From assembly GCA_006738865.1 (NCBI GenBank), contig AP019701.1, forward strand, positions 4,150,001 to 4,214,000: 64,000 bases of DNA, in the 5' to 3' direction. The notes below the pieces were generated by a model that saw only the letters and a program-made list of their open reading frames with translations, was not told the origin of the DNA and searched no databases. The number at the start of each line of letters is the position of its first letter. The stretch's first letter is position 1. Below are positions 1-64,000 of the stretch, in pieces. Made by a program: the position numbers and the translations under genes. The stretch comes from Allostella sp. ATCC 35155. GTDB taxonomy: Bacteria; Pseudomonadota; Alphaproteobacteria; ATCC43930; Allostellaceae.

Positions 1-510
1 GCCGGCCTCGCCGCCTTCCCGAGCGCGCGGCCCGCCAACCGACCGAACGCCGCCGCCGAGACCGATGGCACGGCCGTGGCGGCGCCCGCGCCCCGCGCGG
101 CTGCACCGGCCCAGCCGCCGCCCCCCGCCCCGGCACCAGCCCGCGAGGCGCCGCCGGCCGTGGTCCAGAAGGTGGTCAAGGGCAAGACCCGCCTCGTCAC
201 CGAGCCGGTTCGGTCCGGCCAGCAGATCTACGCCCGCGACGGCGACCTCATCGTGATGGGGACCGTCAATGCCGGCGGCGAGGTGCTGGCGGACGGCAAC
301 GTGCACATCTACGGCGCGCTGCGCGGCAAGGCGATCGCCGGCGCGTCCGGTGATCGCGAGGCCCGCCTCTTCTGCCAGCGCTTCGACCCCGAACTGGTGT
401 CGATCGCCGGCCTCTTCCGAATCGCCGACCAGATCGAAGCCGATCTCATCGGCCAGCGCGTCGGCATCCGCATCGTCGACGACACGCTGGTCATCGATCG
501 GCTGTCCTAG
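1..510 (+). CDS. minC: Septum site-determining protein MinC (3' part; gene starts left of the window)
   Basis: The reading frame is open from base 1, so the N-terminal domain lies outside the window. The visible part opens with an Ala/Pro-rich linker and ends with the MinC C-terminal beta-helix domain: RSGQQIYARDGDLIV, then VNAGGEVLADGNVHIYG and a closing DDTLVIDRL. The RSGQ region is the conserved MinC face that binds MinD. MinC inhibits FtsZ polymerisation near the poles when recruited to membrane-bound MinD. It is followed 27 bases later by minD and then minE, the standard order. A GTG at 76 could be mistaken for a start, but the family needs the domain upstream of it. Confidence 0.95.
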   Translation, partial: AGLAAFPSARPANRPNAAAETDGTAVAAPAPRAAAPAQPPPPAPAPAREAPPAVVQKVVKGKTRLVTEPVRSGQQIYARDGDLIVMGTVNAGGEVLADGNVHIYGALRGKAIAGASGDREARLFCQRFDPELVSIAGLFRIADQIEADLIGQRVGIRIVDDTLVIDRLS

Positions 511-537
511 CAATCCCAGGGAAAGGAGACGTTCCCC

Positions 538-1356
538 GTGGCAAGAGTCATCGTCATGACGTCCGGCAAGGGTGGGGTCGGCAAGACCACCTCGACCGCC
601 GCGATCGGAACCGGCCTCGCGATGCGGGAGAAGAAGACGGTCGTCGTCGATTTCGACGTCGGCCTGCGCAACCTCGACCTCATCATGGGCTGCGAGCGGC
701 GGGTCGTGTACGACTTCGTCAACGTCGTCAACGGCGAGGCGAAGCTGGGCCAGGCGCTGATCCGCGACAAGCGCTTCGACGACCTCTACGTCCTCGCCGC
801 CTCGCAGACGCGCGACAAGGACGCGCTGACCAAGGAAGGCGTCGTCCGGGTCATCGACCAGCTGCGCGAGCAGTTCGACTACATCATCTGCGACAGTCCC
901 GCCGGCATCGAGAAGGGCGCCCAGCTCGCGATGTACTGCGCCGACGAGGCGATCATCGTGACCAACCCCGAAGTGTCGAGCGTGCGCGACAGCGACCGCA
1001 TCCTCGGCCTTCTCGGCAGCAAGACCCAGCGCGCCGAGAAGGACGAGGAGCCGGTCAAGCAGCACCTCCTTCTGACGCGCTACGACGCCGGCCGCGTCGC
1101 CCGGGGCGAGATGCTGAAGGTCGACGACATCCTCGAGATCCTCTCGATCCCGCTGCTCGGCATCATCCCCGAGAACGAGGCGGTGCTGCGCGCGTCCAAC
1201 ACCGGCAATCCGGTCATCCTCGACCAGGAGAGCACAGCCGGGAAGGCCTATGCCGACGCGGTTTCGCGCCTGCTCGGCGAACAGCTCGAGCATCGCTTCC
1301 CGGCCGAGCCGCGGCCGCGCGGCTTCTTCGCCCGCCTGTTCGGAGGTGCCGCCTGA
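538..1356 (+). CDS. minD: Septum site-determining ATPase MinD
   Basis: 272 aa, normal for MinD. It is a ParA/MinD-family ATPase that dimerises on the inner membrane with ATP, recruits MinC and is released by MinE. The deviant Walker A motif GKGGVGKTT is at residues 10-18, followed by VDFDVGLRNLDLIMG. The C-terminus (RGFFARLFG) fits the amphipathic membrane-targeting helix. The start is GTG at 538, supported by a strong purine-rich site (AGGGAAAGGAGA, 518-529). The stop overlaps the minE start by one base (TGATG), so the two are probably translationally coupled. Confidence 0.97.
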   Translation: MARVIVMTSGKGGVGKTTSTAAIGTGLAMREKKTVVVDFDVGLRNLDLIMGCERRVVYDFVNVVNGEAKLGQALIRDKRFDDLYVLAASQTRDKDALTKEGVVRVIDQLREQFDYIICDSPAGIEKGAQLAMYCADEAIIVTNPEVSSVRDSDRILGLLGSKTQRAEKDEEPVKQHLLLTRYDAGRVARGEMLKVDDILEILSIPLLGIIPENEAVLRASNTGNPVILDQESTAGKAYADAVSRLLGEQLEHRFPAEPRPRGFFARLFGGAA

Positions 1357-1880
1357 TGGGTCTGTTCGATTTCTTCCGATCCAAGAAGCCGGCGACCGCG
1401 CCCGTCCCGGTCGGCCCGCAGGCCGCCACCGTCGCCAAGGAGCGCCTGCAGATCCTGCTGTCGCACGAGCGGGCCGACCGCGGCGACCGCGCGGAGTTCC
1501 TGCCGGCCCTGCAGCGCGAGATCCTGGAAGTGGTGGCCAAGTACCTGGTCATCGACCAGGAGAAGGTCATGGTGAAGCTGGAGCGCGGCAAGGACATCTC
1601 GTTCCTGGAGGTCAATGTCGAGCTGCCGGGGCCGGACGTGAAGCTGCTGCGCACGCCCCAGCCGACCAAGGCACCGGAGAAGCCCGGCGAGGGCGGCGCG
1701 GACGCCAAGCCGGCGGACAAGCCGGCCGAGGGCAAGTCGGACGACGCCAAGACGGCCGACGCCAAGACGGCCGAGGCGAAGACCGAGAAGGGGACGGAGA
1801 AGACACCCGACAAGGTGACGTCCGAGAAGCTCGCCGAGGGCAAGCCGCTGGCGGGCGGTCCGGGTCTGGCCACGGCCTGA
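1356..1880 (+). CDS. minE: Cell division topological specificity factor MinE with long low-complexity C-terminal tail
   Basis: 174 aa, about twice the usual 85-95. Residues 1-95 are a normal MinE: an N-terminal membrane-targeting start (MGLFDFFR), the MinD-activating helix around VAKERLQILLSHERA, and the dimerisation domain ending near ELPGPDVKLL. MinE stimulates MinD ATPase and drives pole-to-pole oscillation. Residues 96-174 are a Lys/Ala/Asp/Glu/Pro tail with imperfect AKTADAKTAEAKT repeats, probably disordered. The ORF is continuous, so the tail is part of the protein rather than a readthrough of a second gene. The role of the tail is unknown; expansion of a short DNA repeat is the likely origin. 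Confidence 0.95.
   Translation: MGLFDFFRSKKPATAPVPVGPQAATVAKERLQILLSHERADRGDRAEFLPALQREILEVVAKYLVIDQEKVMVKLERGKDISFLEVNVELPGPDVKLLRTPQPTKAPEKPGEGGADAKPADKPAEGKSDDAKTADAKTAEAKTEKGTEKTPDKVTSEKLAEGKPLAGGPGLATA
1743..1772 (+). repeat. Two exact 15-bp tandem repeats inside the minE tail
   Basis: GACGCCAAGACGGCC occurs twice head to tail (1743-1757 and 1758-1772), followed by a degenerate third copy beginning GAGGCGAAGACC. The period is a multiple of three, so copy-number changes would lengthen or shorten the MinE tail without breaking the frame. Confidence 0.85.
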
Positions 1881-2002
1881 CCCGGCCCGGCGCCGCCGGG
1901 CGGATGCCGCTCCGGGCAGCTGAACCTTCCGGCCGCCTCGCGCGACTGTCGAGGGCCGGCCGCGTCAGTAGCGGCGACGTCACCCCTACCGGAGCCTGAA
2001 CC

Positions 2003-2317
2003 ATGGCCGCCACGGCACTTCTCGTCATCGCCCTGTTCGGTGCGACGGGCGACCCGAGCTTCCCCGCCACCGTCACCGAAACGCCGACGCTGGTCGCCTG
2101 CCGCGCCCAGGCGAAGGCGACGGTCGAAGCGCTCGCCGCGCTCTACGGGGAGCGCGCGATGCCGAGCCCGGCCAAGTCCGGCCGCTTCGAGGCCTTCGAG
2201 GACGAGCGCGGCGTCTGGATGGTGCGCTACGACCGGCAGGTCCGCGCCGACCCGGACCGCGCGGAACCGGCGGTCAGCCGGACGATCCGCGCCACCTGCC
2301 GGGCGGTCGAAGGCTGA
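2003..2317 (+). CDS. Small predicted secreted protein, function unknown
   Basis: 104 aa. The N-terminus (MAATALLVIALFGATG) is a short hydrophobic stretch without a strong positive n-region, so it may be a weak signal peptide or a membrane anchor. The remainder is charged, with two cysteines (in VACRAQ and RATCRAV) that could pair in the periplasm, and an aromatic patch GVWMVRYDRQV. It sits 122 bases after minE on the same strand, but no shared function is implied. I do not recognise the family. Coding potential is supported by typical GC3 usage and no competing frame. Confidence 0.6.
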   Translation: MAATALLVIALFGATGDPSFPATVTETPTLVACRAQAKATVEALAALYGERAMPSPAKSGRFEAFEDERGVWMVRYDRQVRADPDRAEPAVSRTIRATCRAVEG

Positions 2318-2457
2318 GGAGGGTCCGGCGGCCCGTCTTTGGGCCGCCGCCGGGGGCTTCGTTTCCCTGGCCGCGCCATATGATCCAGAATTATATATCG
2401 CTGTATCGCGCTGACGCGCTTTTGCGCATCATTCATGGCTGAGGGGCGCCTTCATGC

Positions 2458-2494
2458 GATATGCTAATCCATATCATATCGATGATATGATATG
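2458..2494. promoter_or_regulatory. Palindromic operator of the hipBA-type operon
   Basis: An AT-rich island in GC-rich DNA carries a perfect 11-bp inverted repeat, CATATCATATC (2470-2480) and GATATGATATG (2484-2494), with a 3-base spacer. It overlaps a second inverted repeat, GATATG (2458-2463) with CATATC (2470-2475). It ends 15 bases before the antitoxin start codon. Related HipB proteins bind TATCC/GGATA-type palindromes in their own promoters, so autorepression by the downstream HTH protein is the natural reading. Confidence 0.75.
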
Positions 2495-2509
2495 CGATAG
2501 TGTATCGAC

Positions 2510-3109
2510 ATGAGCTACACGACCGAAGACATAGCGCGCAGCCTGCGCTCGGCGCGCGAGGCCAAGGGGATCAGCCAGCGAGAGCTGAGCCGCCAGGCAG
2601 GCGTGCCGCAAGGGCACATTTCACGAATCGAGAGCGGTGCCGTCGATCTCCGGTTGTCGAGCCTGATCGCACTCGCTCGCGTTCTCGATCTCGAGCTTGC
2701 CCTCGTCCCCCGCCGGGTTCTTCCGGCCGTTCAGTCCATTGTCCGCAGCAGCGAATCCGCTCCGCGGCAAGGCGAGCATTCGCGAGAGGCCGACCGGGAA
2801 CTCCGGCGCCTGCGCGACGCAGTCGTTCAAGCCGCGATGACCGATCTCGCCTCTGACGAGCTGGCTCTGCTGCAGCGTCAGATACGGGAGTTCGGGCATT
2901 TCCGGCTTTCGGCCGCCGACCTCGCGCCCATCCATGCCGCTGCCGACGCCTTCCGGACATATCTCCGGAACAAGGGCGGCGGCGAGCCTTTGCGGCAGGC
3001 TGTCGCCGTCCTCGCGCATTGGCGCAATGCACGCGCGCATGACATGGCGCCCGCTGCGCCCGAGCCCCAGCGCCCGGCCTACAGCCTGGATGAGGCCGAA
3101 CTTGCCTGA
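2510..3109 (+). CDS. hipB: HipB-like XRE-family antitoxin/repressor with long C-terminal extension
   Basis: 199 aa. Residues 5-70 form an XRE-type helix-turn-helix (IARSLRSAREAKGISQRELSR, then GVPQGHISRIESG), as in HipB antitoxins, which repress their own operon and neutralise HipA. Typical HipB is about 90-100 aa; here a further 120 residues follow, Arg/Glu-rich around 85-110 and then an Ala-rich helical segment ending in YSDEAEL-type sequence (YSLDEAELA). The gene overlaps hipA by 20 bases and lies directly after a palindromic operator. The extension may bind HipA, but that is inference. It could equally be named an XRE regulator. Confidence 0.85.
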   Translation: MSYTTEDIARSLRSAREAKGISQRELSRQAGVPQGHISRIESGAVDLRLSSLIALARVLDLELALVPRRVLPAVQSIVRSSESAPRQGEHSREADRELRRLRDAVVQAAMTDLASDELALLQRQIREFGHFRLSAADLAPIHAAADAFRTYLRNKGGGEPLRQAVAVLAHWRNARAHDMAPAAPEPQRPAYSLDEAELA

Positions 3110-4328
3110 CGTCGACGTCCTCGAGGTCCTGCTTTATGGCGAGCCGATCGCCACGCTCACGCGCGTTGGCGGCGAACGGATTCTCTTTGCCTTCCATGAA
3201 TCGTACGGCGCGAACGGCGCGCGCCCGGTCTTGAGTCTTGGATTCAAGGATCGGTTCGGCGAACTGATCACCGACTTCCGGCCGACGCGGACGCGGCTGC
3301 TGCCGTTCTTCTCGAACCTTTTGCCGGAAGGGCACATGCGCAGCTACCTCGCCGGTCTGGCGGGCGTGAAGCCGGTGCGCGAGTTCTCCCTCCTCTGGGC
3401 GCTCGGCATGGATCTGCCCGGCGCCGTCACCGTCCGGAGCGCCGACACCGAGGGATGGCTGCCGGGCGCCGATGACGATGCCCTGGATGACGCTCATCGG
3501 CGCGCGCACGTCCTGCGCTTCTCCCTTGCGGGCGTCCAGCTCAAGTTCTCTGCGGTGATGGAGACAAGCGGCGGGCTGACCATTCCCACACGCGGCGTCG
3601 GCGGCTCGCAGATCGTCAAGCTGCCCTCCGCGCAGTTCGAGGGCGTGCCCGAGAACGAGTTCTCGATGATGACTCTCGCCCGGCTGGTCGGCATCGACGT
3701 TCCGCCGGTGCGCCTCGTGGACCCGGATTCGATCGCCAATCTGCCGGAGGGCATCGGCCGGTTGCGCGGCCCTGCGCTCGCCATCGAGCGCTTCGACCGC
3801 CTCGGCGACGGCACGCCCGTGCATATCGAGGATTTCGCCCAAGTCTTCAGCGTCTATCCCGAGAGCAAGTACGAGAAGGCGAGCTACCGCGGCATCGCCT
3901 CGGTCATCGCCGCCGAGGGCGGGACGCGCGATATTGCGGAGTTCGTCCGGCGTCTCGTCTTCAACACCCTCATCGGCAACGCCGACATGCATCTCAAGAA
4001 CTGGTCGCTCATCTACCCGGACCGGAGAACCGCGGCGCTCGCGCCCGCCTACGACCTGGTCTCGACCATCGCCTATCTCGCCGATTCCAATGCGGCGCTC
4101 ACGTTCAGCCGCACCAAGCGCTTCGACGGGCTGACGGATGACGAGCTGGCGCATCTCGCGGCAAAGGCGCGCCTGCCGGAGCGGCTTGTCCTCGATACGG
4201 CACGCGAGACCGTGTCGCTGTTCCGCGAACATTGGCACGCACAGAAGGCGCACCTGCCGCTGGCGACCGCCGCAATCGAGATCCTGGAAGCGCATATGCG
4301 CACGCTGCCGATCGCGGCTCGCAGATAG
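3090..4328 (+). CDS. hipA: HipA-like Ser/Thr kinase toxin
   Basis: 412 aa from ATG 3090, which overlaps the antitoxin stop; longer upstream reading of the frame is inside the antitoxin gene. HipA toxins phosphorylate glutamyl-tRNA synthetase (or other targets) and arrest growth. The N-subdomain (LYGEPIATL ... GFKDRFGELITDF, residues 10-70) is followed by LAGVQLKFS (147-154), corresponding to the Gly-rich loop region, QIVKLPS, and the kinase core. The catalytic loop is NADMHLKNWSL with Asp299, and the metal-binding Asp322 is in PAYDLVST. All key residues are present, so it should be active. E. coli HipA is 440 aa. Confidence 0.9.
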   Translation: MRPNLPDVDVLEVLLYGEPIATLTRVGGERILFAFHESYGANGARPVLSLGFKDRFGELITDFRPTRTRLLPFFSNLLPEGHMRSYLAGLAGVKPVREFSLLWALGMDLPGAVTVRSADTEGWLPGADDDALDDAHRRAHVLRFSLAGVQLKFSAVMETSGGLTIPTRGVGGSQIVKLPSAQFEGVPENEFSMMTLARLVGIDVPPVRLVDPDSIANLPEGIGRLRGPALAIERFDRLGDGTPVHIEDFAQVFSVYPESKYEKASYRGIASVIAAEGGTRDIAEFVRRLVFNTLIGNADMHLKNWSLIYPDRRTAALAPAYDLVSTIAYLADSNAALTFSRTKRFDGLTDDELAHLAAKARLPERLVLDTARETVSLFREHWHAQKAHLPLATAAIEILEAHMRTLPIAARR

Positions 4329-4383
4329 GCGCCCGGGAAACCGAACCACGCGCTCCGAGCGCCGCGCCGATGGGGAAGCCTGG

Positions 4384-5187
4384 CTACGCCTCCAGACGCT
4401 CGACCAGTTCGCCGGTCGTCGAGAAGCAGGCGGCGACGACGGGGCCACCCTGGCCGGCTCCGGCATCGAGGATCGCCGCGTGCGCGCCGATCCGCACGCC
4501 GCGGCCGCGCCGGTCGTAGCCGGCGACCACGAGGCGGCAGCCGGAAAACGAGTCGTCGAGGGAATCGATGCCCGCGCCGGTGCCCCACCAGAGCACGTCG
4601 CCCTGGGCGTGGAGCGGGCGGTCCGGCGCCACGTCGGCCGAGACGAAGAGCAGGTTGCCGTCGTCGGTGACGGCGGCATGCCGGAGGCTGGTGGCAAGGG
4701 CCGAATGGCCGTCGGCCGCCTGGATCTGGGTGCGGAGCGCCGCGGTCCAGCGCATCAGGGAGCGCACGCCGTCGCGTGCGGCGGCCAGCCCCTGCTCCTC
4801 CTCGCTGCCATAGGCCGCGATCGTCGCCGCAACACCCTGCCGCAGCATCCAGGCCAGCACCTCGCGCGGATTGAGCGCGAACTGGATCTGCAGCAGCTTC
4901 TGCCACATCTCCTCCTGCGCGCCGCGCAGATGGACGACGTCGGCGGCGAAGAAGCCGGGCCGGGCGATCACTTCGCGACGGAACCGGATCAGCTCGTCCA
5001 CCGTCCGGCGGACCGCCGGGCCGTGCCCGAGATGGTTGCCGAGATAGACGATGCGGTCGCCGAGGGCGAGGCGCGGCCAGATCAGGTCATGCACGCGCTC
5101 CAGCCGCGCCGCCTCGCCATGGATCGTGCCGACCGCCCAGACCCGCCGCGTGGCCCGCAGGGTGGCGATGCTCGATCGGTCGCGCAT
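4384..5187 (-). CDS. Phosphatase-fold protein (PPP/metallophosphoesterase-like) lacking the canonical metal ligands
   Basis: 267 aa. The layout is that of a PPP-family Ser/Thr phosphatase, but every canonical motif is altered. GDIHG reads GTIHG (Asp replaced by Thr21). GDYVDRG reads GNHLGHG (both Asp lost, residues 50-56). RGNHE reads RGAQE (88-92). The later VHAG and VHGHT His motifs read VSAD and VAGYD. The surrounding scaffold is kept, including DRIVYLG before motif 2 and the terminal LDAGAGQGGPV resembling LDTGAGYGGP. The ORF is intact, so this looks like a conserved pseudo-phosphatase, perhaps a binding or scaffold protein. It starts 67 bases after carD on the same strand and may be co-transcribed with it. 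Confidence 0.75.
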   Translation of the reverse strand: MRDRSSIATLRATRRVWAVGTIHGEAARLERVHDLIWPRLALGDRIVYLGNHLGHGPAVRRTVDELIRFRREVIARPGFFAADVVHLRGAQEEMWQKLLQIQFALNPREVLAWMLRQGVAATIAAYGSEEEQGLAAARDGVRSLMRWTAALRTQIQAADGHSALATSLRHAAVTDDGNLLFVSADVAPDRPLHAQGDVLWWGTGAGIDSLDDSFSGCRLVVAGYDRRGRGVRIGAHAAILDAGAGQGGPVVAACFSTTGELVERLEA

Positions 5188-5254
5188 GGCTGGCCCGTCC
5201 TCCGCAGTCTAGAGCCCGATGGGGGCGCCAACCTCCGGCGGACGGCGCCCGGCG

Positions 5255-6415
5255 TCAAGCCGCGGCTTGCAGCAGCTTCTCCAGCCGCTGGGTCGCCTGA
5301 TCCTCGTCGATCCGCTCGACCGCCGCGAGTTCGCGAACCAGGCGATCCAGCGCCGCCTGATAGATCTGGCGCTCGCTGTAGGACTGGTCGGGCTGGCCGG
5401 CATTGCGATGCAGGTCGCGCACCACCTCGGCGATCGATGCCGGATCGCCGGAATTGATCTTGGCTTCGTACTCCTGCGCGCGCCGGCTCCACATGGTGCG
5501 CTTGACGCGCGACCGGCCGCGGAGCTTGGCCAGGGCGAGGTCCATTTCCTTGCGGCTGCTGAGCCGGCGCAGGCCGGCGGCGCGGACCTTGCCTACCGGC
5601 ACGCGCAGGGTCATCCGGTCCTTCTCGAACTGGACGACGAAGACCTTGAGGATGTGGCCGGCGATTTCCTGCGTCTCGATCGCGGTGATCTTGCCGACGC
5701 CGTGCGTCGGATAGACGACATGATCGCCGACCTCGAACCCGGGCCCCTCGGCGGAGCCTTCGACGACCTTCAGGGGCGCCGGCTTCGGCACCGGCTTCAG
5801 CAGTGGCGGTGCAAGCACGGCCTTGGGCTGGCCGACGGGGGGCTGGCCGGCGCCGGGCGCGGCACCGACCACGGCCAGCGCCGGCGGCGCGGCAGACGCC
5901 TTCTTCGCCGCTTCGGCCGGCTTGGCCGCCTTGGGCTCGATCGCCACGGCCGCCTTGGCCACGGGCTTCGTCTTCACTTCCGCTTTCGCCGCCATTCCGC
6001 TTTTCGTTTCCGGTTCGGGTTTCACAGGGGGCTCGGCCTTCGCCGGGCCGGATTTCGCCTTGGCGGGCCGCTTCGCCGTGCCGCTCGCCGCCGGCATGTC
6101 TTGGGGCGCCGCCGCCTCGGCGACGGCAGTCGCCGCTGTCTTGGACTTGGCCATCGCTGGGGACTGCTCAACCTTCCTTGACTGTGCGGCCGGGGAATGC
6201 TTCACCTCGGCAGCCTGGGCGGCGGGCGGCCGCGCACGCTTCGTCTTGGGGATCGCCTCGACGACCTGCGCCTTCTGGGCCGCGGTCGGCAGTTGCGGCT
6301 TGGCCGCCTGGGTCGCCTGCCTCGGTGACACGCGCGATCGGGCCTTCGCCCCGGACTTTCCCGCCGTCCCCTCTCCGGTCGCCGGCGTCTCGACCTTGTG
6401 GGCGGATTTCTTCAT
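5255..6415 (-). CDS. carD: CarD/CdnL-family RNA polymerase-binding regulator with 226-residue Lys/Ala/Pro extension
   Basis: 386 aa, against about 165 for typical alphaproteobacterial CarD. Residues 227-386 are the complete family: the Tudor-like RNA polymerase interaction domain (FEVGDHVVYPTHGVGKITAIE) and the helical DNA-binding domain (SRVKRTMWSRRAQEYEAKI). CarD binds RNAP beta and stabilises promoter open complexes, typically at rRNA and growth genes. Residues 1-226 are rich in Lys, Ala and Pro and look like histone H1 tails. The start at 6415 has AAGG five bases upstream. An internal ATG at residue 88 (6154) is an alternative and would still leave a long tail. Confidence 0.9.
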   Translation of the reverse strand: MKKSAHKVETPATGEGTAGKSGAKARSRVSPRQATQAAKPQLPTAAQKAQVVEAIPKTKRARPPAAQAAEVKHSPAAQSRKVEQSPAMAKSKTAATAVAEAAAPQDMPAASGTAKRPAKAKSGPAKAEPPVKPEPETKSGMAAKAEVKTKPVAKAAVAIEPKAAKPAEAAKKASAAPPALAVVGAAPGAGQPPVGQPKAVLAPPLLKPVPKPAPLKVVEGSAEGPGFEVGDHVVYPTHGVGKITAIETQEIAGHILKVFVVQFEKDRMTLRVPVGKVRAAGLRRLSSRKEMDLALAKLRGRSRVKRTMWSRRAQEYEAKINSGDPASIAEVVRDLHRNAGQPDQSYSERQIYQAALDRLVRELAAVERIDEDQATQRLEKLLQAAA

Positions 6416-6689
6416 CTGCCTTCGGACCTGACAAAGACCGGGCGGTCGGAACGCCGGATGCGACGGTTCGTCGCGTTACACGCGACCTCACCCCTCCGGC
6501 GACGCGAACGGGCCCGCGCGGACGGCCTGTCAGGACGCCGCCGAACCCCCTTGCATCCTCCGGTAGCGAGGTTTCCCCGTGCTACGCAGACGTCCCGGCA
6601 CGGCGCAATGACCGCCCCAGAACCCGCAGGGACAATATCAGAAAACCGTCACGAAATACAGGGGCGAATCCAGCCCGACCGAATCCCGC

Positions 6690-7025
6690 TCAGCGTTCGC
6701 CGGGCTTGTCGCTGAAGAAGCGCGCGAACTTGTCCGACGCGCCCTTGAAGGAATCGGCGTCCTCGGGGGCTTCGCCCTTGCGCGTGATGTTCGGCCACTG
6801 GCCGGAATAGTCTCGATTGAGCTGGAGCCACTTCTCGGCCGCACCGTCGCTGTCGGGCAGGATCGCCTCCGCCGGGCATTCGGGCTCGCAGACCCCGCAG
6901 TCGATGCACTCGTCCGGGTGAATGACGAGCATGTTCTCGCCTTCGTAGAAACAGTCCACCGGGCACACCTCGACGCAATCCATGTACTTGCACCGGATGC
7001 AGGCTTCGGTGACGACGTAGGTCAT
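6690..7025 (-). CDS. fdxA: 7Fe ferredoxin FdxA
   Basis: 111 aa, the standard length. Cluster motifs are [14 protein letters not shown] (near residue 9; one 3Fe-4S plus ligands) and [12 protein letters not shown] (near 40), followed by the family's C-terminal extension with [16 protein letters not shown]. It is a low-potential electron carrier in the cytoplasm. In alphaproteobacteria fdxA normally sits between the S4/helicase genes and carD, as here, except for an SDR gene placed upstream. The 274 bases between this gene and carD (6416-6689) hold no ORF and probably contain the carD promoter. Confidence 0.96.
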
Positions 7026-7179
7026 GATCGGATGCTCTCCAGGGATGCTCGGGTGCGAGGATGCAGGGGGCGCGCCCGGGCCGGTTGCCTATCACGCCGC
7101 CCGGGACGCGCTCAACCCCGACAAGGTCAGGGTTTCCCGGTACTTTTCCTAGACCGTCACCCCGCCTCCCGGTATCGGC

Positions 7180-7944
7180 TCAACGCTTGGGCAGGTCTTC
7201 GCCGCCCAGCCACATCCGGTTCCAGGTCGGCGCCATCAGGATCTCGTGGACGCAGGCATGCGGCGGCATCTCCGCCACGAAGCGGATCGTCCGCCCCAGA
7301 TCCTCCGGCTTCAGCATCCGCGCCATCTCCGCCTCGCTGGGCGGGACGGGGCGCTTGGCCATGATCGGCGTCGCCACCTCGCCGGGGCAGATGACCGTGC
7401 CGCGGATGCCGTTCACGCACTCCTCGATGTTGAGCGACATGGTCATCGAGACGAGGCCGTGCTTGGTGGCGTTGTAGGCCGGACCGGTCAGCAGCGTGTC
7501 GAACTTGCCGGCCCAGGAGGCGATGTTGATGACGAGTCCGTCGCGCCGCTCGCGCATCGCGGGCAGGACCGCCGCGGTGCAGTAGAGCGGCCCGTTCAGG
7601 TTGACGCCGACGACAAAGTCCCAGTCGGCGGGCGTGAGGTTGCTCCAGTAGCGCCGCGGCGCGTTGCTGCCGGCATTGTTGACCAGGATGTCGACCCGGC
7701 CGTGCCGCTCCAGGATGCCGGCCACGGTCGCCTCGACCGAGGCTGCGGAGGCGACGTCGAGCGCCGCCGTCTCGGCCCGGCCGCCGGCCGCCGCGATGGC
7801 TGCGGCAGCTTCCTCCAGCGGGCCGGCGCGACGGCCGGACAGGACGACCGTCGCCCCTGCCGCCGCCAGTTCGCGGGCTCCCGCAAGCCCGATGCCCGAG
7901 CCCGCACCCGTGATCCAGGCAACCTTCCCGTCCAGCGTCCCCAT
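7180..7944 (-). CDS. Short-chain dehydrogenase/reductase (classical SDR)
   Basis: 254 aa from ATG 7944, chosen because GAGGGGG lies six bases upstream; a longer frame to 7974 has no comparable site. The Rossmann motif TGAGSGIG is near residue 12, NNAGS near 90, and the catalytic YNATK near 155 follows a conserved Ser (INIAS). It probably oxidises or reduces a hydroxyl/carbonyl on a small metabolite with NAD(P); the substrate cannot be read from sequence. It stands between the S4 protein and fdxA, a position usually empty in this gene block, so it looks like an insertion into a conserved neighbourhood. Confidence 0.88.
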   Translation of the reverse strand: MGTLDGKVAWITGAGSGIGLAGARELAAAGATVVLSGRRAGPLEEAAAAIAAAGGRAETAALDVASAASVEATVAGILERHGRVDILVNNAGSNAPRRYWSNLTPADWDFVVGVNLNGPLYCTAAVLPAMRERRDGLVINIASWAGKFDTLLTGPAYNATKHGLVSMTMSLNIEECVNGIRGTVICPGEVATPIMAKRPVPPSEAEMARMLKPEDLGRTIRFVAEMPPHACVHEILMAPTWNRMWLGGEDLPKR

Positions 7945-7970
7945 GATGTCCCCCTCGTTCCCTCGTCGGT

Positions 7971-8267
7971 TCAATCCCAGTCATCCGGGGCCGGCGCGCG
8001 GCCCAGATCCTCGTACAGCGAGGCCGCCTCCGATGCCGGGCCGCGCCGCGTGCCGATCCCCGCGACCCGGACCCGGCGCACCGTGCGGCCGAAGGTCACC
8101 GCGACCTCCATGCCGGGTCGCACCAGCTGCGACGGCCGCCGGACCGCGACGCCGGAGACCGACACCATGCCGTCCTCGCACAGGCGCTGGGCCAGCGCCC
8201 GGCTCTTGCACAGCCGGGCGAAGAAGAGCCAGCGGTCGATCCGGTCGGCGGCCGCGCCGGCGGTCAT
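7971..8267 (-). CDS. S4-domain RNA-binding protein (Hsp15-like)
   Basis: 98 aa. The S4 fold is at residues 8-55 (RIDRWLFFARLCKSRALAQRL then GMVSVSGVAVRRPSQLVRPGMEVAV), as in Hsp15, which recognises stalled 50S subunits with peptidyl-tRNA. The start ATG overlaps the helicase stop by four bases (ATGA), so translation is coupled. The pairing with the SUV3-like helicase is widely conserved in Alphaproteobacteria and suggests a shared role in RNA or ribosome maintenance. Confidence 0.9.
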   Translation of the reverse strand: MTAGAAADRIDRWLFFARLCKSRALAQRLCEDGMVSVSGVAVRRPSQLVRPGMEVAVTFGRTVRRVRVAGIGTRRGPASEAASLYEDLGRAPAPDDWD

Positions 8268-10768
8268 GCGCCACCGGTCCCGCGCCCCCCGCCGCGCAGG
8301 GCGCCGAGCGCGGCGAAGCGGCCGCCGAGGGCGGGCTGCGGCTCGGGCCGGGCCGCCGCAGGACGCCGCCGATCGGCGACGAACGTGGTGCGGTCGCCTT
8401 CGACGACGGCCCGCCAACCGAGCGCCGCCAGCATCCCGGGCAGGTCCACCAGCCGGGCGTCGGCCAGGCTCGCCAGTTCCTTCGTCGCGACGAACGGGCC
8501 GCTCCGCGCCAGTCGCCGGGCGGCGGCGGCCAGCGCCTCCAGCCGGTCGACGCGGAGCGCACGCGGCCCCAGCACGGGATAGCCGATGGCGCGGTAGAAA
8601 TCGGCGGGAACGCCCTCCGCCCGCGGCAGGCCGAGGCGGCCCGGATGCGGCGCGGCCGGCGGCGGCGCGCCCGTGGCGGCCCCCCAGAGCACGGCGCGCA
8701 GACCGACCGCCGCCGGGCGCAGCAGCGGCGCCAGATAGATCCATTCCGCGCCGAACCGCACGCCGGCCCGCGTCAGCCGCGTCCGGTCGGCCGGCGAGAG
8801 GGCCGCGAGCTGCGGCTCGGCACCGGCGCGCGCGAGGCAGCCCTGGGCCTCGGCGATCTGGAAGGCGAGGCCGCGGCCGGGGCCGTCGAGCGGCACCCGG
8901 CCGAGGCGCAGGAGCGGCGCCAGCACGGCTGCCACCTCGGCCTCGACCCGGGTCGCCAGGCGCCGCCGCAGGGCATCCCGGTGCGGCGCCGTCAGGAACT
9001 CGCTGTCGTCGACCGAAACGGCCGGGGCAAGGAATGCGGGCCCCGTCGCGAGGCGCCCGATGACCGTGCCGTCCCAGACGAGCATGCCGTCGCCGGTGAG
9101 CTGGAAGCCCTCGTCCGGATCAGCCGCGCAGCGGCGCACGCGCAGTGCGATGTCCGACGGCAGGACGCGGCGCGCCGCCGCCATCAGCGGCCGCGCCTCC
9201 TCCTCTCCCAGCGCGTCGGGGCGGAAGCGGAAGCCCTCGACCCGGCCGACCGGGTGGCCCTCGACCACCACGGTGCCCTCGCGGGTGACCGCCGCCAGAA
9301 GCTCCTCCTCGCCCGCCAGGCGCTTGACCAGCAGGGCGGCGCGCCGGTCGACGAACCGCTGGGTCAGGCGGTCGTGCAGCGCGTCCGACAGCTTGTCCTC
9401 GATCGCGCGGGCCCGATCCTGCCAGTGGGCAGCGTCGCGGATCCAGTCGCCGCGGTGGGTGATGTAGGTCCAGGTCCGGACGTGGGCGATGCGCGCGACC
9501 AGCGTGTCGATGTCGCCGTCGCCGCGATCCATCCGCGCGAGGTGCCCCGCCACCCAGTCCTCCGGCAGCCGCCCGGTGCCCGAGGTCAGGTGCCGGTAGA
9601 TCTGCGCCAGCATCCGGGTGTGCGCGTCGCTCATCGTCTTGCGGAAGTCCGGCACCTGGCAGACCTCCCAAAGGCGGCGCACCCCGTCGGGCGTGCGCGC
9701 CCGCTGCGCCAGGTCCGGGATGCGCCGCAGGGCCGCCAGCGCCTGCTCGTCGTCCGCCGCGCGGGCGCGCACGAGGAGCGCCGACGGTGGCCGCTGCTCG
9801 AGGCTGGCGACGAGACGGTCGAGCGATCGCATGTCGAGGCGCGCATTGCGCCAGAAGACGCCGGTCACCGGGTCGAAGCGATGGTTCTCCACCGCCTCGA
9901 CGATCTCCGGCTCCATCGGCCCCAGGTCGGCCGTGGTCCCGAAGGTGCCGTCGCTCATGTGGCGTCCGGCGCGCCCGGCGATCTGCCCGATCTCGGCCGC
10001 GCTCAGCCGCCGCGGCGCCTTGCCGTCGAACTTGGCGAGGCGGGCGAAGGCGACATGGTCGACATCCATGTTCAAGCCCATGCCGATGGCGTCGGTCGCC
10101 ACCAGATAGTCGACCTCGCCCGCCTGATACATGCCGACCTGGGCGTTGCGGGCGCGCGGGCTGAGCGCCCCCAGCACGACGGCGGTGCCGCCGCGCTGCC
10201 GACGTACCAGCTCGGCGATCTCGAAGACGTCGGAGACGGAGAAGGCGACCACGGCCGAGCGCGGCGGCAGGCGCGTCACCTTGCGCTCGCCGACATAGGA
10301 CAGGGTCGAGAAGCGCGGCCGCTCGACGAACTCCGCCTCCGGCACGAGGCGGCGGACGATGGCGCGCATCGTGTCCGAGCCGAGCAGCATCGTCTCGGAG
10401 ATGCCGCGGGCATGGAGGAGGCGCGCGGTGAAGACATGCCCCCGCTCCGGGTCGGCCGCGAGCTGGACCTCGTCGATCGCCAGGAACTCGACCGGCCGGT
10501 CGAGCGGCATCGATTCGACCGTGCAGACGAAATAGCGCGGGTTGGGCGGGACGATCTTCTCCTCGCCCGTCACCAGGGCGACGGCGTTGCGGCCGCGCAG
10601 CCGCACGATGCGGTCGTAGTTCTCCCGCGCCAGGAGGCGCAGGGGAAAGCCGATCATGCCGCTCGCGTGGCCCAGCATCCGCTCGATCGCGAGATGCGTC
10701 TTGCCCGTGTTGGTCGGTCCGAGGACGGCGACGACGCGGGAATGCGCAAGGGCAGCCATGTGCCGCAT
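8264..10768 (-). CDS. SUV3-like superfamily 2 RNA helicase
   Basis: 834 aa. Walker A GPTNTGKTH (residues 17-25), the DExH-box variant DEVQ (99-102) and the motif VI region QIAGRAGRH near 270 identify the SUV3/MgpS-type helicases shared by Alphaproteobacteria and mitochondria. Mitochondrial SUV3 unwinds RNA for degradation. The C-terminal 450 residues are a family-specific region, ending in a Gly/Arg-rich tail (GALRGGGRGTGG) that may aid RNA binding. It starts a minus-strand operon with the S4 gene. The divergent htpG gene begins 139 bases away. The coding complement contains very long open antisense frames caused by high GC. Confidence 0.92.
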   Translation of the reverse strand: MRHMAALAHSRVVAVLGPTNTGKTHLAIERMLGHASGMIGFPLRLLARENYDRIVRLRGRNAVALVTGEEKIVPPNPRYFVCTVESMPLDRPVEFLAIDEVQLAADPERGHVFTARLLHARGISETMLLGSDTMRAIVRRLVPEAEFVERPRFSTLSYVGERKVTRLPPRSAVVAFSVSDVFEIAELVRRQRGGTAVVLGALSPRARNAQVGMYQAGEVDYLVATDAIGMGLNMDVDHVAFARLAKFDGKAPRRLSAAEIGQIAGRAGRHMSDGTFGTTADLGPMEPEIVEAVENHRFDPVTGVFWRNARLDMRSLDRLVASLEQRPPSALLVRARAADDEQALAALRRIPDLAQRARTPDGVRRLWEVCQVPDFRKTMSDAHTRMLAQIYRHLTSGTGRLPEDWVAGHLARMDRGDGDIDTLVARIAHVRTWTYITHRGDWIRDAAHWQDRARAIEDKLSDALHDRLTQRFVDRRAALLVKRLAGEEELLAAVTREGTVVVEGHPVGRVEGFRFRPDALGEEEARPLMAAARRVLPSDIALRVRRCAADPDEGFQLTGDGMLVWDGTVIGRLATGPAFLAPAVSVDDSEFLTAPHRDALRRRLATRVEAEVAAVLAPLLRLGRVPLDGPGRGLAFQIAEAQGCLARAGAEPQLAALSPADRTRLTRAGVRFGAEWIYLAPLLRPAAVGLRAVLWGAATGAPPPAAPHPGRLGLPRAEGVPADFYRAIGYPVLGPRALRVDRLEALAAAARRLARSGPFVATKELASLADARLVDLPGMLAALGWRAVVEGDRTTFVADRRRPAAARPEPQPALGGRFAALGALRGGGRGTGGA

Positions 10769-10832
10769 AAGGTCGCCCCTCCCGACCCGCCTGACAAGGG
10801 GTGGGCCAGACGGCGGGGCCCGGCAGAACGGG

Positions 10833-10862
10833 CTTGCGCCTCGCGGCGTCCCGGCCCATATC
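10833..10862 (+). promoter_or_regulatory. Putative sigma32 (RpoH) heat-shock promoter of htpG
   Basis: CTTGCGC (10833-10839) and CCCATAT (10855-10861) are separated by 15 bases, close to the E. coli sigma32 pattern CTTGAAA - 11 to 16 bases - CCCCATnT. It lies about 46 bases before the htpG start, and htpG is a classic heat-shock gene. This is a match by eye only. Confidence 0.5.
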
Positions 10863-10907
10863 GCGGCGCGGGTTCCCCTAGAGACAGCAGCAAGAACCGA
10901 GGGACGG

Positions 10908-12782
10908 ATGAGCGCGGAACAGCTTTCATTCCAGGCGGAGGTGAGCCGCCTGCTGGAGATCGTCGCCCACTCCCTCTACTCCAACCGCGACGTCTTCCTG
11001 CGCGAGCTGGTGTCGAACGCCTCCGATGCCTGCGACAAGCTGCGCTATCTGGCGCTGACCGATCCCTCGCTCGCCGGCGACACGCCCTATGCCGTGACGA
11101 TCACGCCGGACAAGGCGCAGCGCACGCTGACCGTCGCCGACACGGGCATCGGCATGACGCGCGAGGAGTTGGTCGAGAATCTCGGCACCATCGCCCGCTC
11201 CGGTACCGCTGCCTTCCTGTCGCAGGTCGAGCAGCAGGTGGCAGAGGGCAAGGCGTCCGGCACCAGCCTGATCGGGCAGTTCGGCGTCGGCTTCTATTCC
11301 GCCTTCATGGTCGCCGACCGGGTCGAGGTGCGCTCGCGCAAGGCCGGCGCGGAGGCCGGCTGGTCCTGGTCGTCGGACGGCAAGGGCAGCTTCACGGTCG
11401 CCGAAGCCGAGGACGCGCCCGCCCGCGGCACCGTCATCACCCTTCATCTCAAGGACGATGCGACCGAGTACCTGGAGCCCGCCCGCATCCGGGAGATTGT
11501 CCGCACCCACTCCGACCACATCGCCCTGCCGATCCGCCTCGTCGAGGGCGACAAGGACGAGCAGATCAACGCCGCCTCGGCGCTTTGGACCCGTCCGAAG
11601 AGCGAGGTGACGGAGGAGCAGTACAAGGAATTCTACCACCATGTCGGCCGCGCCTTCGACGATCCGTGGCTGACCCTGCACAACAAGGCCGAGGGCATGC
11701 TGGAATATTCCAGCCTCCTCTTCATTCCCTCGACCCGGCCGTTCGACCTCTTCCACCCCGAGCGGCAGGTGCAGCTCAAGCTCTATGTCCGTCGCGTCTT
11801 CGTGACCGATTCGTGCCGGGAGCTGCTGCCCTCCTGGCTGCGCTTCGTGCGCGGCGTGGTCGACAGCGAGGACCTGCCGCTCAACGTAAGCCGCGAGATG
11901 CTGCAGACGAACCCGGTGCTGCGGCGCATCCGTCAGGCGCTGGTCAAGCGCATCCTCGCCGAGCTCGGCCGCAAGGCGAGCGACGCGCCGGAGGAATATG
12001 CGACCTTCTGGGAGAATTTCGGCGCCGTCCTCAAGGAAGGGCTCTACGAGGACGCCGACCAGCGCGACACGCTGCTCGGCCTCGCCCGCTTCCGCTCGAC
12101 CGCCGCAGACGGCCTCGTCTCGCTGAAGGAGTATGTCGAGCGGATGCGCCCCGGGCAGGAGGCGATCTACACGATCCAGGGCGAGGACGTGGACCAGCTC
12201 GCCCGGAGCCCGCAAATCGAGGGCTTCCGCGCCAAGGGCGTGGAAGTGCTGCTGCTGACCGATCCGATCGACGAGTTCTGGACCTCGACCGTCGGCCGCC
12301 ACGACGGCAAGCCCTTCCGCTCCGTCACCCGCGGCGGCGCGGATCTCGCGAAGATCGAAGCGCCCGAAGGGACGGCCAAACCCGCCGCCGAGGGGCGCAA
12401 GCCGATCGACGGCCTGCTCACCATGTTCCGGCTGGCGCTGGGCGAGGCGGTGAAGGACGTGCGGGCGTCCGAGCGGCTGACCGACAGCCCGGTCTGCCTC
12501 GTCGCCGACGACGGCGACCTCGACATGCATCTGGAGCGGATGCTGCGCGCGGCGCGCCAGATCGATTCGGCGTCGCGCCGCATCCTCGAGGTCAATCCGG
12601 ACCACCCGCTGATCCAGGGCCTCGCGGCCCGCGCGAGCGAGCCGGGCCGCTCGGAAGAGGTCGGCGAGGTCGCCCACCTGCTGCTCGACCAGGCGCGCAT
12701 CCTGGAGGGCGAACCGCCGGCCGATCCCGCCGCCTTCTCGCGGCGGCTGGCGGGCGCGCTGCAGCGCCATCTCGCCGCCTGA
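10908..12782 (+). CDS. htpG: Chaperone HtpG (Hsp90)
   Basis: 624 aa from ATG 10908, the same length as E. coli HtpG; the open frame upstream is not conserved sequence. Hsp90 chaperones clamp late folding intermediates in an ATP-driven cycle. The GHKL ATP-binding domain shows NASDACDKLRYL (near residue 37), GTIARSGT and GQFGVGFYSAFMVAD (near 120). The middle and dimerisation domains follow at normal spacing (LNVSREMLQ near 330). No charged linker is present, as expected for bacteria. Confidence 0.97.
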   Translation: MSAEQLSFQAEVSRLLEIVAHSLYSNRDVFLRELVSNASDACDKLRYLALTDPSLAGDTPYAVTITPDKAQRTLTVADTGIGMTREELVENLGTIARSGTAAFLSQVEQQVAEGKASGTSLIGQFGVGFYSAFMVADRVEVRSRKAGAEAGWSWSSDGKGSFTVAEAEDAPARGTVITLHLKDDATEYLEPARIREIVRTHSDHIALPIRLVEGDKDEQINAASALWTRPKSEVTEEQYKEFYHHVGRAFDDPWLTLHNKAEGMLEYSSLLFIPSTRPFDLFHPERQVQLKLYVRRVFVTDSCRELLPSWLRFVRGVVDSEDLPLNVSREMLQTNPVLRRIRQALVKRILAELGRKASDAPEEYATFWENFGAVLKEGLYEDADQRDTLLGLARFRSTAADGLVSLKEYVERMRPGQEAIYTIQGEDVDQLARSPQIEGFRAKGVEVLLLTDPIDEFWTSTVGRHDGKPFRSVTRGGADLAKIEAPEGTAKPAAEGRKPIDGLLTMFRLALGEAVKDVRASERLTDSPVCLVADDGDLDMHLERMLRAARQIDSASRRILEVNPDHPLIQGLAARASEPGRSEEVGEVAHLLLDQARILEGEPPADPAAFSRRLAGALQRHLAA

Positions 12783-12813
12783 CCGGCACCGTCCGACCGG
12801 CGCCACGGGGCCA

Positions 12814-13779
12814 ATGACGGAGACGGCGCCGAAACGGCGGCGCCTGATCGTCTCGGGCGCGGACGCCCCGTTCTTCGGGCTGTTGCGCGGGCTGCTGACC
12901 TCGCTCCGGCGGCGGGGCGTTCTCGGCGGCGCCGACCTCGGCGTCCTCGATGGCGGCCTGCGGCCGGAGCAGCGCGATTGGCTCGAGTCGCAGGGCGTAC
13001 TAGTGCGGCCGGCCGAATGGGGCTTCGACTTCCCACTCGCCCGGCACCTGGAGCGCGAGCACCCCAGCCTGAAGGTGTTGCTGTCGCGGCCTCGCCTGCC
13101 TGCGATCTTTCCCGGCTATGATTCGATCCTGTGGCTGGACGCCGATCTGTGGGTGCAGCGGGCCGATGCCGTCGCGCTGTTCTTCCAGGTGGCCGAGCGC
13201 GGCCGCCTCGCCGCCGTGCTGGAACTCGATCGCTCCTATGCCGAGCTGTGGGCCGGCCGGCCCTACTGGGACCGCGTCCGCAACGCCAACGCGGCCGTCG
13301 CCGGCCGCGAGGTGGCGGACGCGCTGGCGTTCCGCCCCACCATCAACGCCGGCGCGCTCGCCTTGCCGGCCAGTGCGCCGCACTGGGAGCGATGGCGCGC
13401 GCTGACCGAGGAGAATTTCCGCCGGCTGGCGCGCCACGAATGGCCGGTCTTCCTGGTCGACCAGCTGGCGCTCAACCGCACCGTCCATATCGAGGGCCTG
13501 CCGTTCAGGCCGCTGCCGACCTGGTGCAACTGGCTCTGCCATATGGCCCTGCCGGCCTGGGATCCGGGCACGCGGACGCTGCGCGACCCCTTCCCGCCGG
13601 GCGATCCCATCGGCCTCGTCCATGTCAGCGACCGGACCAAGCATGGCCCGGTGCGCCTGCCCGGCACCGACGGCATCTGGCGGTCCATGTGGCTGACCTG
13701 GCCGCCACGCCCGCATCCGGGGCAGCAACCGCCCGCCGCATCCGGAGCGGAGACGCTGGCCGGGCCGGCGACATCCTAA
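12814..13779 (+). CDS. Predicted GT-A-fold glycosyltransferase
   Basis: 321 aa. A DxD-type motif in YDSILWLDADLWVQ (near residue 105-118) and the later INAGALALP stretch resemble GT8-like enzymes, which use nucleotide-sugars and a divalent metal. The last 25 residues are Pro/Ala-rich. No signal peptide or membrane segment is visible, so it should be cytoplasmic. It follows htpG by 31 bases and converges with a phosphatase gene with a 4-base gap. The acceptor is unknown; family assignment rests on the DAD motif and general layout. Confidence 0.65.
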   Translation: MTETAPKRRRLIVSGADAPFFGLLRGLLTSLRRRGVLGGADLGVLDGGLRPEQRDWLESQGVLVRPAEWGFDFPLARHLEREHPSLKVLLSRPRLPAIFPGYDSILWLDADLWVQRADAVALFFQVAERGRLAAVLELDRSYAELWAGRPYWDRVRNANAAVAGREVADALAFRPTINAGALALPASAPHWERWRALTEENFRRLARHEWPVFLVDQLALNRTVHIEGLPFRPLPTWCNWLCHMALPAWDPGTRTLRDPFPPGDPIGLVHVSDRTKHGPVRLPGTDGIWRSMWLTWPPRPHPGQQPPAASGAETLAGPATS

Positions 13780-13783
13780 TCCG

Positions 13784-14371
13784 TCAACGGACCGGCCCCA
13801 GAGCCTCGACGGGCACCCGGCCGACGACGGCCAGTCCGTCGCCCTCGGGCCGGACGACCACCATCTCGCCCGACCGCGGCGCGACCCCGGCCAGGGCCAG
13901 GATGTTGACATGGTGGGTGACCATCGCCAGCGCCCGGCCCGGCGGATGAGCCGCGATCAGCCGCCGCGCCGCCGCCGTGCGCGCCGCCGCCGCCCCGCGG
14001 TCGGCGAAGAAGGAATCGAGCGCGGGCTCGGGGGCGACGGCCTCGCCGAAGGCCAGGCGCGCGGTCTCCAGGCTGCGGCACCAGCGGCTCGACAGGGCCT
14101 TGGGCGCGATGCCGCGGGCCCGGAAGGCGGCGCCGAGGCGGCGCGCTTCCGTCCGCCCCTCCTCCGACAGGTTCCGCTGGGTGCCGCAATCGTCGATGCG
14201 GAAGCCCGGCGGATCGCCGCCGCCCGGAGCGGTCGCATGGCGGATGAGCGCGATGCCGCTGCCGTCGGCGAGCGCAGCCCAGGCCGCCTCCGGCGACGCA
14301 CGGCCGGGCGCCGTGCCGAGAAGCATGAGAAGAGCGGTGACCAGGGCGATGTGCGGGAGGCGGGCAGGCAT
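13784..14371 (-). CDS. Secreted histidine phosphatase-family protein
   Basis: 195 aa from ATG 14371, chosen because it begins a clear signal peptide ([26 protein letters not shown]). The mature part has the RHG-type catalytic start [11 protein letters not shown], then [34 protein letters not shown] and the second His in THHVNILAL. Such proteins are phosphohydrolases; the substrate here is unknown. The signal peptide places it in the periplasm. A frame extension to 14413 exists but would bury the signal. Confidence 0.85.
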
Positions 14372-14505
14372 GGCGGGAGAACTGGTTCGCCGCAGCCGAT
14401 GGTCAAGCGGCACCGGCCGACACGGGCGCCAGCGAAACCGGCGGCGGCGACACGGGCGGCCCTCGCAGTTGCACCCCCGGAACGCCCCCCCTATGTTCCC
14501 GCCGA

Positions 14506-16308
14506 ATGACCGACCTACGCCACATCCGCAACTTCTCGATCATCGCCCACATCGATCACGGGAAGTCGACGCTCGCCGACCGCCTGATCCAGACCTGCGG
14601 GGGGCTGGAGGCGCGGGAGATGCGCGAGCAGATCCTCGATTCCATGGATATCGAGCGCGAGCGCGGCATCACCATCAAGGCGCAGACGGTTCGCCTCACC
14701 TACAAGGCGCAGGATGGCGAGGTCTATCAGCTGAACCTGATGGACACGCCCGGCCATGTCGATTTCGCCTACGAGGTGTCGCGGTCGCTGGCCGCCTGCG
14801 AGGGCTCGCTGCTCGTGGTCGACGCCACGCAGGGGGTCGAGGCGCAGACGCTCGCCAACGTCTACCAGGCGCTCGACGCCAACCACGAGATCGTGCCGGT
14901 CCTCAACAAGATCGACCTGCCGGCGGCCGAGACGGACCGTGTGAAGCAGCAGATCGAGGACGTGATCGGGCTCGACGCCTCGGATGCCGTGCCGATCTCG
15001 GCCAAGACCGGGCTCGGCATCGACCTCGTGCTGGAGGCGCTGGTGCGGCGCCTGCCGCCGCCCACGGGCGATGTCGACGCGCCGCTCAAGGCGCTGCTCG
15101 TCGACAGCTGGTACGACCCCTATCTCGGCGTCGTCACCCTGGTGCGGGTGAAGGACGGCGTGCTCCGGCCCGGCCTCAAGATCCGCATGATGGCGACCGG
15201 GGCCACCCATCCGATCGAGCGGGTCGGCGTCTTCACGCCCAAGCCCGTGAACGTTCCGGAGCTGGGCCCGGGCGAGATCGGCTTCATCATCGCCAACATC
15301 AAGGCGGTCGCCGACACCAATGTGGGCGACACCATCACCGAGGACCGCCGCCCGGCGGCCGAGGCGCTGCCGGGCTTCAAGCCGAGCGTGCCGGTGGTGT
15401 TCTGCGGCCTCTTCCCGGTCGATGCCGCCGACTATGAGCGCCTGCGCGAGAGCCTGTCGAAGCTGCGCCTCAACGACGCCAGCTTCCATTTCGAGGCCGA
15501 GACCTCGGCCGCGCTGGGCTTCGGCTTCCGCTGCGGCTTCCTCGGCCTCTTGCACCTGGAGATCATCCAGGAGCGGCTGGAGCGCGAGTTCGACCTCGAC
15601 CTCATCACCACGGCGCCGTCGGTCGTCTACCGGGTGCTGCTGACCAACGGCGAGGTGCTGGAGCTGCACAATCCGGCCGACATGCCGGACGTGATGCGGA
15701 TCAAGGAGATCGAGGAGCCCTGGATCAAGGCGACGATCTTCGTGCCCGACGAGTATCTCGGCTCGATCCTCAAGCTCTGCCAGGACCGGCGCGGCGTCCA
15801 GATCGAGCTGACCTATGCCGGCCAGCGGGCGATGCTGGTCTATCGCCTGCCGCTCAACGAGGTCGTGTTCGACTTCTACGACCGGCTGAAGTCGGTCAGC
15901 CGCGGCTATGCCAGCTTCGACTACCAGATGGACGGCTACGAGGTGGGCGACCTGGTCAAGATGTCGATCCTGGTCAATGCCGAGCCGGTCGACGCGCTGG
16001 CGATCATCGTCCATCGCAGCCAGTCCGAGTCGCGGGGGCGGGCGCTGTGCGAGCGCCTGAAGGATCTGATCCCGCGGCAGCTCTTCAAGATCGCGATCCA
16101 GGCGGCGATCGGCGGCAAGGTCATCGCCCGCGAAACCGTGTCGGCGCTGCGCAAGGACGTCACCGCCAAGTGCTATGGCGGCGACATCTCGCGCAAGCGC
16201 AAGCTCCTGGACAAGCAGAAGGAAGGCAAGAAGCGGATGCGCCAGTTCGGCGAGGTCGAAATCCCGCAGTCGGCGTTCCTGGCCGCCCTCAAGATGGGCG
16301 ACAGCTGA
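14506..16308 (+). CDS. lepA: Elongation factor 4 (LepA)
   Basis: 600 aa, the usual size. It is a ribosome-associated translational GTPase. G1 is AHIDHGKST (near residue 14), G3 DTPGHVDF, and G4 NKIDLPAAE; the LepA-specific C-terminal domain ends [20 protein letters not shown]. The 5' end is exact: [21 protein letters not shown] is the normal LepA beginning. It converges with a small membrane-protein gene across a 21-base gap. Confidence 0.98.
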
Positions 16309-16329
16309 CGCCGGCCGACGACGCCGCCT

Positions 16330-16644
16330 TCAGCGCAGGAACCCCGCCCGCCGCGGCCGCCGCCGGCGGAAGAGCAGCAGGAACAGGAGGCCGAGGCCGC
16401 CCAGGATCGCGGCCGCCGGCTGGCGCAGGACGGGCACCACCGCCTCGTCCCACAGCGGTGGCCAGAACCCTCCCTGCACCAGCGGCTGCAACCCCTGCAG
16501 GCTGCGGGGATGCAGCTGGTACCAGATCTCGCCGAGCGGCACGAAGCTCCAGCCACCCTGGTACCACCAGTTGACGAGATCGCGGCCCAGAGTGACGATC
16601 GCCGCGGCCAGCAACAGCCAGCCGAGAATGCGCCCGAGGATCAT
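16330..16644 (-). CDS. Small two-helix membrane protein, function unknown
   Basis: 104 aa. One hydrophobic helix is at residues 3-20 (LGRILGWLLLAAAIVTLG) and a second near 78-93 (AAAILGGLGLLFLLLF), closed by an Arg-rich cytoplasmic end (RRRRPRRAG). Between them lies a tryptophan-rich loop (NWWYQGGW, FWPPLWDE), likely periplasmic. I do not recognise a named family, but the composition and clean start argue for a real gene. The 199 bases between it and the divergent secreted-protein gene hold only promoter space. Confidence 0.65.
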   Translation of the reverse strand: MILGRILGWLLLAAAIVTLGRDLVNWWYQGGWSFVPLGEIWYQLHPRSLQGLQPLVQGGFWPPLWDEAVVPVLRQPAAAILGGLGLLFLLLFRRRRPRRAGFLR

Positions 16645-16843
16645 CGGCCAACCCCATGAAATCCGTATCCGCCGGGAACCGTCGGCGACGACCGAACTTT
16701 ACCGCTGGGTGGATTTCGACTAAACAAGCAAATGGCGCTTCGTCCTGGGGAAAGGGTGGCGGCGCACGACCGGCGCGCTCTATCCGGCGTGCCGCGTGCC
16801 CGGGCACGGCGAAGCAGGGACCAATTAGGAGGTTAGTGAGACC

Positions 16844-17161
16844 ATGAAGGCTCCGATGTTCGCCGCCGCCCTCGCCGCGGCTGTTGCGATGCCGATGGCC
16901 GCCAACGCGGTTGTCGTGGTGAACGAGACGGCCGCTTCCGGCACGATCCAGATTTTCTATCCGGCCAACCAGCCGTTCCAGAAGGCGTACAATATCCGCG
17001 CCCGGTCCTACATGGACATCACCGGCGCCGGCTGCTCCGAGGCGCGCACCTGCCGCATCTGGGTGATGGCGCCGGCCGGCATGCGGCAGTGCGTGGTCGA
17101 CGTGACCAACAACGCCGCCACCGTGACCGTCAAGGGTCAGGGCGTCTGCGAAGTGAAGTGA
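16844..17161 (+). CDS. Small secreted cysteine-containing protein, function unknown
   Basis: 105 aa with a textbook signal peptide (MKAPMFAAALAAAVAMPMAANA), leaving a mature periplasmic protein of about 83 aa. Four cysteines (GCSEARTC, MRQC, QGVC) could form two disulfides. The beta-rich pattern VVVVNETAASGTIQIFYPAN suggests a small sandwich. A perfect AGGAGG (16827-16832) precedes the start by 11 bases and a strong terminator follows the gene, so it is a single-gene unit built for high expression. I do not recognise the family. Confidence 0.8.
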   Translation: MKAPMFAAALAAAVAMPMAANAVVVVNETAASGTIQIFYPANQPFQKAYNIRARSYMDITGAGCSEARTCRIWVMAPAGMRQCVVDVTNNAATVTVKGQGVCEVK

Positions 17162-17220
17162 TCGGCTGATCGCCGGCCCGGGTTCTGGGACCCGGACCTG
17201 GCGGTCGCGACACGCGATGA

Positions 17221-17254
17221 CGGCGGCCCCGCAATGGGGCCGCCGTTTTCGTTT
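17221..17254 (+). terminator. Rho-independent terminator
   Basis: A perfect 10-bp stem, CGGCGGCCCC (17221-17230) with GGGGCCGCCG (17236-17245), a 5-base loop and the T-rich tract TTTTCGTTT. It lies 60 bases after the small secreted-protein gene and ends its transcript. It is the clearest factor-independent terminator in the window. Confidence 0.92.
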
Positions 17255-17310
17255 GCGGCCCCGCGGAATCGTTGCGCCGCCCGCCCGGCCGCGCTAGAAA
17301 CCGCCCCTCC

Positions 17311-17400
17311 GGAGGGGTGGCCGAGTGGTTGAAGGCGCACGCCTGGAAAGTGTGTATACGGGAAACCGTATCGCGGGTTCGAATCCCGCTCCCTCCGCCA
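17311..17400 (+). tRNA. tRNA-Ser (anticodon GGA)
   Basis: A 90-base tRNA with the long variable arm typical of serine tRNAs (TACGGGAAACCGTA). The acceptor GGAGGGG pairs with TCCCTCC at the 3' end, and G73 is followed by an encoded CCA. The anticodon loop CTGGAAA places GGA at 17345-17347, reading UCC and UCU. The T arm contains GGTTCGAATCC. No copy of the 3' end was seen in the next 2 kb. Confidence 0.97.
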
Positions 17401-17541
17401 GCGCCTAGAGCGATAGCGCGTTGCGGCGTCATGCGCTGCGGATAACTGCCCTATCGAATGCCGCCTTTGGCAGCACGGCGTTTCAGGCCCATCACGAGAG
17501 CCCTGCCAGATGCGATCTGACGGGGCTCGCGCACACCCGCC

Positions 17542-17838
17542 AAAGCACTTGGACCATTGTCCGGCTCCTGGCCGCCCTAGCGGAGCCGACGCGCCTCGGC
17601 GCCCGACATCCGGAACGGCGGCGAACACGGCATCTGCGAGCGGACGGATCGCCTGAACGCGGAGCCGGTCGCGCGTGGCCGGAGATGTGTGGGCGTGCTC
17701 GAGCCGGCCGCACGCGCCGTTGATCGGCGCGCCGCCCGGTGGGCCTGCTTCCGGCGCGTTCTTGATCTGCCGCAATGCGCCACGCGCCGGATTGATGCCG
17801 TGATGGTCCCTGCGGGCGTCAGGAAGGCTGCCGGATGA
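17542..17838 (+). pseudogene. Frameshifted ArsR-family regulator upstream of the permease
   Basis: In one frame 17542-17597 encodes the ArsR start of the winged helix, IVRLLAALAEPTRL. The homology then continues in the next frame from about 17599: NGGEHGICERTDRL, VGVLEPAARAVDRR, ARWACFRRVLDLPQ, matching the ArsR pattern of GEH-C-L, VLREAGLVxDRR, RWxxYRL. That frame ends at a TGA (17836-17838) overlapping the permease ATG as ATGA, the normal coupling within such operons. So a regulator gene of about 300 bp is present but broken near 17598 by a net +1 base. Either it has decayed or there is a sequencing error. The start codon is not clear. Confidence 0.7.
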
Positions 17839-18902
17839 GTGCGGAAAGCATCACGATCCACAACGACAATCCGAACAGCGTGCCGGCGTGGAAGTGGCTG
17901 GGCGGGTTGGGATTTGCCCTCGCGGCGTGGGGGTTCGCCTACAGCCAACTCGTGCCCGTTTCGGAATGGCTCGTGTCGCTGCTGCCGGTCGACCGGAAAA
18001 GCCATCTCGGCGAGGCGCTGGCCTTCTTCTTCTATGACACCCCCAAGGTGCTCATGCTGCTGGCGCTGATCGTATTCGCCATGGGCGTCGTCCGCAGTTA
18101 CTTCTCACCCGAAAAGACGCGCGCAATGCTCGCCGGAAGGCGGGAAGGCCTGGGCAATGTCATGGCTGCCGGCCTCGGGATTCTCACTCCCTTCTGCTCC
18201 TGCTCGGCGGTGCCGCTCTTCATCGGTTTCGTCTCCGCCGGCATTCCGCTCGGGGTGACCTTTTCGTTCCTGATCGCCGCACCGATGGTCAACGAAGTGG
18301 CGCTGGGACTTCTGTTCGGCCTCGTCGGCTGGAAGGTCGCGCTCACCTATCTCGGATTCGGGCTCGGCGTCGCCATCACCGCCGGCTGGGCAATCGGCCG
18401 GCTGAAGCTCGAAGGCTGGCTGCAGGACTGGGTGAAGGGCCTCCATGCCGGCGAGGCAACGGTGATTCCCGCCGAAGAGCTGACCTTCGTCGACCGTATC
18501 CGGTTCGGCCTCGACGCCGTCCGGGACATCGTCGGCAGGGTCTGGATCTGGATCGTGGCCGGCATTGCCGCCGGTGCGCTGATCCACGGCTATGTTCCAG
18601 CCGATCTGATGGTCGCCATCATGGGGGCGGATGCTTGGTGGTCGGTGCCCGCGGCGGTCCTCATCGGCATCCCGATGTACACCAACGCGGCCGGGGTCAT
18701 TCCGATCGTCGAGGCGCTGCTCGGCAAGGGAGCCGCGCTCGGCACGACGCTCGCCTTCATGATGTCCGTCATCGCCCTCTCGCTGCCGGAGATGATCATC
18801 CTGCGCAAGGTCCTGACGTTTCGCCTGATCGCGGTGTTCGTCGCCGTCGTCGGCTCGGGCATCCTCGCCGTCGGATTCCTGTTCAACATGCTTTTTCACT
18901 GA
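17835..18902 (+). CDS. COG0701 (ArsP/DUF318-type) permease
   Basis: 355 aa with about eight to ten hydrophobic helices. The family signature TPFCSCSAVPLF is near residue 118, followed by AAPMVNEVALG and, in the second half, GIPMYTNAAGVIPI and LSLPEMIILRKV. Related proteins include ArsP organoarsenical exporters and putative metal or thiol-linked permeases. It overlaps the broken ArsR gene by four bases and is followed 20 bases later by a mini-thioredoxin, the usual trio for this family. The transported substrate cannot be told; arsenic or another soft metal is a reasonable guess. Confidence 0.85.
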   Translation: MSAESITIHNDNPNSVPAWKWLGGLGFALAAWGFAYSQLVPVSEWLVSLLPVDRKSHLGEALAFFFYDTPKVLMLLALIVFAMGVVRSYFSPEKTRAMLAGRREGLGNVMAAGLGILTPFCSCSAVPLFIGFVSAGIPLGVTFSFLIAAPMVNEVALGLLFGLVGWKVALTYLGFGLGVAITAGWAIGRLKLEGWLQDWVKGLHAGEATVIPAEELTFVDRIRFGLDAVRDIVGRVWIWIVAGIAAGALIHGYVPADLMVAIMGADAWWSVPAAVLIGIPMYTNAAGVIPIVEALLGKGAALGTTLAFMMSVIALSLPEMIILRKVLTFRLIAVFVAVVGSGILAVGFLFNMLFH

Positions 18903-18922
18903 AGCAAGAGCGAGTGCATGAA

Positions 18923-19159
18923 ATGAGGCAGGTGAAGGTGCTCGGTCCCGGCTGCAAGCGCTGCGAGGCCACCGAGGCGATGGTGAAGAGCGCTGCGTCG
19001 AGGCTCGGGATCGACGTGGAGATCGAAAAGATCACCGACTATGCCGAGATCGCGAAGTTCGGGGTCGCATCGACGCCGGGCATCGTCATCGATGGCAAGG
19101 TCGTTCATGCGGGCGGATTGCCGAAGGAAACGGCCCTCGAGGCATGGCTGCGGACGTGA
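18923..19159 (+). CDS. Small thioredoxin-family protein partnered with the permease
   Basis: 78 aa. The active site GCKRC is at residues 10-14 (the first Cys of CxxC at 11), with the cis-Pro motif STPGIVIDG near 50-58. This is the mini-thioredoxin family (MTH895/TM0996-like) that travels with COG0701 permeases. It probably reduces a disulfide or delivers a thiol-bound substrate. ATG 18923 begins the conserved MRQVKVLGPG; a GTG three codons upstream is possible. No secretion signal is present, so it acts in the cytoplasm. Confidence 0.88.
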   Translation: MRQVKVLGPGCKRCEATEAMVKSAASRLGIDVEIEKITDYAEIAKFGVASTPGIVIDGKVVHAGGLPKETALEAWLRT

Positions 19160-19541
19160 TGCCAGAGAATACCCCGTAGGAGCGCGCCGCACGCTCGCAC
19201 GTCCCATCGGGCGGTCGGCGAACTCGGGCGCGCCGAGAGCGACGGGGCCATTGCCATCCCTGCCCTCGCCCCCACCCGCGGGTTCGGCCTTGCGGAGGAT
19301 GTCGTCAGGGTCGAAGGTGGCGTGATCGCGCAGCAGGATCCGGTCGGAACCGTCGGAGTTGCCGGGACGGCACGGCTGCCGTGCATCCTGCGGGGATCGG
19401 GCCCCGGAGCCACCGAAACGACGATCGCCCGCCGCGTGCGATCTCTACTATGCCAGTCTTGCCGCCACGCGCTCGCGGCGCCGGCTCGTTGTCTCGCTTC
19501 GGAGGGCGACCCGATCGACATCCGAGATACCAGGAGAAGTC
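19160..19541. other. 382-bp gap without a recognisable gene
   Basis: Both strands are open in places but give only low-complexity GC translations, with no family match that I can see. The last part supplies the ribosome-binding site CAGGAGAAG for the downstream binding-protein gene. It separates the permease/thioredoxin unit from that gene, so a promoter is expected here. Confidence 0.5.
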
Positions 19542-20510
19542 ATGACGACCAGACGCGCGTTTCTCGGTGCGGCAGCGGGCGCCCTCGTCCTCGCCGGCAG
19601 CGGCCTCGGGCCCGCCCTCGCCCGCGGGATGCCGCGGGAAGTCCGGATCGGATATCAGAAGGAAGGCATCCTCGCCGTCGTCAAGCAGCGGGGCGTGCTG
19701 GAGGCGCGGCTGGCGAAGCTCGGCGTCGGAAAGGTGCGCTGGGTCGCCTTCCCGTTCGGGCCGCCGATGCTGGAGGCGCTCGGCGCCGGGTCGATCGACA
19801 TCGCCAGCGTCGGCGACACGCCGCCGATCTTCGCCCAGAGCGCGGGCGCCCCCATCGTCTACATCGCCTGCGTGCCGGCGACGCAGAACGCCATCCTGGT
19901 GCGGGCGGATTCGCCCCTCCGCAGCGTCGCCGACCTGCGCGGCAGGACGGTCGCCGTCGCCCGCGGCTCCAGCTCGCACAACTTCGCCATGCAGGCCCTG
20001 GCCAAGGCCGGACTCGGCTTCGCGGACATCACGCCCACCTGGCTCGGCCCAGCCGATGCCCTCGCCGCCCTGACGCGCCGCGAGGTCGATGCCTGGACGG
20101 TGTGGGATCCCTATGTCGCCGTGGCGGAACTGCAGCACGGGGCACGGGCGATCGCGACGACCTCGGCCGACCATCCCGGCAACTCGTTCTACTTGGCGAA
20201 CCGTGGTTTCGCCGAGCGGCATGGTCGGCTCCTCACGGCGATCCTGGAGGAGCTGCGCACGACCTACCGCTGGGCCGACCGCAACCGGCGCCGGGTCGCG
20301 ACCGCGATCGCCGAGATCACGGGCGTCGACCGGGCCGCGCAGGAACGAACCATCGGCCGGTTGCGCATCGCGCTGAAGCCGATGGACGCGGCGGTCGTCG
20401 CCGAGCAGCAGGAGATCGCCGACGCCTTCCACGCGCTGAAGCTGATCCCGCACCCGATCCAGGTGCGGGACGCGGTCTGGAGCAAGCCGCGAGGCGCCCG
20501 CGCCCGGTAG
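19542..20510 (+). CDS. Orphan SsuA-like aliphatic sulfonate/taurine ABC substrate-binding protein
   Basis: 322 aa from ATG 19542, preceded by AGGAG. The N-terminus (TTRRAFLGAAAGALVLAGSG) resembles a Tat signal. The NMT1/SsuA-type core shows VRIGYQKEGILAVVKQRG, LEALGAGSIDIASVGDTPPIFA and the DPYVA ligand-lobe region. Such proteins bind sulfonates in the periplasm and deliver them to SsuBC. No permease or ATPase gene is adjacent, so it must use transporter parts encoded elsewhere or act alone. Confidence 0.85.
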   Translation: MTTRRAFLGAAAGALVLAGSGLGPALARGMPREVRIGYQKEGILAVVKQRGVLEARLAKLGVGKVRWVAFPFGPPMLEALGAGSIDIASVGDTPPIFAQSAGAPIVYIACVPATQNAILVRADSPLRSVADLRGRTVAVARGSSSHNFAMQALAKAGLGFADITPTWLGPADALAALTRREVDAWTVWDPYVAVAELQHGARAIATTSADHPGNSFYLANRGFAERHGRLLTAILEELRTTYRWADRNRRRVATAIAEITGVDRAAQERTIGRLRIALKPMDAAVVAEQQEIADAFHALKLIPHPIQVRDAVWSKPRGARAR

Positions 20511-20643
20511 CGCGCGGCTGGTCGCGGGACCGGATCTCTCGGCGCCGCCGCCGCGCCGGCTATCGACCCGGGGCCGCGACGGGCCGATACTCCACCCCTC
20601 GGAGAGCCGCGGCCTGCGGACAACTGCACGGGGAGAATCGGAC

Positions 20644-21693
20644 ATGCGTATCTGCGTCGCCGGCGCCGGCGCCGTCGGCGGGGTGCTGGCGTTCCGGCTG
20701 GCCGAGGCCGGCCACGACGTCTCGGTGATCGCGCGGGGGGCCCATCTCGCAGCGATCCGGCGGGACGGCCTCGGCCATCTCGGCAGCGACGGCGTGCTGC
20801 GGCGGACGGCCGGGGTACGCGCCGTCGAGCGGGCCGGCGATGCCGGCGCGCAGGATCTCGTCGTGCTCGCCATGAAGGCGCACCAGATTCCGGCCATCGC
20901 CCCCGACCTGCCGGCCCTGTTCGCGGATGAGACACCGGTCGTCGCGCTGCAGAACGGCATTCCCTGGTGGTATTTCCAGGGCCATGGCGGAGGGCTGGAG
21001 GGTACCCGGCTGGAGACGGTCGACCCCGACGGCATCGTTTCTCGCCACATCGACGCGCGGCGCGTCGTCGGCAGCGTCGCCTGGGGTGCCTACGACGTGC
21101 CGCAGCCGGGCGTCGTCCGCGGCGGCGACACGCCGCGCGACCGCTTTCCGCTGGGCGAGCCGGACGGCACCGCTTCAGAGCGGGTGGCGGCGATCGCCCG
21201 GGTCTTCGAGGATGCCGGCATCCGCGCCCCGGTGCTGCCGGACATCCGCGCCGAGAAATGGTTCAAGGCCTGGGGCAATGCCGCCCTCAACCCGGTCGGC
21301 GCGCTGGCCCACGCCTCGCTCGGCCAGATGCACGACTTCCCGCCGGCCAACGTGCTGGCCCGCGACCTGATGGCCGAGGTCGAGGCGGTGGCGCGCAGCG
21401 TCGGGGTGACCTTTCCCGTCTCCCTCGGGGAGCGGCTGGCGAGTTCCGGCGCCCTCGGCGCGGCGCGGACCTCCACCCACCAGGATGTCGAGGCCGGCCG
21501 CCGCCTCGAGGTCGACGCCCTGGTCGGCGTCGTCGGCGAGATCGGCCGCCTGACGGGAACGCCGACGCCCAAGCTGGACGCCCTCCATGCCTGCTGCCTG
21601 CTGCTCGACCACGTCATGGCGACGGGCGGCGTCCGCATCGCGACCCTGCCGCTGGACGGGACTGCCCCGCCTACCGACCGCCCGACACGTTGA
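20644..21693 (+). CDS. 2-dehydropantoate 2-reductase-family protein (PanE/ApbA-like)
   Basis: 349 aa, slightly longer than PanE (about 300). The NADP-binding GAGAVGG is at residues 7-13, and the C-terminal helical domain carries KWFKAWGNAALNPVGALA with the conserved Lys and Asn of the family. It reduces ketopantoate in pantothenate synthesis, or a similar 2-keto acid; the family has many paralogues, so the substrate is uncertain. RBS GGGAGAA precedes the ATG. The last 23 bases overlap the 3' end of the convergent SDR gene. Confidence 0.85.
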   Translation: MRICVAGAGAVGGVLAFRLAEAGHDVSVIARGAHLAAIRRDGLGHLGSDGVLRRTAGVRAVERAGDAGAQDLVVLAMKAHQIPAIAPDLPALFADETPVVALQNGIPWWYFQGHGGGLEGTRLETVDPDGIVSRHIDARRVVGSVAWGAYDVPQPGVVRGGDTPRDRFPLGEPDGTASERVAAIARVFEDAGIRAPVLPDIRAEKWFKAWGNAALNPVGALAHASLGQMHDFPPANVLARDLMAEVEAVARSVGVTFPVSLGERLASSGALGAARTSTHQDVEAGRRLEVDALVGVVGEIGRLTGTPTPKLDALHACCLLLDHVMATGGVRIATLPLDGTAPPTDRPTR

Positions 21694-22423
21694 TCAGTTC
21701 TCCCGTGATCCAGCGCGCGGCGTCCGAGGCGAGGAAGACCGCCACCGGCGCGATGTCGTCCGGCTGCCCATAGCGGCCGAGCGGCGTCTGGCTGACGAGG
21801 CTCGCCTCGTACTCGCCGCCGATCAGCCCCGCCTCGTGCACGCCCTCGGTCTCGACCGCGCCCGGCTTGATCGCATTGACGCGGATGCCGCGCGGGCCGA
21901 GTTCCTTGGCGAGCACCTGGGTCAGCGCATCGACGGCGCTCTTGGAGGCCGAATAGATCGCCGTGTTCGCCGCCCGGCGGTGCGCGGCGATCGAGCCGAT
22001 GTTGATCACGGTCCCGCCCTCCGGCGGGAACCGGGCGACGACGGCCTGCGTCAACAGAAGCAGGCCGAGGACGTTGACGTCGAAATGGCGGCGGAACTCG
22101 TCGGCCGTGATCGCTTCGAGCGGGTCGAAGCGGAACACGCCGGCATTGTTGACGAGGATGTCGACCCGGCCGAATCGCGCGACGGCGGCATCGGCGAGCG
22201 CCGCCGCCTCGGCACCACCCGAGATGTCGGCGCGGACCGCATGCGCGGAGCCGCCGGCCTCGCCGATCGCGCGCACGACCCGTCCGGCACCCTCGGCGTC
22301 GCTCGCATAGTTGACGACGACGTCGGCACCCGCCGTGGCCATGGCGCGCGCGATGCCCGCGCCGATGCCCTTCGAGGCCCCGGTGACGATCGCGACCTTC
22401 CCCTGCAGAACCCCCGCACGCAT
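21671..22423 (-). CDS. SDR-family oxidoreductase at the end of the importer 1 operon
   Basis: 250 aa. Rossmann motif TGASKGIG (near residue 14), NNAGV (near 90), catalytic Ser (NIGSIAAHR) and YSASK (near 155), and the C-terminal ITGELINVSGG typical of FabG-like SDRs. It is the last gene of a minus-strand run that begins with an ABC binding protein and includes a flavin monooxygenase and a VOC protein, so it probably oxidises or reduces an intermediate of the imported compound. It starts 64 bases after the VOC gene. Confidence 0.88.
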   Translation of the reverse strand: MRAGVLQGKVAIVTGASKGIGAGIARAMATAGADVVVNYASDAEGAGRVVRAIGEAGGSAHAVRADISGGAEAAALADAAVARFGRVDILVNNAGVFRFDPLEAITADEFRRHFDVNVLGLLLLTQAVVARFPPEGGTVINIGSIAAHRRAANTAIYSASKSAVDALTQVLAKELGPRGIRVNAIKPGAVETEGVHEAGLIGGEYEASLVSQTPLGRYGQPDDIAPVAVFLASDAARWITGELINVSGGR

Positions 22424-22487
22424 TCGCCCGACCCCATCTGTTCCGTGGCAAGGATGCACGTCTCCTGCCACGGATCGGCCGTGGCGG

Positions 22488-22931
22488 CTATCCGGCCATG
22501 CGCCCCGGTCCGATGAACTCGACCATGTTGCCGTCGGGATCCTTGACGAAGAGCTGGCGCATGCCGGTCGGCGAGCTGCGGAGCTCGTCGACCTTGAGGC
22601 CGGCCCGCAGCAGGGCCGCGTGGACCTGGTCGGCGTCCTCGACCGCCAGCGCGAAGTGCGGGTAGCGCACCTCGAAGCCGAGCCGCTCGTCGTCGGGACG
22701 GCGCAGGTCGGGATTGACGATGAGGTGCAGCTCGAGCCCGCAACCGAGCGCGTACCAGGAGCCCGGAAAGCCGAAATCGGGCCGCGGCAGCTTCGCGAGC
22801 CCGATCGCATCGCCGTAGAAGCGGTCGGCCGCCGCGATGTCGGTGACCGTGACGGAGACGTGCGCGAAATGCGGCCGGCCGCCGACGACCGATCCGGCCG
22901 CCGGTCCTGCCTGCTGTGACGTGACTGCCAT
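22488..22931 (-). CDS. VOC-superfamily protein (glyoxalase/extradiol dioxygenase fold)
   Basis: 147 aa. Two beta-alpha-beta-beta-beta modules are visible: HFAHVSVTVTDIAAADRFYGDAIGL (residues 21-45) and HFALAVEDADQVHAALLRAG, closing with VKDPDGNMVEFIG. His in each half and the terminal Glu could bind a metal. Members include glyoxalases, epimerases and ring-cleaving dioxygenases. A strong GGAGGAAGG precedes the start. It is 16 bases downstream of the importer ATPase, so it is very likely in that operon. Confidence 0.88.
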   Translation of the reverse strand: MAVTSQQAGPAAGSVVGGRPHFAHVSVTVTDIAAADRFYGDAIGLAKLPRPDFGFPGSWYALGCGLELHLIVNPDLRRPDDERLGFEVRYPHFALAVEDADQVHAALLRAGLKVDELRSSPTGMRQLFVKDPDGNMVEFIGPGRMAG

Positions 22932-22947
22932 GGCCTTCCTCCCAGAT

Positions 22948-24549
<1,602 letters not shown>

Positions 24550-24553
24550 GGCG

Positions 24554-25378
24554 TCAGGCCGTGAGGCGCGGATTGAGGGCGTCGCCGAGCCCGTCGCCGA
24601 CGAGATTGATCGAGAGGACCGTCAGGAAGATGGCGACGCCGGGGAAGGTGCACATCCACCAGGCGTCACGGATGAGGTTGCGCGAGGCGCCGATCATGTA
24701 GCCCCAGCTCATCAGGTCCGGGTCGCCGAGGCCGAGGAAGCTGAGGGAGGATTCGAGCAGGATCGCCGTCGCCACCATCAGCGAGGCGGTGACGATGACC
24801 GGCCCGATCGCGTTGGGCAGGATCTGGCGGAAGATGATCCGCCAGGTCGGTTCGCCGAGCACGAGGGCGGCCTGGACGAACTCGGCCTGGCGCAGCGACA
24901 GGAACTGGCCGCGCACGAGCCGCGCCACGCCGGGCCAGCTCACCACCGCGATCGCCACCACGATCGACAGGATCGACGGGCTGAAGAGCGCGACCAGCAC
25001 GACCGCCAGCAGGAAGCTCGGGATCGTCTGGAAGAACTCGGTCGCCCGCATCACCACCTCGTCGACCGCGCCGCCGCAATAGCCGGCGAACGCGCCGAGG
25101 AGGATGCCGAGGCCGGTCGCCGCGACGGTCGCGACCAGGGCCAGCATCAGCGAGACGCGCGCGCCGTGCGCGATGCCGGCCGCGATGTCGCGCCCCAGCA
25201 TGTCGGTGCCCAGCAGGTACGGGCCCTCCAGGGGGCGGAGGTAGGGCTCGCCCACCATCTCCCACGGGCTGGTGGGGAAGATCAGCGGTGCCGTGGCCGC
25301 CAGCAGCACCATCGCCGCCAGGATCGCCAGCCCGACGCAGGCGGCAAGGTTGGTGCGGAAGCGCTGGAAGGCCGTCAT
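24554..25378 (-). CDS. Importer 1 permease, DppC/OppC type
   Basis: 274 aa with six membrane helices. The start ATG (25378) overlaps the stop of the DppB-type gene by four bases. The DppC N-terminal helix (LAACVGLAILAAMVLLAATAPLI), the HPLGTD-like YLLGTDMLGRD, and the EAA-loop region RQILPNAIGPVIV followed by SLSFLGLGDP are all present. It forms the membrane channel with the DppB-type subunit. A longer open frame runs upstream through the other permease but is out of frame with it. Confidence 0.92.
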   Translation of the reverse strand: MTAFQRFRTNLAACVGLAILAAMVLLAATAPLIFPTSPWEMVGEPYLRPLEGPYLLGTDMLGRDIAAGIAHGARVSLMLALVATVAATGLGILLGAFAGYCGGAVDEVVMRATEFFQTIPSFLLAVVLVALFSPSILSIVVAIAVVSWPGVARLVRGQFLSLRQAEFVQAALVLGEPTWRIIFRQILPNAIGPVIVTASLMVATAILLESSLSFLGLGDPDLMSWGYMIGASRNLIRDAWWMCTFPGVAIFLTVLSINLVGDGLGDALNPRLTA

Positions 25379-26343
25379 GCCGGCCGCGCCCGCGGGTCGA
25401 CCAGGACGTAGATCACGTCGGTCGCCAGATTGATCAGCACCACCGCCGTCGAGGTGACGAGGAAGATGCCGAGCAGCAGGTTGTAGTCGCGCTGCAGCAC
25501 CGCCTCGAAGGCGAGGCGCCCGATGCCGGGCCAGGCGAAGACCGTCTCGACCAGGATCGAGCCGCCGACGATCTGGCCGGCCTGGACGCCCGCCATGGTG
25601 AGGACCGGCAGGAAGGCGTTGCGCAGCATGTGCCGGCGCCAGACGCGGCCGATGGTGGCGCCCTTGGCCCGGGCCGTCGCGACGAAATCGAGCGGCCGCA
25701 CCTCCAGCAGCGAGGCGCGCATCAGGCGCGCGAAGATCGCCATGTAGAAGAGGCCGAGGGTTAGCGCCGGCAGCACGAGGTGGTGGAGCACGTCCGCGAT
25801 CTTCGCGAACTCGCCCCGGACCGGCATGATCGAGCGCATGCCGAAGGCCGGCAGCCATTCCAGCTGGATCGAGAAGACGATGATCCCCATGAGCCCGATC
25901 CAGAAAATCGGCGTCGCGTAGAAGGCGAGCGACACCACCGACACCAGCCAGTCGACGACGCCGCGGTAGCGGGCCGCGAGATAGCCGAGCAGCACGCCCA
26001 GCGTGAGCGACAGGACGAAGGCCGACAGCGCCAGCAGCAGCGTCGCCGGCAACCGCTCGCCGATGAGCTCGGCGTTCGGCCGCTTCTGCCGGTAGGAGAA
26101 GCCGAGATCGAACTGGAGCACGTTGCCGAGATAGGTCGCGAGCTGCGTCGGCATCGGCTGGTCGAGGCCATAGGCGCGGCGGACGTCGGCGATGAACTGC
26201 TCGTCGGACGCCCCGGACTCCCCCGCCATGATCATCGCCGGGTCGCCGGGCGCCAGGCGCAGGATCACGAAGTTGAAGACGACGACCAGCAGCACGACCA
26301 GCACGCCGTTGGCGAGACGCCGGAGGATGTAGCGCAGCCGCAT
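25375..26343 (-). CDS. Importer 1 permease, DppB/OppB type
   Basis: 322 aa. It begins with the family helix YILRRLANGVLVVLLVVVFNFVILRLAPGDPA and has LGFSYRQ, RLPATLLLAL, the EAA-type loop (RRHMLRNAFLPVLTMAG) and GSILVETVFAWPGIG. It partners the DppC-type subunit. It follows the flavin monooxygenase gene by 18 bases, so that enzyme lies inside the transporter operon. Confidence 0.93.
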   Translation of the reverse strand: MRLRYILRRLANGVLVVLLVVVFNFVILRLAPGDPAMIMAGESGASDEQFIADVRRAYGLDQPMPTQLATYLGNVLQFDLGFSYRQKRPNAELIGERLPATLLLALSAFVLSLTLGVLLGYLAARYRGVVDWLVSVVSLAFYATPIFWIGLMGIIVFSIQLEWLPAFGMRSIMPVRGEFAKIADVLHHLVLPALTLGLFYMAIFARLMRASLLEVRPLDFVATARAKGATIGRVWRRHMLRNAFLPVLTMAGVQAGQIVGGSILVETVFAWPGIGRLAFEAVLQRDYNLLLGIFLVTSTAVVLINLATDVIYVLVDPRARPA

Positions 26344-26361
26344 CGGCCCGGGCGCCCGCCG

Positions 26362-27525
26362 CTATCCCGTCTTGCCGGCCTGCCCGACGCGGGCGAGGTC
26401 GACGCCGTCCGGCACATAGTTCGAGGCGACCGTGCGGATGTTCTTCACCCACTCCGACCGGTTCATCGCCCACAATGCCATGTAGCGCGGCAGGGTCGGC
26501 CAGTAGCTGAGCTTGCCGTAGAGGTTCGAGACCATCTGGATGCGGTCGACGATCGGTCGCTCGCGCTCCTCCCAGCGGTTGAGGCCCGCCTCCAGGTCGT
26601 CGGTGCGGCTGACGTTCTCCGCCAGGCTGATCCCGTCCATCAGCGCGGTGCCGCCGCCCTGGCCGAGGTTGGCCGACATGGCGTGCGCGGCATCGCCCAG
26701 CAGCGCCACCTTGCCGATGTGCCAGCGTTCGAGCTTGACCTGCTCGAACGGGGTCCAGCGCAGCGGGTTGACGATGCGCCGCAGGACGGGCGCGATGGCC
26801 GGAAACGAACGGCACCAGGCGTCGAGGTTCGGCGGCTCTTCCGTCCCCTCTGGGTCGTCGTCGACCGTCATCAGCGCGAGATAGGTCTCGTTCGCGGTGA
26901 TGGGGGCATAGAAGACGCGGCGAACGCCCGACCAGTATTCCGCATAGGTATCCTCGGGAAGATCCCGGTCGGTCGGCAGGCGCGGCACGATGGCCCGGAT
27001 GGCGCCGCAGTTGAGCGAGGTGATGCGGCCGGGGAAGCCAACGCTCTCGCGCGTCTTGGAGTAGACGCCGTCGGCGCCGATGACGAGGTCGCCGCGCCGC
27101 TCGCTGCCGTCGGCGAGGCGGACGGTACCGTTCGGCTCGGCGGCCACGACCTCCGAGCCGGTGAAGACCTCCGCCCCTGCCTTCACGGCCACGTTGCGGA
27201 GCGCGAGCACGAGCCGCTCGCGCGCCACCACATGGATGCGCAGGCCGGATTCGGGCGGCCAGTGATACCGGCCGACCGTGCGGTTGCGGTGGTCGCGCGT
27301 CTCGCGGCGATAGAAGCGAATGCCGCCGTCGAGGGTCTCTTCGTAGGCGCCGACCGCCTCCAGGACGCGCAACCCGTTCTCGCCGATATAGATGCCCGAG
27401 CCGGTCGCCCGAATGACGGGCGCCCGCTCGTGCACCTCGACCGACCAGCCGCGCTGGGCGAGACCGGCGGCCGCCGTGAGGCCGCCGATCCCCGCCCCGG
27501 CAATGACGGCATGCCGCCGCTTCAT
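26362..27525 (-). CDS. FAD-dependent aromatic-type monooxygenase embedded in importer 1 operon
   Basis: 387 aa, typical for group A flavoprotein hydroxylases. FAD-binding GAGIGG (9-14), the DG-type motif GDLVIGADGVYSKTR (near 145-160) and GDAAHAMSANLGQGG (near 275) are complete, as in salicylate, 3-hydroxybenzoate and 6-hydroxynicotinate hydroxylases. Reaction: NAD(P)H and O2-dependent hydroxylation, probably of an aromatic or heteroaromatic ring. It lies between the binding-protein and permease genes, so its substrate is probably what the importer brings in. GGAGGAG precedes the ATG. Confidence 0.87.
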   Translation of the reverse strand: MKRRHAVIAGAGIGGLTAAAGLAQRGWSVEVHERAPVIRATGSGIYIGENGLRVLEAVGAYEETLDGGIRFYRRETRDHRNRTVGRYHWPPESGLRIHVVARERLVLALRNVAVKAGAEVFTGSEVVAAEPNGTVRLADGSERRGDLVIGADGVYSKTRESVGFPGRITSLNCGAIRAIVPRLPTDRDLPEDTYAEYWSGVRRVFYAPITANETYLALMTVDDDPEGTEEPPNLDAWCRSFPAIAPVLRRIVNPLRWTPFEQVKLERWHIGKVALLGDAAHAMSANLGQGGGTALMDGISLAENVSRTDDLEAGLNRWEERERPIVDRIQMVSNLYGKLSYWPTLPRYMALWAMNRSEWVKNIRTVASNYVPDGVDLARVGQAGKTG

Positions 27526-27555
27526 GCCGCTCCTCCCTTCCCGCTCCCGCGAGCC

Positions 27556-29139
27556 TCAGCGCGCCAACCAGGCATCGGCATAGGCATCGTTGGGGCCGTG
27601 CGCGGTGGTGATCGCGTCGTGCACGCGGCGGTTCAGCACGACCGGGAACTGCAGCTCGAGCAGCGGCGCGGTCGGCAGATCCTCGATCAGCGTCTTCTGG
27701 ATCTCGTCATAGGCGGCCTGCTTCTTGGCCTCGTCGGTCTCCGACGTCGCGGCTGAGAAGAGGTCGTCGATGCGCTGGTTGCAGTAGCCGTTGGCGTTGG
27801 CGAGGAAGACCTTGCGCACGTTCGAGCAGAGATAGGTCCGCGCGACGCCGAGCGCCGGGTCGGCATACTGGTAGAAGAAGGTGTAGACGATGTCGTAGTC
27901 CCAGTTGGTGTAGCGCTGGATCCAGTTGCCGGGATCGGTGTTCTCGACCGTGGCGCGGACGCCGACCCGGCGGAAGGATTCGCGCAGGTACTCACCGAGG
28001 CGCGTCCAGTGGTCGCCGTAGGGCAGGGCCAGGATCTTGATCTCGGCCCGGGTTCCGTCGGCACCCGGCTTCAGCCCCATCTCGTCGAGCAGCGCCTTCG
28101 CCTTCTCCGGATCGTAGTCGTACCGCGGCACGTCGGAGATGTAGTAGCGGGTCGAGCTGGAGATCGGGCCGGTCGGCACCTTGCCCTGGCCGTAGAAGAT
28201 GCGGTCCTTGATGAAGTTGCGGTCGATGGAATGCAGCAGCGCCTTGCGGAACCGCTTGTCGCCGAAGGGCGGCCGGCGGCTGTTCATGTCCATGAGAATG
28301 AGCGGCGCGATGAATTCCTGCCCCTTGTCGGCGATCGTCAGGGCGGGGTTCTTCTTCAGGCGCTCGAGGTCGGTGAACTGCACCGCGTCGAACTGGGCCT
28401 GGTCGACCAGCCCCTGCTCCAGGGCGACGGTGCGCGCGGCGGCGTCCGGGATGAAGTGGAAGCTGATCGCGTCGAGATAGGGCCGCCCCTCGCGGTAGTA
28501 GTCGGGATTGCGCTCGAGCTGGAGGGATTCGCCGCGCGTCCAGGAGACGAAGCGGAACGGCCCGGTGCCGACCGGCTTGGCATTGGCCGGGTTCTTGTCG
28601 AACTCGGTGCCGGCATAGATGTGCTTCGGCATCATCGGCGCGCCCGAGAGCTCGAAGGCGTAGAGGAAGGGCGAGAACCGCTCCTTCAGCTTGTAGACGA
28701 CCGTGTGGTCGTCGGGCGTCTCGACCGACGCGACCCGCGAGAAGACCGACCGCGCGCGCGGATGCGTCTTCATCAGGAATTCCTGGGTCGTGAAGACCAC
28801 GTCGGCCGCGGTGAAGGGCTTGCCGTCATGCCACTTGGCATTGCGGCGCAGATGGAAGGTGTAGGTCAGGCCGTCGGCCGACCGCTCCCAGCGCTCGGCC
28901 AGCCCGGGCTTGGGGTTCAGGCCGAAGTCGAAGGTCAGCAGGCCCTCGAAGATCTTGCCGCCGATGGTGACCGTGCCGCTCGCCTGGCCGAGCGCGGTGA
29001 CCACATGCGGCGGCTCCGGATGGACGAGGATGCGCAGCGTGCCGCCCTTCCGCGGTGTCTGTGCCGTGGCGGGTGCTGCCGCCAGCCCGAGCGCGAGCAC
29101 GAGCCCGAGCCCGAGGATCGCCTTCGCAAATCTCCGCAT
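27556..29139 (-). CDS. Importer 1 periplasmic substrate-binding protein (SBP family 5)
   Basis: 527 aa. Sec signal peptide MRRFAKAILGLGLVLALGLAAAPATA, cleaved near 26. Family-5 features are GLAERWERSADGLTYTFHLR, AKWHDGKPFTAADVVFT, and NPDYYREGRPYLD. These proteins bind oligopeptides, opines, glutathione, nickel complexes or other organic ligands. First gene of the minus-strand operon; AGGGGAG precedes the ATG. The 327 bases upstream hold the divergent promoter region with the TetR gene. Confidence 0.92.
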   Translation of the reverse strand: MRRFAKAILGLGLVLALGLAAAPATAQTPRKGGTLRILVHPEPPHVVTALGQASGTVTIGGKIFEGLLTFDFGLNPKPGLAERWERSADGLTYTFHLRRNAKWHDGKPFTAADVVFTTQEFLMKTHPRARSVFSRVASVETPDDHTVVYKLKERFSPFLYAFELSGAPMMPKHIYAGTEFDKNPANAKPVGTGPFRFVSWTRGESLQLERNPDYYREGRPYLDAISFHFIPDAAARTVALEQGLVDQAQFDAVQFTDLERLKKNPALTIADKGQEFIAPLILMDMNSRRPPFGDKRFRKALLHSIDRNFIKDRIFYGQGKVPTGPISSSTRYYISDVPRYDYDPEKAKALLDEMGLKPGADGTRAEIKILALPYGDHWTRLGEYLRESFRRVGVRATVENTDPGNWIQRYTNWDYDIVYTFFYQYADPALGVARTYLCSNVRKVFLANANGYCNQRIDDLFSAATSETDEAKKQAAYDEIQKTLIEDLPTAPLLELQFPVVLNRRVHDAITTAHGPNDAYADAWLAR

Positions 29140-29204
29140 CGCCTAGCTCCCCTGTTGGAGGCCCGGACCCCGTGGAAACCCCGCATGCCGAGCCGGTTTT
29201 TACA

Positions 29205-29218
29205 TGATCATTTGATCA
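29205..29218. promoter_or_regulatory. Near-palindromic TGATCA pair between importer 1 and its TetR gene
   Basis: TGATCATTTGATCA consists of two TGATCA hexamers (29205-29210, 29213-29218) separated by TT; each hexamer is itself a palindrome and the whole is a near-perfect dyad. It sits 66 bases before the binding-protein gene in an AT-rich stretch. A further TGATCGAT occurs at 29359, nearer the regulator. A TetR dimer site is the likely meaning. Confidence 0.5.
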
Positions 29219-29466
29219 GGATAAGCACGATCGGCACGGGCGCGCAATGCGTGTCCGGAAAGAATCTTCGAGGGTATGCCAGGACTTGCAGCGAAGATCG
29301 GGATGAATCCAGCGCCAGATCAAAACGGGAACATGGCCGATCGATTCATCCGTTCATCTGATCGATAATGCGGCAAGTGGTCCGTGGCCCCCGGCGGCCG
29401 GTCATGGTACCCCTGGCGGGGGAAGGATGGCGGCGCCGGAGCCGCCCCGCGGCGGAACTGCAGGGC

Positions 29467-30171
29467 ATGGGCGAAAAAACGGAAACGAGCGCGCGTCGGC
29501 CCCGATCGACGGCACGGCCGCGCGGACGCCTGAAGCACGAGAACCGCGAGGTTCTCATCGTCGAGCGCGCGATCCGCTATTTCGCGCGGGCCGGCTTCCA
29601 CGGCAACACGCGCGAGCTGGCCCGTTCGATCGGGGTCAGCCAGTCGCTGCTCTATCACTACTTCGCCAACAAGGAGGCGCTGATCGAGCGGGTCTTCGAC
29701 CGCCTCTATTCCAGCCGCTGGAAACCCGCCTGGGAGGCCGTCCTGCGCGACCGCGCCGAGCCGCTGGCCGAGCGGCTGGACCGCTTCTACCAGGACTATA
29801 CGGATGCCGTGCTGTCGGACGAGTGGACCCGGGTCTTCTTCTTCGCCGCGCTGCGCGACGTCAACATCCACAAGCGGAACACGCTCTTCGTCCGCGAGCG
29901 GATCGTCCATGTCCTCATCCGCGAGATGCGCGCGGCCTTCGCCGAGGATCCGCGCGACGGAGCGCTGGACGGACCGATATCGCCGCTCGAGGAGGAGGTC
30001 GGCTGGGACCTCCACACCGGCATCTTCTACCTCGCGATCCGGCGGGCGATCCTCGACACGCCCTCGCCGCTCGGCCGCCGCGAGGCCAACCGGCTCAAGA
30101 TCGCGATGTTCCTGGCCGGCGCGCGCGCCGTCCTGACCGACGCGTGGCGCGAGCCCGCCCTGGTTTCGTAG
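29467..30171 (+). CDS. TetR-family regulator divergent from importer 1
   Basis: 234 aa from ATG 29467. In-frame ATGs at 29368 and 29404 would add an Arg-rich N-terminus that is not typical of the family, so the later start is preferred with moderate certainty. The HTH is IVERAIRYFARAGFHGNTRELARSIG then SQSLLYHYFANKEALIERVF (near residues 27-75). The C-terminal ligand domain has several helices. It probably senses the importer substrate or a breakdown product and represses the divergent seven-gene operon. Confidence 0.88.
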   Translation: MGEKTETSARRPRSTARPRGRLKHENREVLIVERAIRYFARAGFHGNTRELARSIGVSQSLLYHYFANKEALIERVFDRLYSSRWKPAWEAVLRDRAEPLAERLDRFYQDYTDAVLSDEWTRVFFFAALRDVNIHKRNTLFVRERIVHVLIREMRAAFAEDPRDGALDGPISPLEEEVGWDLHTGIFYLAIRRAILDTPSPLGRREANRLKIAMFLAGARAVLTDAWREPALVS

Positions 30172-30217
30172 CAATACCAAATCCGGCGGATGGGGAACGA
30201 CCCGTCATCGATGCCGT

Positions 30218-30303
30218 TGCGTCCCTCGACTTCGCTCGGGATGAGAGGAATTCTTTAACCTGAACAAAGGCATACCTCATCCCGAGCGAAGTCGAGGGAC
30301 GCA
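30218..30303. repeat. 28-bp perfect inverted repeat (large stem-loop)
   Basis: Arm 30218-30245 (TGCGTCCCTCGACTTCGCTC...) is exactly complementary to 30276-30303, with a 30-base AT-richer loop. It lies between the 3' ends of the TetR gene and the dialkylglycine decarboxylase gene, which converge here, so it could form a bidirectional terminator or an mRNA 3'-end hairpin. Its size and the CCTCGACTTCGCTCGGGATGA core suggest a dispersed repeat family rather than a private structure. Confidence 0.9.
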
Positions 30304-30355
30304 CGGTCGCCGGCCAGCGCCATGAGTCATGGCTCTTCGGATTTGGTGCGATCCG

Positions 30356-31711
<1,356 letters not shown>

Positions 31712-31741
31712 CTAGGCGTCGGACCTTATTCAAGGAAATTC

Positions 31742-31776
31742 ATATCCGAACAATCGGATATCAGAATTGGTGATAT
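31742..31776. promoter_or_regulatory. Two inverted repeats in the dgdA-LysR divergent promoter
   Basis: ATATCCGA (31742-31749) pairs with TCGGATAT (31754-31761) across ACAA. Overlapping it, ATATCA (31758-31763) pairs with TGATAT (31771-31776) across seven bases. LysR regulators usually occupy two adjacent sites, one recognition and one activation site, in just this kind of divergent gap. The second ends four bases before the regulator's start codon, fitting autorepression. Confidence 0.65.
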
Positions 31777-31779
31777 GTG

Positions 31780-32667
31780 ATGCTCGATCTGGACCCGCTC
31801 CTGCTGCGCAGTTTCATCGCCGTGGCGCGAGCCGGGACGATCAGCGCCGCCGCCCAGCAGGTCGGACGGACGCAGTCGGCGGTCAGCATGCAGATGCGCC
31901 GGCTGGAAGCCGTCGTCGGCCAGCCGATCCTCTATCGCACGGGGGCCGGCGTCGCCCTGACGGCGGCGGGCGATCGCCTGCTGCGGCATGCGGAACGGAT
32001 CCTTGTCGCCCAGGACGAGGCGCTCGCCGATGTCGCCGGCAAGGGCCTGCGCGGCACGATCGGCTTCGGCTGCCCCGAGGACTATCTGACGGCCTTCTTC
32101 CCGGCGATCCTCCGGAGTTTCGGCGCCGACCATGGCGGCGTCGAGATCGAGGTCGTCTGCGCGCCGACGATCGAGCTGCGCCCGCTCCTGCAGCGCCGGC
32201 GCATCGACCTCGCCCTCGTCTCGCTGCCGGAGGATGCCGAGCCCCGGCGCATCATCCGGCCGGAGAAGCTCGTCTGGGTGGCCGATCGCCCGCGCCCCGA
32301 GATCCTGGCGAGCCGCATCCTGCCGCTCGCCCTGTCGGCGCCGGGCACGATCGACCATGACGCCGCCCGGAAGGCGATGGACCGGGCCGGCCGCGCCTAC
32401 CGCATCGCCTTTGCCAGCAGCAGCCTGGCGGGGCTGCTCGCCGTCACGCGGTCGGGCCAGGCGATCAGCGTCGTCACGCGATCGGCCGTGCCCGCGGACC
32501 TGCATGTCCTGGACGGGCCGTTGCCGCCCCTGCCCGCCATCGGCATCAGCCTCGCCTATGCCGCGGCCCGGCCGCCGCTCATCGTCGGCACCTTCGGCGG
32601 GTTCGTGGCGCGCTACCTTGCCGGCACGGCGACTGCCGGGGGCCGTCAGGCGGCATCGGCGAGATGA
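31780..32667 (+). CDS. dgdR: LysR-family regulator, probable DgdR
   Basis: 295 aa. HTH at residues 5-60 (PLLLRSFIAVARAGTISAAAQQVGRTQSAVSMQMRRLE, seen in sections) and an inducer-binding domain from about 90. It is transcribed away from dgdA with 104 bases between them, the same layout as dgdR-dgdA in Burkholderia, so it probably responds to 2-methylalanine-like substrates. A GTG immediately before the ATG is an alternative start. No good ribosome-binding site is visible. Its 3' end overlaps the convergent importer 2 ATPase gene by 22 bases. Confidence 0.85.
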   Translation: MLDLDPLLLRSFIAVARAGTISAAAQQVGRTQSAVSMQMRRLEAVVGQPILYRTGAGVALTAAGDRLLRHAERILVAQDEALADVAGKGLRGTIGFGCPEDYLTAFFPAILRSFGADHGGVEIEVVCAPTIELRPLLQRRRIDLALVSLPEDAEPRRIIRPEKLVWVADRPRPEILASRILPLALSAPGTIDHDAARKAMDRAGRAYRIAFASSSLAGLLAVTRSGQAISVVTRSAVPADLHVLDGPLPPLPAIGISLAYAAARPPLIVGTFGGFVARYLAGTATAGGRQAASAR

Positions 32668-33641
32668 CAGGCGGCGACGTGCCCCTCCCCCATCGGGCGC
32701 AGCTGCGGCATCTCGGTGCCGCAGCGCTCGGTCCCGTTGGGACAGCGGCCGAGGAAGCGGCAGATGCGCGGGTCGGGGTCGATCGGGCTGCGCGGATCGC
32801 CCGAGAGCTGGATGCGCTGCGGCGTCCGGCCGGGCACGCCGCTCGGAACCGCTGAGAGGAGGGCGCGGGTGTAGGGATGGCTCGGCCGCTCGAAGATCTG
32901 GCCGACCGTGCCGACCTCCGCCATCCGGCCCAGATACATGACCGCCACCCGGTCGCAGATGAGGCGCACCACCTCGAGGTCGTGGGTGACGAAGAGGTAG
33001 CTCATGCCGAGCCGGCGCTTCAGCTCGTCGAGCAGCTTCAGCACCACCACCTGGACCGAGACGTCGAGCGCCGAGGTCGGCTCGTCCAGCACCAGCAGGC
33101 GCGGCCGCAGCGCAACGGCGCGGGCGATGCCGACCCGCGCCTTCTGCCCGCCCGAGAGCTGATGGGGGAAGCGCTGCAGCAGGGTCTCCGGCAGGCTGAC
33201 GAGTGCCGCCAGCTCGTGCACCCGGTCGGCCACCTTCGCCGCCGCCCCCGGGTCCATGCGCCGGATCGGATCGGCGATGCAGTCGAAGGCCGTCCAGCGC
33301 GGGTTGAGGCTCTCGGTCGGGTCCTGGAAGACCATCTGGATCGACCGGCGCAGCGGATGGCGGGCGAAGCGGCGGGCGGCGATCTGGCCGATATCCTCGC
33401 CGGCGAAGCGGATGCTGCCCTCGCTCGGGTCGATCAGGCGGGCGACGACGCGCGCCAGGGTCGACTTGCCGCAGCCGCTCTCGCCGACGAGGCCGAGCAC
33501 CTCGCCTTCGCCGATGCGCAGGTCGACGGCGTCGACCGCGTGCAGGACGCCGGGCCGCTTGCCGCGCAGGCGCTCGATCGGCCCCGGCTGGCCGACGGTG
33601 AAGCGCCGGCAGAGCCCGGCGACGTCGAGCAGCGCCGTCAT
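32646..33641 (-). CDS. Importer 2 ATPase, DppF/OppF type
   Basis: 331 aa. Walker A GESGCGKS (near 53), Q-loop MVFQDPTESLNPR, signature LSGGQKAR, Walker B LLVLDEPTSALD and H-loop VTHDLEVV are complete. The C-terminal oligopeptide-family extension (HPYTRALLSAVPSG) is followed by a Cys cluster (CRFLGRCPNGTERC) as in DppD/DppF, which can hold a 4Fe-4S cluster. Last gene of the importer 2 operon, coupled to the DppD gene by an ATGA overlap. Confidence 0.93.
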   Translation of the reverse strand: MTALLDVAGLCRRFTVGQPGPIERLRGKRPGVLHAVDAVDLRIGEGEVLGLVGESGCGKSTLARVVARLIDPSEGSIRFAGEDIGQIAARRFARHPLRRSIQMVFQDPTESLNPRWTAFDCIADPIRRMDPGAAAKVADRVHELAALVSLPETLLQRFPHQLSGGQKARVGIARAVALRPRLLVLDEPTSALDVSVQVVVLKLLDELKRRLGMSYLFVTHDLEVVRLICDRVAVMYLGRMAEVGTVGQIFERPSHPYTRALLSAVPSGVPGRTPQRIQLSGDPRSPIDPDPRICRFLGRCPNGTERCGTEMPQLRPMGEGHVAACHLADAA

Positions 33642-34633
33642 GCCGCCAGCCCCATCAGCGGGCGGACGCAGAGCACGCGGCGCTCGCCGTCCGGCGACGG
33701 CGTCACGATGGCATCCAGCGCCGGCGCCCGGCAGGGCTCGCCCGCGCGATCGCAGCGCTCGAGGAAGCGACAGCCGGGCAGGTCGGCCCGGCGCAGGTCC
33801 GGCAATCCCCCCGGGATCGCCTCCAGGTCCTCGAGGTGCCGCCCCGGCCGCGGCGTCGCCGCCAGCAGCTTGGCCGTATAGGGGTGTCGCGGCGCCGCGA
33901 AGAGCTGGGCCGCGGGCGCATCCTCCACGACATGGCCCGCATGCATGACGACGATGCGGCCGCAATGCTCGGCCGCCAGCCCGAGGTCATGGGTGATGAG
34001 AACGGTCGCCATGCCGCGCGACCGTCCGAGTTCGCCGATCAGGTCCATGATGGCCGCCTGGGTGGTGACGTCGAGGCCCGTGGTCGGCTCGTCGGCAATC
34101 AGCAGGGCCGGCCGGCAGGCCAGCGCCAGCGCGATCATGACCCGCTGGCACATCCCGCCCGACAGCTCGAACGGGTAGGCGTCGAGCCGGCGCCGGGGGT
34201 CGGTGATCTTGACCAGCGCCAGCATCTCCATCGCCCGATCGCGCGCCGCCGCACCCTTGAGATGCTCATGCCGGGCCAGCACGTCGGCGATCTGGTCGCC
34301 GACGGTGCGGATCGGGTTGAGGGCGCCGCGCGGGTTCTGGAAGATCATCGCGAACTCGCGCCCGCGCATGTCGGCGAGCTCGCTCGCGCTGGCCCTCAGG
34401 AGGTCGAGGCCGGCGAAATAGACCCGGCCGGCCTCGACCCGGCCGGCCGGGTCGAGGATGCCCATGATCGCCTGGGCCGTGACCGACTTGCCCGACCCGC
34501 TCTCGCCGACGATCGCGATGGTCTCGCCCTTGTCGACCGCGAAGGAGACGCGCTCCAGCGCCTTCACCGGACCGGCGCGGGTGCGGAAGGTGACGGAGAG
34601 ATCCCCGACCGCGAGCAGCGGCGGCGCCGTCAT
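33638..34633 (-). CDS. Importer 2 ATPase, DppD/OppD type
   Basis: 331 aa from ATG 34633. Walker A GESGSGKS (near 42), signature LSGGMCQR, Walker [13 protein letters not shown]-loop ITHDLGLA, and a C-terminal HPYTAKLLAATPRPG with the Cys cluster CRFLERCDRAGEPC. It overlaps the DppC gene upstream and the DppF gene downstream by four bases each, so the operon is translated as a coupled block. Confidence 0.93.
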   Translation of the reverse strand: MTAPPLLAVGDLSVTFRTRAGPVKALERVSFAVDKGETIAIVGESGSGKSVTAQAIMGILDPAGRVEAGRVYFAGLDLLRASASELADMRGREFAMIFQNPRGALNPIRTVGDQIADVLARHEHLKGAAARDRAMEMLALVKITDPRRRLDAYPFELSGGMCQRVMIALALACRPALLIADEPTTGLDVTTQAAIMDLIGELGRSRGMATVLITHDLGLAAEHCGRIVVMHAGHVVEDAPAAQLFAAPRHPYTAKLLAATPRPGRHLEDLEAIPGGLPDLRRADLPGCRFLERCDRAGEPCRAPALDAIVTPSPDGERRVLCVRPLMGLAA

Positions 34634-35484
34634 GTCCGGCGCCTCGGGTCGATCAGGTCGCGCAGCCCGTCGCCCAGCAGGTTGAAGCAGAAGACCGCCA
34701 GCATCAGCGCCAGGCCGGGGAAGAGCGCGACCCACCACTCGCCGGACTGGATGTAGTTGGCGCCGTCGGCGACCATGATGCCCCATTCCGGGGTCGGCGG
34801 GCGGACGCCGAGGCCGATGAAGGAGAGGCCCGCGGCGTTGAGGATCGCGTAGCCGAGCGTCAGCGACACCTGCACCATCATGATCGGCAGGGTGTTGGGC
34901 AGGATGTGGAAGAGGACCACGCGTGCCTCGCTGTTGCCGCTGACGCGGGCGGCCTCGACGAACCCCGCGTCGCGCCGCACGTTGGCCTCGGCCCGGGCGA
35001 CGCGGACATAGAGCGGAAAGTTCACGACCGCGGTCGCCAGCACGATGTTGCCGATCGAGTTGCCGAGGGCGGCGACGATCCCCATGGCGAGGACGAAGAG
35101 CGGGAAGGCCATGATGGTGTCGGCGATGCGGCCGGTGAGGCGGTCGACCCAGCCGCCGAAATGGCCGGCGGCGACGCCGGTCAGGGTGCCGGTGACGAAG
35201 ACCAGCAGGACGCTGGCGAAGGCGATCGTCATGTCGAGGCGGGTCGCCACCACCACGCGGCTGAAGACGTCGCGCCCGAGCTGGTCGGTGCCGAACCAGT
35301 GGCGCGCCGACGGCGGATGCAGGGTCCGGCTCGCGTCGCTCTGCAACGGATCGAACGGCACCAGCGCCGGCCCGAGGATCGCCGTCAGCACCAGCAGCAG
35401 GAAGAGCGCGAAGGCGGCCCCCGTCACCGGATTCTCGGTGACGACGTGCCGGAGATGCCGGGCGTATGCCTGGACCGCGGCCAT
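34630..35484 (-). CDS. Importer 2 permease, DppC type
   Basis: 284 aa, six helices. The first helix AAFALFLLLVLTAILGPALV is followed by the periplasmic HWFGTDQLGRDVFSRVV. The cytoplasmic EAA region is LFHILPNTLPIMMVQVSL, then LSFIGLGVRPPTPEWG. Starts three bases after the DppB gene. An antisense open frame of more than 3 kb covers this operon but is a GC artefact. Confidence 0.93.
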   Translation of the reverse strand: MAAVQAYARHLRHVVTENPVTGAAFALFLLLVLTAILGPALVPFDPLQSDASRTLHPPSARHWFGTDQLGRDVFSRVVVATRLDMTIAFASVLLVFVTGTLTGVAAGHFGGWVDRLTGRIADTIMAFPLFVLAMGIVAALGNSIGNIVLATAVVNFPLYVRVARAEANVRRDAGFVEAARVSGNSEARVVLFHILPNTLPIMMVQVSLTLGYAILNAAGLSFIGLGVRPPTPEWGIMVADGANYIQSGEWWVALFPGLALMLAVFCFNLLGDGLRDLIDPRRRT

Positions 35485-35487
35485 GCC

Positions 35488-36501
35488 TCAGCTCTCCACC
35501 TTCACCCGCGGATCGACGATTCCGTAGAGGATGTCGATCGCAAGGTTGAGCAGGACGTAGAGCAGCGCCATCGTCAGCACGAAGCCCTGCACCGGCGCAT
35601 AGTCCGAGACGATCAGGGCCTCGATCGCATAGGAGCCGATGCCGGGCCAGGCGAAGACCTTCTCGACCAGCACGTTGGCACCGAGCAGGAAGCTGAACAC
35701 CATGCCGAGCGTCGTCAGCACCGGCAGCATGGCGTTGCGGAAGGCGTAGACCCAGACGATCCGGCCGCGGCTCAGCCCGGAGGCGCGGGCGGCGCGCACG
35801 AACTCGCTGCCGAGGGCCGCCAGCATCGCTGCCCGGGTCATGCGGGCGAGCGGCGCCAGGGCGAAGATTCCGAGCGTCAGCGCCGGCAGCGCGAGCTGCG
35901 CCAGCGCCGCCAGCGCCGTTTCGCCGTCGCCCGCGAGCAGCGCGTCGAGGACGTAGAGCCCGGTGACGGGCGGGGGGGTCGAGGAGAAGATGTCGAGGCG
36001 GCCCATCGGCGCGGGCGCGACCTGCAGCACCGAATAGAAGACATGGACCAGCAGCAGTCCGGTGAAGAAGGTCGGCAGGCTGACGCCGGCGGTCGCCACG
36101 ATGCGGGTCGCATGGTCAATCCAGGAGCCGGCCCGCACCGCCGCCAGGATGCCGAGCGGCACGGCCACCGCGACCGCGAAGAGGAGGCCGGCCAGGGTCA
36201 GTTCGAGGGAGGCCGGCAGCCGCGTCACCAGCTCCTGCATGACCGGCAAGCCGGTGGTCAGCGACAAGCCGAATTCGCCGCGGGCGAGATCGCCCAGATA
36301 GGTCAGGAACTGCGCCGGCACCGACTGGTCGAGGCCGAGACGCTGGCGGATCTCCTCGATCGCCTGGGGCGTCGCCGCCGGCCCCGCGAAATAGGCGGCG
36401 GGATCGCCCGGCAGCAGGCGCGTCAGGAGGAAGGTGACGACGACGACGCCCGCGATCGAGGGCAGGGCCGCGGCCAGCCGCCGTCCGATCATCGCCAGCA
36501 T
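35488..36501 (-). CDS. Importer 2 permease, DppB type
   Basis: 337 aa. Family start IGRRLAAALPSIAGVVVVTFLLTRLLPGDPA, then RLPASLELTLAGLLFAVAV, and the EAA loop YAFRNAMLPVLTTLGMVFSF ahead of VLVEKVFAWPGIG. A long periplasmic loop (STPPPVTGLYVLDALLAGD) separates helices in the middle. It follows the binding-protein gene by 30 bases. Confidence 0.93.
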   Translation of the reverse strand: MLAMIGRRLAAALPSIAGVVVVTFLLTRLLPGDPAAYFAGPAATPQAIEEIRQRLGLDQSVPAQFLTYLGDLARGEFGLSLTTGLPVMQELVTRLPASLELTLAGLLFAVAVAVPLGILAAVRAGSWIDHATRIVATAGVSLPTFFTGLLLVHVFYSVLQVAPAPMGRLDIFSSTPPPVTGLYVLDALLAGDGETALAALAQLALPALTLGIFALAPLARMTRAAMLAALGSEFVRAARASGLSRGRIVWVYAFRNAMLPVLTTLGMVFSFLLGANVLVEKVFAWPGIGSYAIEALIVSDYAPVQGFVLTMALLYVLLNLAIDILYGIVDPRVKVES

Positions 36502-36531
36502 CGCCGCCGTCCCCTGCCCGCCCCCGGAACC

Positions 36532-38136
36532 TCAGGCCTTTTCCAGCTGCCGGTAGTCGAGCTGGCGATGGAACCAGTAGCGATAGCCGGTCACGTTCTT
36601 CTGCATCGCGACGTTGAGGTAGGGCTGGAACAGCGGGATGCGCGGCATCTCGTCGAAGGCGATGCCGACAAACGCCTTGACGTCGGCGGCGTAGGCGGCG
36701 GGATCGGTCGCGAAGCGCGCCCGCTCGATGGCGCCATCCATCTTCGGGTTCTTGTAGCCCATCGTGTTGAACAGGGCGTTCTGCCCGTGATAGGCCCAGA
36801 AGAAGAAGTAGTCGGGAAAGTTGAGCCAGCCGCCGAAGGTGTTGGTCAGCATCGGCAGCTGCTTCTTCAGCAGTTCGTTGCGCCAGTTGGCACCCGGGAT
36901 CTTGTTGATCGTCAGCGTGATGCCGATGCGCGCCAGGCTTTCCTGGACCAGGACGCAGATCGGCTCGTTGATGCCGGCCAGCCCGAGGTCGAAGGAGATC
37001 GTCGTCTCGAAGCCGTTGGGGTGGGCGGACGCGGCCATCAGCGCCTTGGCCCGGTCGAGGTCCGTCGCATAGCCGTGCGGCTGCGGCCAGGCCGCATCGG
37101 TGACCGGGCCCTTGGCGCCGAACATCGGCAGCGCCCGGCCGTACATCACGGAATCGATGATCGCCTGATAGGGCAGCGCCCAGGCGACGGCCTGGCGCAC
37201 CTTGACGTCGTCGAAGGGCGGCTTGTTGACGTTGAAGCCGATATACTGCAGCGCGTTCTCGACCGGCGTGCCGACGATCGTCAGCTTCCGCGAGTCCGCG
37301 AGTTCGGTGAAGTCCTTGCTGGCGAGGTCGAAGGAGACGTCGGCGTCGCCGCGCTCGAGCAGGGCCCGGCGATTGCCGCCCTGGGGCACGATGCGCCAGA
37401 TGACCCGCTGGATCTTCGGCTTCGGCCCGCCGACCCATTCCTCGTTGCGCTGGAACACGACCTCGGTTCCCGGCTGGAAGCGCGCGACGCGATAGGCGCC
37501 CGACCCCGCCTCGTTCGTCCGCAGCCAGTCCATGGCCCAGGGGTCGGCGGCCGTCGCATGCTTCTTCGCGAGCCCGGAATTGATGACGACCGGCACCGGC
37601 ACGCCGAGGTCGGGCATGGTCAGCTTGTCCTTCCGCAGGAAGTCGATGCGGAAGGTGCGATCGTCGACGGCGACGAACTGCTCCGGCTTCTCGAGCGAGC
37701 CCGCCTTCATCTGGAAGGTGGGGAAGCCGCCGACGGTCACGGCGCGGTCGAAGGACCATTTGACGTCGGCGGCCGTGACCGGCGAGCCGTCATGGAACTT
37801 GGCGCCCCGCTTCAGCCGGAAGGTGACCGAGCCGTCGGTCGCGTTCCAGTCCTCGGCGAGCTCGGGCTCGATCCTGGTGTAGTCGTAATGGTCGTTGCCG
37901 TTGGCGTCCTTCTTGGCGCCGAAGGTGACGAGCCGGTCGTAGCTGTTCCAGGACGCCTCGTAGCCCGGCCGGTTGGTGCCGACGCCGTGGATGTCGAGGC
38001 TGTTCGGTCCGTTCTCGGAGATCGCGAGCAGCGTGTCCTTGCGCGACTGGCCGAGCGCCGGGTTCCAGGGAACCCCGCCGATCGCGACACCGGCCGCCGC
38101 TGCGGCCGAGGACTTGAGGAAATCGCGACGCTTCAT
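36532..38136 (-). CDS. Importer 2 substrate-binding protein (SBP family 5), Tat-exported
   Basis: 534 aa from ATG 38136, chosen for its GGAGG eight bases upstream and because it begins a Tat signal (MKRRDFLKSSAAAAAGVAIG). Family-5 features are ELAEDWNATDGSVTFRLKRGAKFHDGSPVTAADVKWS and GYKNPKMDGAIERA. Tat export implies folding before secretion. Next to atzFGE and a GntR regulator, it may bind a urea- or biuret-like compound, but this ligand is inferred from context only. Confidence 0.9.
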   Translation of the reverse strand: MKRRDFLKSSAAAAAGVAIGGVPWNPALGQSRKDTLLAISENGPNSLDIHGVGTNRPGYEASWNSYDRLVTFGAKKDANGNDHYDYTRIEPELAEDWNATDGSVTFRLKRGAKFHDGSPVTAADVKWSFDRAVTVGGFPTFQMKAGSLEKPEQFVAVDDRTFRIDFLRKDKLTMPDLGVPVPVVINSGLAKKHATAADPWAMDWLRTNEAGSGAYRVARFQPGTEVVFQRNEEWVGGPKPKIQRVIWRIVPQGGNRRALLERGDADVSFDLASKDFTELADSRKLTIVGTPVENALQYIGFNVNKPPFDDVKVRQAVAWALPYQAIIDSVMYGRALPMFGAKGPVTDAAWPQPHGYATDLDRAKALMAASAHPNGFETTISFDLGLAGINEPICVLVQESLARIGITLTINKIPGANWRNELLKKQLPMLTNTFGGWLNFPDYFFFWAYHGQNALFNTMGYKNPKMDGAIERARFATDPAAYAADVKAFVGIAFDEMPRIPLFQPYLNVAMQKNVTGYRYWFHRQLDYRQLEKA

Positions 38137-38312
38137 GGCTGGCCCTCCGGCGAAACTCCGATCGCCAGGGACGAGCGCAAGCATCGTGCCAGCCAAAAAA
38201 ATGCGGATTCCGGCCGGTTTCGCCACCTGCGGCGAGCCCGGTTGCCCGCGGCATCGCCAAAGGCTGCCCGATCGGCAGGCCGGTCGGCGCTAAATACCTA
38301 TTTCAGATCAAT

Positions 38313-38347
38313 ATTGTCTGTCTATATTGTATGCAATCTTGCATGCA
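38313..38347. promoter_or_regulatory. Putative GntR operator region upstream of importer 2
   Basis: An AT-rich stretch carries TTGTATGCA (38327-38335) and TTGCATGCA (38339-38347) in tandem, 12 bases apart, and ATTGT at 38313 and 38326. FCD-type GntR regulators often bind TTGTATnCAA-like dyads. The site lies between the end of the GntR gene and importer 2, about 180 bases before its first gene, in the only AT-rich part of the 214-base gap. Confidence 0.4.
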
Positions 38348-38350
38348 CGA

Positions 38351-39049
38351 TCACCCGACCATCCCGCCCTGGGCCTTCGAGCGGACCAGATCGGCCGACG
38401 CGTCGCCGACGAGCCCGAGGTGACCCTGCATCGCCAGCCGTGCGGCTGCCGGATCCCCCTGCTCGATCGCGCGCACGACCGCGTCATGCTCTTCCCAGGA
38501 CCGTTGCAGCCGGCCGGAGAGGCGGAACTGCAGGCGGCGGAACGGGCCGACGCGGCGGCGCACGTCGGCCGTCATCTGGGCCAGCGTGGCGTTGCCGCAG
38601 CCCTGCCAGATGGTGTCGTGGAAATCGAGGTTGAGGGCGGCATAGTCCTCGGGATCGCCGGCCTCGGAGAGGCTTCGCATGCGCCCGTGAATCCGCAGCA
38701 GGCCGCGGCGCTGCGCCGCCGTCATCCGCCGCGCGGCGAGCGCCGCGCAGGCCGCTTCCAGCTCCGCCATCAGCTCGAAGGATTCGGCCAGCGCCTTCTG
38801 CGACGGCGTGGTGACGATCACCCCCTTGTGCGGCCGCGCCTCGACGAGCCCGGTCGCCGCGAGCTGGCGCAGGGCCTCGCGGACCGGCGTGCGCGAGACG
38901 CCGTAGCGATCGGCCAGCCCCTGCTCGTCGAGCCGGACACCGGGCCCGATGCGGCCGGACAGAATCTCCTCCGCGAGATCCTCGCGCAGCCGGTCGGCCC
39001 GCGTCCGCGGCGGTCCGGGAAGGGCGATCTTGCCGCTGGTGGCTTCCAT
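38351..39049 (-). CDS. GntR-family (FCD domain) regulator
   Basis: 232 aa from ATG 39049, preceded by AGAGGGG. Winged helix at residues 18-80 (LREDLAEEILSGRIGPGVRLDEQGLADRYG, then SRTPVREALRQLAATGLVE). The FCD effector domain has the metal-binding pattern LDFHDTIW, WEEHDAVV and MQGHL. It is placed between importer 2 and the divergent atzFGE operon and could control both. A longer frame upstream passes through the 15-bp repeats and is not preferred. Confidence 0.88.
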   Translation of the reverse strand: MEATSGKIALPGPPRTRADRLREDLAEEILSGRIGPGVRLDEQGLADRYGVSRTPVREALRQLAATGLVEARPHKGVIVTTPSQKALAESFELMAELEAACAALAARRMTAAQRRGLLRIHGRMRSLSEAGDPEDYAALNLDFHDTIWQGCGNATLAQMTADVRRRVGPFRRLQFRLSGRLQRSWEEHDAVVRAIEQGDPAAARLAMQGHLGLVGDASADLVRSKAQGGMVG

Positions 39050-39105
39050 CGCCCCTCTTTGGCCGAACCCGGCGACGCCGACAAGGCCCCGGCGCGATGC
39101 GCCCC

Positions 39106-39195
39106 GGGCTGGCACGTCGCGGGCTGGCACGTCGCGGTCTGGCACGTCGCGGTCTGGCACGTCGCGGGCTGGCACGCCCCGGTCTGGCACGCCCC
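39106..39195. repeat. Six 15-bp tandem repeats between the GntR and atzF genes
   Basis: Units of 15 bp run without gaps from 39106 to 39195: GGGCTGGCACGTCGC twice, GGTCTGGCACGTCGC twice, then GGGCTGGCACGCCCC and GGTCTGGCACGCCCC. They fill most of the 164-base divergent promoter region and end 18 bases before the atzF ATG. They could be a regulator-binding array or a slippage-prone spacer. In the atzF frame they would read GLARR repeats. Confidence 0.95.
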
Positions 39196-39213
39196 GTGCT
39201 GAGGCCGCCCACC

Positions 39214-40983
39214 ATGACGGACACGAACCGCATGCCCCGCCCTGAATCGCAGCTCCAACCCGGTCCGCTGACGCTGGCCGACTGGGGCACGGCCACGCCG
39301 GCCGACCGCGCCGCCCATGCAAGGCGCCTCGAGGAGGCCGATCCGGCCATCTTCATCGGCCGGCCGCGTCCGGCGCCCGACGGTATCCCGCTCGCGGTCA
39401 AGGACAACATCGACGCCGCCGGCTGGCCGACGACGGCCGGTTGCCCGGCCTTCTCCTATCGGCCGGACGCCTCGGCCGGCGCGGTCGCCCGGCTGGAGCA
39501 GGCCGGATGGCGGGTCGTGGCCAAGACCAACCTCGACCAGTTCGCGACCGGGCTGGTCGGCGTGCGCTCGCCCTACGGCGTGCCGGAGAACCCGTTCGGC
39601 CAGGGAGCGATCCCCGGCGGCTCCTCCTCCGGCTCGGCGGTGGCCGTGGCGCGCGGCCTCGTCCCCGTCGCGTTCGGCACGGACACCGCCGGCTCCGGCC
39701 GCGTGCCCGCCATGATGAACAACATCGTCGGCCTGAAGCCGACGCGGGGCCTGATTCCGGCGTCGGGCGTCGTGCCGGCCTGCCGCAGCCTCGACTGCGT
39801 CTCGATCTTCGCCCTGACCGTCCCGGACGCCCTGGCGGCGCTGGAGGCCGCCGCCGGCCCGGACCCGGCCGATCCCTTCTCCCGCCCGGTCACGCTCGCC
39901 CCGCCGCGGACGGGCGGCTGGCGCGTCGCGGTGCCCGATCCCGCCGCCTGCCCCTGGCACGGCGACGCGCTCGGGCCGCAATGGTGGCTCGCGGCGGTCG
40001 AGCGGCTGCGCGGCCTCGGCGCCACGGTCGAGACCTTCGATCCGACCCCCTTCCTCGCCGCGGCCGCCCTGCTCTACGACGGCCCCTGGGTCGCCGAGCG
40101 CACCGCCGCCGTCGGCGACTTCGTCGATGCCCATTGGGACGCCTGCGACCCCGCGGTGCGGTCGATCGTCCGCGGCGGACGCGGGCGGACGGCGATCGAC
40201 GCCTTCCGCGGCCTCTATCGGCTGGCCGAACTTACCGCTGCGGCGGGCGCGGTCTGGCAGCGCTGCGACGCCCTGATGGTGCCGACCGCCCCCCGCCACT
40301 GGACCGTGGCCGAGGTCGCGGCCGAGCCCATCGCCCGCAACTCGGCGCTCGGCACCTGGACCAACTTCGTCAACCTCATGGACTTGGCCGCGATCGCCGT
40401 GCCGGCCGGCTTCCATGGCAACGGGCTGCCGGTCGGCGTGACCCTGATCGGCCCGGCCGGCAGCGACCGCGCCCTGGCCGCGATCGGCGGGGCGATGCAC
40501 GCCGCCGCCGCAGTACCCCTGGGCGCGACGGGGGCGTCGGCGGACGCCGCCGCCCTCCGGCCCGCCGTCGCCTCCGGCGAAGGGGTCGCGGTCGCGGTGT
40601 TCGGCGCGCACCTCTCGGGCGAAGGGCGCGCCCATGCGCTGACGGCGCTCGGCGCCGCGCCGGAACGGGCGATCCGCACGGCCCCGGCCTACCGCATGGT
40701 GCTGTTGCCCGGGCCGCCGCCGCGTCCCGGGCTGGTCGCGGTCGAGCGCGACGGCGTCGCTGTCGACGGCGAACTCTGGCGGGTGCCCGAGCGGTCCCTG
40801 CCGGGCCTGCTGGCGGAGGTGCGGCCGCCGCTCGCCCTCGGCTTCGTACGCCTCGACGACGGCAGCGAGGTTCGCGGCTTCGTCTGCGCCGCCGGCGGCG
40901 AACACGCCATGGCCGACATCAGCCGCTTCGGCGGGTGGCGGGCATGGCGCCGCAGTCTGATCGAGGAAGGGAGCCCGAGATGA
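39214..40983 (+). CDS. atzF: Allophanate hydrolase (AtzF type)
   Basis: 589 aa, the normal two-domain size. Amidase-signature domain with catalytic Lys63 (AVKDNID), Ser137 (GGSSSGS) and nucleophile Ser161 (GTDTAGSGRVPA). The C-terminal domain from about 440 (VAVFGAHLSGEGR to FGGWRAWR) is the decarboxylating domain of allophanate hydrolases. Reaction: allophanate to ammonia and CO2. ATG 39214 is chosen; an ATG at 39097 in the same frame would add the 15-bp repeats as an Arg/Leu/Ala tail. Coupled to atzG by ATGA. Confidence 0.9.
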   Translation: MTDTNRMPRPESQLQPGPLTLADWGTATPADRAAHARRLEEADPAIFIGRPRPAPDGIPLAVKDNIDAAGWPTTAGCPAFSYRPDASAGAVARLEQAGWRVVAKTNLDQFATGLVGVRSPYGVPENPFGQGAIPGGSSSGSAVAVARGLVPVAFGTDTAGSGRVPAMMNNIVGLKPTRGLIPASGVVPACRSLDCVSIFALTVPDALAALEAAAGPDPADPFSRPVTLAPPRTGGWRVAVPDPAACPWHGDALGPQWWLAAVERLRGLGATVETFDPTPFLAAAALLYDGPWVAERTAAVGDFVDAHWDACDPAVRSIVRGGRGRTAIDAFRGLYRLAELTAAAGAVWQRCDALMVPTAPRHWTVAEVAAEPIARNSALGTWTNFVNLMDLAAIAVPAGFHGNGLPVGVTLIGPAGSDRALAAIGGAMHAAAAVPLGATGASADAAALRPAVASGEGVAVAVFGAHLSGEGRAHALTALGAAPERAIRTAPAYRMVLLPGPPPRPGLVAVERDGVAVDGELWRVPERSLPGLLAEVRPPLALGFVRLDDGSEVRGFVCAAGGEHAMADISRFGGWRAWRRSLIEEGSPR

Positions 40984-41174
40984 GCGCGCCTGACGAGGAC
41001 GACCCGATCCTACGCTATGCCGACGCCGCCGCGGCGCTGCTCGGCCTGCCGCTTCCGGAAGACCGCCGCGCGGCCGTGATCGAGCATCTGCGCCTCGCCC
41101 ATCGGCTGGCCGGCGTCGTCGGAGACCATCCGGTCGGCGCGTCCGACGAGCCCGCCCCGGTGTTCCGGCCATGA
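40980..41174 (+). CDS. atzG: AtzG-like small subunit (DUF4089-type)
   Basis: 64 aa. It overlaps atzF by four bases at its start and the amidase by four bases at its end (ATGA both times), so it is certainly translated as part of the operon. Sequence PILRYADAAAALLGLPLPEDRRAAVIEHL is a GatC-like helical pattern. In Pseudomonas ADP, AtzG forms a complex with AtzE and is needed for its activity. It is too short to be found by length-filtered gene callers. Confidence 0.87.
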   Translation: MSAPDEDDPILRYADAAAALLGLPLPEDRRAAVIEHLRLAHRLAGVVGDHPVGASDEPAPVFRP

Positions 41175-42583
41175 CCGCCGGCCATCGCGCCCTCCGCGCC
41201 GACGCGACTGCGTCCGACATCGCCGCTGCGGTGCGCGGCGGTGCGACCTCGGCCGCCGCCGTGATCGAGGCGGCGCTGGGCCGCATCGCCGCCGCGCAGC
41301 CCATCCTCAACGCCGTCACCGCGGTGACGGCGGAGCGGGCGCGGATGCGGGCCGCGGCGATCGACCGTGCCGTCGCCGCCGGCCAGGACCCCGGGCCGCT
41401 CGCCGGCGTGCCCTTCGCGGTCAAGAACCTGTTCGACGTGGCCGGCCTCGCGACGCTCGCCGGCTCGCGCATCGAGGCCGACTCCCCGCCGGCGACGGCG
41501 GACGCGCCCCTCATCGCACGCCTGGAAGCCGCCGGGGCAATTCTCGTCGGCGCGCTCGGGATGGGCGAGTACGCCTACGACTTCACGGGGCGCAACGCGC
41601 ATTACGGCGCGACCCGCAATCCGCACGATCCGGCGCGGATGAGCGGCGGTTCGTCCGGCGGCAGCGGCAGCGCGGTCGCCGGCGGGCTGGTGCCGATCGC
41701 GCTCGGCAGCGACACCAACGGTTCGATCCGGGTGCCGGCCTCGCTGTGCGGCGTCTTCGGGCTGAAGCCGACCTTCGGCCGCCTCACCCGCCGCGGCAGC
41801 TTTCCGTTCGTCGCCGCCCTCGATCATCTCGGGCCGTTCGCCCGCTCGGTCGCCGATCTCCGCCTCGCCTACGACGCCATGCAGGGCCCCGACCCGGCCG
41901 ATCCCGCCTGTGCGGACCGCCCCGTCGAGCCGGCCGCCGAAGGCGACATCGCGGGGTTGCGGGTCGCCGTCCTCGACGGTCATTTCCACGAGTTCGCCGG
42001 CCCGGAGGCCCGCGCGGCAGTCGAGCGGGTGGCGGACGCCCTCGGTGCGACGCGCCGGCTGACCCTCCCGGGCGCCGGCCGGGCGCGGGCGGCCGCCTAT
42101 GTCATCACCGCCGCCGAGGGCGGCGCGCTGCACCTCGACCGGCTGCGGCGGCGGGCAGAGGATTTCGATCCGGAGACGCGCGACCGGCTGACCGCCGGCG
42201 CCCTCGTCCCCGCCGCCTGGGTCGACCGGGCGCAGCGCTATCGCGGCGTCTTCCGGCGGGCGGTGGCCGCGGCGATGCAGGAGGTCGACGTGCTGATCGC
42301 GCCGGCCACGCCCTGCACCGCCCCGCTGGTCGAGCAGCAGACCATGGAACTGGCCGGCGCCACCGTGCCGGTGCGCGCCAATCTCGGCGTGCTGACGCAG
42401 CCCATCTCCTTCATCGGCCTGCCGGTGGTGGCAGCCCCCATCGCCGGCCCCGGCCTGCCGATCGCGGTCCAGATCATCGGCCGGCCCTGGGAAGAGGCGA
42501 CATTACTGCGGGTCGCCGCCGCCTTGGAACGGGCGGGAATCGCGGCCGCACCCGTCGCGAAGGCCTTCAGCGCCGGGTCGTGA
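41171..42583 (+). CDS. atzE: AtzE-family amidase (1-carboxybiuret hydrolase-like)
   Basis: 470 aa amidase-signature enzyme with Lys85 (AVKNLFD), Ser161 (MSGGSSGGS) and nucleophile Ser185 (GSDTNGSIRVPA); the 24-residue Ser-Ser spacing is canonical. AtzE with AtzG deaminates 1-carboxybiuret to 1,3-dicarboxyurea in the cyanuric acid pathway. The atzF-atzG-atzE order supports that role. No atzD (cyanuric acid hydrolase) or atzH is in the window, so the entry substrate is open. The first gene downstream is 143 bases away. Confidence 0.85.
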   Translation: MTAGHRALRADATASDIAAAVRGGATSAAAVIEAALGRIAAAQPILNAVTAVTAERARMRAAAIDRAVAAGQDPGPLAGVPFAVKNLFDVAGLATLAGSRIEADSPPATADAPLIARLEAAGAILVGALGMGEYAYDFTGRNAHYGATRNPHDPARMSGGSSGGSGSAVAGGLVPIALGSDTNGSIRVPASLCGVFGLKPTFGRLTRRGSFPFVAALDHLGPFARSVADLRLAYDAMQGPDPADPACADRPVEPAAEGDIAGLRVAVLDGHFHEFAGPEARAAVERVADALGATRRLTLPGAGRARAAAYVITAAEGGALHLDRLRRRAEDFDPETRDRLTAGALVPAAWVDRAQRYRGVFRRAVAAAMQEVDVLIAPATPCTAPLVEQQTMELAGATVPVRANLGVLTQPISFIGLPVVAAPIAGPGLPIAVQIIGRPWEEATLLRVAAALERAGIAAAPVAKAFSAGS

Positions 42584-42726
42584 GGGTGGCGTGCGGCCCT
42601 GCGGGCGGCCCCATCGCTGCGATCTGCCCGAATTGCGACAGCCCGGTTCGACAATACGCCGCTTCCCCCGAGGCGAATGCGCACTACGCTGAAGGCCGGA
42701 ACCCAACCAGCGAAGCGAACGGAGCC

Positions 42727-43326
42727 ATGACCGCTGCCCGCACCCTCCTCCAGCTCGCCGGCGCCGATGCCACGCCCGGCCCCCTTTCCAAGTCCGCCGT
42801 GGTGGTCATCGACGCCCAGCGCGAATATGTCGACGGTCACCTGCCGCTGCCGGGGGTCGCGCCCGCGCTCGACGCCATCGCCAGGCTGCTGGTGGCGGCC
42901 CGGGCAGCCGGCGCGCCCGTCATCCATGTCGCCCACAAGGGCAAGGCCGGCGGCCTGTTCGACATGGACGGCGGCGGAGGCCGGATCGCCGATGCCGCCC
43001 AGCCTGCCGCCGGCGAAGCGGTCGTGACCAAGGGCCTGCCCAACGCCTTCGCCGGCACCGACCTCGACCAGGTCCTGAAGGCGACCGGGCGCACCTCGCT
43101 CGTCATCGCCGGGTTCATGACGCACATGTGCGTCAGCTCGACGGCGCGGGCGGCACTCGACCTCGGCTACCGGACGACGGTGATCGCGGATGCCACCGCC
43201 ACCCGCGCGCTGCCCGACCCGACCGGCGGTCCCGACCTCGCACCGGAGGTCCTGCAACGTGCGGCGCTGGCCGAACTCGCGGACCGCTTTGCCGTGGTGG
43301 CGCCGCTATCGGCCCTCGTCGACTGA
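42727..43326 (+). CDS. Isochorismatase-family cysteine hydrolase (biuret-hydrolase candidate)
   Basis: 199 aa from ATG 42727. The catalytic triad of the cysteine hydrolase subfamily is visible: Asp29 (VVVIDAQREYVDG), Lys102 (VVTKGLPNAF) and Cys135 (FMTHMCVSSTARAA). The family includes biuret amidohydrolase (BiuH), carbamoylsarcosinase-like enzymes, nicotinamidases and YcaC. Position after atzFGE makes hydrolysis of a ureide to feed AtzF attractive, but the sequence alone does not distinguish the substrate. The last 21 bases overlap the convergent UDG-like gene. Confidence 0.85.
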   Translation: MTAARTLLQLAGADATPGPLSKSAVVVIDAQREYVDGHLPLPGVAPALDAIARLLVAARAAGAPVIHVAHKGKAGGLFDMDGGGGRIADAAQPAAGEAVVTKGLPNAFAGTDLDQVLKATGRTSLVIAGFMTHMCVSSTARAALDLGYRTTVIADATATRALPDPTGGPDLAPEVLQRAALAELADRFAVVAPLSALVD

Positions 43327-43917
43327 CCCGCCGGCAAGGAGGATCGCGACGCGGCGGCGCAGCTCCGGCAGGGCCTCGGCCGCGAACCACGGATTGCGGT
43401 TGAGCCAGCCGGTGTTGCGCCAGCTCGGATGCGGCAGCGGGAAGTGGCGCGGCAGGTAGTCGCGCCACGCCGCCACCGTCCGGGTCAGGGTCGGGCCGGC
43501 ACGGTCGCCGAGATGCCAGGCCTGCGCCCAGCCGCCGACCAGGAGGACGAGTTCGACGCGGCCGAAGGCGGCCGCCACCCGCGCCTGCCACAGCGGCGCG
43601 CATTCCGGCCGCGGCGGCGCGTCGCCGCCGCGCGGCAGGCGGCCCGGATAGCAGAAGCCCATTGGCGCGATGGCGATCCGCGCCTCGTCGTAGAAGGTGG
43701 CGCGGTCGACGCCGAGCCATTCGCGCAGCCGGTCGCCGCTGGCATCGTCGAAGGAGAGGCCCGAGGCGTGGACCTTGGTGCCGGGCGCCTGGCTGGCGAT
43801 CAGGATGCGGGCGCCTTCGTGGCCCCGGATCACCGGTCGCGGGCCGAGCGGCAGGTGATCCGCACAGACCCGGCAGGCGCGGATTTCCGCCAGCAGGCGA
43901 TCGAAGTCGGCCGTCAC
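43306..43917 (-). CDS. Uracil-DNA glycosylase-superfamily protein
   Basis: 203 aa from GTG 43917, which overlaps the sirtuin stop by four bases (GTGA). Motif 1 region is IASQAPGTKVHASGLSFDD and the C-terminal motif LPHPSWRNTGWL, as in the family with GxAPG and HPS motifs. A CRVC pair near residue 14 may remain from an iron-sulfur site. It would remove uracil or another base from DNA, but some relatives have no shown activity. Third gene of a maintenance operon with thpR and the sirtuin. Confidence 0.8.
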   Translation of the reverse strand: MTADFDRLLAEIRACRVCADHLPLGPRPVIRGHEGARILIASQAPGTKVHASGLSFDDASGDRLREWLGVDRATFYDEARIAIAPMGFCYPGRLPRGGDAPPRPECAPLWQARVAAAFGRVELVLLVGGWAQAWHLGDRAGPTLTRTVAAWRDYLPRHFPLPHPSWRNTGWLNRNPWFAAEALPELRRRVAILLAGGSVDEGR

Positions 43918-44624
43918 CCGCACTCGGCGAGCAGGCGATCGACGAAGGCGGGCACCACCTCCGTCGCGGGGCCATAGTGCCCTTCGTCGAAGAGATCGGC
44001 GCCCAGCGAGCGTTCGAGATTGAGTTCGACCGTGCGCGCGCGGCGCCGCCGCGCATGGTCGACGAAGCCGGCCGCGGGATAGACGTTCCCGGAGGTGCCG
44101 ATGGAGACGAAGAGACCGCACCCGTCGAGGGCCTCGGCGATCGCGTCCATGCCGAGCGGCATCTCGCCGAACCACACGACATGCGGCCGCAGCCGCCGCT
44201 GCCCGCAGGCCGGGCAGGCCACACCCGATGCGAGGTCGTGGCGCACGGGCGAGATCGCGTGGCAGGCGAGGCAGCGCGCCTTCAGCAGCTCGCCATGCAT
44301 GTGGATCAGCGCATGGCTGCCGGCGCGCTCGTGCAGGTCGTCGATGTTCTGGGTGACGACGAGGACGGGCGCCGGCCACCGGGCCTCGAGCCGCGCCAGC
44401 GCGCCATGGGCGGCGTTCGGCCGGATCGCCGGGTCGAGCAGGCCGCGCCGGCGGCTGTCGTAGAAGGCCTGCACGCGCGACGGGTCGCGCGCGAACGCCT
44501 CCGGCGTTGCGACATCCTCGATGCGCACGCTCGCCCAGATGCCGTCGGCATCGCGAAAGGTGTGCAGGCCCGACTCGCGGGAGATGCCGGCGCCGGTGAG
44601 GACGACGATCGGGCGCGCCGCCAT
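43914..44624 (-). CDS. cobB: NAD-dependent protein deacylase, sirtuin (CobB-like)
   Basis: 236 aa. NAD-binding GAGISRESGLHTFRD (residues 10-24), NIDDLHERAGS, catalytic His in HMHGELLKARC and a four-Cys zinc site (CLAC, CPAC). FYDSRRR supplies the Tyr and Arg that mark class III sirtuins, so desuccinylase as well as deacetylase activity is likely. Starts two bases after thpR and overlaps the UDG-like gene. Confidence 0.95.
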   Translation of the reverse strand: MAARPIVVLTGAGISRESGLHTFRDADGIWASVRIEDVATPEAFARDPSRVQAFYDSRRRGLLDPAIRPNAAHGALARLEARWPAPVLVVTQNIDDLHERAGSHALIHMHGELLKARCLACHAISPVRHDLASGVACPACGQRRLRPHVVWFGEMPLGMDAIAEALDGCGLFVSIGTSGNVYPAAGFVDHARRRRARTVELNLERSLGADLFDEGHYGPATEVVPAFVDRLLAECG

Positions 44625-44626
44625 CG

Positions 44627-45169
44627 TCACCAAGTCCGCAGGGGATAGTCCGCCTCGGCGCGGTAGATCGCGCCGTCGCGGGCGAGGTGGCTGGAATAGA
44701 GCACGACGCGATCGGCGATGAAGGGCGGCGCGCGGAAGAGCGAATGGGCGGCGATGAAGGCCTGCACCCGCGGCATGGCCGCCCCCTTGAGGCGCGCGAG
44801 CGTGACGTGCGGCGCGAACTTGCGCTTCTCGGCCGGACTGCCGCCGCGCGCCACCGCCGCCTCGACCCGCTCCTGCAGGTGGACGAGTTCGGGCGTGCGG
44901 GCGACGGCGGCATAGAGCAGCCGGGCGCGCTCGCCCTCGCCGAACTGGCCCATGCCGGCGACCTGGACCTCGACCGCCGGCACCTGGAGCCCGATGAGTT
45001 CCTCGTCGATGTCGGCCGCGGTGCCCTCGTCGACCTCGCCGATGAAGCGCAGCGTCAGGTGCAGATTGTCCTCCGCCACCCAGGACGCACCGGGAATGCC
45101 GCCGCCAAGCAGAACAAGCGCGCGGCGGAGCGATTCCGGCAGGGGGATGGCGACGAACAGGCGGAGCAT
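44627..45169 (-). CDS. thpR: RNA 2',3'-cyclic phosphodiesterase (ThpR/LigT)
   Basis: 180 aa. The two HxTx motifs are HLTL (37-40) and HVTL (near 122), with RLFVAIPLPESLRRAL at the start. The 2H enzymes open 2',3'-cyclic phosphates and, in reverse, can ligate tRNA halves. ATG 45169. It heads a three-gene minus-strand operon; a glycosyltransferase gene starts divergently 75 bases away. Confidence 0.94.
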   Translation of the reverse strand: MLRLFVAIPLPESLRRALVLLGGGIPGASWVAEDNLHLTLRFIGEVDEGTAADIDEELIGLQVPAVEVQVAGMGQFGEGERARLLYAAVARTPELVHLQERVEAAVARGGSPAEKRKFAPHVTLARLKGAAMPRVQAFIAAHSLFRAPPFIADRVVLYSSHLARDGAIYRAEADYPLRTW

Positions 45170-45244
45170 CGGACGAGCCTTCCACATGGCCCGCGCCGGG
45201 CGCCTTGGCAAGCACCGGCGGCGCGGGCTAGATACCAGCCTCGC

Positions 45245-45982
45245 ATGCGCATCGCCGTCGTCACCCCCTATTCGGACGAACCCCTCGAGTGGCTGAGGCA
45301 GGGGCATGCCAGCCTCGCCGACCAGGGCCATGCGGTCGCCCACATCCTGGTGGCCGACGGCCGGCCCGATGCGGAGGTCGCCAAGCTGGCCGACCAGCAC
45401 ATCGTGCTCGGCCGCCGCCACGACGACGGCGGCAATGTCGCGCGCATGGCGGGCGGCCTGTCGGCCGCCTCGCAGCGCTTCGATGCGGTCACCTTCCTCG
45501 ACGCCGCCGACTGGTTCCTGCCGGGACACCTGGCCGGGATGGTGACGGCGCTGGAGGCCGCCGGCGCGGATGTCGCCACCGCACGGCGCGTGCTGCACCG
45601 GATCGACGGCACGCCGGTCGGCGCCTGCCGCCAGGTGGACGGGCTGCGCACCGCCGATCCCAGCGGCATCCTCCTCGCGCCGACCGCCTTCTCGGCGATC
45701 GCGCTGTGGTGCCTCGTCCCGCAACCGGTCGCCGGCGACGCCGCGCAGTCGGTGCTGGGATATCTCCAGGGGCGGGAACGGCGCATCGTCGCGGCCGGCC
45801 CGTCCCCCACGCTCGCCAAGCGCGTCCGGACCCGGGCCTTCAATGCCGGGCTGGGCGCGACGCCGTGGGACGCCTGGCTGGTCGATGGTGACCTCCCCGA
45901 CCCGACGGCGGTCGCCCGCTGGTGGCGCGACATCGGGCCCGAGGAACGGGCGCGCCAGTTCCGCCGGATCGGCATCCATTGA
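45245..45982 (+). CDS. Small GT2-like glycosyltransferase, copy A (altered DxD)
   Basis: 245 aa. Rossmann-like start MRIAVVTPYSDEPLEWLRQGHASL, ILVADGRPD, and the metal-site region FLDAADWFLPGH. In the neighbouring copy the same place reads FLDADNWFYPDH, so copy A has lost the second Asp of DxD and may be inactive or use another residue. Alignment to copy B is obvious over the whole length and both are 245 aa, so this is a tandem duplication. No membrane segment or signal. It is coupled to copy B by a TTGA overlap. Confidence 0.75.
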   Translation: MRIAVVTPYSDEPLEWLRQGHASLADQGHAVAHILVADGRPDAEVAKLADQHIVLGRRHDDGGNVARMAGGLSAASQRFDAVTFLDAADWFLPGHLAGMVTALEAAGADVATARRVLHRIDGTPVGACRQVDGLRTADPSGILLAPTAFSAIALWCLVPQPVAGDAAQSVLGYLQGRERRIVAAGPSPTLAKRVRTRAFNAGLGATPWDAWLVDGDLPDPTAVARWWRDIGPEERARQFRRIGIH

Positions 45983-46716
45983 CCCGCGTCGCCATCGTCA
46001 CCCCCTATCACGGGGAGCCGCTGGCCTGGATCGCCAAGGCCCATGCCAGCGTCCGGCTGCAGACGCATCCCGCGACCCATATCCTCGTCGGGGACGGCAA
46101 GCCGGAGGCGGCGATCGACGGCTGGGATGCGCAGCACATCGTCCTGCCCGCCGGCCATCGCGACTGGGGGCACACGCCGCGGGCGATCGGCGCCCTCTCG
46201 GCCGCGGCCCAGGGCTTCGACGCCATCGGCTTCCTCGATGCCGACAACTGGTTCTATCCCGACCATGTCGCGAGCCTGCTGGCGCTCCAGGCCGAGCAGG
46301 ACCTCGAGGTCGCCTCCTCGCTGCGCGTCATGCACCATGTCGACGGAAGGCTGCTGCATCTCTGCCAGCTGGTCGACGGCATCGAGACCTTCGACACCAA
46401 CTGCATGATGCTGTTCCCGCCGGCCTACAGCGCGCTTCCGGTCTTCGCGCTGGTGCCGCCGGACGTGCGCTACATCGCCGACCGCTGGGTTTCCATCTGG
46501 CTGAAGCGCCGCGGCCGGCGGGTCGGCTGCACCGGCAAGGGCACGGTCGCCTATCGCGTCCGCTACCGCTATTTCTACGAAACCTCGCCCCTGCCGATGC
46601 CGACGGAGCACATCGTCGACCTCAAGATCCCCCATCCGCGCGAATTGCGGCAATGGTGGCTGGCCCTGCCCGAGGACGAGCGTGAATTCCACATGAAGGT
46701 GATGGGCGCGCGCTGA
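45979..46716 (+). CDS. Small GT2-like glycosyltransferase, copy B
   Basis: 245 aa from TTG 45979, which overlaps the copy A stop (TTGA); an open frame reaching to 45922 lies inside copy A and has no family sequence. Start TRVAIVTPYHGEPLAWIAKAHAS, ILVGDGKPE, intact DAD in FLDADNWFYPDH and an acceptor-side region YIADRWVSIWLKRRGRR. GT-A enzymes of this type move a sugar from a nucleotide donor. The acceptor is unknown. pyrE begins 110 bases downstream. Confidence 0.78.
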   Translation: MTRVAIVTPYHGEPLAWIAKAHASVRLQTHPATHILVGDGKPEAAIDGWDAQHIVLPAGHRDWGHTPRAIGALSAAAQGFDAIGFLDADNWFYPDHVASLLALQAEQDLEVASSLRVMHHVDGRLLHLCQLVDGIETFDTNCMMLFPPAYSALPVFALVPPDVRYIADRWVSIWLKRRGRRVGCTGKGTVAYRVRYRYFYETSPLPMPTEHIVDLKIPHPRELRQWWLALPEDEREFHMKVMGAR

Positions 46717-46826
46717 CGTTGCGATGGCGCGCCGCCGGGGCGCGGACGGGCGGGGCGGCGCCATCGCCGGTTGCCCGGACCGCCTTTGTGCCCTAGGAAG
46801 AGGGGGTTCCGGACCGTGCAGGACCC

Positions 46827-47513
46827 ATGCCCGACGCTGCCATTCCCGCCCCGCCGACGGACGCCGCACGCACCGTCGCGCGCATCCTGATCGAGATCAA
46901 GGCCGTCCTCTTCCGCCCGGAGGAGCCGTTCATCTTCACCTCCGGCCGGGCGAGCCCGGTCTATATCGACTGCCGCCGGATCATCTCCTTCCCGCGGGCG
47001 CGGCGCCGGATCATGGACCTGGCGGCGACCCAGATCGAGGACATGGTCGGGTTCGAGAACATCGACGCCGTCGCCGGCGGCGAGACCGCCGGCATCCCGT
47101 TCGCCGCATGGCTGGCCGAGCGGCTGATGCTGCCGATGCTCTATGTCCGCAAGAAGCCCAAGGGGTTCGGCCGCGACGCGCAGATCGAGGGCCATCTCGC
47201 CGAGGGCCAGCGGGTGCTGCTGGTCGAGGATCTGGCGACCGACGGCGGCAGCAAGCTGCATTTCGTCGAGGCGCTGCGCAAGGCGGGGGCCGAGGTCGCC
47301 CATACCTTCGTCGTCTTCCATTACGGCATCTTTCCCGAGAGCGTCGCCAACCTGAAGGCGGAGGGCGTCTCCCTGCACGGCCTCTGCACCTGGTGGGACG
47401 TGCTGGCGACGGCGGAGGCCGACGGCTACTTCGCGCCAGAGGCGATCCAGTCCGTGCGCGCATTCCTGCAGCGCCCGGCCGAATGGTCGCTGGCCCACGG
47501 CGGCAAGCTGTGA
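46827..47513 (+). CDS. pyrE: Orotate phosphoribosyltransferase PyrE
   Basis: 228 aa. The PRPP-binding motif is [14 protein letters not shown] (near 131-144), with [16 protein letters not shown] at the orotate side and [17 protein letters not shown]. It makes orotidine monophosphate from orotate and PRPP in pyrimidine synthesis. The binding-protein gene of importer 3 begins 30 bases later, so readthrough between pyrE and the transporter is likely. Confidence 0.95.
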
Positions 47514-47543
47514 CGACCGGCCGGCGGCGGAGGTACGGCTAGA

Positions 47544-49211
47544 ATGTACCGGATGCTGTCGGCCGCCCTGCTCGCGCTGTTCGCCGCCGTCGCGCCGGCA
47601 ACCGCCAGCCCGCCGGCCAAGGACGAACTCGTCATCGGCATCACCCAGTTCCCGGCGACGCTGCATCCCAACATCGAGAGCATGCTGGCGAAGAGCTACG
47701 TCCTGGGCATGACCCGGCGGCCCTTCACCACCTACGACAAGGACTGGAAGCTGGTCTGCCTGCTCTGCGTCGAACTGCCGACGATGGAGAACGGGCTGGC
47801 GAAGGCCGTCGACCTGCCGGGTGGAAAACGCGGGGTCGAGGTGACCTACACGATCCAGCCGGGCGCGAAATGGGGTGACGGCGTGCCGGTGACGACCAAG
47901 GACGTCGTCTTCACCTGGGAGGTCGGACGCCACCCGATGAGCGGCGTCGCGGCGGCCGAGTTCTATCGCCGCGTGACGCGCATCGCGGTCAAGGACGAGC
48001 GCACCTTCACGCTCCATGTCGACAAGCTGTCCTTCGAGTTCGCCTCGATCGGCGGCTTCCAGCTGCTGCCCGAGCATCTCGAGCGCCCGGCCTTCTCGGA
48101 CCCGACGAAGTATCGCAACCGGACCCTGTTCGACACCGACCCGACCAATCCCGGCCTCCATTTCGGCCCCTACCGCATCGTCGAGGTCCAGGCCGGTTCC
48201 CACATCGCGCTCGAGCGCAACCCCACCTGGTACGGGCCGAAGCCGGCCTTCCGCCGCATCGTCGTCCGCGCCATCGAGAACACCGCCGCGCTGGAGGCCA
48301 ACCTGCTCTCCGGCGCCGTCGACTATGTCGCGGGCGAACTCGGCCTGTCGCTCGACCAGGCGCTCGCCTTCGAAGCCCGGCACCGCGACCGCTACGACGT
48401 CGTCTACAAGCCGGGGCTGGTCTACGAGCATATCGACCTCAACCTCGACAACCCGATCCTGGCCGACCGGCGGGTGCGCGAGGCGCTGCTGCTGGCGATC
48501 GACCGCGAGAAGCTGACCGGCAGCCTGTTCGGCGGGCGCCAGCCGGTCGCCCGCGGCGCGATCCATCCGCTCGACTGGATCCATGCGACCGACCTGCCCG
48601 CCCACGCCTTCGATCCGAAGCGCGCGGCCGAGTTGCTCGACGCCGCCGGCTGGAGCCGCCGCGGCGGCGGGCCGCGCCAGAACGCGGCCGGCGAGCGCCT
48701 CGTGCTGGAGCTGATGACGACGGCCGGCAACCGCACCCGCGAGCTGGTGCAGCAGGTGCTGCAGAGCCAGTGGCGGCAGGTCGGAATCGAGGTCCGGCTG
48801 CGCAACGAACCGCCGCGCGTCTTCTTCGGCGAGACCGTCACCAAGCGGCGGTTCACCGCGATGGCGATGTTCGCCTGGCTGTCGGCGCCGGAGGCTGTAC
48901 CGCGCACGACGCTCCACTCCGAGAGCATCCCGCGGCCGGACAACAATTTCTCGGGCCAGAACTACACCGGCTATGCCAATCCCGAGATGGACGCCCTGAT
49001 CGAGAAGATCGAGGTCGAACTCGACCGGGAGAAGCGCCGCCGGCTGTGGCACACGCAGCAGCACCTCTATGCCCGCGACCTGCCGGTGCTGCCGCTCTAT
49101 TTCCGCGCCGATCCGTTCGTGATGCCGAAATGGCTGCGCGGGATCGAGCCGACCGGCCACCAGTACCCGACCACCCTGTGGATCGAGAACTGGCGCTTCG
49201 CGGCCCCATGA
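47544..49211 (+). CDS. Importer 3 substrate-binding protein (SBP family 5)
   Basis: 555 aa with a Sec signal (MYRMLSAALLALFAAVAPATA). Family features VEVTYTIQPGAKWGDGVPVTTKDVVFTWE and LHFGPYRIVEV; C-terminal region binds the ligand (NNFSGQNYTGYANPEMDALI). A CLLCVELP near 73 gives a Cys pair unusual for this family. Ligand unknown. Ahead of two permeases with no ATPase gene. Confidence 0.9.
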   Translation: MYRMLSAALLALFAAVAPATASPPAKDELVIGITQFPATLHPNIESMLAKSYVLGMTRRPFTTYDKDWKLVCLLCVELPTMENGLAKAVDLPGGKRGVEVTYTIQPGAKWGDGVPVTTKDVVFTWEVGRHPMSGVAAAEFYRRVTRIAVKDERTFTLHVDKLSFEFASIGGFQLLPEHLERPAFSDPTKYRNRTLFDTDPTNPGLHFGPYRIVEVQAGSHIALERNPTWYGPKPAFRRIVVRAIENTAALEANLLSGAVDYVAGELGLSLDQALAFEARHRDRYDVVYKPGLVYEHIDLNLDNPILADRRVREALLLAIDREKLTGSLFGGRQPVARGAIHPLDWIHATDLPAHAFDPKRAAELLDAAGWSRRGGGPRQNAAGERLVLELMTTAGNRTRELVQQVLQSQWRQVGIEVRLRNEPPRVFFGETVTKRRFTAMAMFAWLSAPEAVPRTTLHSESIPRPDNNFSGQNYTGYANPEMDALIEKIEVELDREKRRRLWHTQQHLYARDLPVLPLYFRADPFVMPKWLRGIEPTGHQYPTTLWIENWRFAAP

Positions 49212-49251
49212 CGGCAGCGCAGCCGGACCTGCGGCAGCGCGACGGCTGGGC

Positions 49252-50205
49252 TTGAGCCACTTCCTCGTCCGCCGCCTGCTCCAGGCGACCATGCTGGTCG
49301 CCCTGATGTCCTTCGTCTGCTATGCGCTGATCGGCCTGATGCCGGGCGACCCGATCGACCTGATGCTGTCGGCCGACCCCCGCCTGACGCCGGACGATAT
49401 CGCCCGCCTGAAGGCGATCCACGGTCTCGACCAGCCGATCCTGGAACGCTACCTCGCCTGGCTGGGCAAGGCGCTGACCGGCGAGTTCGGCTATTCCCGG
49501 CTCTATTCCCAGCCGGCCGCGGCCGTGCTGGGCCCACGGCTGGCGAACACGGCGCTGTTGATGGGCGTCAGCCTGACGGCAGCCGCCCTGATCGCGCTGC
49601 CGATCGCGGTGACCGCCGCCGCCCATGCCGGAACCGGCTTCGACCGCGCCGTCAACGCGCTCTGCTTCGCCGGCATCTCGGTGCCGACCTTCTGGCTGGC
49701 GCTCGTCCTCATCCTGGTCTTTGCGGTCGAATTGGGCTGGCTGCCGGCGGCCGGCCTGCCGATGGCGCGCGACCCCGGCCTCGCCGAGCGCGCCCGCCAC
49801 CTGGTCCTGCCGGTCCTGACCCTGACCATCGCCGCCGTCGGCGGGCATGTGCGCTATATCCGGGCGGCCATGGTGGAGGCGCTGGGCCAGGACTATATCC
49901 GCACCGCGCACGCCAAGGGCCTGCATCCGCGCCGCGTCCTCTGGCGGCATGCCCTGCGCAACGCGCTGCTGCCCTATGTCACGATCCTGGCGCTCGACTG
50001 CGGCGCGCTGGTGTCGGGCGCCCTGGTGACCGAGACGATGTTCGGCTATCCCGGCATGGGCAAGCTGATCTTCGATGCCGTCATGGGCAACGACTACAAT
50101 CTGGCGCTGCTCGCGCTGCTGCTGGTGACGGCGCTGACGGTGGCCTGCAACCTCCTGGCCGACGTCGCCTATGCGGCCCTCGACCCGCGGATCCGCCAGC
50201 GATGA
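49252..50205 (+). CDS. Importer 3 permease, DppB type
   Basis: 317 aa from TTG 49252, which begins the exact family start SHFLVRRLLQATMLVALMSF. Also has LMPGDPIDLML, LDQPILERYLAWL, EAA-type RHALRNALLPYVTILALD and VTETMFGYPGMG. Six helices. Overlaps the DppC gene by four bases (ATGA). Confidence 0.9.
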   Translation: MSHFLVRRLLQATMLVALMSFVCYALIGLMPGDPIDLMLSADPRLTPDDIARLKAIHGLDQPILERYLAWLGKALTGEFGYSRLYSQPAAAVLGPRLANTALLMGVSLTAAALIALPIAVTAAAHAGTGFDRAVNALCFAGISVPTFWLALVLILVFAVELGWLPAAGLPMARDPGLAERARHLVLPVLTLTIAAVGGHVRYIRAAMVEALGQDYIRTAHAKGLHPRRVLWRHALRNALLPYVTILALDCGALVSGALVTETMFGYPGMGKLIFDAVMGNDYNLALLALLLVTALTVACNLLADVAYAALDPRIRQR

Positions 50206-51128
50206 CCGCCCTCGCGAGCGCAGTCGCCGCCCCCCGGATGCCCGGCTTCCTGCGCCGGCTGTGGCGTCGGCCGGGGGCGTGCGCCAGCATCCTGGTGCTG
50301 GGGCTGCTCGGGCTGGGCGCGCTGCTGGCGCCGCTCGTCGCCCGCATCCTGGGGCACGATCCCGAGATGGTCGACCTGCTGGCGCGGCTCGAGGGCCCGT
50401 CGCTCTCCCATCCGCTCGGCACCGACGAGCTCGGCCGCGACACCCTGCTGCGCCTGCTGCAGGGCGGCCGCGTCTCGCTGCTGGTAGGCCTCGTCGGGGC
50501 GGTCGGCGCGGCCTCGATCGGTACTGCGGTCGGGCTGGTCGCGGGCTATGTCGGCGGCCGTCTCGACGCGCTGCTGATGCGGGTGTGCGACGGCGTCATC
50601 GCCCTGCCGATGCTGCCGCTGCTGATCGTCCTGGCGGCGGTCGACCTGCAGAAGCTGGGAGTGCCGGCCGGCATCGCCGACAGCGAGGATGCGAGCATCT
50701 ACCGCATCGTGGCCCTGGTGGCGCTGGCGGGGTGGACGGGGGTCGCGCGTTTGGTACGCGCGGGCGTCCTGTCCCTGCGCGAGCGCGACTTCGTCACCGC
50801 CGCCGTGGCGGTCGGCTGCGGCCCCTGGCGGATCATGCTGCGCCACCTCCTGCCCAACACGCTGTCGCCGATCCTGGTCGCGACGACGCTTTCGGTCGGC
50901 AGCGTCATCCTCGTCGAATCGGTGCTGAGCTTCCTCGGCCTGGGCATCCAGCCGCCGGCGGCGAGCTGGGGCTCGATGCTGACCAACGCCCAGGAACTGG
51001 TGACGACGGCGCCGATGCTGGCGATCTATCCCGGCCTGCTGATCTTCGCGACCGTCGTCGCCTGCAACGTCCTGGGCGACGCGCTGCAGGAAGCGCTCGA
51101 CCCGCAGCAATCGAGGAGCGGACGATGA
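50202..51128 (+). CDS. Importer 3 permease, DppC type
   Basis: 308 aa. Helix 1 CASILVLGLLGLGALLAPLV, HPLGTDELGRDTLLRLL, EAA region RHLLPNTLSPILVATTL and LSFLGLGIQPPAASWG. Compared with other DppC proteins here it has a longer loop (VDLQKLGVPAGIADSEDAS) between helices 3 and 4. Its stop overlaps the YkgJ-type gene by four bases. No ATPase gene follows. Confidence 0.9.
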   Translation: MTALASAVAAPRMPGFLRRLWRRPGACASILVLGLLGLGALLAPLVARILGHDPEMVDLLARLEGPSLSHPLGTDELGRDTLLRLLQGGRVSLLVGLVGAVGAASIGTAVGLVAGYVGGRLDALLMRVCDGVIALPMLPLLIVLAAVDLQKLGVPAGIADSEDASIYRIVALVALAGWTGVARLVRAGVLSLRERDFVTAAVAVGCGPWRIMLRHLLPNTLSPILVATTLSVGSVILVESVLSFLGLGIQPPAASWGSMLTNAQELVTTAPMLAIYPGLLIFATVVACNVLGDALQEALDPQQSRSGR

Positions 51129-51817
51129 AGGCGAAGGCACCGGTCAACGCCCAGGCCGCGACCAAGCTGGTGCGGCAGCTCGCCGGCTTTCTCGCCGCGC
51201 CGCGCGCGGAGACGCGGGCCCCCTATGCCGCGCGCGCCTTCCATCGCGCCTTCGAGGCGATGGCGCGGAAGGAGCCGGTCGCCTGCCGCGCGGGCTGCAA
51301 CTACTGCTGCCATCAGGTCGTGTCGGCCCGCGCGCCGGAAATCTTCCTGCTGGCCCGCGCCGTGGCCGCCCAGCCGCCGGAGCAGCGTACCGTCCTCGCC
51401 GCCCGCGTGCGCGAGGCGGCTGCCGCCGTCGACGGGATGACCGTCGCCGAGCGCCACCGGCGCAATCTGCCGTGCCCGCTGCTGGAGGACGGCCGCTGCG
51501 CCGTCTATGCCGACCGGCCGCTCGCCTGCCGCGCCTTCGCCTCGACCGATGTCGAGGCCTGCGCCCGCGCCTTCGCGCACGAGCCGGTGCCGATCCCGGT
51601 GCCGCGCGCCGCGATGGAACTGCGCGGCGTCCTGACCCGGGCCGGCGAAGCGGCCGCCCGGATCGCGGGCCTGCCCGACGGGCAGTACGAGCTGATCCGC
51701 GCCATGGCGATCGTGCTGGACGATCCCGAAGCCGAGGCCAAGTGGCTGGCGGGCACGGACGTCCTGGCGCCGGCCGACGCCCGCCGCCTCGTGCCCGGCG
51801 CACCTACCGGGGCGTAG
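51125..51817 (+). CDS. YkgJ-family cysteine-cluster protein coupled to importer 3
   Basis: 230 aa. Cysteines are arranged CRAGCNYCCHQ (near 55-65), LPCPLLEDGRCAVYADRPLACR (near 118-140) and CARAF, the zinc/iron-chelating pattern of the YkgJ family. The role of the family is poorly known; metal binding is likely. ATGA overlap with the permease gene puts it in the transporter operon, suggesting a metal- or metal-complex link for importer 3. The last 14 bases overlap the convergent ribokinase gene. Confidence 0.85.
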   Translation: MKAKAPVNAQAATKLVRQLAGFLAAPRAETRAPYAARAFHRAFEAMARKEPVACRAGCNYCCHQVVSARAPEIFLLARAVAAQPPEQRTVLAARVREAAAAVDGMTVAERHRRNLPCPLLEDGRCAVYADRPLACRAFASTDVEACARAFAHEPVPIPVPRAAMELRGVLTRAGEAAARIAGLPDGQYELIRAMAIVLDDPEAEAKWLAGTDVLAPADARRLVPGAPTGA

Positions 51818-52709
51818 CCGGAGGCAGGCGATCCAGAGCGGCGTTGATCGCCGCCCGGTCCGGCATCGCCGCCACCGCGCCCGGCTTCAGGCAGGCGAGG
51901 CCGCCGGCGACGCTGGCCCGCCGCAGCGCCGCCGGCAGGTCCGCACCGGCATCCAGGGCGGCCGCCAGGGCACCCACGAACGCGTCGCCTGCGCCGACCG
52001 TGTCGACCGGACGGATCGCCAGCGCCGGGACATGCCAGCATTCGGTGCCGCACCGTGCCGTCGCGCCCGCACCGCCGCGCGTGAGGACGACCGCGCCGCA
52101 ATCGCCGGCGGCGAGCGCGCCGAGCGCAGCGTCCGGATCGCTGAGGCCGGTCAGCATCGCGGCCTCGATCTCGTTGACGACGAGGACATCGACCGCGGCC
52201 AGCGCCCCCGCCGGCAGGACGGCCGCCGGCGCGGCGTTGAGCACGACGCGGGCACCTCGAGCCCGGGCCCGGCGCGCCAGGGCCACGGTCTCGGCGATCG
52301 GCACTTCGAGCTGCAGGACGAGCGTCGTCCCCGCGTCCAGCGCATCGTCGGGCACCTGGTCGGCCGTCGCCTCACGGTTGGCGCCGCTGCCGACCATGAT
52401 GAGGTTGCGGCCGTCGGCCGCGACCGCAATGGCGGCGCAGCCGGTCGCCGACTGCCCGGGTGCCACGCCCGCGCCAGCGATGCCCTCGGCAGCCAGCGTT
52501 TGGCGCAGCGTCTCGCCGAAGGGATCGGCGCCGACCCGCCCGTACATGGCGGTCGCAGCGCCGGAGCGGGCGGCCGCCACCGCCTGGTTGAGGCCCTTGC
52601 CGCCGGGGCCCGGCTGGCAGGCGGGGGCGAGCACGGTCTCGCCCTCGACCGGCAGGTGCGGCAGCGGGAAGGAGAGGTCGATGTTGAGGGAGCCGAAGAC
52701 GAGAATCAT
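51804..52709 (-). CDS. rbsK: Ribokinase-family sugar kinase (PfkB)
   Basis: 301 aa. N-terminal MILVFGSLNIDLSF, glycine-rich PGPGGKGLNQAVAAAR (residues 33-48) and the catalytic DTVGAGDAFVGAL (near 240) match ribokinases. Reaction: ATP plus ribose to ribose-5-phosphate, or a related sugar. No ribose transporter is adjacent. Start ATG 52709. Confidence 0.9.
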   Translation of the reverse strand: MILVFGSLNIDLSFPLPHLPVEGETVLAPACQPGPGGKGLNQAVAAARSGAATAMYGRVGADPFGETLRQTLAAEGIAGAGVAPGQSATGCAAIAVAADGRNLIMVGSGANREATADQVPDDALDAGTTLVLQLEVPIAETVALARRARARGARVVLNAAPAAVLPAGALAAVDVLVVNEIEAAMLTGLSDPDAALGALAAGDCGAVVLTRGGAGATARCGTECWHVPALAIRPVDTVGAGDAFVGALAAALDAGADLPAALRRASVAGGLACLKPGAVAAMPDRAAINAALDRLPPATPR

Positions 52710-52771
52710 GTGCCGGACGAAGATAGCCTCACGAGCCCGCCCGTCGTATCCCTTCCTTTGATCCTGCCCCG

Positions 52772-53602
52772 TCAGTGGCTCATCAGCACCGGCACCGTCA
52801 TGTGGGCCAGGATGTGCCGGGTCGTACCGCCGAGCACGAGTTCGCGCAGCCGCGCGTGGCCGTAGGCACCCATGACGATGAGGTCGGCACCGAGGTCGGC
52901 CGCCCGCGACAGCAGCATGTCGCCGACCGAGATGTCCTCGGTGACGTAGTGGGCCGCCTCCACCCGGACGCCGTGGCGCGCCAGATGGGCGGCGATGTCC
53001 TGGCCGGGATAGCCGGTGCCACCGGCCGAGGTGCGGTCGGGATCGAGGGCCAGCACCGTCACGGAGGCACCCGGCGCGAGCAAGGGAAGTGCATCGTTGA
53101 CCGCACGCGCGGCCTCGCGCCCGCCGTCCCACGCGACGATGACGTTGGTGCCGACGGCGCGATGGCGGCCGGCATAGGGGACGACCAGCGCCGGGCGCCC
53201 GCTCTCCAGCATGACGGCCTCGGCGATACCGACCGGCCCGCTGCCATCCTCGGGGTCGTCCTGGCCGACGATCGCGAGATCGCAGTAGCGGGCATGGAAC
53301 GCCACCGTGGCGGGATCGAGCGACTCCACGGTGCGCCACTCTGTCGGCGCATTGGCCGCCGCAAGGATCGGCTGCAACCGGTCAGCGACCGCCTGGGCAC
53401 GCTCGCGGGCCGCCGCGCGGATCTGCTCGATCACACCCTTCGGCAGCTCGGCCTCGACGAAGCCCGGCATCGGCTGCGGCGCGAAGATATGGAGCGCGGC
53501 GAGATGGGCGCCGTCGCGCTCGGCAAGGGCGATCGCGAGCGCGAGGCGGTCGGCGGCGGGCTTGCTGCCATCGACATGGACGAGGATGTTCTTGAGCGGC
53601 AT
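52772..53602 (-). CDS. Two-domain universal stress protein (UspA family)
   Basis: 276 aa from ATG 53602, preceded by AGGAGGGG. Two tandem Usp domains: residues 1-140 (LKNILVHVDGSKPAADRLALA) and 145-276 (NVIVAWDGGREAARAV). The second ends with the ATP-binding pattern GAYGHARLRELVLGGTTRHIL; the first lacks it (IVGQDDPEDG), so only the C-terminal domain should bind ATP. A TTGA-N6-TCAA box lies about 100 bases upstream. Such tandem Usps are commonly induced by low oxygen. Confidence 0.9.
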   Translation of the reverse strand: MPLKNILVHVDGSKPAADRLALAIALAERDGAHLAALHIFAPQPMPGFVEAELPKGVIEQIRAAARERAQAVADRLQPILAAANAPTEWRTVESLDPATVAFHARYCDLAIVGQDDPEDGSGPVGIAEAVMLESGRPALVVPYAGRHRAVGTNVIVAWDGGREAARAVNDALPLLAPGASVTVLALDPDRTSAGGTGYPGQDIAAHLARHGVRVEAAHYVTEDISVGDMLLSRAADLGADLIVMGAYGHARLRELVLGGTTRHILAHMTVPVLMSH

Positions 53603-53703
53603 GACCCCTCCTCTTGCCGGGCGACCGGTTCGGGAACCGACCATCGGAACACGCTGGACGCTTCCGGCATCGCCGAGACTGGCCCCGCCGCGTTTGGGGT
53701 TCC

Positions 53704-53717
53704 TTGACCCAGGTCAA
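53704..53717. promoter_or_regulatory. FNR/FixK-like box upstream of uspA
   Basis: TTGACCCAGGTCAA is a perfect dyad matching TTGA-N6-TCAA, the alphaproteobacterial FNR/FixK-type site. It is centred about 108 bases before the uspA ATG and overlaps the stop codon of the upstream GGDEF gene. The promoter itself is not obvious. Confidence 0.55.
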
Positions 53718-55354
53718 CCCGACGGCGGTGCCGCGGCGTCGCCTTCGACGAATACCGCGTCGCGCCCGGCCCGCTTGGCCTCGTAGAGCATCGCATCGGC
53801 CGCGGCGATGAGGTCGTTCATGTCGCAATGGGTGCGGCTGGAGGCGATGCCGGCACTGAAGGTGACGCGAAAGGCGACCCCACCCTCCTCGAATCGCTGG
53901 TGCGCGAATGCCTGCCGCACCGGTTCGACCGCCCGGTACGCGTCGGCGGGCCCCGTGTCGAGCAGGATGACCCCGAACTCCTCGCCGCCGTAGCGGCCGA
54001 CGATGTCGATCCGACGCAGCCGTGCGCGCAGCGTGCGCGCCAGCGCGCGGATCACGCGGTCGCCGGCAAGGTGGCCGTAGGTATCGTTGACCTGCTTGAA
54101 ATGGTCGAGGTCGAGGAGCACCAGGCTGATCTGCGAACCGGTGCGGCGGCCGCGCTCCAGCTCGTGCTGGAGCTTGTCCTTGAAGCGCCCGTGGTTCAGC
54201 AGCCCGGTCAGGCTGTCATGCTCCATCGCGCCGCGCAGGGTGCGGGCGCGCTCGGCGCGCAGGCGGACCAGCCGCACGAGACGGTCGAGATCGACCGGCT
54301 TGGTGATGAAGTCGTCGCCGCCGAAGCGGCGAGCGCGCATCTGACGCTCGACATCCTGTTCGGCCGACAGGAAGACGATCGGCAGCGAGAGGAACCGGCG
54401 GCTCTGGCGGATCACCTGCGCCAGCTCGATGCCGGAGATACCCGGCATCTGCAGGTCCATGAGGACGAGGTCGGGGAACTGCGCCCCGAGCAGCGAGGGC
54501 GCGAGCGCCGGGTCGCTGGTCGCCTCCACGACCATTCCCGCCGCCTCCAGCGCGCCGCGGTAGGCCTCGGCCATGACGGCGTCGTCGTCGACGACGAGCA
54601 CGGAATAGGGCGCCTCGCTGGCGCTGCCGACGAACCCGTTGATCCAGTCGGCGAGTTCGGCCGGATCGACCGGCTGCGCCATCACCGCGTCGATGCCGGC
54701 CCGCGCCGCCGCCAGGCGCACGTCGAGATCGACCCGGTCGGCGATCAGGATCGTCGGGCCGCGGCCGAGCAGCGGGTCGATGCGGATCATGTCGACCCGG
54801 TCCGCGGCATCGACGATGAGGACCGCCACCTGGGCCGGCAGGGCCGCTGCCTGCGCGATATCGAGCGACCCGACCGCGAAGCCCAGTCCTTCGACGAGCG
54901 CCCGGGTCTCCTCCAGCCGGCCGGCCGGCGCCACGACCCAGACTCCCTGGCCCTGCGGCTGGCCCTGCGAAGTGGGCAATACCGGCGCATCGGCTGCCGT
55001 GCGGCTGCCCGTGGGTCCGCGCAGGAGGGCCGAACGCAGCGCATCCGCAAGGCGTACCAGCTGGGCGGATGCGTCGGCATGCGCCTGATCGGAACGAACC
55101 ATGCCCTCCAGCACCGTCTCCAGCGATGCTGCGACCCGCGAGACATGCGGGAAGCCGAAGGTGGCGCCCGATCCGGCGAGCTTGTGGGCGAGGGCCGCGG
55201 CCGCGGCCGTCTCCGACCGCGCAACCTCGTCCCACGCGCGCGCCTCCACCAGCCGGGCGCAGGCGGCCGCCAATGCCTCGACGCGCTCGCCGACGCTGCG
55301 CGCCCCGGCCCGCGTCAGCTGGCGAAGCGACTCGGCGCGGGCGTCCTCACCCAT
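53714..55354 (-). CDS. HPt - degenerate REC - REC - GGDEF diguanylate cyclase
   Basis: 546 aa. HPt domain with phospho-His57 (AHKLAGSGATFGF). Residues about 118-235 have a receiver-like pattern but lack the acidic pocket. Residues about 240-360 are an intact receiver: DDD, Asp in LMDLQMPG, LSAE and ITKP. The GGDEF domain (DSLTGLLNHGRF to end) carries the active signature GGEEF with the inhibitory RxxD site (RRID) six residues before. Output: cyclic-di-GMP. It overlaps the single-receiver gene by eight bases and should be the end of the upstream kinase's phosphorelay. Confidence 0.93.
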   Translation of the reverse strand: MGEDARAESLRQLTRAGARSVGERVEALAAACARLVEARAWDEVARSETAAAAALAHKLAGSGATFGFPHVSRVAASLETVLEGMVRSDQAHADASAQLVRLADALRSALLRGPTGSRTAADAPVLPTSQGQPQGQGVWVVAPAGRLEETRALVEGLGFAVGSLDIAQAAALPAQVAVLIVDAADRVDMIRIDPLLGRGPTILIADRVDLDVRLAAARAGIDAVMAQPVDPAELADWINGFVGSASEAPYSVLVVDDDAVMAEAYRGALEAAGMVVEATSDPALAPSLLGAQFPDLVLMDLQMPGISGIELAQVIRQSRRFLSLPIVFLSAEQDVERQMRARRFGGDDFITKPVDLDRLVRLVRLRAERARTLRGAMEHDSLTGLLNHGRFKDKLQHELERGRRTGSQISLVLLDLDHFKQVNDTYGHLAGDRVIRALARTLRARLRRIDIVGRYGGEEFGVILLDTGPADAYRAVEPVRQAFAHQRFEEGGVAFRVTFSAGIASSRTHCDMNDLIAAADAMLYEAKRAGRDAVFVEGDAAAPPSG

Positions 55355-55739
55355 CGCCGCGATTCCAGATGGCCCGGATCGAGTCCGACAGCGTCATCGG
55401 GTCGAACGGCTTCGAGATCACGTCGATGGCGCCGAGTTCGCGATAGCGCTGCACCTCCTGCGGCTGGACCTTGGCCGTCATGAAGACGACCGGCGTCGCC
55501 GCCGTCGCCGGCTGCGCCCGCAGCCGGGCCAGCGTCGTCGGACCGTCCATGCCGGGCATCATGACGTCGAGCAGCAGCAGCTGCGGTGCGGCGCCGGGCG
55601 CGCGCGCCAGCGCCTCCTCGCCCGACTCGCAGTCGGTGACGACGAAGCCGCCGACATTCTCCATCGCGAACTTGCCGATCATCCGGATGTCGGCGTCGTC
55701 CTCGACATAGAGAATTCGGGCCAGGGGTTCCTTCGGCAT
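55347..55739 (-). CDS. Single-domain response regulator (REC)
   Basis: 130 aa, CheY-like. Acidic pair in YVEDDADI (residues 11-14), phospho-Asp in LLLDVMMPG (near 58), MTAK and SKPFD. No output domain. Located between the hybrid kinase (3-base gap) and the HPt-GGDEF gene (8-base overlap), it is a likely phosphate shuttle or sink. Confidence 0.93.
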   Translation of the reverse strand: MPKEPLARILYVEDDADIRMIGKFAMENVGGFVVTDCESGEEALARAPGAAPQLLLLDVMMPGMDGPTTLARLRAQPATAATPVVFMTAKVQPQEVQRYRELGAIDVISKPFDPMTLSDSIRAIWNRGDG

Positions 55740-55742
55740 CGC

Positions 55743-58256
55743 TCAATTCGCTCCCGGGCGCGCCGCCGCCGCCATGCCGGCGATCAGACCCCTGATGGTC
55801 TGGTGCAGCGTGTCGTTGTCCGTCCGGCTCTTCACGAGTGCGGCCGCCGCCTGGCTCGTCATCGCCGGATCGACATCATGGGCGGAAAAGATGACGACCG
55901 GTGGCGGCGGCTTCAGACGGCGGATGTCGTCGAGGAGATCGAGCCCCGAGCCGTCGGGCAGGCCGACATCGACGATGACGAGCGCGAAGCTGCGTTCGGC
56001 GAGCGCGGTCCGCGCTGCCGCCAGCGTCATCGCCGGTACCACCTCGACCTCGTCGCCCATCACGGCGCCGAGAACCCGGACGATGTCGGGGTCGTCCTCG
56101 ACATGGAGGATCGAGGCCGGCCCTTCGACCGCGCCGAGCGCCTGGCGGATGGCGCGGCCCAGCCGCTCCTGATCGATCGGCTTCTCCAGCCAGTCGACGA
56201 TGCCGATGGCATCGCCGTTCAACTCCTGCCGCGCAACCTCGGATTTCGCCGACACGACGACGACCGGCAGGTCACGCGTCGCCGGTGCCGACCGCAGCCG
56301 CCGGAAGAACGACAGGCCGTCCTCGTCGGGCAGCATGATGTCGAGGGTCATGGCATCGAAGCGCGCCCGCCGCAGCAGATCGGAGGCGGCGGCGACCGAG
56401 TGCGCGACCGTGACGCGCCATCCGTGCTGCTCCAGCATGATCGTCAGCAGCCGCGCCACGTCCTGGTCGTCCTCCACGACCAGCAGCGAGGGTCGCCCGT
56501 CCGCGCCGGCGGGAACGGCCGTGGACGCCCGCGAGACCTCCGGCAACTCGACATGGAAGCGGGTACCGACGCCGAGTTCGGTCTCGAACCAGATCCGGCC
56601 GTCGAGGCGCTCGACGATGGCCTTGGCGATGCTGAGGCCGAGGCCCGTCCCCCCCTTGCGGCGGGAGTCCGAGGAATCCGCCTGCTCGAACTTGCCGAAG
56701 ATGCGCTCGCGGAAGCTATCGGGAATGCCCGGCCCTTCGTCCTGCACGGTGATCCGCACGCGGCCGTCATGGCGCGACGCGAGGACCGTCACCGAACCAC
56801 CCGCCGCGGTGAACTTGGCCGCGTTGGAGAGCAGGTTGTTCATGACCTGGATGAAGCGGTCGCCGTCGACCCGGACCATCGAACCCTGCGCCTCGTCGAC
56901 CAGCTTCGGCTGCACCTCGTACTGCTGGAAGTAGCCGGCATTGGCCTTCATGGCCTGCCCGAGGAGTTCGGCCAGCGGCTGCGCCTGGAGATCGAACTGC
57001 AGCCGTCCCGATTCGATCTTCTCGATGTCGAGGATGTCGTTGATCAGGCGGACCAGGCGTTCGCTGTTGGAATGGGCGATCGCCACCATCTCGCGCACCT
57101 TCGGCGCGACCTCGCCGACGGCGCCGCCGACGATGAGCCCGAGGGAGCCGCGGATCGAGGTCAACGGAGTGCGCAGCTCGTGGCTCACCGTCGAGATGAA
57201 CTCGTTCTTCATCCGCTCGGTGCGCCGACGCTCGGTGATGTCCGTGTAGGTCGTGACCATCCCGCCGGGATAGGGCTGGCGCTCAATCTCGATGACCCGG
57301 CCGTCGAGCCGCGCGACCTCGGACTGGCTGGCGCGCTGCGCCGCGATGTCGCTGGCCAGGATGCGCGCCCGCTCCTGCGCTTCGTCATCGGTGAGGAGTC
57401 CGCCCTCCACCTGGACGCGCAGCACGTCGAGGAACGGGCGCCCGAGCGCTGCCTCGGCCGACGGAACCCCGAGGAGCTGTTGCGCGCCGCGGTTCACCGC
57501 GAGCACCCGCGTCTCGGCGTCGACCACGACCAGACCCTGCGTCATCGCTTCGAACGTCGTCGTCAGCAGATGACCCTGCTGCTCCAGAGCGATCTCCGAT
57601 CGGCGGCTGCGGCGAAGGGCGCGCACCACCACCAGCAGGGCCGCGACCAGCGACAGCGCGACCAGGACGATCGCGCCGATCAGCAGCGCCTCGCTGCGCG
57701 CCAGCGTTCGGTGGGTCGCATCCAGGCGCTGCGCGAGCAGCCGGGCTTCTTCCCGCAGCGCCGCATCGATGGCGGCCGCGAGGTCCGCCTGCGCATCGAC
57801 GACTTCGCCGAACCCGGCCTGGGCGGGAAGATTCACGGCTGCTTCGGACACATCGGACAGATACTCGTCGAGCCTCCGTCGGATCTCGCCCGCCGTCGAC
57901 TGCTGAACCGGATTGTCCCCGGTCCAGACGGTGAAGGCCGTAAGCGCCTGCCGCGCTCGCGTCGTGGCCGCTTCCAGGCGTTGCCCGTTGTCCGACCCCG
58001 GCCCGGCACCCGCCCGTCCCGCCGCCTCGATCTCCAGGATGGCGAGATTCAGCTGCCGCAGCGCCGTCCGCACCTCGTAGGTGTGTGTTACTTCGGCCCG
58101 GCGTTCGCTGGTTTCCCGGATCTCGTCGACCGCGACGATCCCGACGCCGAACGCGATCAGGCCGACGAATGCGAAAGCCAGGACCAGCCGGCTGGTCCAG
58201 CGGGATTCACTGGTCGCACCGCTCGCGCCCATCGGGTCGCCCAGCTTCGCCGTCAT
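55743..58256 (-). CDS. Hybrid sensor histidine kinase with two C-terminal receivers
   Basis: 837 aa. Two membrane helices (about 22-43 and 190-212) flank a periplasmic, mostly helical CHASE3-like domain. Then PAS (about 232-345), HisKA with His359 (FISTVSHELRTPL), HATPase (NNLLSNAAKF, DEGPGIP, GGTGLGLSIAKAI), REC1 (VEDDQDVARLL, LDIMLPDEDG, SAK, EKPID) and REC2 (VEDDPDIVRVL, VDVGLPDGSG). There is no HPt in this protein; the HPt is in the third gene of the operon. Confidence 0.93.
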   Translation of the reverse strand: MTAKLGDPMGASGATSESRWTSRLVLAFAFVGLIAFGVGIVAVDEIRETSERRAEVTHTYEVRTALRQLNLAILEIEAAGRAGAGPGSDNGQRLEAATTRARQALTAFTVWTGDNPVQQSTAGEIRRRLDEYLSDVSEAAVNLPAQAGFGEVVDAQADLAAAIDAALREEARLLAQRLDATHRTLARSEALLIGAIVLVALSLVAALLVVVRALRRSRRSEIALEQQGHLLTTTFEAMTQGLVVVDAETRVLAVNRGAQQLLGVPSAEAALGRPFLDVLRVQVEGGLLTDDEAQERARILASDIAAQRASQSEVARLDGRVIEIERQPYPGGMVTTYTDITERRRTERMKNEFISTVSHELRTPLTSIRGSLGLIVGGAVGEVAPKVREMVAIAHSNSERLVRLINDILDIEKIESGRLQFDLQAQPLAELLGQAMKANAGYFQQYEVQPKLVDEAQGSMVRVDGDRFIQVMNNLLSNAAKFTAAGGSVTVLASRHDGRVRITVQDEGPGIPDSFRERIFGKFEQADSSDSRRKGGTGLGLSIAKAIVERLDGRIWFETELGVGTRFHVELPEVSRASTAVPAGADGRPSLLVVEDDQDVARLLTIMLEQHGWRVTVAHSVAAASDLLRRARFDAMTLDIMLPDEDGLSFFRRLRSAPATRDLPVVVVSAKSEVARQELNGDAIGIVDWLEKPIDQERLGRAIRQALGAVEGPASILHVEDDPDIVRVLGAVMGDEVEVVPAMTLAAARTALAERSFALVIVDVGLPDGSGLDLLDDIRRLKPPPPVVIFSAHDVDPAMTSQAAAALVKSRTDNDTLHQTIRGLIAGMAAAARPGAN

Positions 58257-58354
58257 GCCCGTCTCCGGCTGTCATCCGTCGATCCGGTCCGCTCCCGAAC
58301 GCCATCGTCCCGATCACCGGAAGCGTGCGGCCGGCGCTGGCCGCACGCGTGCGT

Positions 58355-59422
58355 TCACGCGGCCTGCGCCGTTCCGATCGGCCCGTCCGGCACCCGTCCC
58401 TCCTCGACACCATGGCAGGCGATCAGCGCATCCCCCTGCTGGATGGGGTTGGGCCGCTCGGTCTTGCAGCGGTCGTTGGCGAACGGACAGCGGGGGTGGA
58501 ACGAGCAGCCGGACGGCGGGTTGATCGGGCTCGGAACCTCGCCCGCGACCGGCGTGCGCTGCCGGCCCGTCATGTCCATGTCCGGGATCGTGTCGAGCAG
58601 CATCCGGGTGTAGGGATGGCGCGGCTGGCGGAACAGGGTCCGCGCGGGCGCCACCTCGGCCAGACGTCCGAGGTACATCACGCCGACCCGGTCGGAGATG
58701 TGATAGACGACCGCCAGGTTGTGCGAGATGAAGAGGTAGGTGAGGCCGAGTTCGCGCTGCAGGTCCTTCATCAGGTTGAGGATCTGCGCCTGCACCGAGA
58801 CGTCGAGCGCCGAGGTCGGCTCGTCGCAGACGAGGAACTCGGGATTGCTGGCGAGCGCGCGCGCGATCGAGATGCGCTGGCGCTGTCCGCCCGAGAATTC
58901 GTGCGGGAACTTGACCCCATCGGCGGGCGTCAGCCGCACCTGGCGCAGCAGCTCGTCGACCCGGGCATTGATCGCCTGGTCCCCGGACAGCAGCTTGTAG
59001 GCGCGGATGGGCTCGGCGATGATCTCCCGCACCCGCCAGCGCGGATTGAGGCTGGCATAGGGATCCTGGAAGATCATCTGGATGCGCGAGCGGATCGGCG
59101 CCATCGCACGGCGCGACGTCATCCGGCCGAAATCGTGGCCGTCGAACTCGACGGTGCCGCGCGAGGCGCGGTAGAGGCCGACCATGAGGCGGGCGACCGT
59201 CGACTTGCCGCAACCGGATTCGCCGACGAGCGAGAAGGTCTCGCCCTTGCCGATGGCGAAGTCGATGCCGTCGACCGCCCGCAGAATCTGGCGCGGCTTG
59301 CCCTCGAGCAGGCGGTTCAGCAGCGGCGGCGAGACGTCGAAATAGCGGCTCAGCCCTTCGGCACGGACGAAGGCGGGCGCACCGCGGGCATCCGCCGGGC
59401 GGGCCATGACGGTATCAGGCAT
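58355..59422 (-). CDS. Importer 4 ATPase, DppF/OppF type
   Basis: 355 aa from ATG 59422, preceded by GAAGGGG; an ATG at 59440 is an alternative. Overlaps the DppD gene by eight bases. Walker A GESGCGKS, MIFQDPYASLNPR, FSGGQRQR, CDEPTSALD and ISHNLAVV are complete. C-terminal HPYTRMLLDTIPDMD and Cys cluster (CSFHPRCPFANDRC). Confidence 0.92.
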   Translation of the reverse strand: MPDTVMARPADARGAPAFVRAEGLSRYFDVSPPLLNRLLEGKPRQILRAVDGIDFAIGKGETFSLVGESGCGKSTVARLMVGLYRASRGTVEFDGHDFGRMTSRRAMAPIRSRIQMIFQDPYASLNPRWRVREIIAEPIRAYKLLSGDQAINARVDELLRQVRLTPADGVKFPHEFSGGQRQRISIARALASNPEFLVCDEPTSALDVSVQAQILNLMKDLQRELGLTYLFISHNLAVVYHISDRVGVMYLGRLAEVAPARTLFRQPRHPYTRMLLDTIPDMDMTGRQRTPVAGEVPSPINPPSGCSFHPRCPFANDRCKTERPNPIQQGDALIACHGVEEGRVPDGPIGTAQAA

Positions 59423-60401
59423 GTCCCACCCCTTCGGCATACTTCCAGCAGGAAACGCGGTGGAACGGCCCGACGTCGATCAGGTCCGGCCGGTCGCGCA
59501 GACAGCGGTCGAACACGAGCGGGCAGCGCGGATTGAAGGCGCAGCCGGTCGGAATCTCCGTCAGGCGCGGCATCGATCCCTCGATCTGCGTCAGCCGCTC
59601 CTCGTCGCGGCCGATGCGCGGGATCGAGCCCATCAGGCCCACGGTATAGGGGTGCTTGGGGTTCTTGATCACGTCCCGCACCGGCCCGATCTCCGCGACG
59701 CGGCCGGCATACATCACCGCCACCCGATCGGCGGTCTCGGCGATGACGCCCATGTCGTGCGTCACCAGCATGACCGCCGTGCCGTGCTCGCGGCACAGCC
59801 GCTTCAGCAGCGCGATGATCTGCGCCTGGATCGAGACGTCGAGCGCCGTCGTCGGCTCGTCGGCGACGATCAGCCGGGGATTGGCGCAGAGCGCCAGTGC
59901 GATCACCACGCGCTGACGCATGCCGCCCGAGAACTGGTGCGGATACTGGTCGATGCGCCGTTCGGGAGCCGGGATGCCGACCTCGCGCAGCAGCGCGAGC
60001 GCCCGTTCGCGGGCCTGGGTCGGCGACAGGTCGGAATGGGTCTCGATGGTCTCGACCAGCTGCTTGCCCACCGAATAGAGCGGATTGAGGCTGGTCAGCG
60101 GGTCCTGGAAGATCGCGCCGATATGCTTGCCGCGGATCTTGCGCATCTCCTCGTATGGCAGGTTGTCGATGCGCCGGCCGTCGAGCGAGATCGAGCCGCC
60201 GGCGATCCGGCCGGGCGGTTCGAGCAGGCCGATGATGGCCGAGCCGGTCATCGACTTGCCGGCGCCGGATTCGCCGACCACGCCGAGCACCTCGCCCGGC
60301 GCAATGTCGAACGATACGCCGTCGACGGCGACGAGCCGTCCGCGGCGGGTCGGAAACTCGACCTTGAGATCCTCGACCCGGAGAAGGGGTGCGTTCTGCA
60401 T
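59415..60401 (-). CDS. Importer 4 ATPase, DppD/OppD type
   Basis: 328 aa from ATG 60401 (TGATG with the DppC gene). Walker [47 protein letters not shown], then HPYTVGLMGSIPRIG and the Cys cluster CAFNPRCPLVFDRC. The glycine-to-alanine change in Walker A (GESGAGKS) is common in this family. Confidence 0.93.
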   Translation of the reverse strand: MQNAPLLRVEDLKVEFPTRRGRLVAVDGVSFDIAPGEVLGVVGESGAGKSMTGSAIIGLLEPPGRIAGGSISLDGRRIDNLPYEEMRKIRGKHIGAIFQDPLTSLNPLYSVGKQLVETIETHSDLSPTQARERALALLREVGIPAPERRIDQYPHQFSGGMRQRVVIALALCANPRLIVADEPTTALDVSIQAQIIALLKRLCREHGTAVMLVTHDMGVIAETADRVAVMYAGRVAEIGPVRDVIKNPKHPYTVGLMGSIPRIGRDEERLTQIEGSMPRLTEIPTGCAFNPRCPLVFDRCLRDRPDLIDVGPFHRVSCWKYAEGVGHA

Positions 60402-61333
60402 CAGCGGAGCTTCGGGTTGAGCGCGTCGCGGAGCCAGTCGCCGAGCAGGTTCACCGCCAGCACCAGGATCACCAGCATCACGCCGGGGAAGATCGTCATC
60501 CACCATTCGCCCGAGAACAGGAAGTTGTTCCCGACCCGGATGAGGGTGCCGAGCGAGGGACGGGTCGGCGGAACGCCGACGCCGAGGAAGCTGAGCGTCG
60601 CCTCGGCCAGGATGGCGCCGGCGAGCCCGAGGGTGCCGATGACCAGGACCGGGCCGAGGACGTTGGGCAGGACGTGCCGGATCATGATGGTGAAGGGGTG
60701 CAGGCCGATGATCCGCGCCGCCTGGACATATTCCTTGTTCTTCTCGACCAGGGTCGAGCCGCGCACCGTGCGGGCGTAGGCGACCCAGTTCGAGATGCCG
60801 ATGGCGAAGATGACGACATAGAGCGCGAGGTCGTCGTGCATGTCGCGCGGGATGATGCCGCGCGCGACGCCGTCGATCAGCAGGGCGATGAGGATCGCCG
60901 GGAAGGACAGCTTGATGTCGGCGATGCGCATGATGACGGCGTCGGTGGTGCCGCCGACATAGCCGCTGATCAGCCCGAGCAGCACGCCCAGGATCATCGC
61001 GAAGAGCGTCGCCGCGAAGCCGACCAGCAGGGACACGCGGGCGCCGAGCAGGATCGTCGAGAAGACGTCGCGGCCCTGGTCGTCGGTGCCCAGCAGATAG
61101 GAAGGATTGCCGCCCTCGGACCATACCGGCGGAGTGAAGGCGTCGAGCAGGTTCAGGCTGCGCACGTCGTAGGTGTCGTGCGGGGCGATCCAGGGCCCGA
61201 GGAAGGCGCCGATGACGATGATCGCGGTCACGATCGCCGCCACCACCGTCACCTTGGACTGCCGGAAGCTGTAGAAGACGTCGCTGTCGACGAAGCGTCG
61301 CAGCGCGCCCGGAGGTGCCGTCACGTCGGCCAT
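60401..61333 (-). CDS. Importer 4 permease, DppC type
   Basis: 310 aa. N-terminal cytoplasmic arm (FVDSDVFYSFRQSKVTVVAAIV) then six helices. YLLGTDDQGRDVFSTIL, EAA region RHVLPNVLGPVLVIGTLG and LSFLGVGVPPTRPSLG. Follows the DppB gene by 22 bases. Confidence 0.92.
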   Translation of the reverse strand: MADVTAPPGALRRFVDSDVFYSFRQSKVTVVAAIVTAIIVIGAFLGPWIAPHDTYDVRSLNLLDAFTPPVWSEGGNPSYLLGTDDQGRDVFSTILLGARVSLLVGFAATLFAMILGVLLGLISGYVGGTTDAVIMRIADIKLSFPAILIALLIDGVARGIIPRDMHDDLALYVVIFAIGISNWVAYARTVRGSTLVEKNKEYVQAARIIGLHPFTIMIRHVLPNVLGPVLVIGTLGLAGAILAEATLSFLGVGVPPTRPSLGTLIRVGNNFLFSGEWWMTIFPGVMLVILVLAVNLLGDWLRDALNPKLR

Positions 61334-61355
61334 GTCCGTCCGCTCCTCCTGGGGC

Positions 61356-62342
61356 TCAGTGGCCGCCGGCGACGGCGCGATCGGCGCGCAGCCGCGGGTC
61401 GACGAAATAGTAGAGGAGGTCGACCACCAGGTTGATCGCGACGAAGAAGAACGCGATCAGAATGAGGTACGACGACATGATCGGGATGTCGACGAACTGC
61501 ACCGCCTGGAGGAAGAGCAGCCCCATGCCCGGCCACTGGAACACGGTCTCGGTGACGATCGCGAACGCGATCAGCGAGCCGATCTGCAGCCCGGTGATGG
61601 TGATGACCGGCACCAGCGTGTTGCCGAGCGCGTGGCCGAAATGCACGGCCCGGTTCGACAGGCCGCGGGCGCGGGCGAACTTGATGTAATCCGTCCGCAG
61701 CACCTCCAGCATCTCCGCCCGGACGAGGCGCATCACCAGCGTCAGCTGGAAGAGCGCCAGGGTCACCGAGGGCAGGATCAGCGCCTTGAGGCCGGATGCG
61801 GTGAGGAACCCGGTCGACCAGAAGCCGAGATCGACGACATCGCCGCGACCGAAGGACGGCAGCCAGCCGAGCTGGACCGCGAAGAACAGGATCAGCAGGA
61901 TGCCGATGAGGAAGGTCGGCAGCGAGATGCCGACGAGCGACAGGGTGAGGAACACCTTGCTCAGCCAGCGATCCCGATGCAGGCCGGTATAGACGCCGAG
62001 CGGGACGCCGACCAGGAGCGCCAGGCCCGCGGCGCAGAACACCAGTTCCAGGGTCGCCGGCAGCCGGTCGGCGAGCGCGTCCACCACCGGCATGCCGAGG
62101 CGGTAGGAGGTGCCGAAATTGCCCTGCACCGCGTTCGACAGATAGACCAGGAACTGGACGTAGAACGGCTTGTCGAGGCCGAGCGCGACGCGGAGGTTCT
62201 CGCGATCCTCTTCCGTCGCATCCTGGCCGACCATGTTGTTGATCGGGTCGCCCAGGAAATTGAACATGCTGAAGGCGACGAATCCCACGACCAGCATGAC
62301 GATCAGGGATTGCAGCAGGCGTCGGATCACGAACGCAATCAT
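61356..62342 (-). CDS. Importer 4 permease, DppB type
   Basis: 328 aa. IRRLLQSLIVMLVVGFVAFSMFNFLGDP, RLPATLELVFCAAGLALL, EAA region GHALGNTLVPVITITGLQ and VTETVFQWPGMG. It is separated from the binding-protein gene by 264 bases, unlike the tight spacing elsewhere, and that gap contains a strong stem-loop. Confidence 0.92.
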   Translation of the reverse strand: MIAFVIRRLLQSLIVMLVVGFVAFSMFNFLGDPINNMVGQDATEEDRENLRVALGLDKPFYVQFLVYLSNAVQGNFGTSYRLGMPVVDALADRLPATLELVFCAAGLALLVGVPLGVYTGLHRDRWLSKVFLTLSLVGISLPTFLIGILLILFFAVQLGWLPSFGRGDVVDLGFWSTGFLTASGLKALILPSVTLALFQLTLVMRLVRAEMLEVLRTDYIKFARARGLSNRAVHFGHALGNTLVPVITITGLQIGSLIAFAIVTETVFQWPGMGLLFLQAVQFVDIPIMSSYLILIAFFFVAINLVVDLLYYFVDPRLRADRAVAGGH

Positions 62343-62561
62343 CGCGCCCGCCTCCGCACCCAGAACGCGGGCACAGCCCGCCGCGTGATCGCCATGTGCA
62401 TTCCCCTGCTTCCCCCGAGCCGCCGGCTGCCCGATTTTTGGGCTATGCCGGTCGTCCAGTAACTAGGCCGGTCGCAAAACCGTCGTCAACGCATTTCCCG
62501 GCGTCGCGGCGGCAGAGGCGTCGCTTCACGAATCGTACCAACCGGCGGAGCCGCGCGGGGT

Positions 62562-62599
62562 ACCGGCGAGCGGCAGGTGATCGCCTGCCGCTCGCCGGT
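62562..62599 (-). promoter_or_regulatory. 16-bp stem-loop after the importer 4 binding-protein gene
   Basis: ACCGGCGAGCGGCAGG (62562-62577) pairs perfectly with CCTGCCGCTCGCCGGT (62584-62599) around a 6-base loop, seven bases past the stop codon. No T-run follows on the minus strand, so it is more likely an mRNA-stabilising or attenuating hairpin than a full terminator. It would let the binding protein be made in excess over the permeases. Confidence 0.7.
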
Positions 62600-62606
62600 C
62601 CGCGGC

Positions 62607-64000
62607 TCACTTCATGCGGACATAGCGCAGCATGACGTAGTCGTTCGGCGCCTGCGGGATCTCCGCCACCGTACTGCGCGCCGCCCAGGCGAGCGGCGGC
62701 TGGTGCAGTGGGATGTGCCCGAAATCCTCCTTGTGGAGCTTCATGGCGTCATAGATGAGCTTGTTGCGCTTCTCCTGGTCGACCTCGACCCGGATCAGCT
62801 TGGTCAGTTCGTCGACCTTGGGGTTGGAATAGCGGCCGCTGTTGTTCGAGCCGGCACCCGACGCCGCATCGACCGTCATGACGATGTTGTAGAGCATGTC
62901 GTAGGCGTCATAGGTGCCCCAGCCCAGCATGTAGAAGCTGGTATTGTTGCCCGACCGCCGGCCGATCTTGTCGAAATGCTTGGACTTGGTCTGCGCGTTG
63001 AGCTTCACCGTCACGCCGACCCGGCCGAGCATCGGCACGACCGCCTGGCAGATCGCCTCGTCGTTGACGTAGCGGTCGTTCGGGCAATCGAGCGTGACCG
63101 TGAAGCCGTTCGGATAGCCGGCATCGGCCAGCAGCTTCTTCGCGCCGTCCGGATCGAAGGGATAGCGGCTCTCCAGTTCCTTGGAATAGCCGGTGGCGCC
63201 GCGACCGACCATCTGGCCGGTCGGGATCGAGACGCCCCGCATGACGACGCGCTTGATCGCCTCGGCGTCGATCGCCTGGTAGAAGGCCTGCCGCACCCGC
63301 CTGTCCTTGAACGGATTCTTGCCCGAGCCTGCCATGTCGAGCAGCTCCGGCCGCCACTGGTCCATGCCGAGGAAGACGACGCGCAGCTCCGGTCCCTGGA
63401 GCACCTTGATCCCGGCGGTGCGCTCGATGCGCGGAATGTCCTGCAGCGGCACCGGGTACATCATGTCGATCTCGCCCGACAGCAGCGCCGCGACACGGGT
63501 CGCGGCGTTGGCGATCGGCCGGAACTCGACGCGGGTCAGGTTGTGCTGCGGCTTCTTGTTCCACCAGTCCGCATTGGGCACGAGCACGGTGCGCGTGTCG
63601 GGAACCCGGTCGAGGATCTTGAACGGGCCGGTGCCGTTGGTGTGGGTGTTGGCATAGCTCTCGTTGCCGACGATGCCGCGGACGGGCGTCGTCGTGTTGT
63701 TCTTCTCGGCCCACGGCTTCGACATGATGAAGAGCGACGTCAGATCCTGGTCGAGGATCGGATTGGGTCCGGAGGTGAGGATTTCGATGGTGTGGCTGTC
63801 GACCTTGCGCACCTCCTTGATGGTGAGCGAGGCGGTGCGCATGCCACCCTGCTCGTGCTGGTTGCGCTTGACCGAGAAGATCACGTCGTCGGCGTTGAAG
63901 GGGGTGCCGTCGTGGAACTTCACCCCCTCGCGGAGCTTGAAGCGCCAGGTCGTCGGGTCGGTCTGCTTCCATTCCGTCGCCAGGGCGGGGAGCAGCTTCA
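62607..64000 (-). CDS. Importer 4 substrate-binding protein (SBP family 5), N-terminus beyond right edge
   Basis: The frame is open to base 64000 (reading TWRFKLREGVKFHDGTPFNADDVIFS), so the signal peptide and N-terminus are outside. A GTG at 63923 is internal. Family-5 motifs include RAFYQAIDAEAIKR-like sequence (RRVRQAFYQAIDAEAI), YSKELESRYPFDPDGAKKLL and NSGRYSNPKVDELT. First gene of the importer 4 operon as far as visible. Ligand unknown. Confidence 0.92.
   Translation of the reverse strand, partial: KLLPALATEWKQTDPTTWRFKLREGVKFHDGTPFNADDVIFSVKRNQHEQGGMRTASLTIKEVRKVDSHTIEILTSGPNPILDQDLTSLFIMSKPWAEKNNTTTPVRGIVGNESYANTHTNGTGPFKILDRVPDTRTVLVPNADWWNKKPQHNLTRVEFRPIANAATRVAALLSGEIDMMYPVPLQDIPRIERTAGIKVLQGPELRVVFLGMDQWRPELLDMAGSGKNPFKDRRVRQAFYQAIDAEAIKRVVMRGVSIPTGQMVGRGATGYSKELESRYPFDPDGAKKLLADAGYPNGFTVTLDCPNDRYVNDEAICQAVVPMLGRVGVTVKLNAQTKSKHFDKIGRRSGNNTSFYMLGWGTYDAYDMLYNIVMTVDAASGAGSNNSGRYSNPKVDELTKLIRVEVDQEKRNKLIYDAMKLHKEDFGHIPLHQPPLAWAARSTVAEIPQAPNDYVMLRYVRMK

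Follow-up and report, generated by a model that had tools for sequence, protein, structure and literature searches.

Phosphatases of the PPP family hold their metals through six ligands, namely the Asp and His of GDxH, the Asp of GDxxDRG, the Asn of GNHE, and two later His residues. The Vps29 subunit of the retromer is an inactivated member of the calcineurin-like fold. Dpb2 of DNA polymerase epsilon is likewise an inactivated calcineurin-like subunit and has a structural role (PMC7308368). In both, a dead metallophosphoesterase fold has been retained and serves a larger machine in a structural or binding capacity. Other pseudophosphatases, such as human STYX, act by binding, competition, or scaffolding (PMC10211241). 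Most known pseudophosphatases are eukaryotic, and no conserved bacterial example with a PPP fold was found in the literature searched. That search, with most subscription journals outside its range, returned no description of bacterial pseudophosphatases or carD-linked metallophosphoesterases, and no phosphatase is mentioned in a paper on Caulobacter CdnL.

The gene analyzed here lies in a window, i.e., the whole stretch of DNA under analysis, of 64,000 nucleotides from Allostella sp. ATCC 35155 (Stella below). An earlier note had described it as an intact phosphatase-fold gene next to CarD whose metal ligands were all replaced, and had proposed selection for a non-catalytic role. Its product differs from Dpb2 and Vps29, which are eukaryotic, belong to other branches of the superfamily, and have known partners, in being bacterial and PPP-like. 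STYX has a Cys-based fold that is structurally unrelated, and it is not bacterial. The features of the locus are listed in the table.

Features of the carD-linked locus in the window (positions on the window; motifs in brackets are the forms of active enzymes or relatives)
Feature	Position	Strand	Remark
Pseudophosphatase gene	4384..5187	(-)	267 aa; predicted PPP/calcineurin-like fold without catalytic residues
Motif 5, VAGYD (active: VHGHT; most of the family: VRGFD)	4513..4527	(-)	Metal-ligand His to Y224
Motif 4, VSAD (VHAG)	4633..4644	(-)	Metal-ligand His to S183, lost in Stella
Motif 3, GAQE (active: GNHE)	4912..4923	(-)	Asn to A90; catalytic His to Q91
Motif 2, GNHLGHG (active: GDYVDRG)	5020..5040	(-)	Bridging Asp to N51; catalytic Asp to G54
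Motif 1, GTIHG (active: GDIHG)	5116..5130	(-)	Metal-ligand Asp to T21; H23 kept
GGAGG, Shine-Dalgarno-like	5199..5203	(-)	11 nt before the ATG of the pseudophosphatase gene
carD/cdnL-type gene	5255..6415	(-)	386 aa; Pfam CarD_TRCF_RID and CarD_C at aa 227-378
fdxA-type ferredoxin gene	6690..7025	(-)	Conserved neighbor upstream of carD

The reading frame starts with ATG and contains no internal stop. Single-sequence searches of the protein against Pfam, NCBIfam, and PDB gave nothing useful. Pfam Metallophos (PF00149) did not match it at E <= 1, and its gathering cut-off was not reached; only 3 of 70 relatives matched this model, with a best E of 0.0037. An NCBIfam match to HsaD (E 0.017) was far below the HsaD cut-off and was rejected, and no Pfam or NCBIfam model naming the family was found. 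A profile built from the 70 relatives gave weak matches to the PPP-type phosphatases 2qjc, 4j6o, and 5vjv. An AlphaFold2 model built with the relatives reached a pLDDT of 94.4 and a pTM of 0.92. By VIA-align, the solved structures closest to this model were 5vjv (Rhizobiales-like phosphatase 2; Z 21.7 over 222 residues at 3.1 A), 4j6o (the phosphatase domain of C. thermocellum Pnkp, CthPnkp; Z 21.3), and 2qjc (Z 21.1; a putative diadenosine tetraphosphatase), with 1g5b, the lambda phosphatase, at Z 18.8. The modeled fold is thus of the PPP (calcineurin-like) type, and the scaffold and frame are preserved as had been noted from the sequence.

The whole-domain fold (Z 18-22), the motif order, the Glu of GNHE, and the conserved glycines are shared with 1g5b, 5vjv, 4j6o, and the ApaH/ALPH enzymes 2qjc and 2dfj. 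By this fold and motif order, the protein belongs to the PPP/calcineurin-like superfamily by homology. Compared with those phosphatases, it lacks the catalytic His (of GNHE) and Asp (of GDxxDRG) as well as five of the six metal ligands, and the extra helical segments are the family's own. It does not have the full set of ligands and catalytic residues of an active member; rather, it is a phosphatase homolog without catalytic residues that is conserved by selection, i.e., a pseudophosphatase. The genome also encodes an intact PPP paralog (L031, G000:C1:5002213-5002887), which is ~32% identical over most of its length and matches Pfam Metallophos at E 5.6e-13. It differs in that GDVHG, GDYVDRG, GNHE, VHAG, and VHGHT are all intact. 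No carD was found in the 8 kb surrounding this paralog.

The motif columns were read from an alignment of the pseudophosphatase with intact PPP paralogs. The five substituted motifs, GTIHG (aa 20-24), GNHLGHG (50-56), GAQE (89-92), VSAD (182-185), and VAGYD (221-225), were exactly as first reported. The statement that every metal ligand had been replaced holds for five of six, since H23 of GTIHG is kept. The losses in VSAD and VAGYD are present and partly specific to Stella, as most relatives have VHAG and VRGFD at these places. Stella has diverged further than its family in this respect, S183 and A222 not being the usual family states.

Across 144 distinct family sequences, G54 was found in 98%, Q91 in 96%, and R222 in place of His in 91%, and in none of the 144 were more than two of six key residues (D21, D51, D54, N90, H91, and H224) retained. 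These nearly fixed changes (D54 to G, H91 to Q, and H222 to R), which recur next to carD in Alphaproteobacteria, fit one ancestral inactivation. The motifs of 22 sampled paralogs, used as a contrast set, were intact. Other columns were counted over 100 distinct sequences: position 21 was A or S in 94, D225 was present in 89, H23 was kept in 84, H183 in 76, and D51 in 17. D51 is retained by a Magnetospirillum-type branch, with GDYLG and VHAG motifs in a Magnetospirillum homolog, and H23, H183, and D51 sometimes occur all together (L054, L057, and L061). Weak binding of one metal is therefore possible in that branch. No new conserved cluster of His, Asp, or Glu was apparent in the pocket motifs of the family alignment. 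Residues that the family conserves and active PPPs do not have fall into two groups: G54 and Q91, joined in most members by R222 and D225, lie in loops of the former pocket, and W95, K97, L98, R146, W147, and T148 lie in a helical segment. They look as would be expected of a new interaction surface.

Orthologs were found in 135 of 386 genomes drawn evenly from the Alphaproteobacteria; the family is class-level and not an oddity of one genome. In this sample, a wide score gap separated the orthologs (E <= 1e-52) from active PPPs (E >= 1e-20). No catalytically intact ortholog was found among the alphaproteobacterial orthologs examined. Outside the class, a 397-genome sample of the phylum gave weak matches alone (E >= 1e-12), which score like active PPPs and were placed by score, not by motif reading. 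The search of plasmids (PLSDB) gave no match.

A tree was built with the catalytic columns removed and with only the nearest PPPs as the active set, and in it one fully supported branch splits the dead from the active forms. This topology indicates that the dead state is inherited through one clade of Alphaproteobacteria. Pairwise dN/dS, proposed earlier as a check, was 0.14, 0.15, and 0.19 for three Stella pairs (dS 0.45-0.66), and these values indicate purifying selection on the gene. The conserved part of CarD had a dN of 0.01-0.03 at similar dS in the same comparison. Together with the class-wide losses and the linkage described below, the dN/dS values bear out the proposed selection for a non-catalytic role.

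The neighborhood of the gene is conserved as well. In the window, carD lies 67 nt upstream on the same strand, and the median distance from the carD stop to the pseudophosphatase start codon was 77 nt. The stretch separating the two genes in the window shows no terminator-like site on its coding strand, and they are probably co-transcribed. The relatives' orthologs were 47-89% identical to the window protein, and all 37 loci examined first adjoin carD. A named set of 80 separately fetched loci, partly overlapping the first set, covered Magnetospirillum, Telmatospirillum, Oceanibaculum, Terasakiella, Kiloniellaceae, and others, including the congener Stella vacuolata ATCC 43931 (L051); carD adjoins the gene in 76 of them. 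Of the 133 genomes in which both genes were found, 115 have carD immediately before the pseudophosphatase gene, in the same orientation. In the remaining ~18, the two genes lie apart or on different contigs, some of these perhaps through contig breaks.

The gene order is fdxA-carD-pseudophosphatase, followed by rpoH (sigma-32) in about one quarter of loci. The family thus occupies the place x in an fdxA-carD-x-rpoH cluster, following carD in the same orientation. Among 111 loci, fdxA was upstream of carD in 91, and in 26, which are spread over the tree, the pseudophosphatase gene was directly followed by rpoH in the same orientation; three examples of rpoH scored above the NCBIfam cut-off. In genomes without the family, fdxA was upstream of carD in 24 of 30 loci, and rpoH followed carD closely in at least 10 of 30 (flanks of 1.5 kb). 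Since both orders also occur where the gene is lacking, the carD-rpoH interval is read as part of an old cluster in which the pseudophosphatase gene was gained or lost. No intact phosphatase was found downstream of carD in the 30 carD loci of family-lacking genomes, within ~1.5 kb on each side; homologs with intact motifs at the same locus, which would have spoken for a decayed copy in Stella, were thus looked for and not found.

The linkage has exceptions. In one genome (L176, G076), the gene has kept rpoH beside it and is separated from carD. In another (L184, G129:C52:43000-52000), it is directly downstream of fdxA with carD missing between them; a single CarD was found in that genome, on another contig and only 46% identical. 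Together with the other unlinked genomes, this case indicates that the gene can be kept without linkage to CarD. CarD in turn does not need the pseudophosphatase, as it occurs without the latter in many Alphaproteobacteria. Unlinked copies and genomes with CarD alone mean that the pseudophosphatase and its candidate partners, CarD and RpoH, do not require each other.

The protein is very probably an ancient pseudophosphatase under selection. The whole statement, that an ancient dead PPP protein co-located with carD has a transcription-linked binding role, has about an even chance of being right. The functional part of it, in which the protein would regulate or scaffold without catalysis in connection with CarD, RpoH, or RNA polymerase, is plausible, at an even chance or slightly below. 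According to this proposal, the binuclear metal site would have been lost from an ancestral PPP phosphatase, and the protein would act by binding and not by catalysis. The former active-site loops (Gly54, Gln91, and mostly Arg222 and Asp225) would have become a conserved interaction surface, to which the family-specific helical segment (W95-K97-L98...F103, R146-W147-T148, and extra residues around F69-R70) would add. Since Stella has lost both R222 and H183, the proposed pocket is only partly shared by the family. The putative partner would be a component of the transcription apparatus, with CarD, RpoH, or RNA polymerase most likely; gene linkage points first to CarD and RpoH. A more specific version, in which the class-wide family is a dedicated accessory of CarD, RpoH, or RNA polymerase and binds a phosphorylated partner or nucleotide through a rebuilt metal-free site, is doubtful. 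If the pseudophosphatase does bind CarD, RpoH, or RNA polymerase, then this nameless family, present in about one third of the sampled alphaproteobacterial genomes beside RNA polymerase regulators, would be an unrecognized part of alphaproteobacterial transcription control.

The selected protein may instead have a function unrelated to transcription, with its place after carD being an inherited order useful for co-expression alone. The genes of the locus are thematically mixed, as it also holds a Suv3-like helicase gene and fdxA without an obvious common theme, the gene is kept in the genomes where it is away from carD, and carD and rpoH adjoin each other even without it. However, the linkage, orientation, and post-carD place have outlasted high divergence (family identity ~50%), and where carD is absent from its side, the gene can stay beside rpoH or fdxA, as in the two genomes above. 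We regard this reading as rather unlikely. A metal-free sensor, whose former pocket would bind a phosphate-bearing ligand and relay its level to the transcription factors of the operon, is less likely still. Dinucleotide polyphosphate, (p)ppGpp, or a phosphopeptide are putative ligands, the pocket has new, near-fixed polar residues (Q91, R222, and D225), and the nearest folds include ApaH-like Ap4A hydrolases and a polynucleotide 3'-phosphatase. However, ligand specificity does not follow from similarity to the nearest fold, and Stella itself has A222.

Continued hydrolysis by a changed one-metal or metal-free mechanism is improbable. The frequent retention of H23 and H183, at times together with D51, would suit such an enzyme, but the catalytic His and Asp are replaced by Gln and Gly in almost every member, and the window protein has one of the six ligands and no new conserved cluster of His, Asp, or Glu is apparent in the pocket motifs. 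The recent decay of a working phosphatase in this one genome has little in its favor other than the motif losses and an internal TAG in one distant ortholog match (G361), and it has a negligible probability: the same losses occur in every ortholog examined, the dN/dS ratios are low, no intact copy was found at the locus, and the family survey across Alphaproteobacteria rules it out. The preferred reading remains that of an ancient, selected pseudophosphatase with a possible binding role in transcription.

Several minor observations were made at this and related loci. Apart from the distant match with the internal TAG (L159, G361:C24:144131-144910), the ortholog matches listed with it were open. 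In the same genome, ~1.4 kb separates carD from the pseudophosphatase gene, and the same applies to its congeners G078 and G288. CarD of the window has an Ala/Pro/Lys-rich, histone-H1-like N-terminal tail, with the CarD domain starting from ~aa 227, and some relatives (e.g., L051, L058, and L091) likewise have long frames preceding this domain. Downstream of the pseudophosphatase gene, window positions 2510-4328 (+) encode an HTH_3 protein followed by a HipA protein (HipA_C and Couple_hipA), which resemble a hipBA toxin-antitoxin pair. In Stella, this convergent pair stands at the place taken by rpoH in many relatives.
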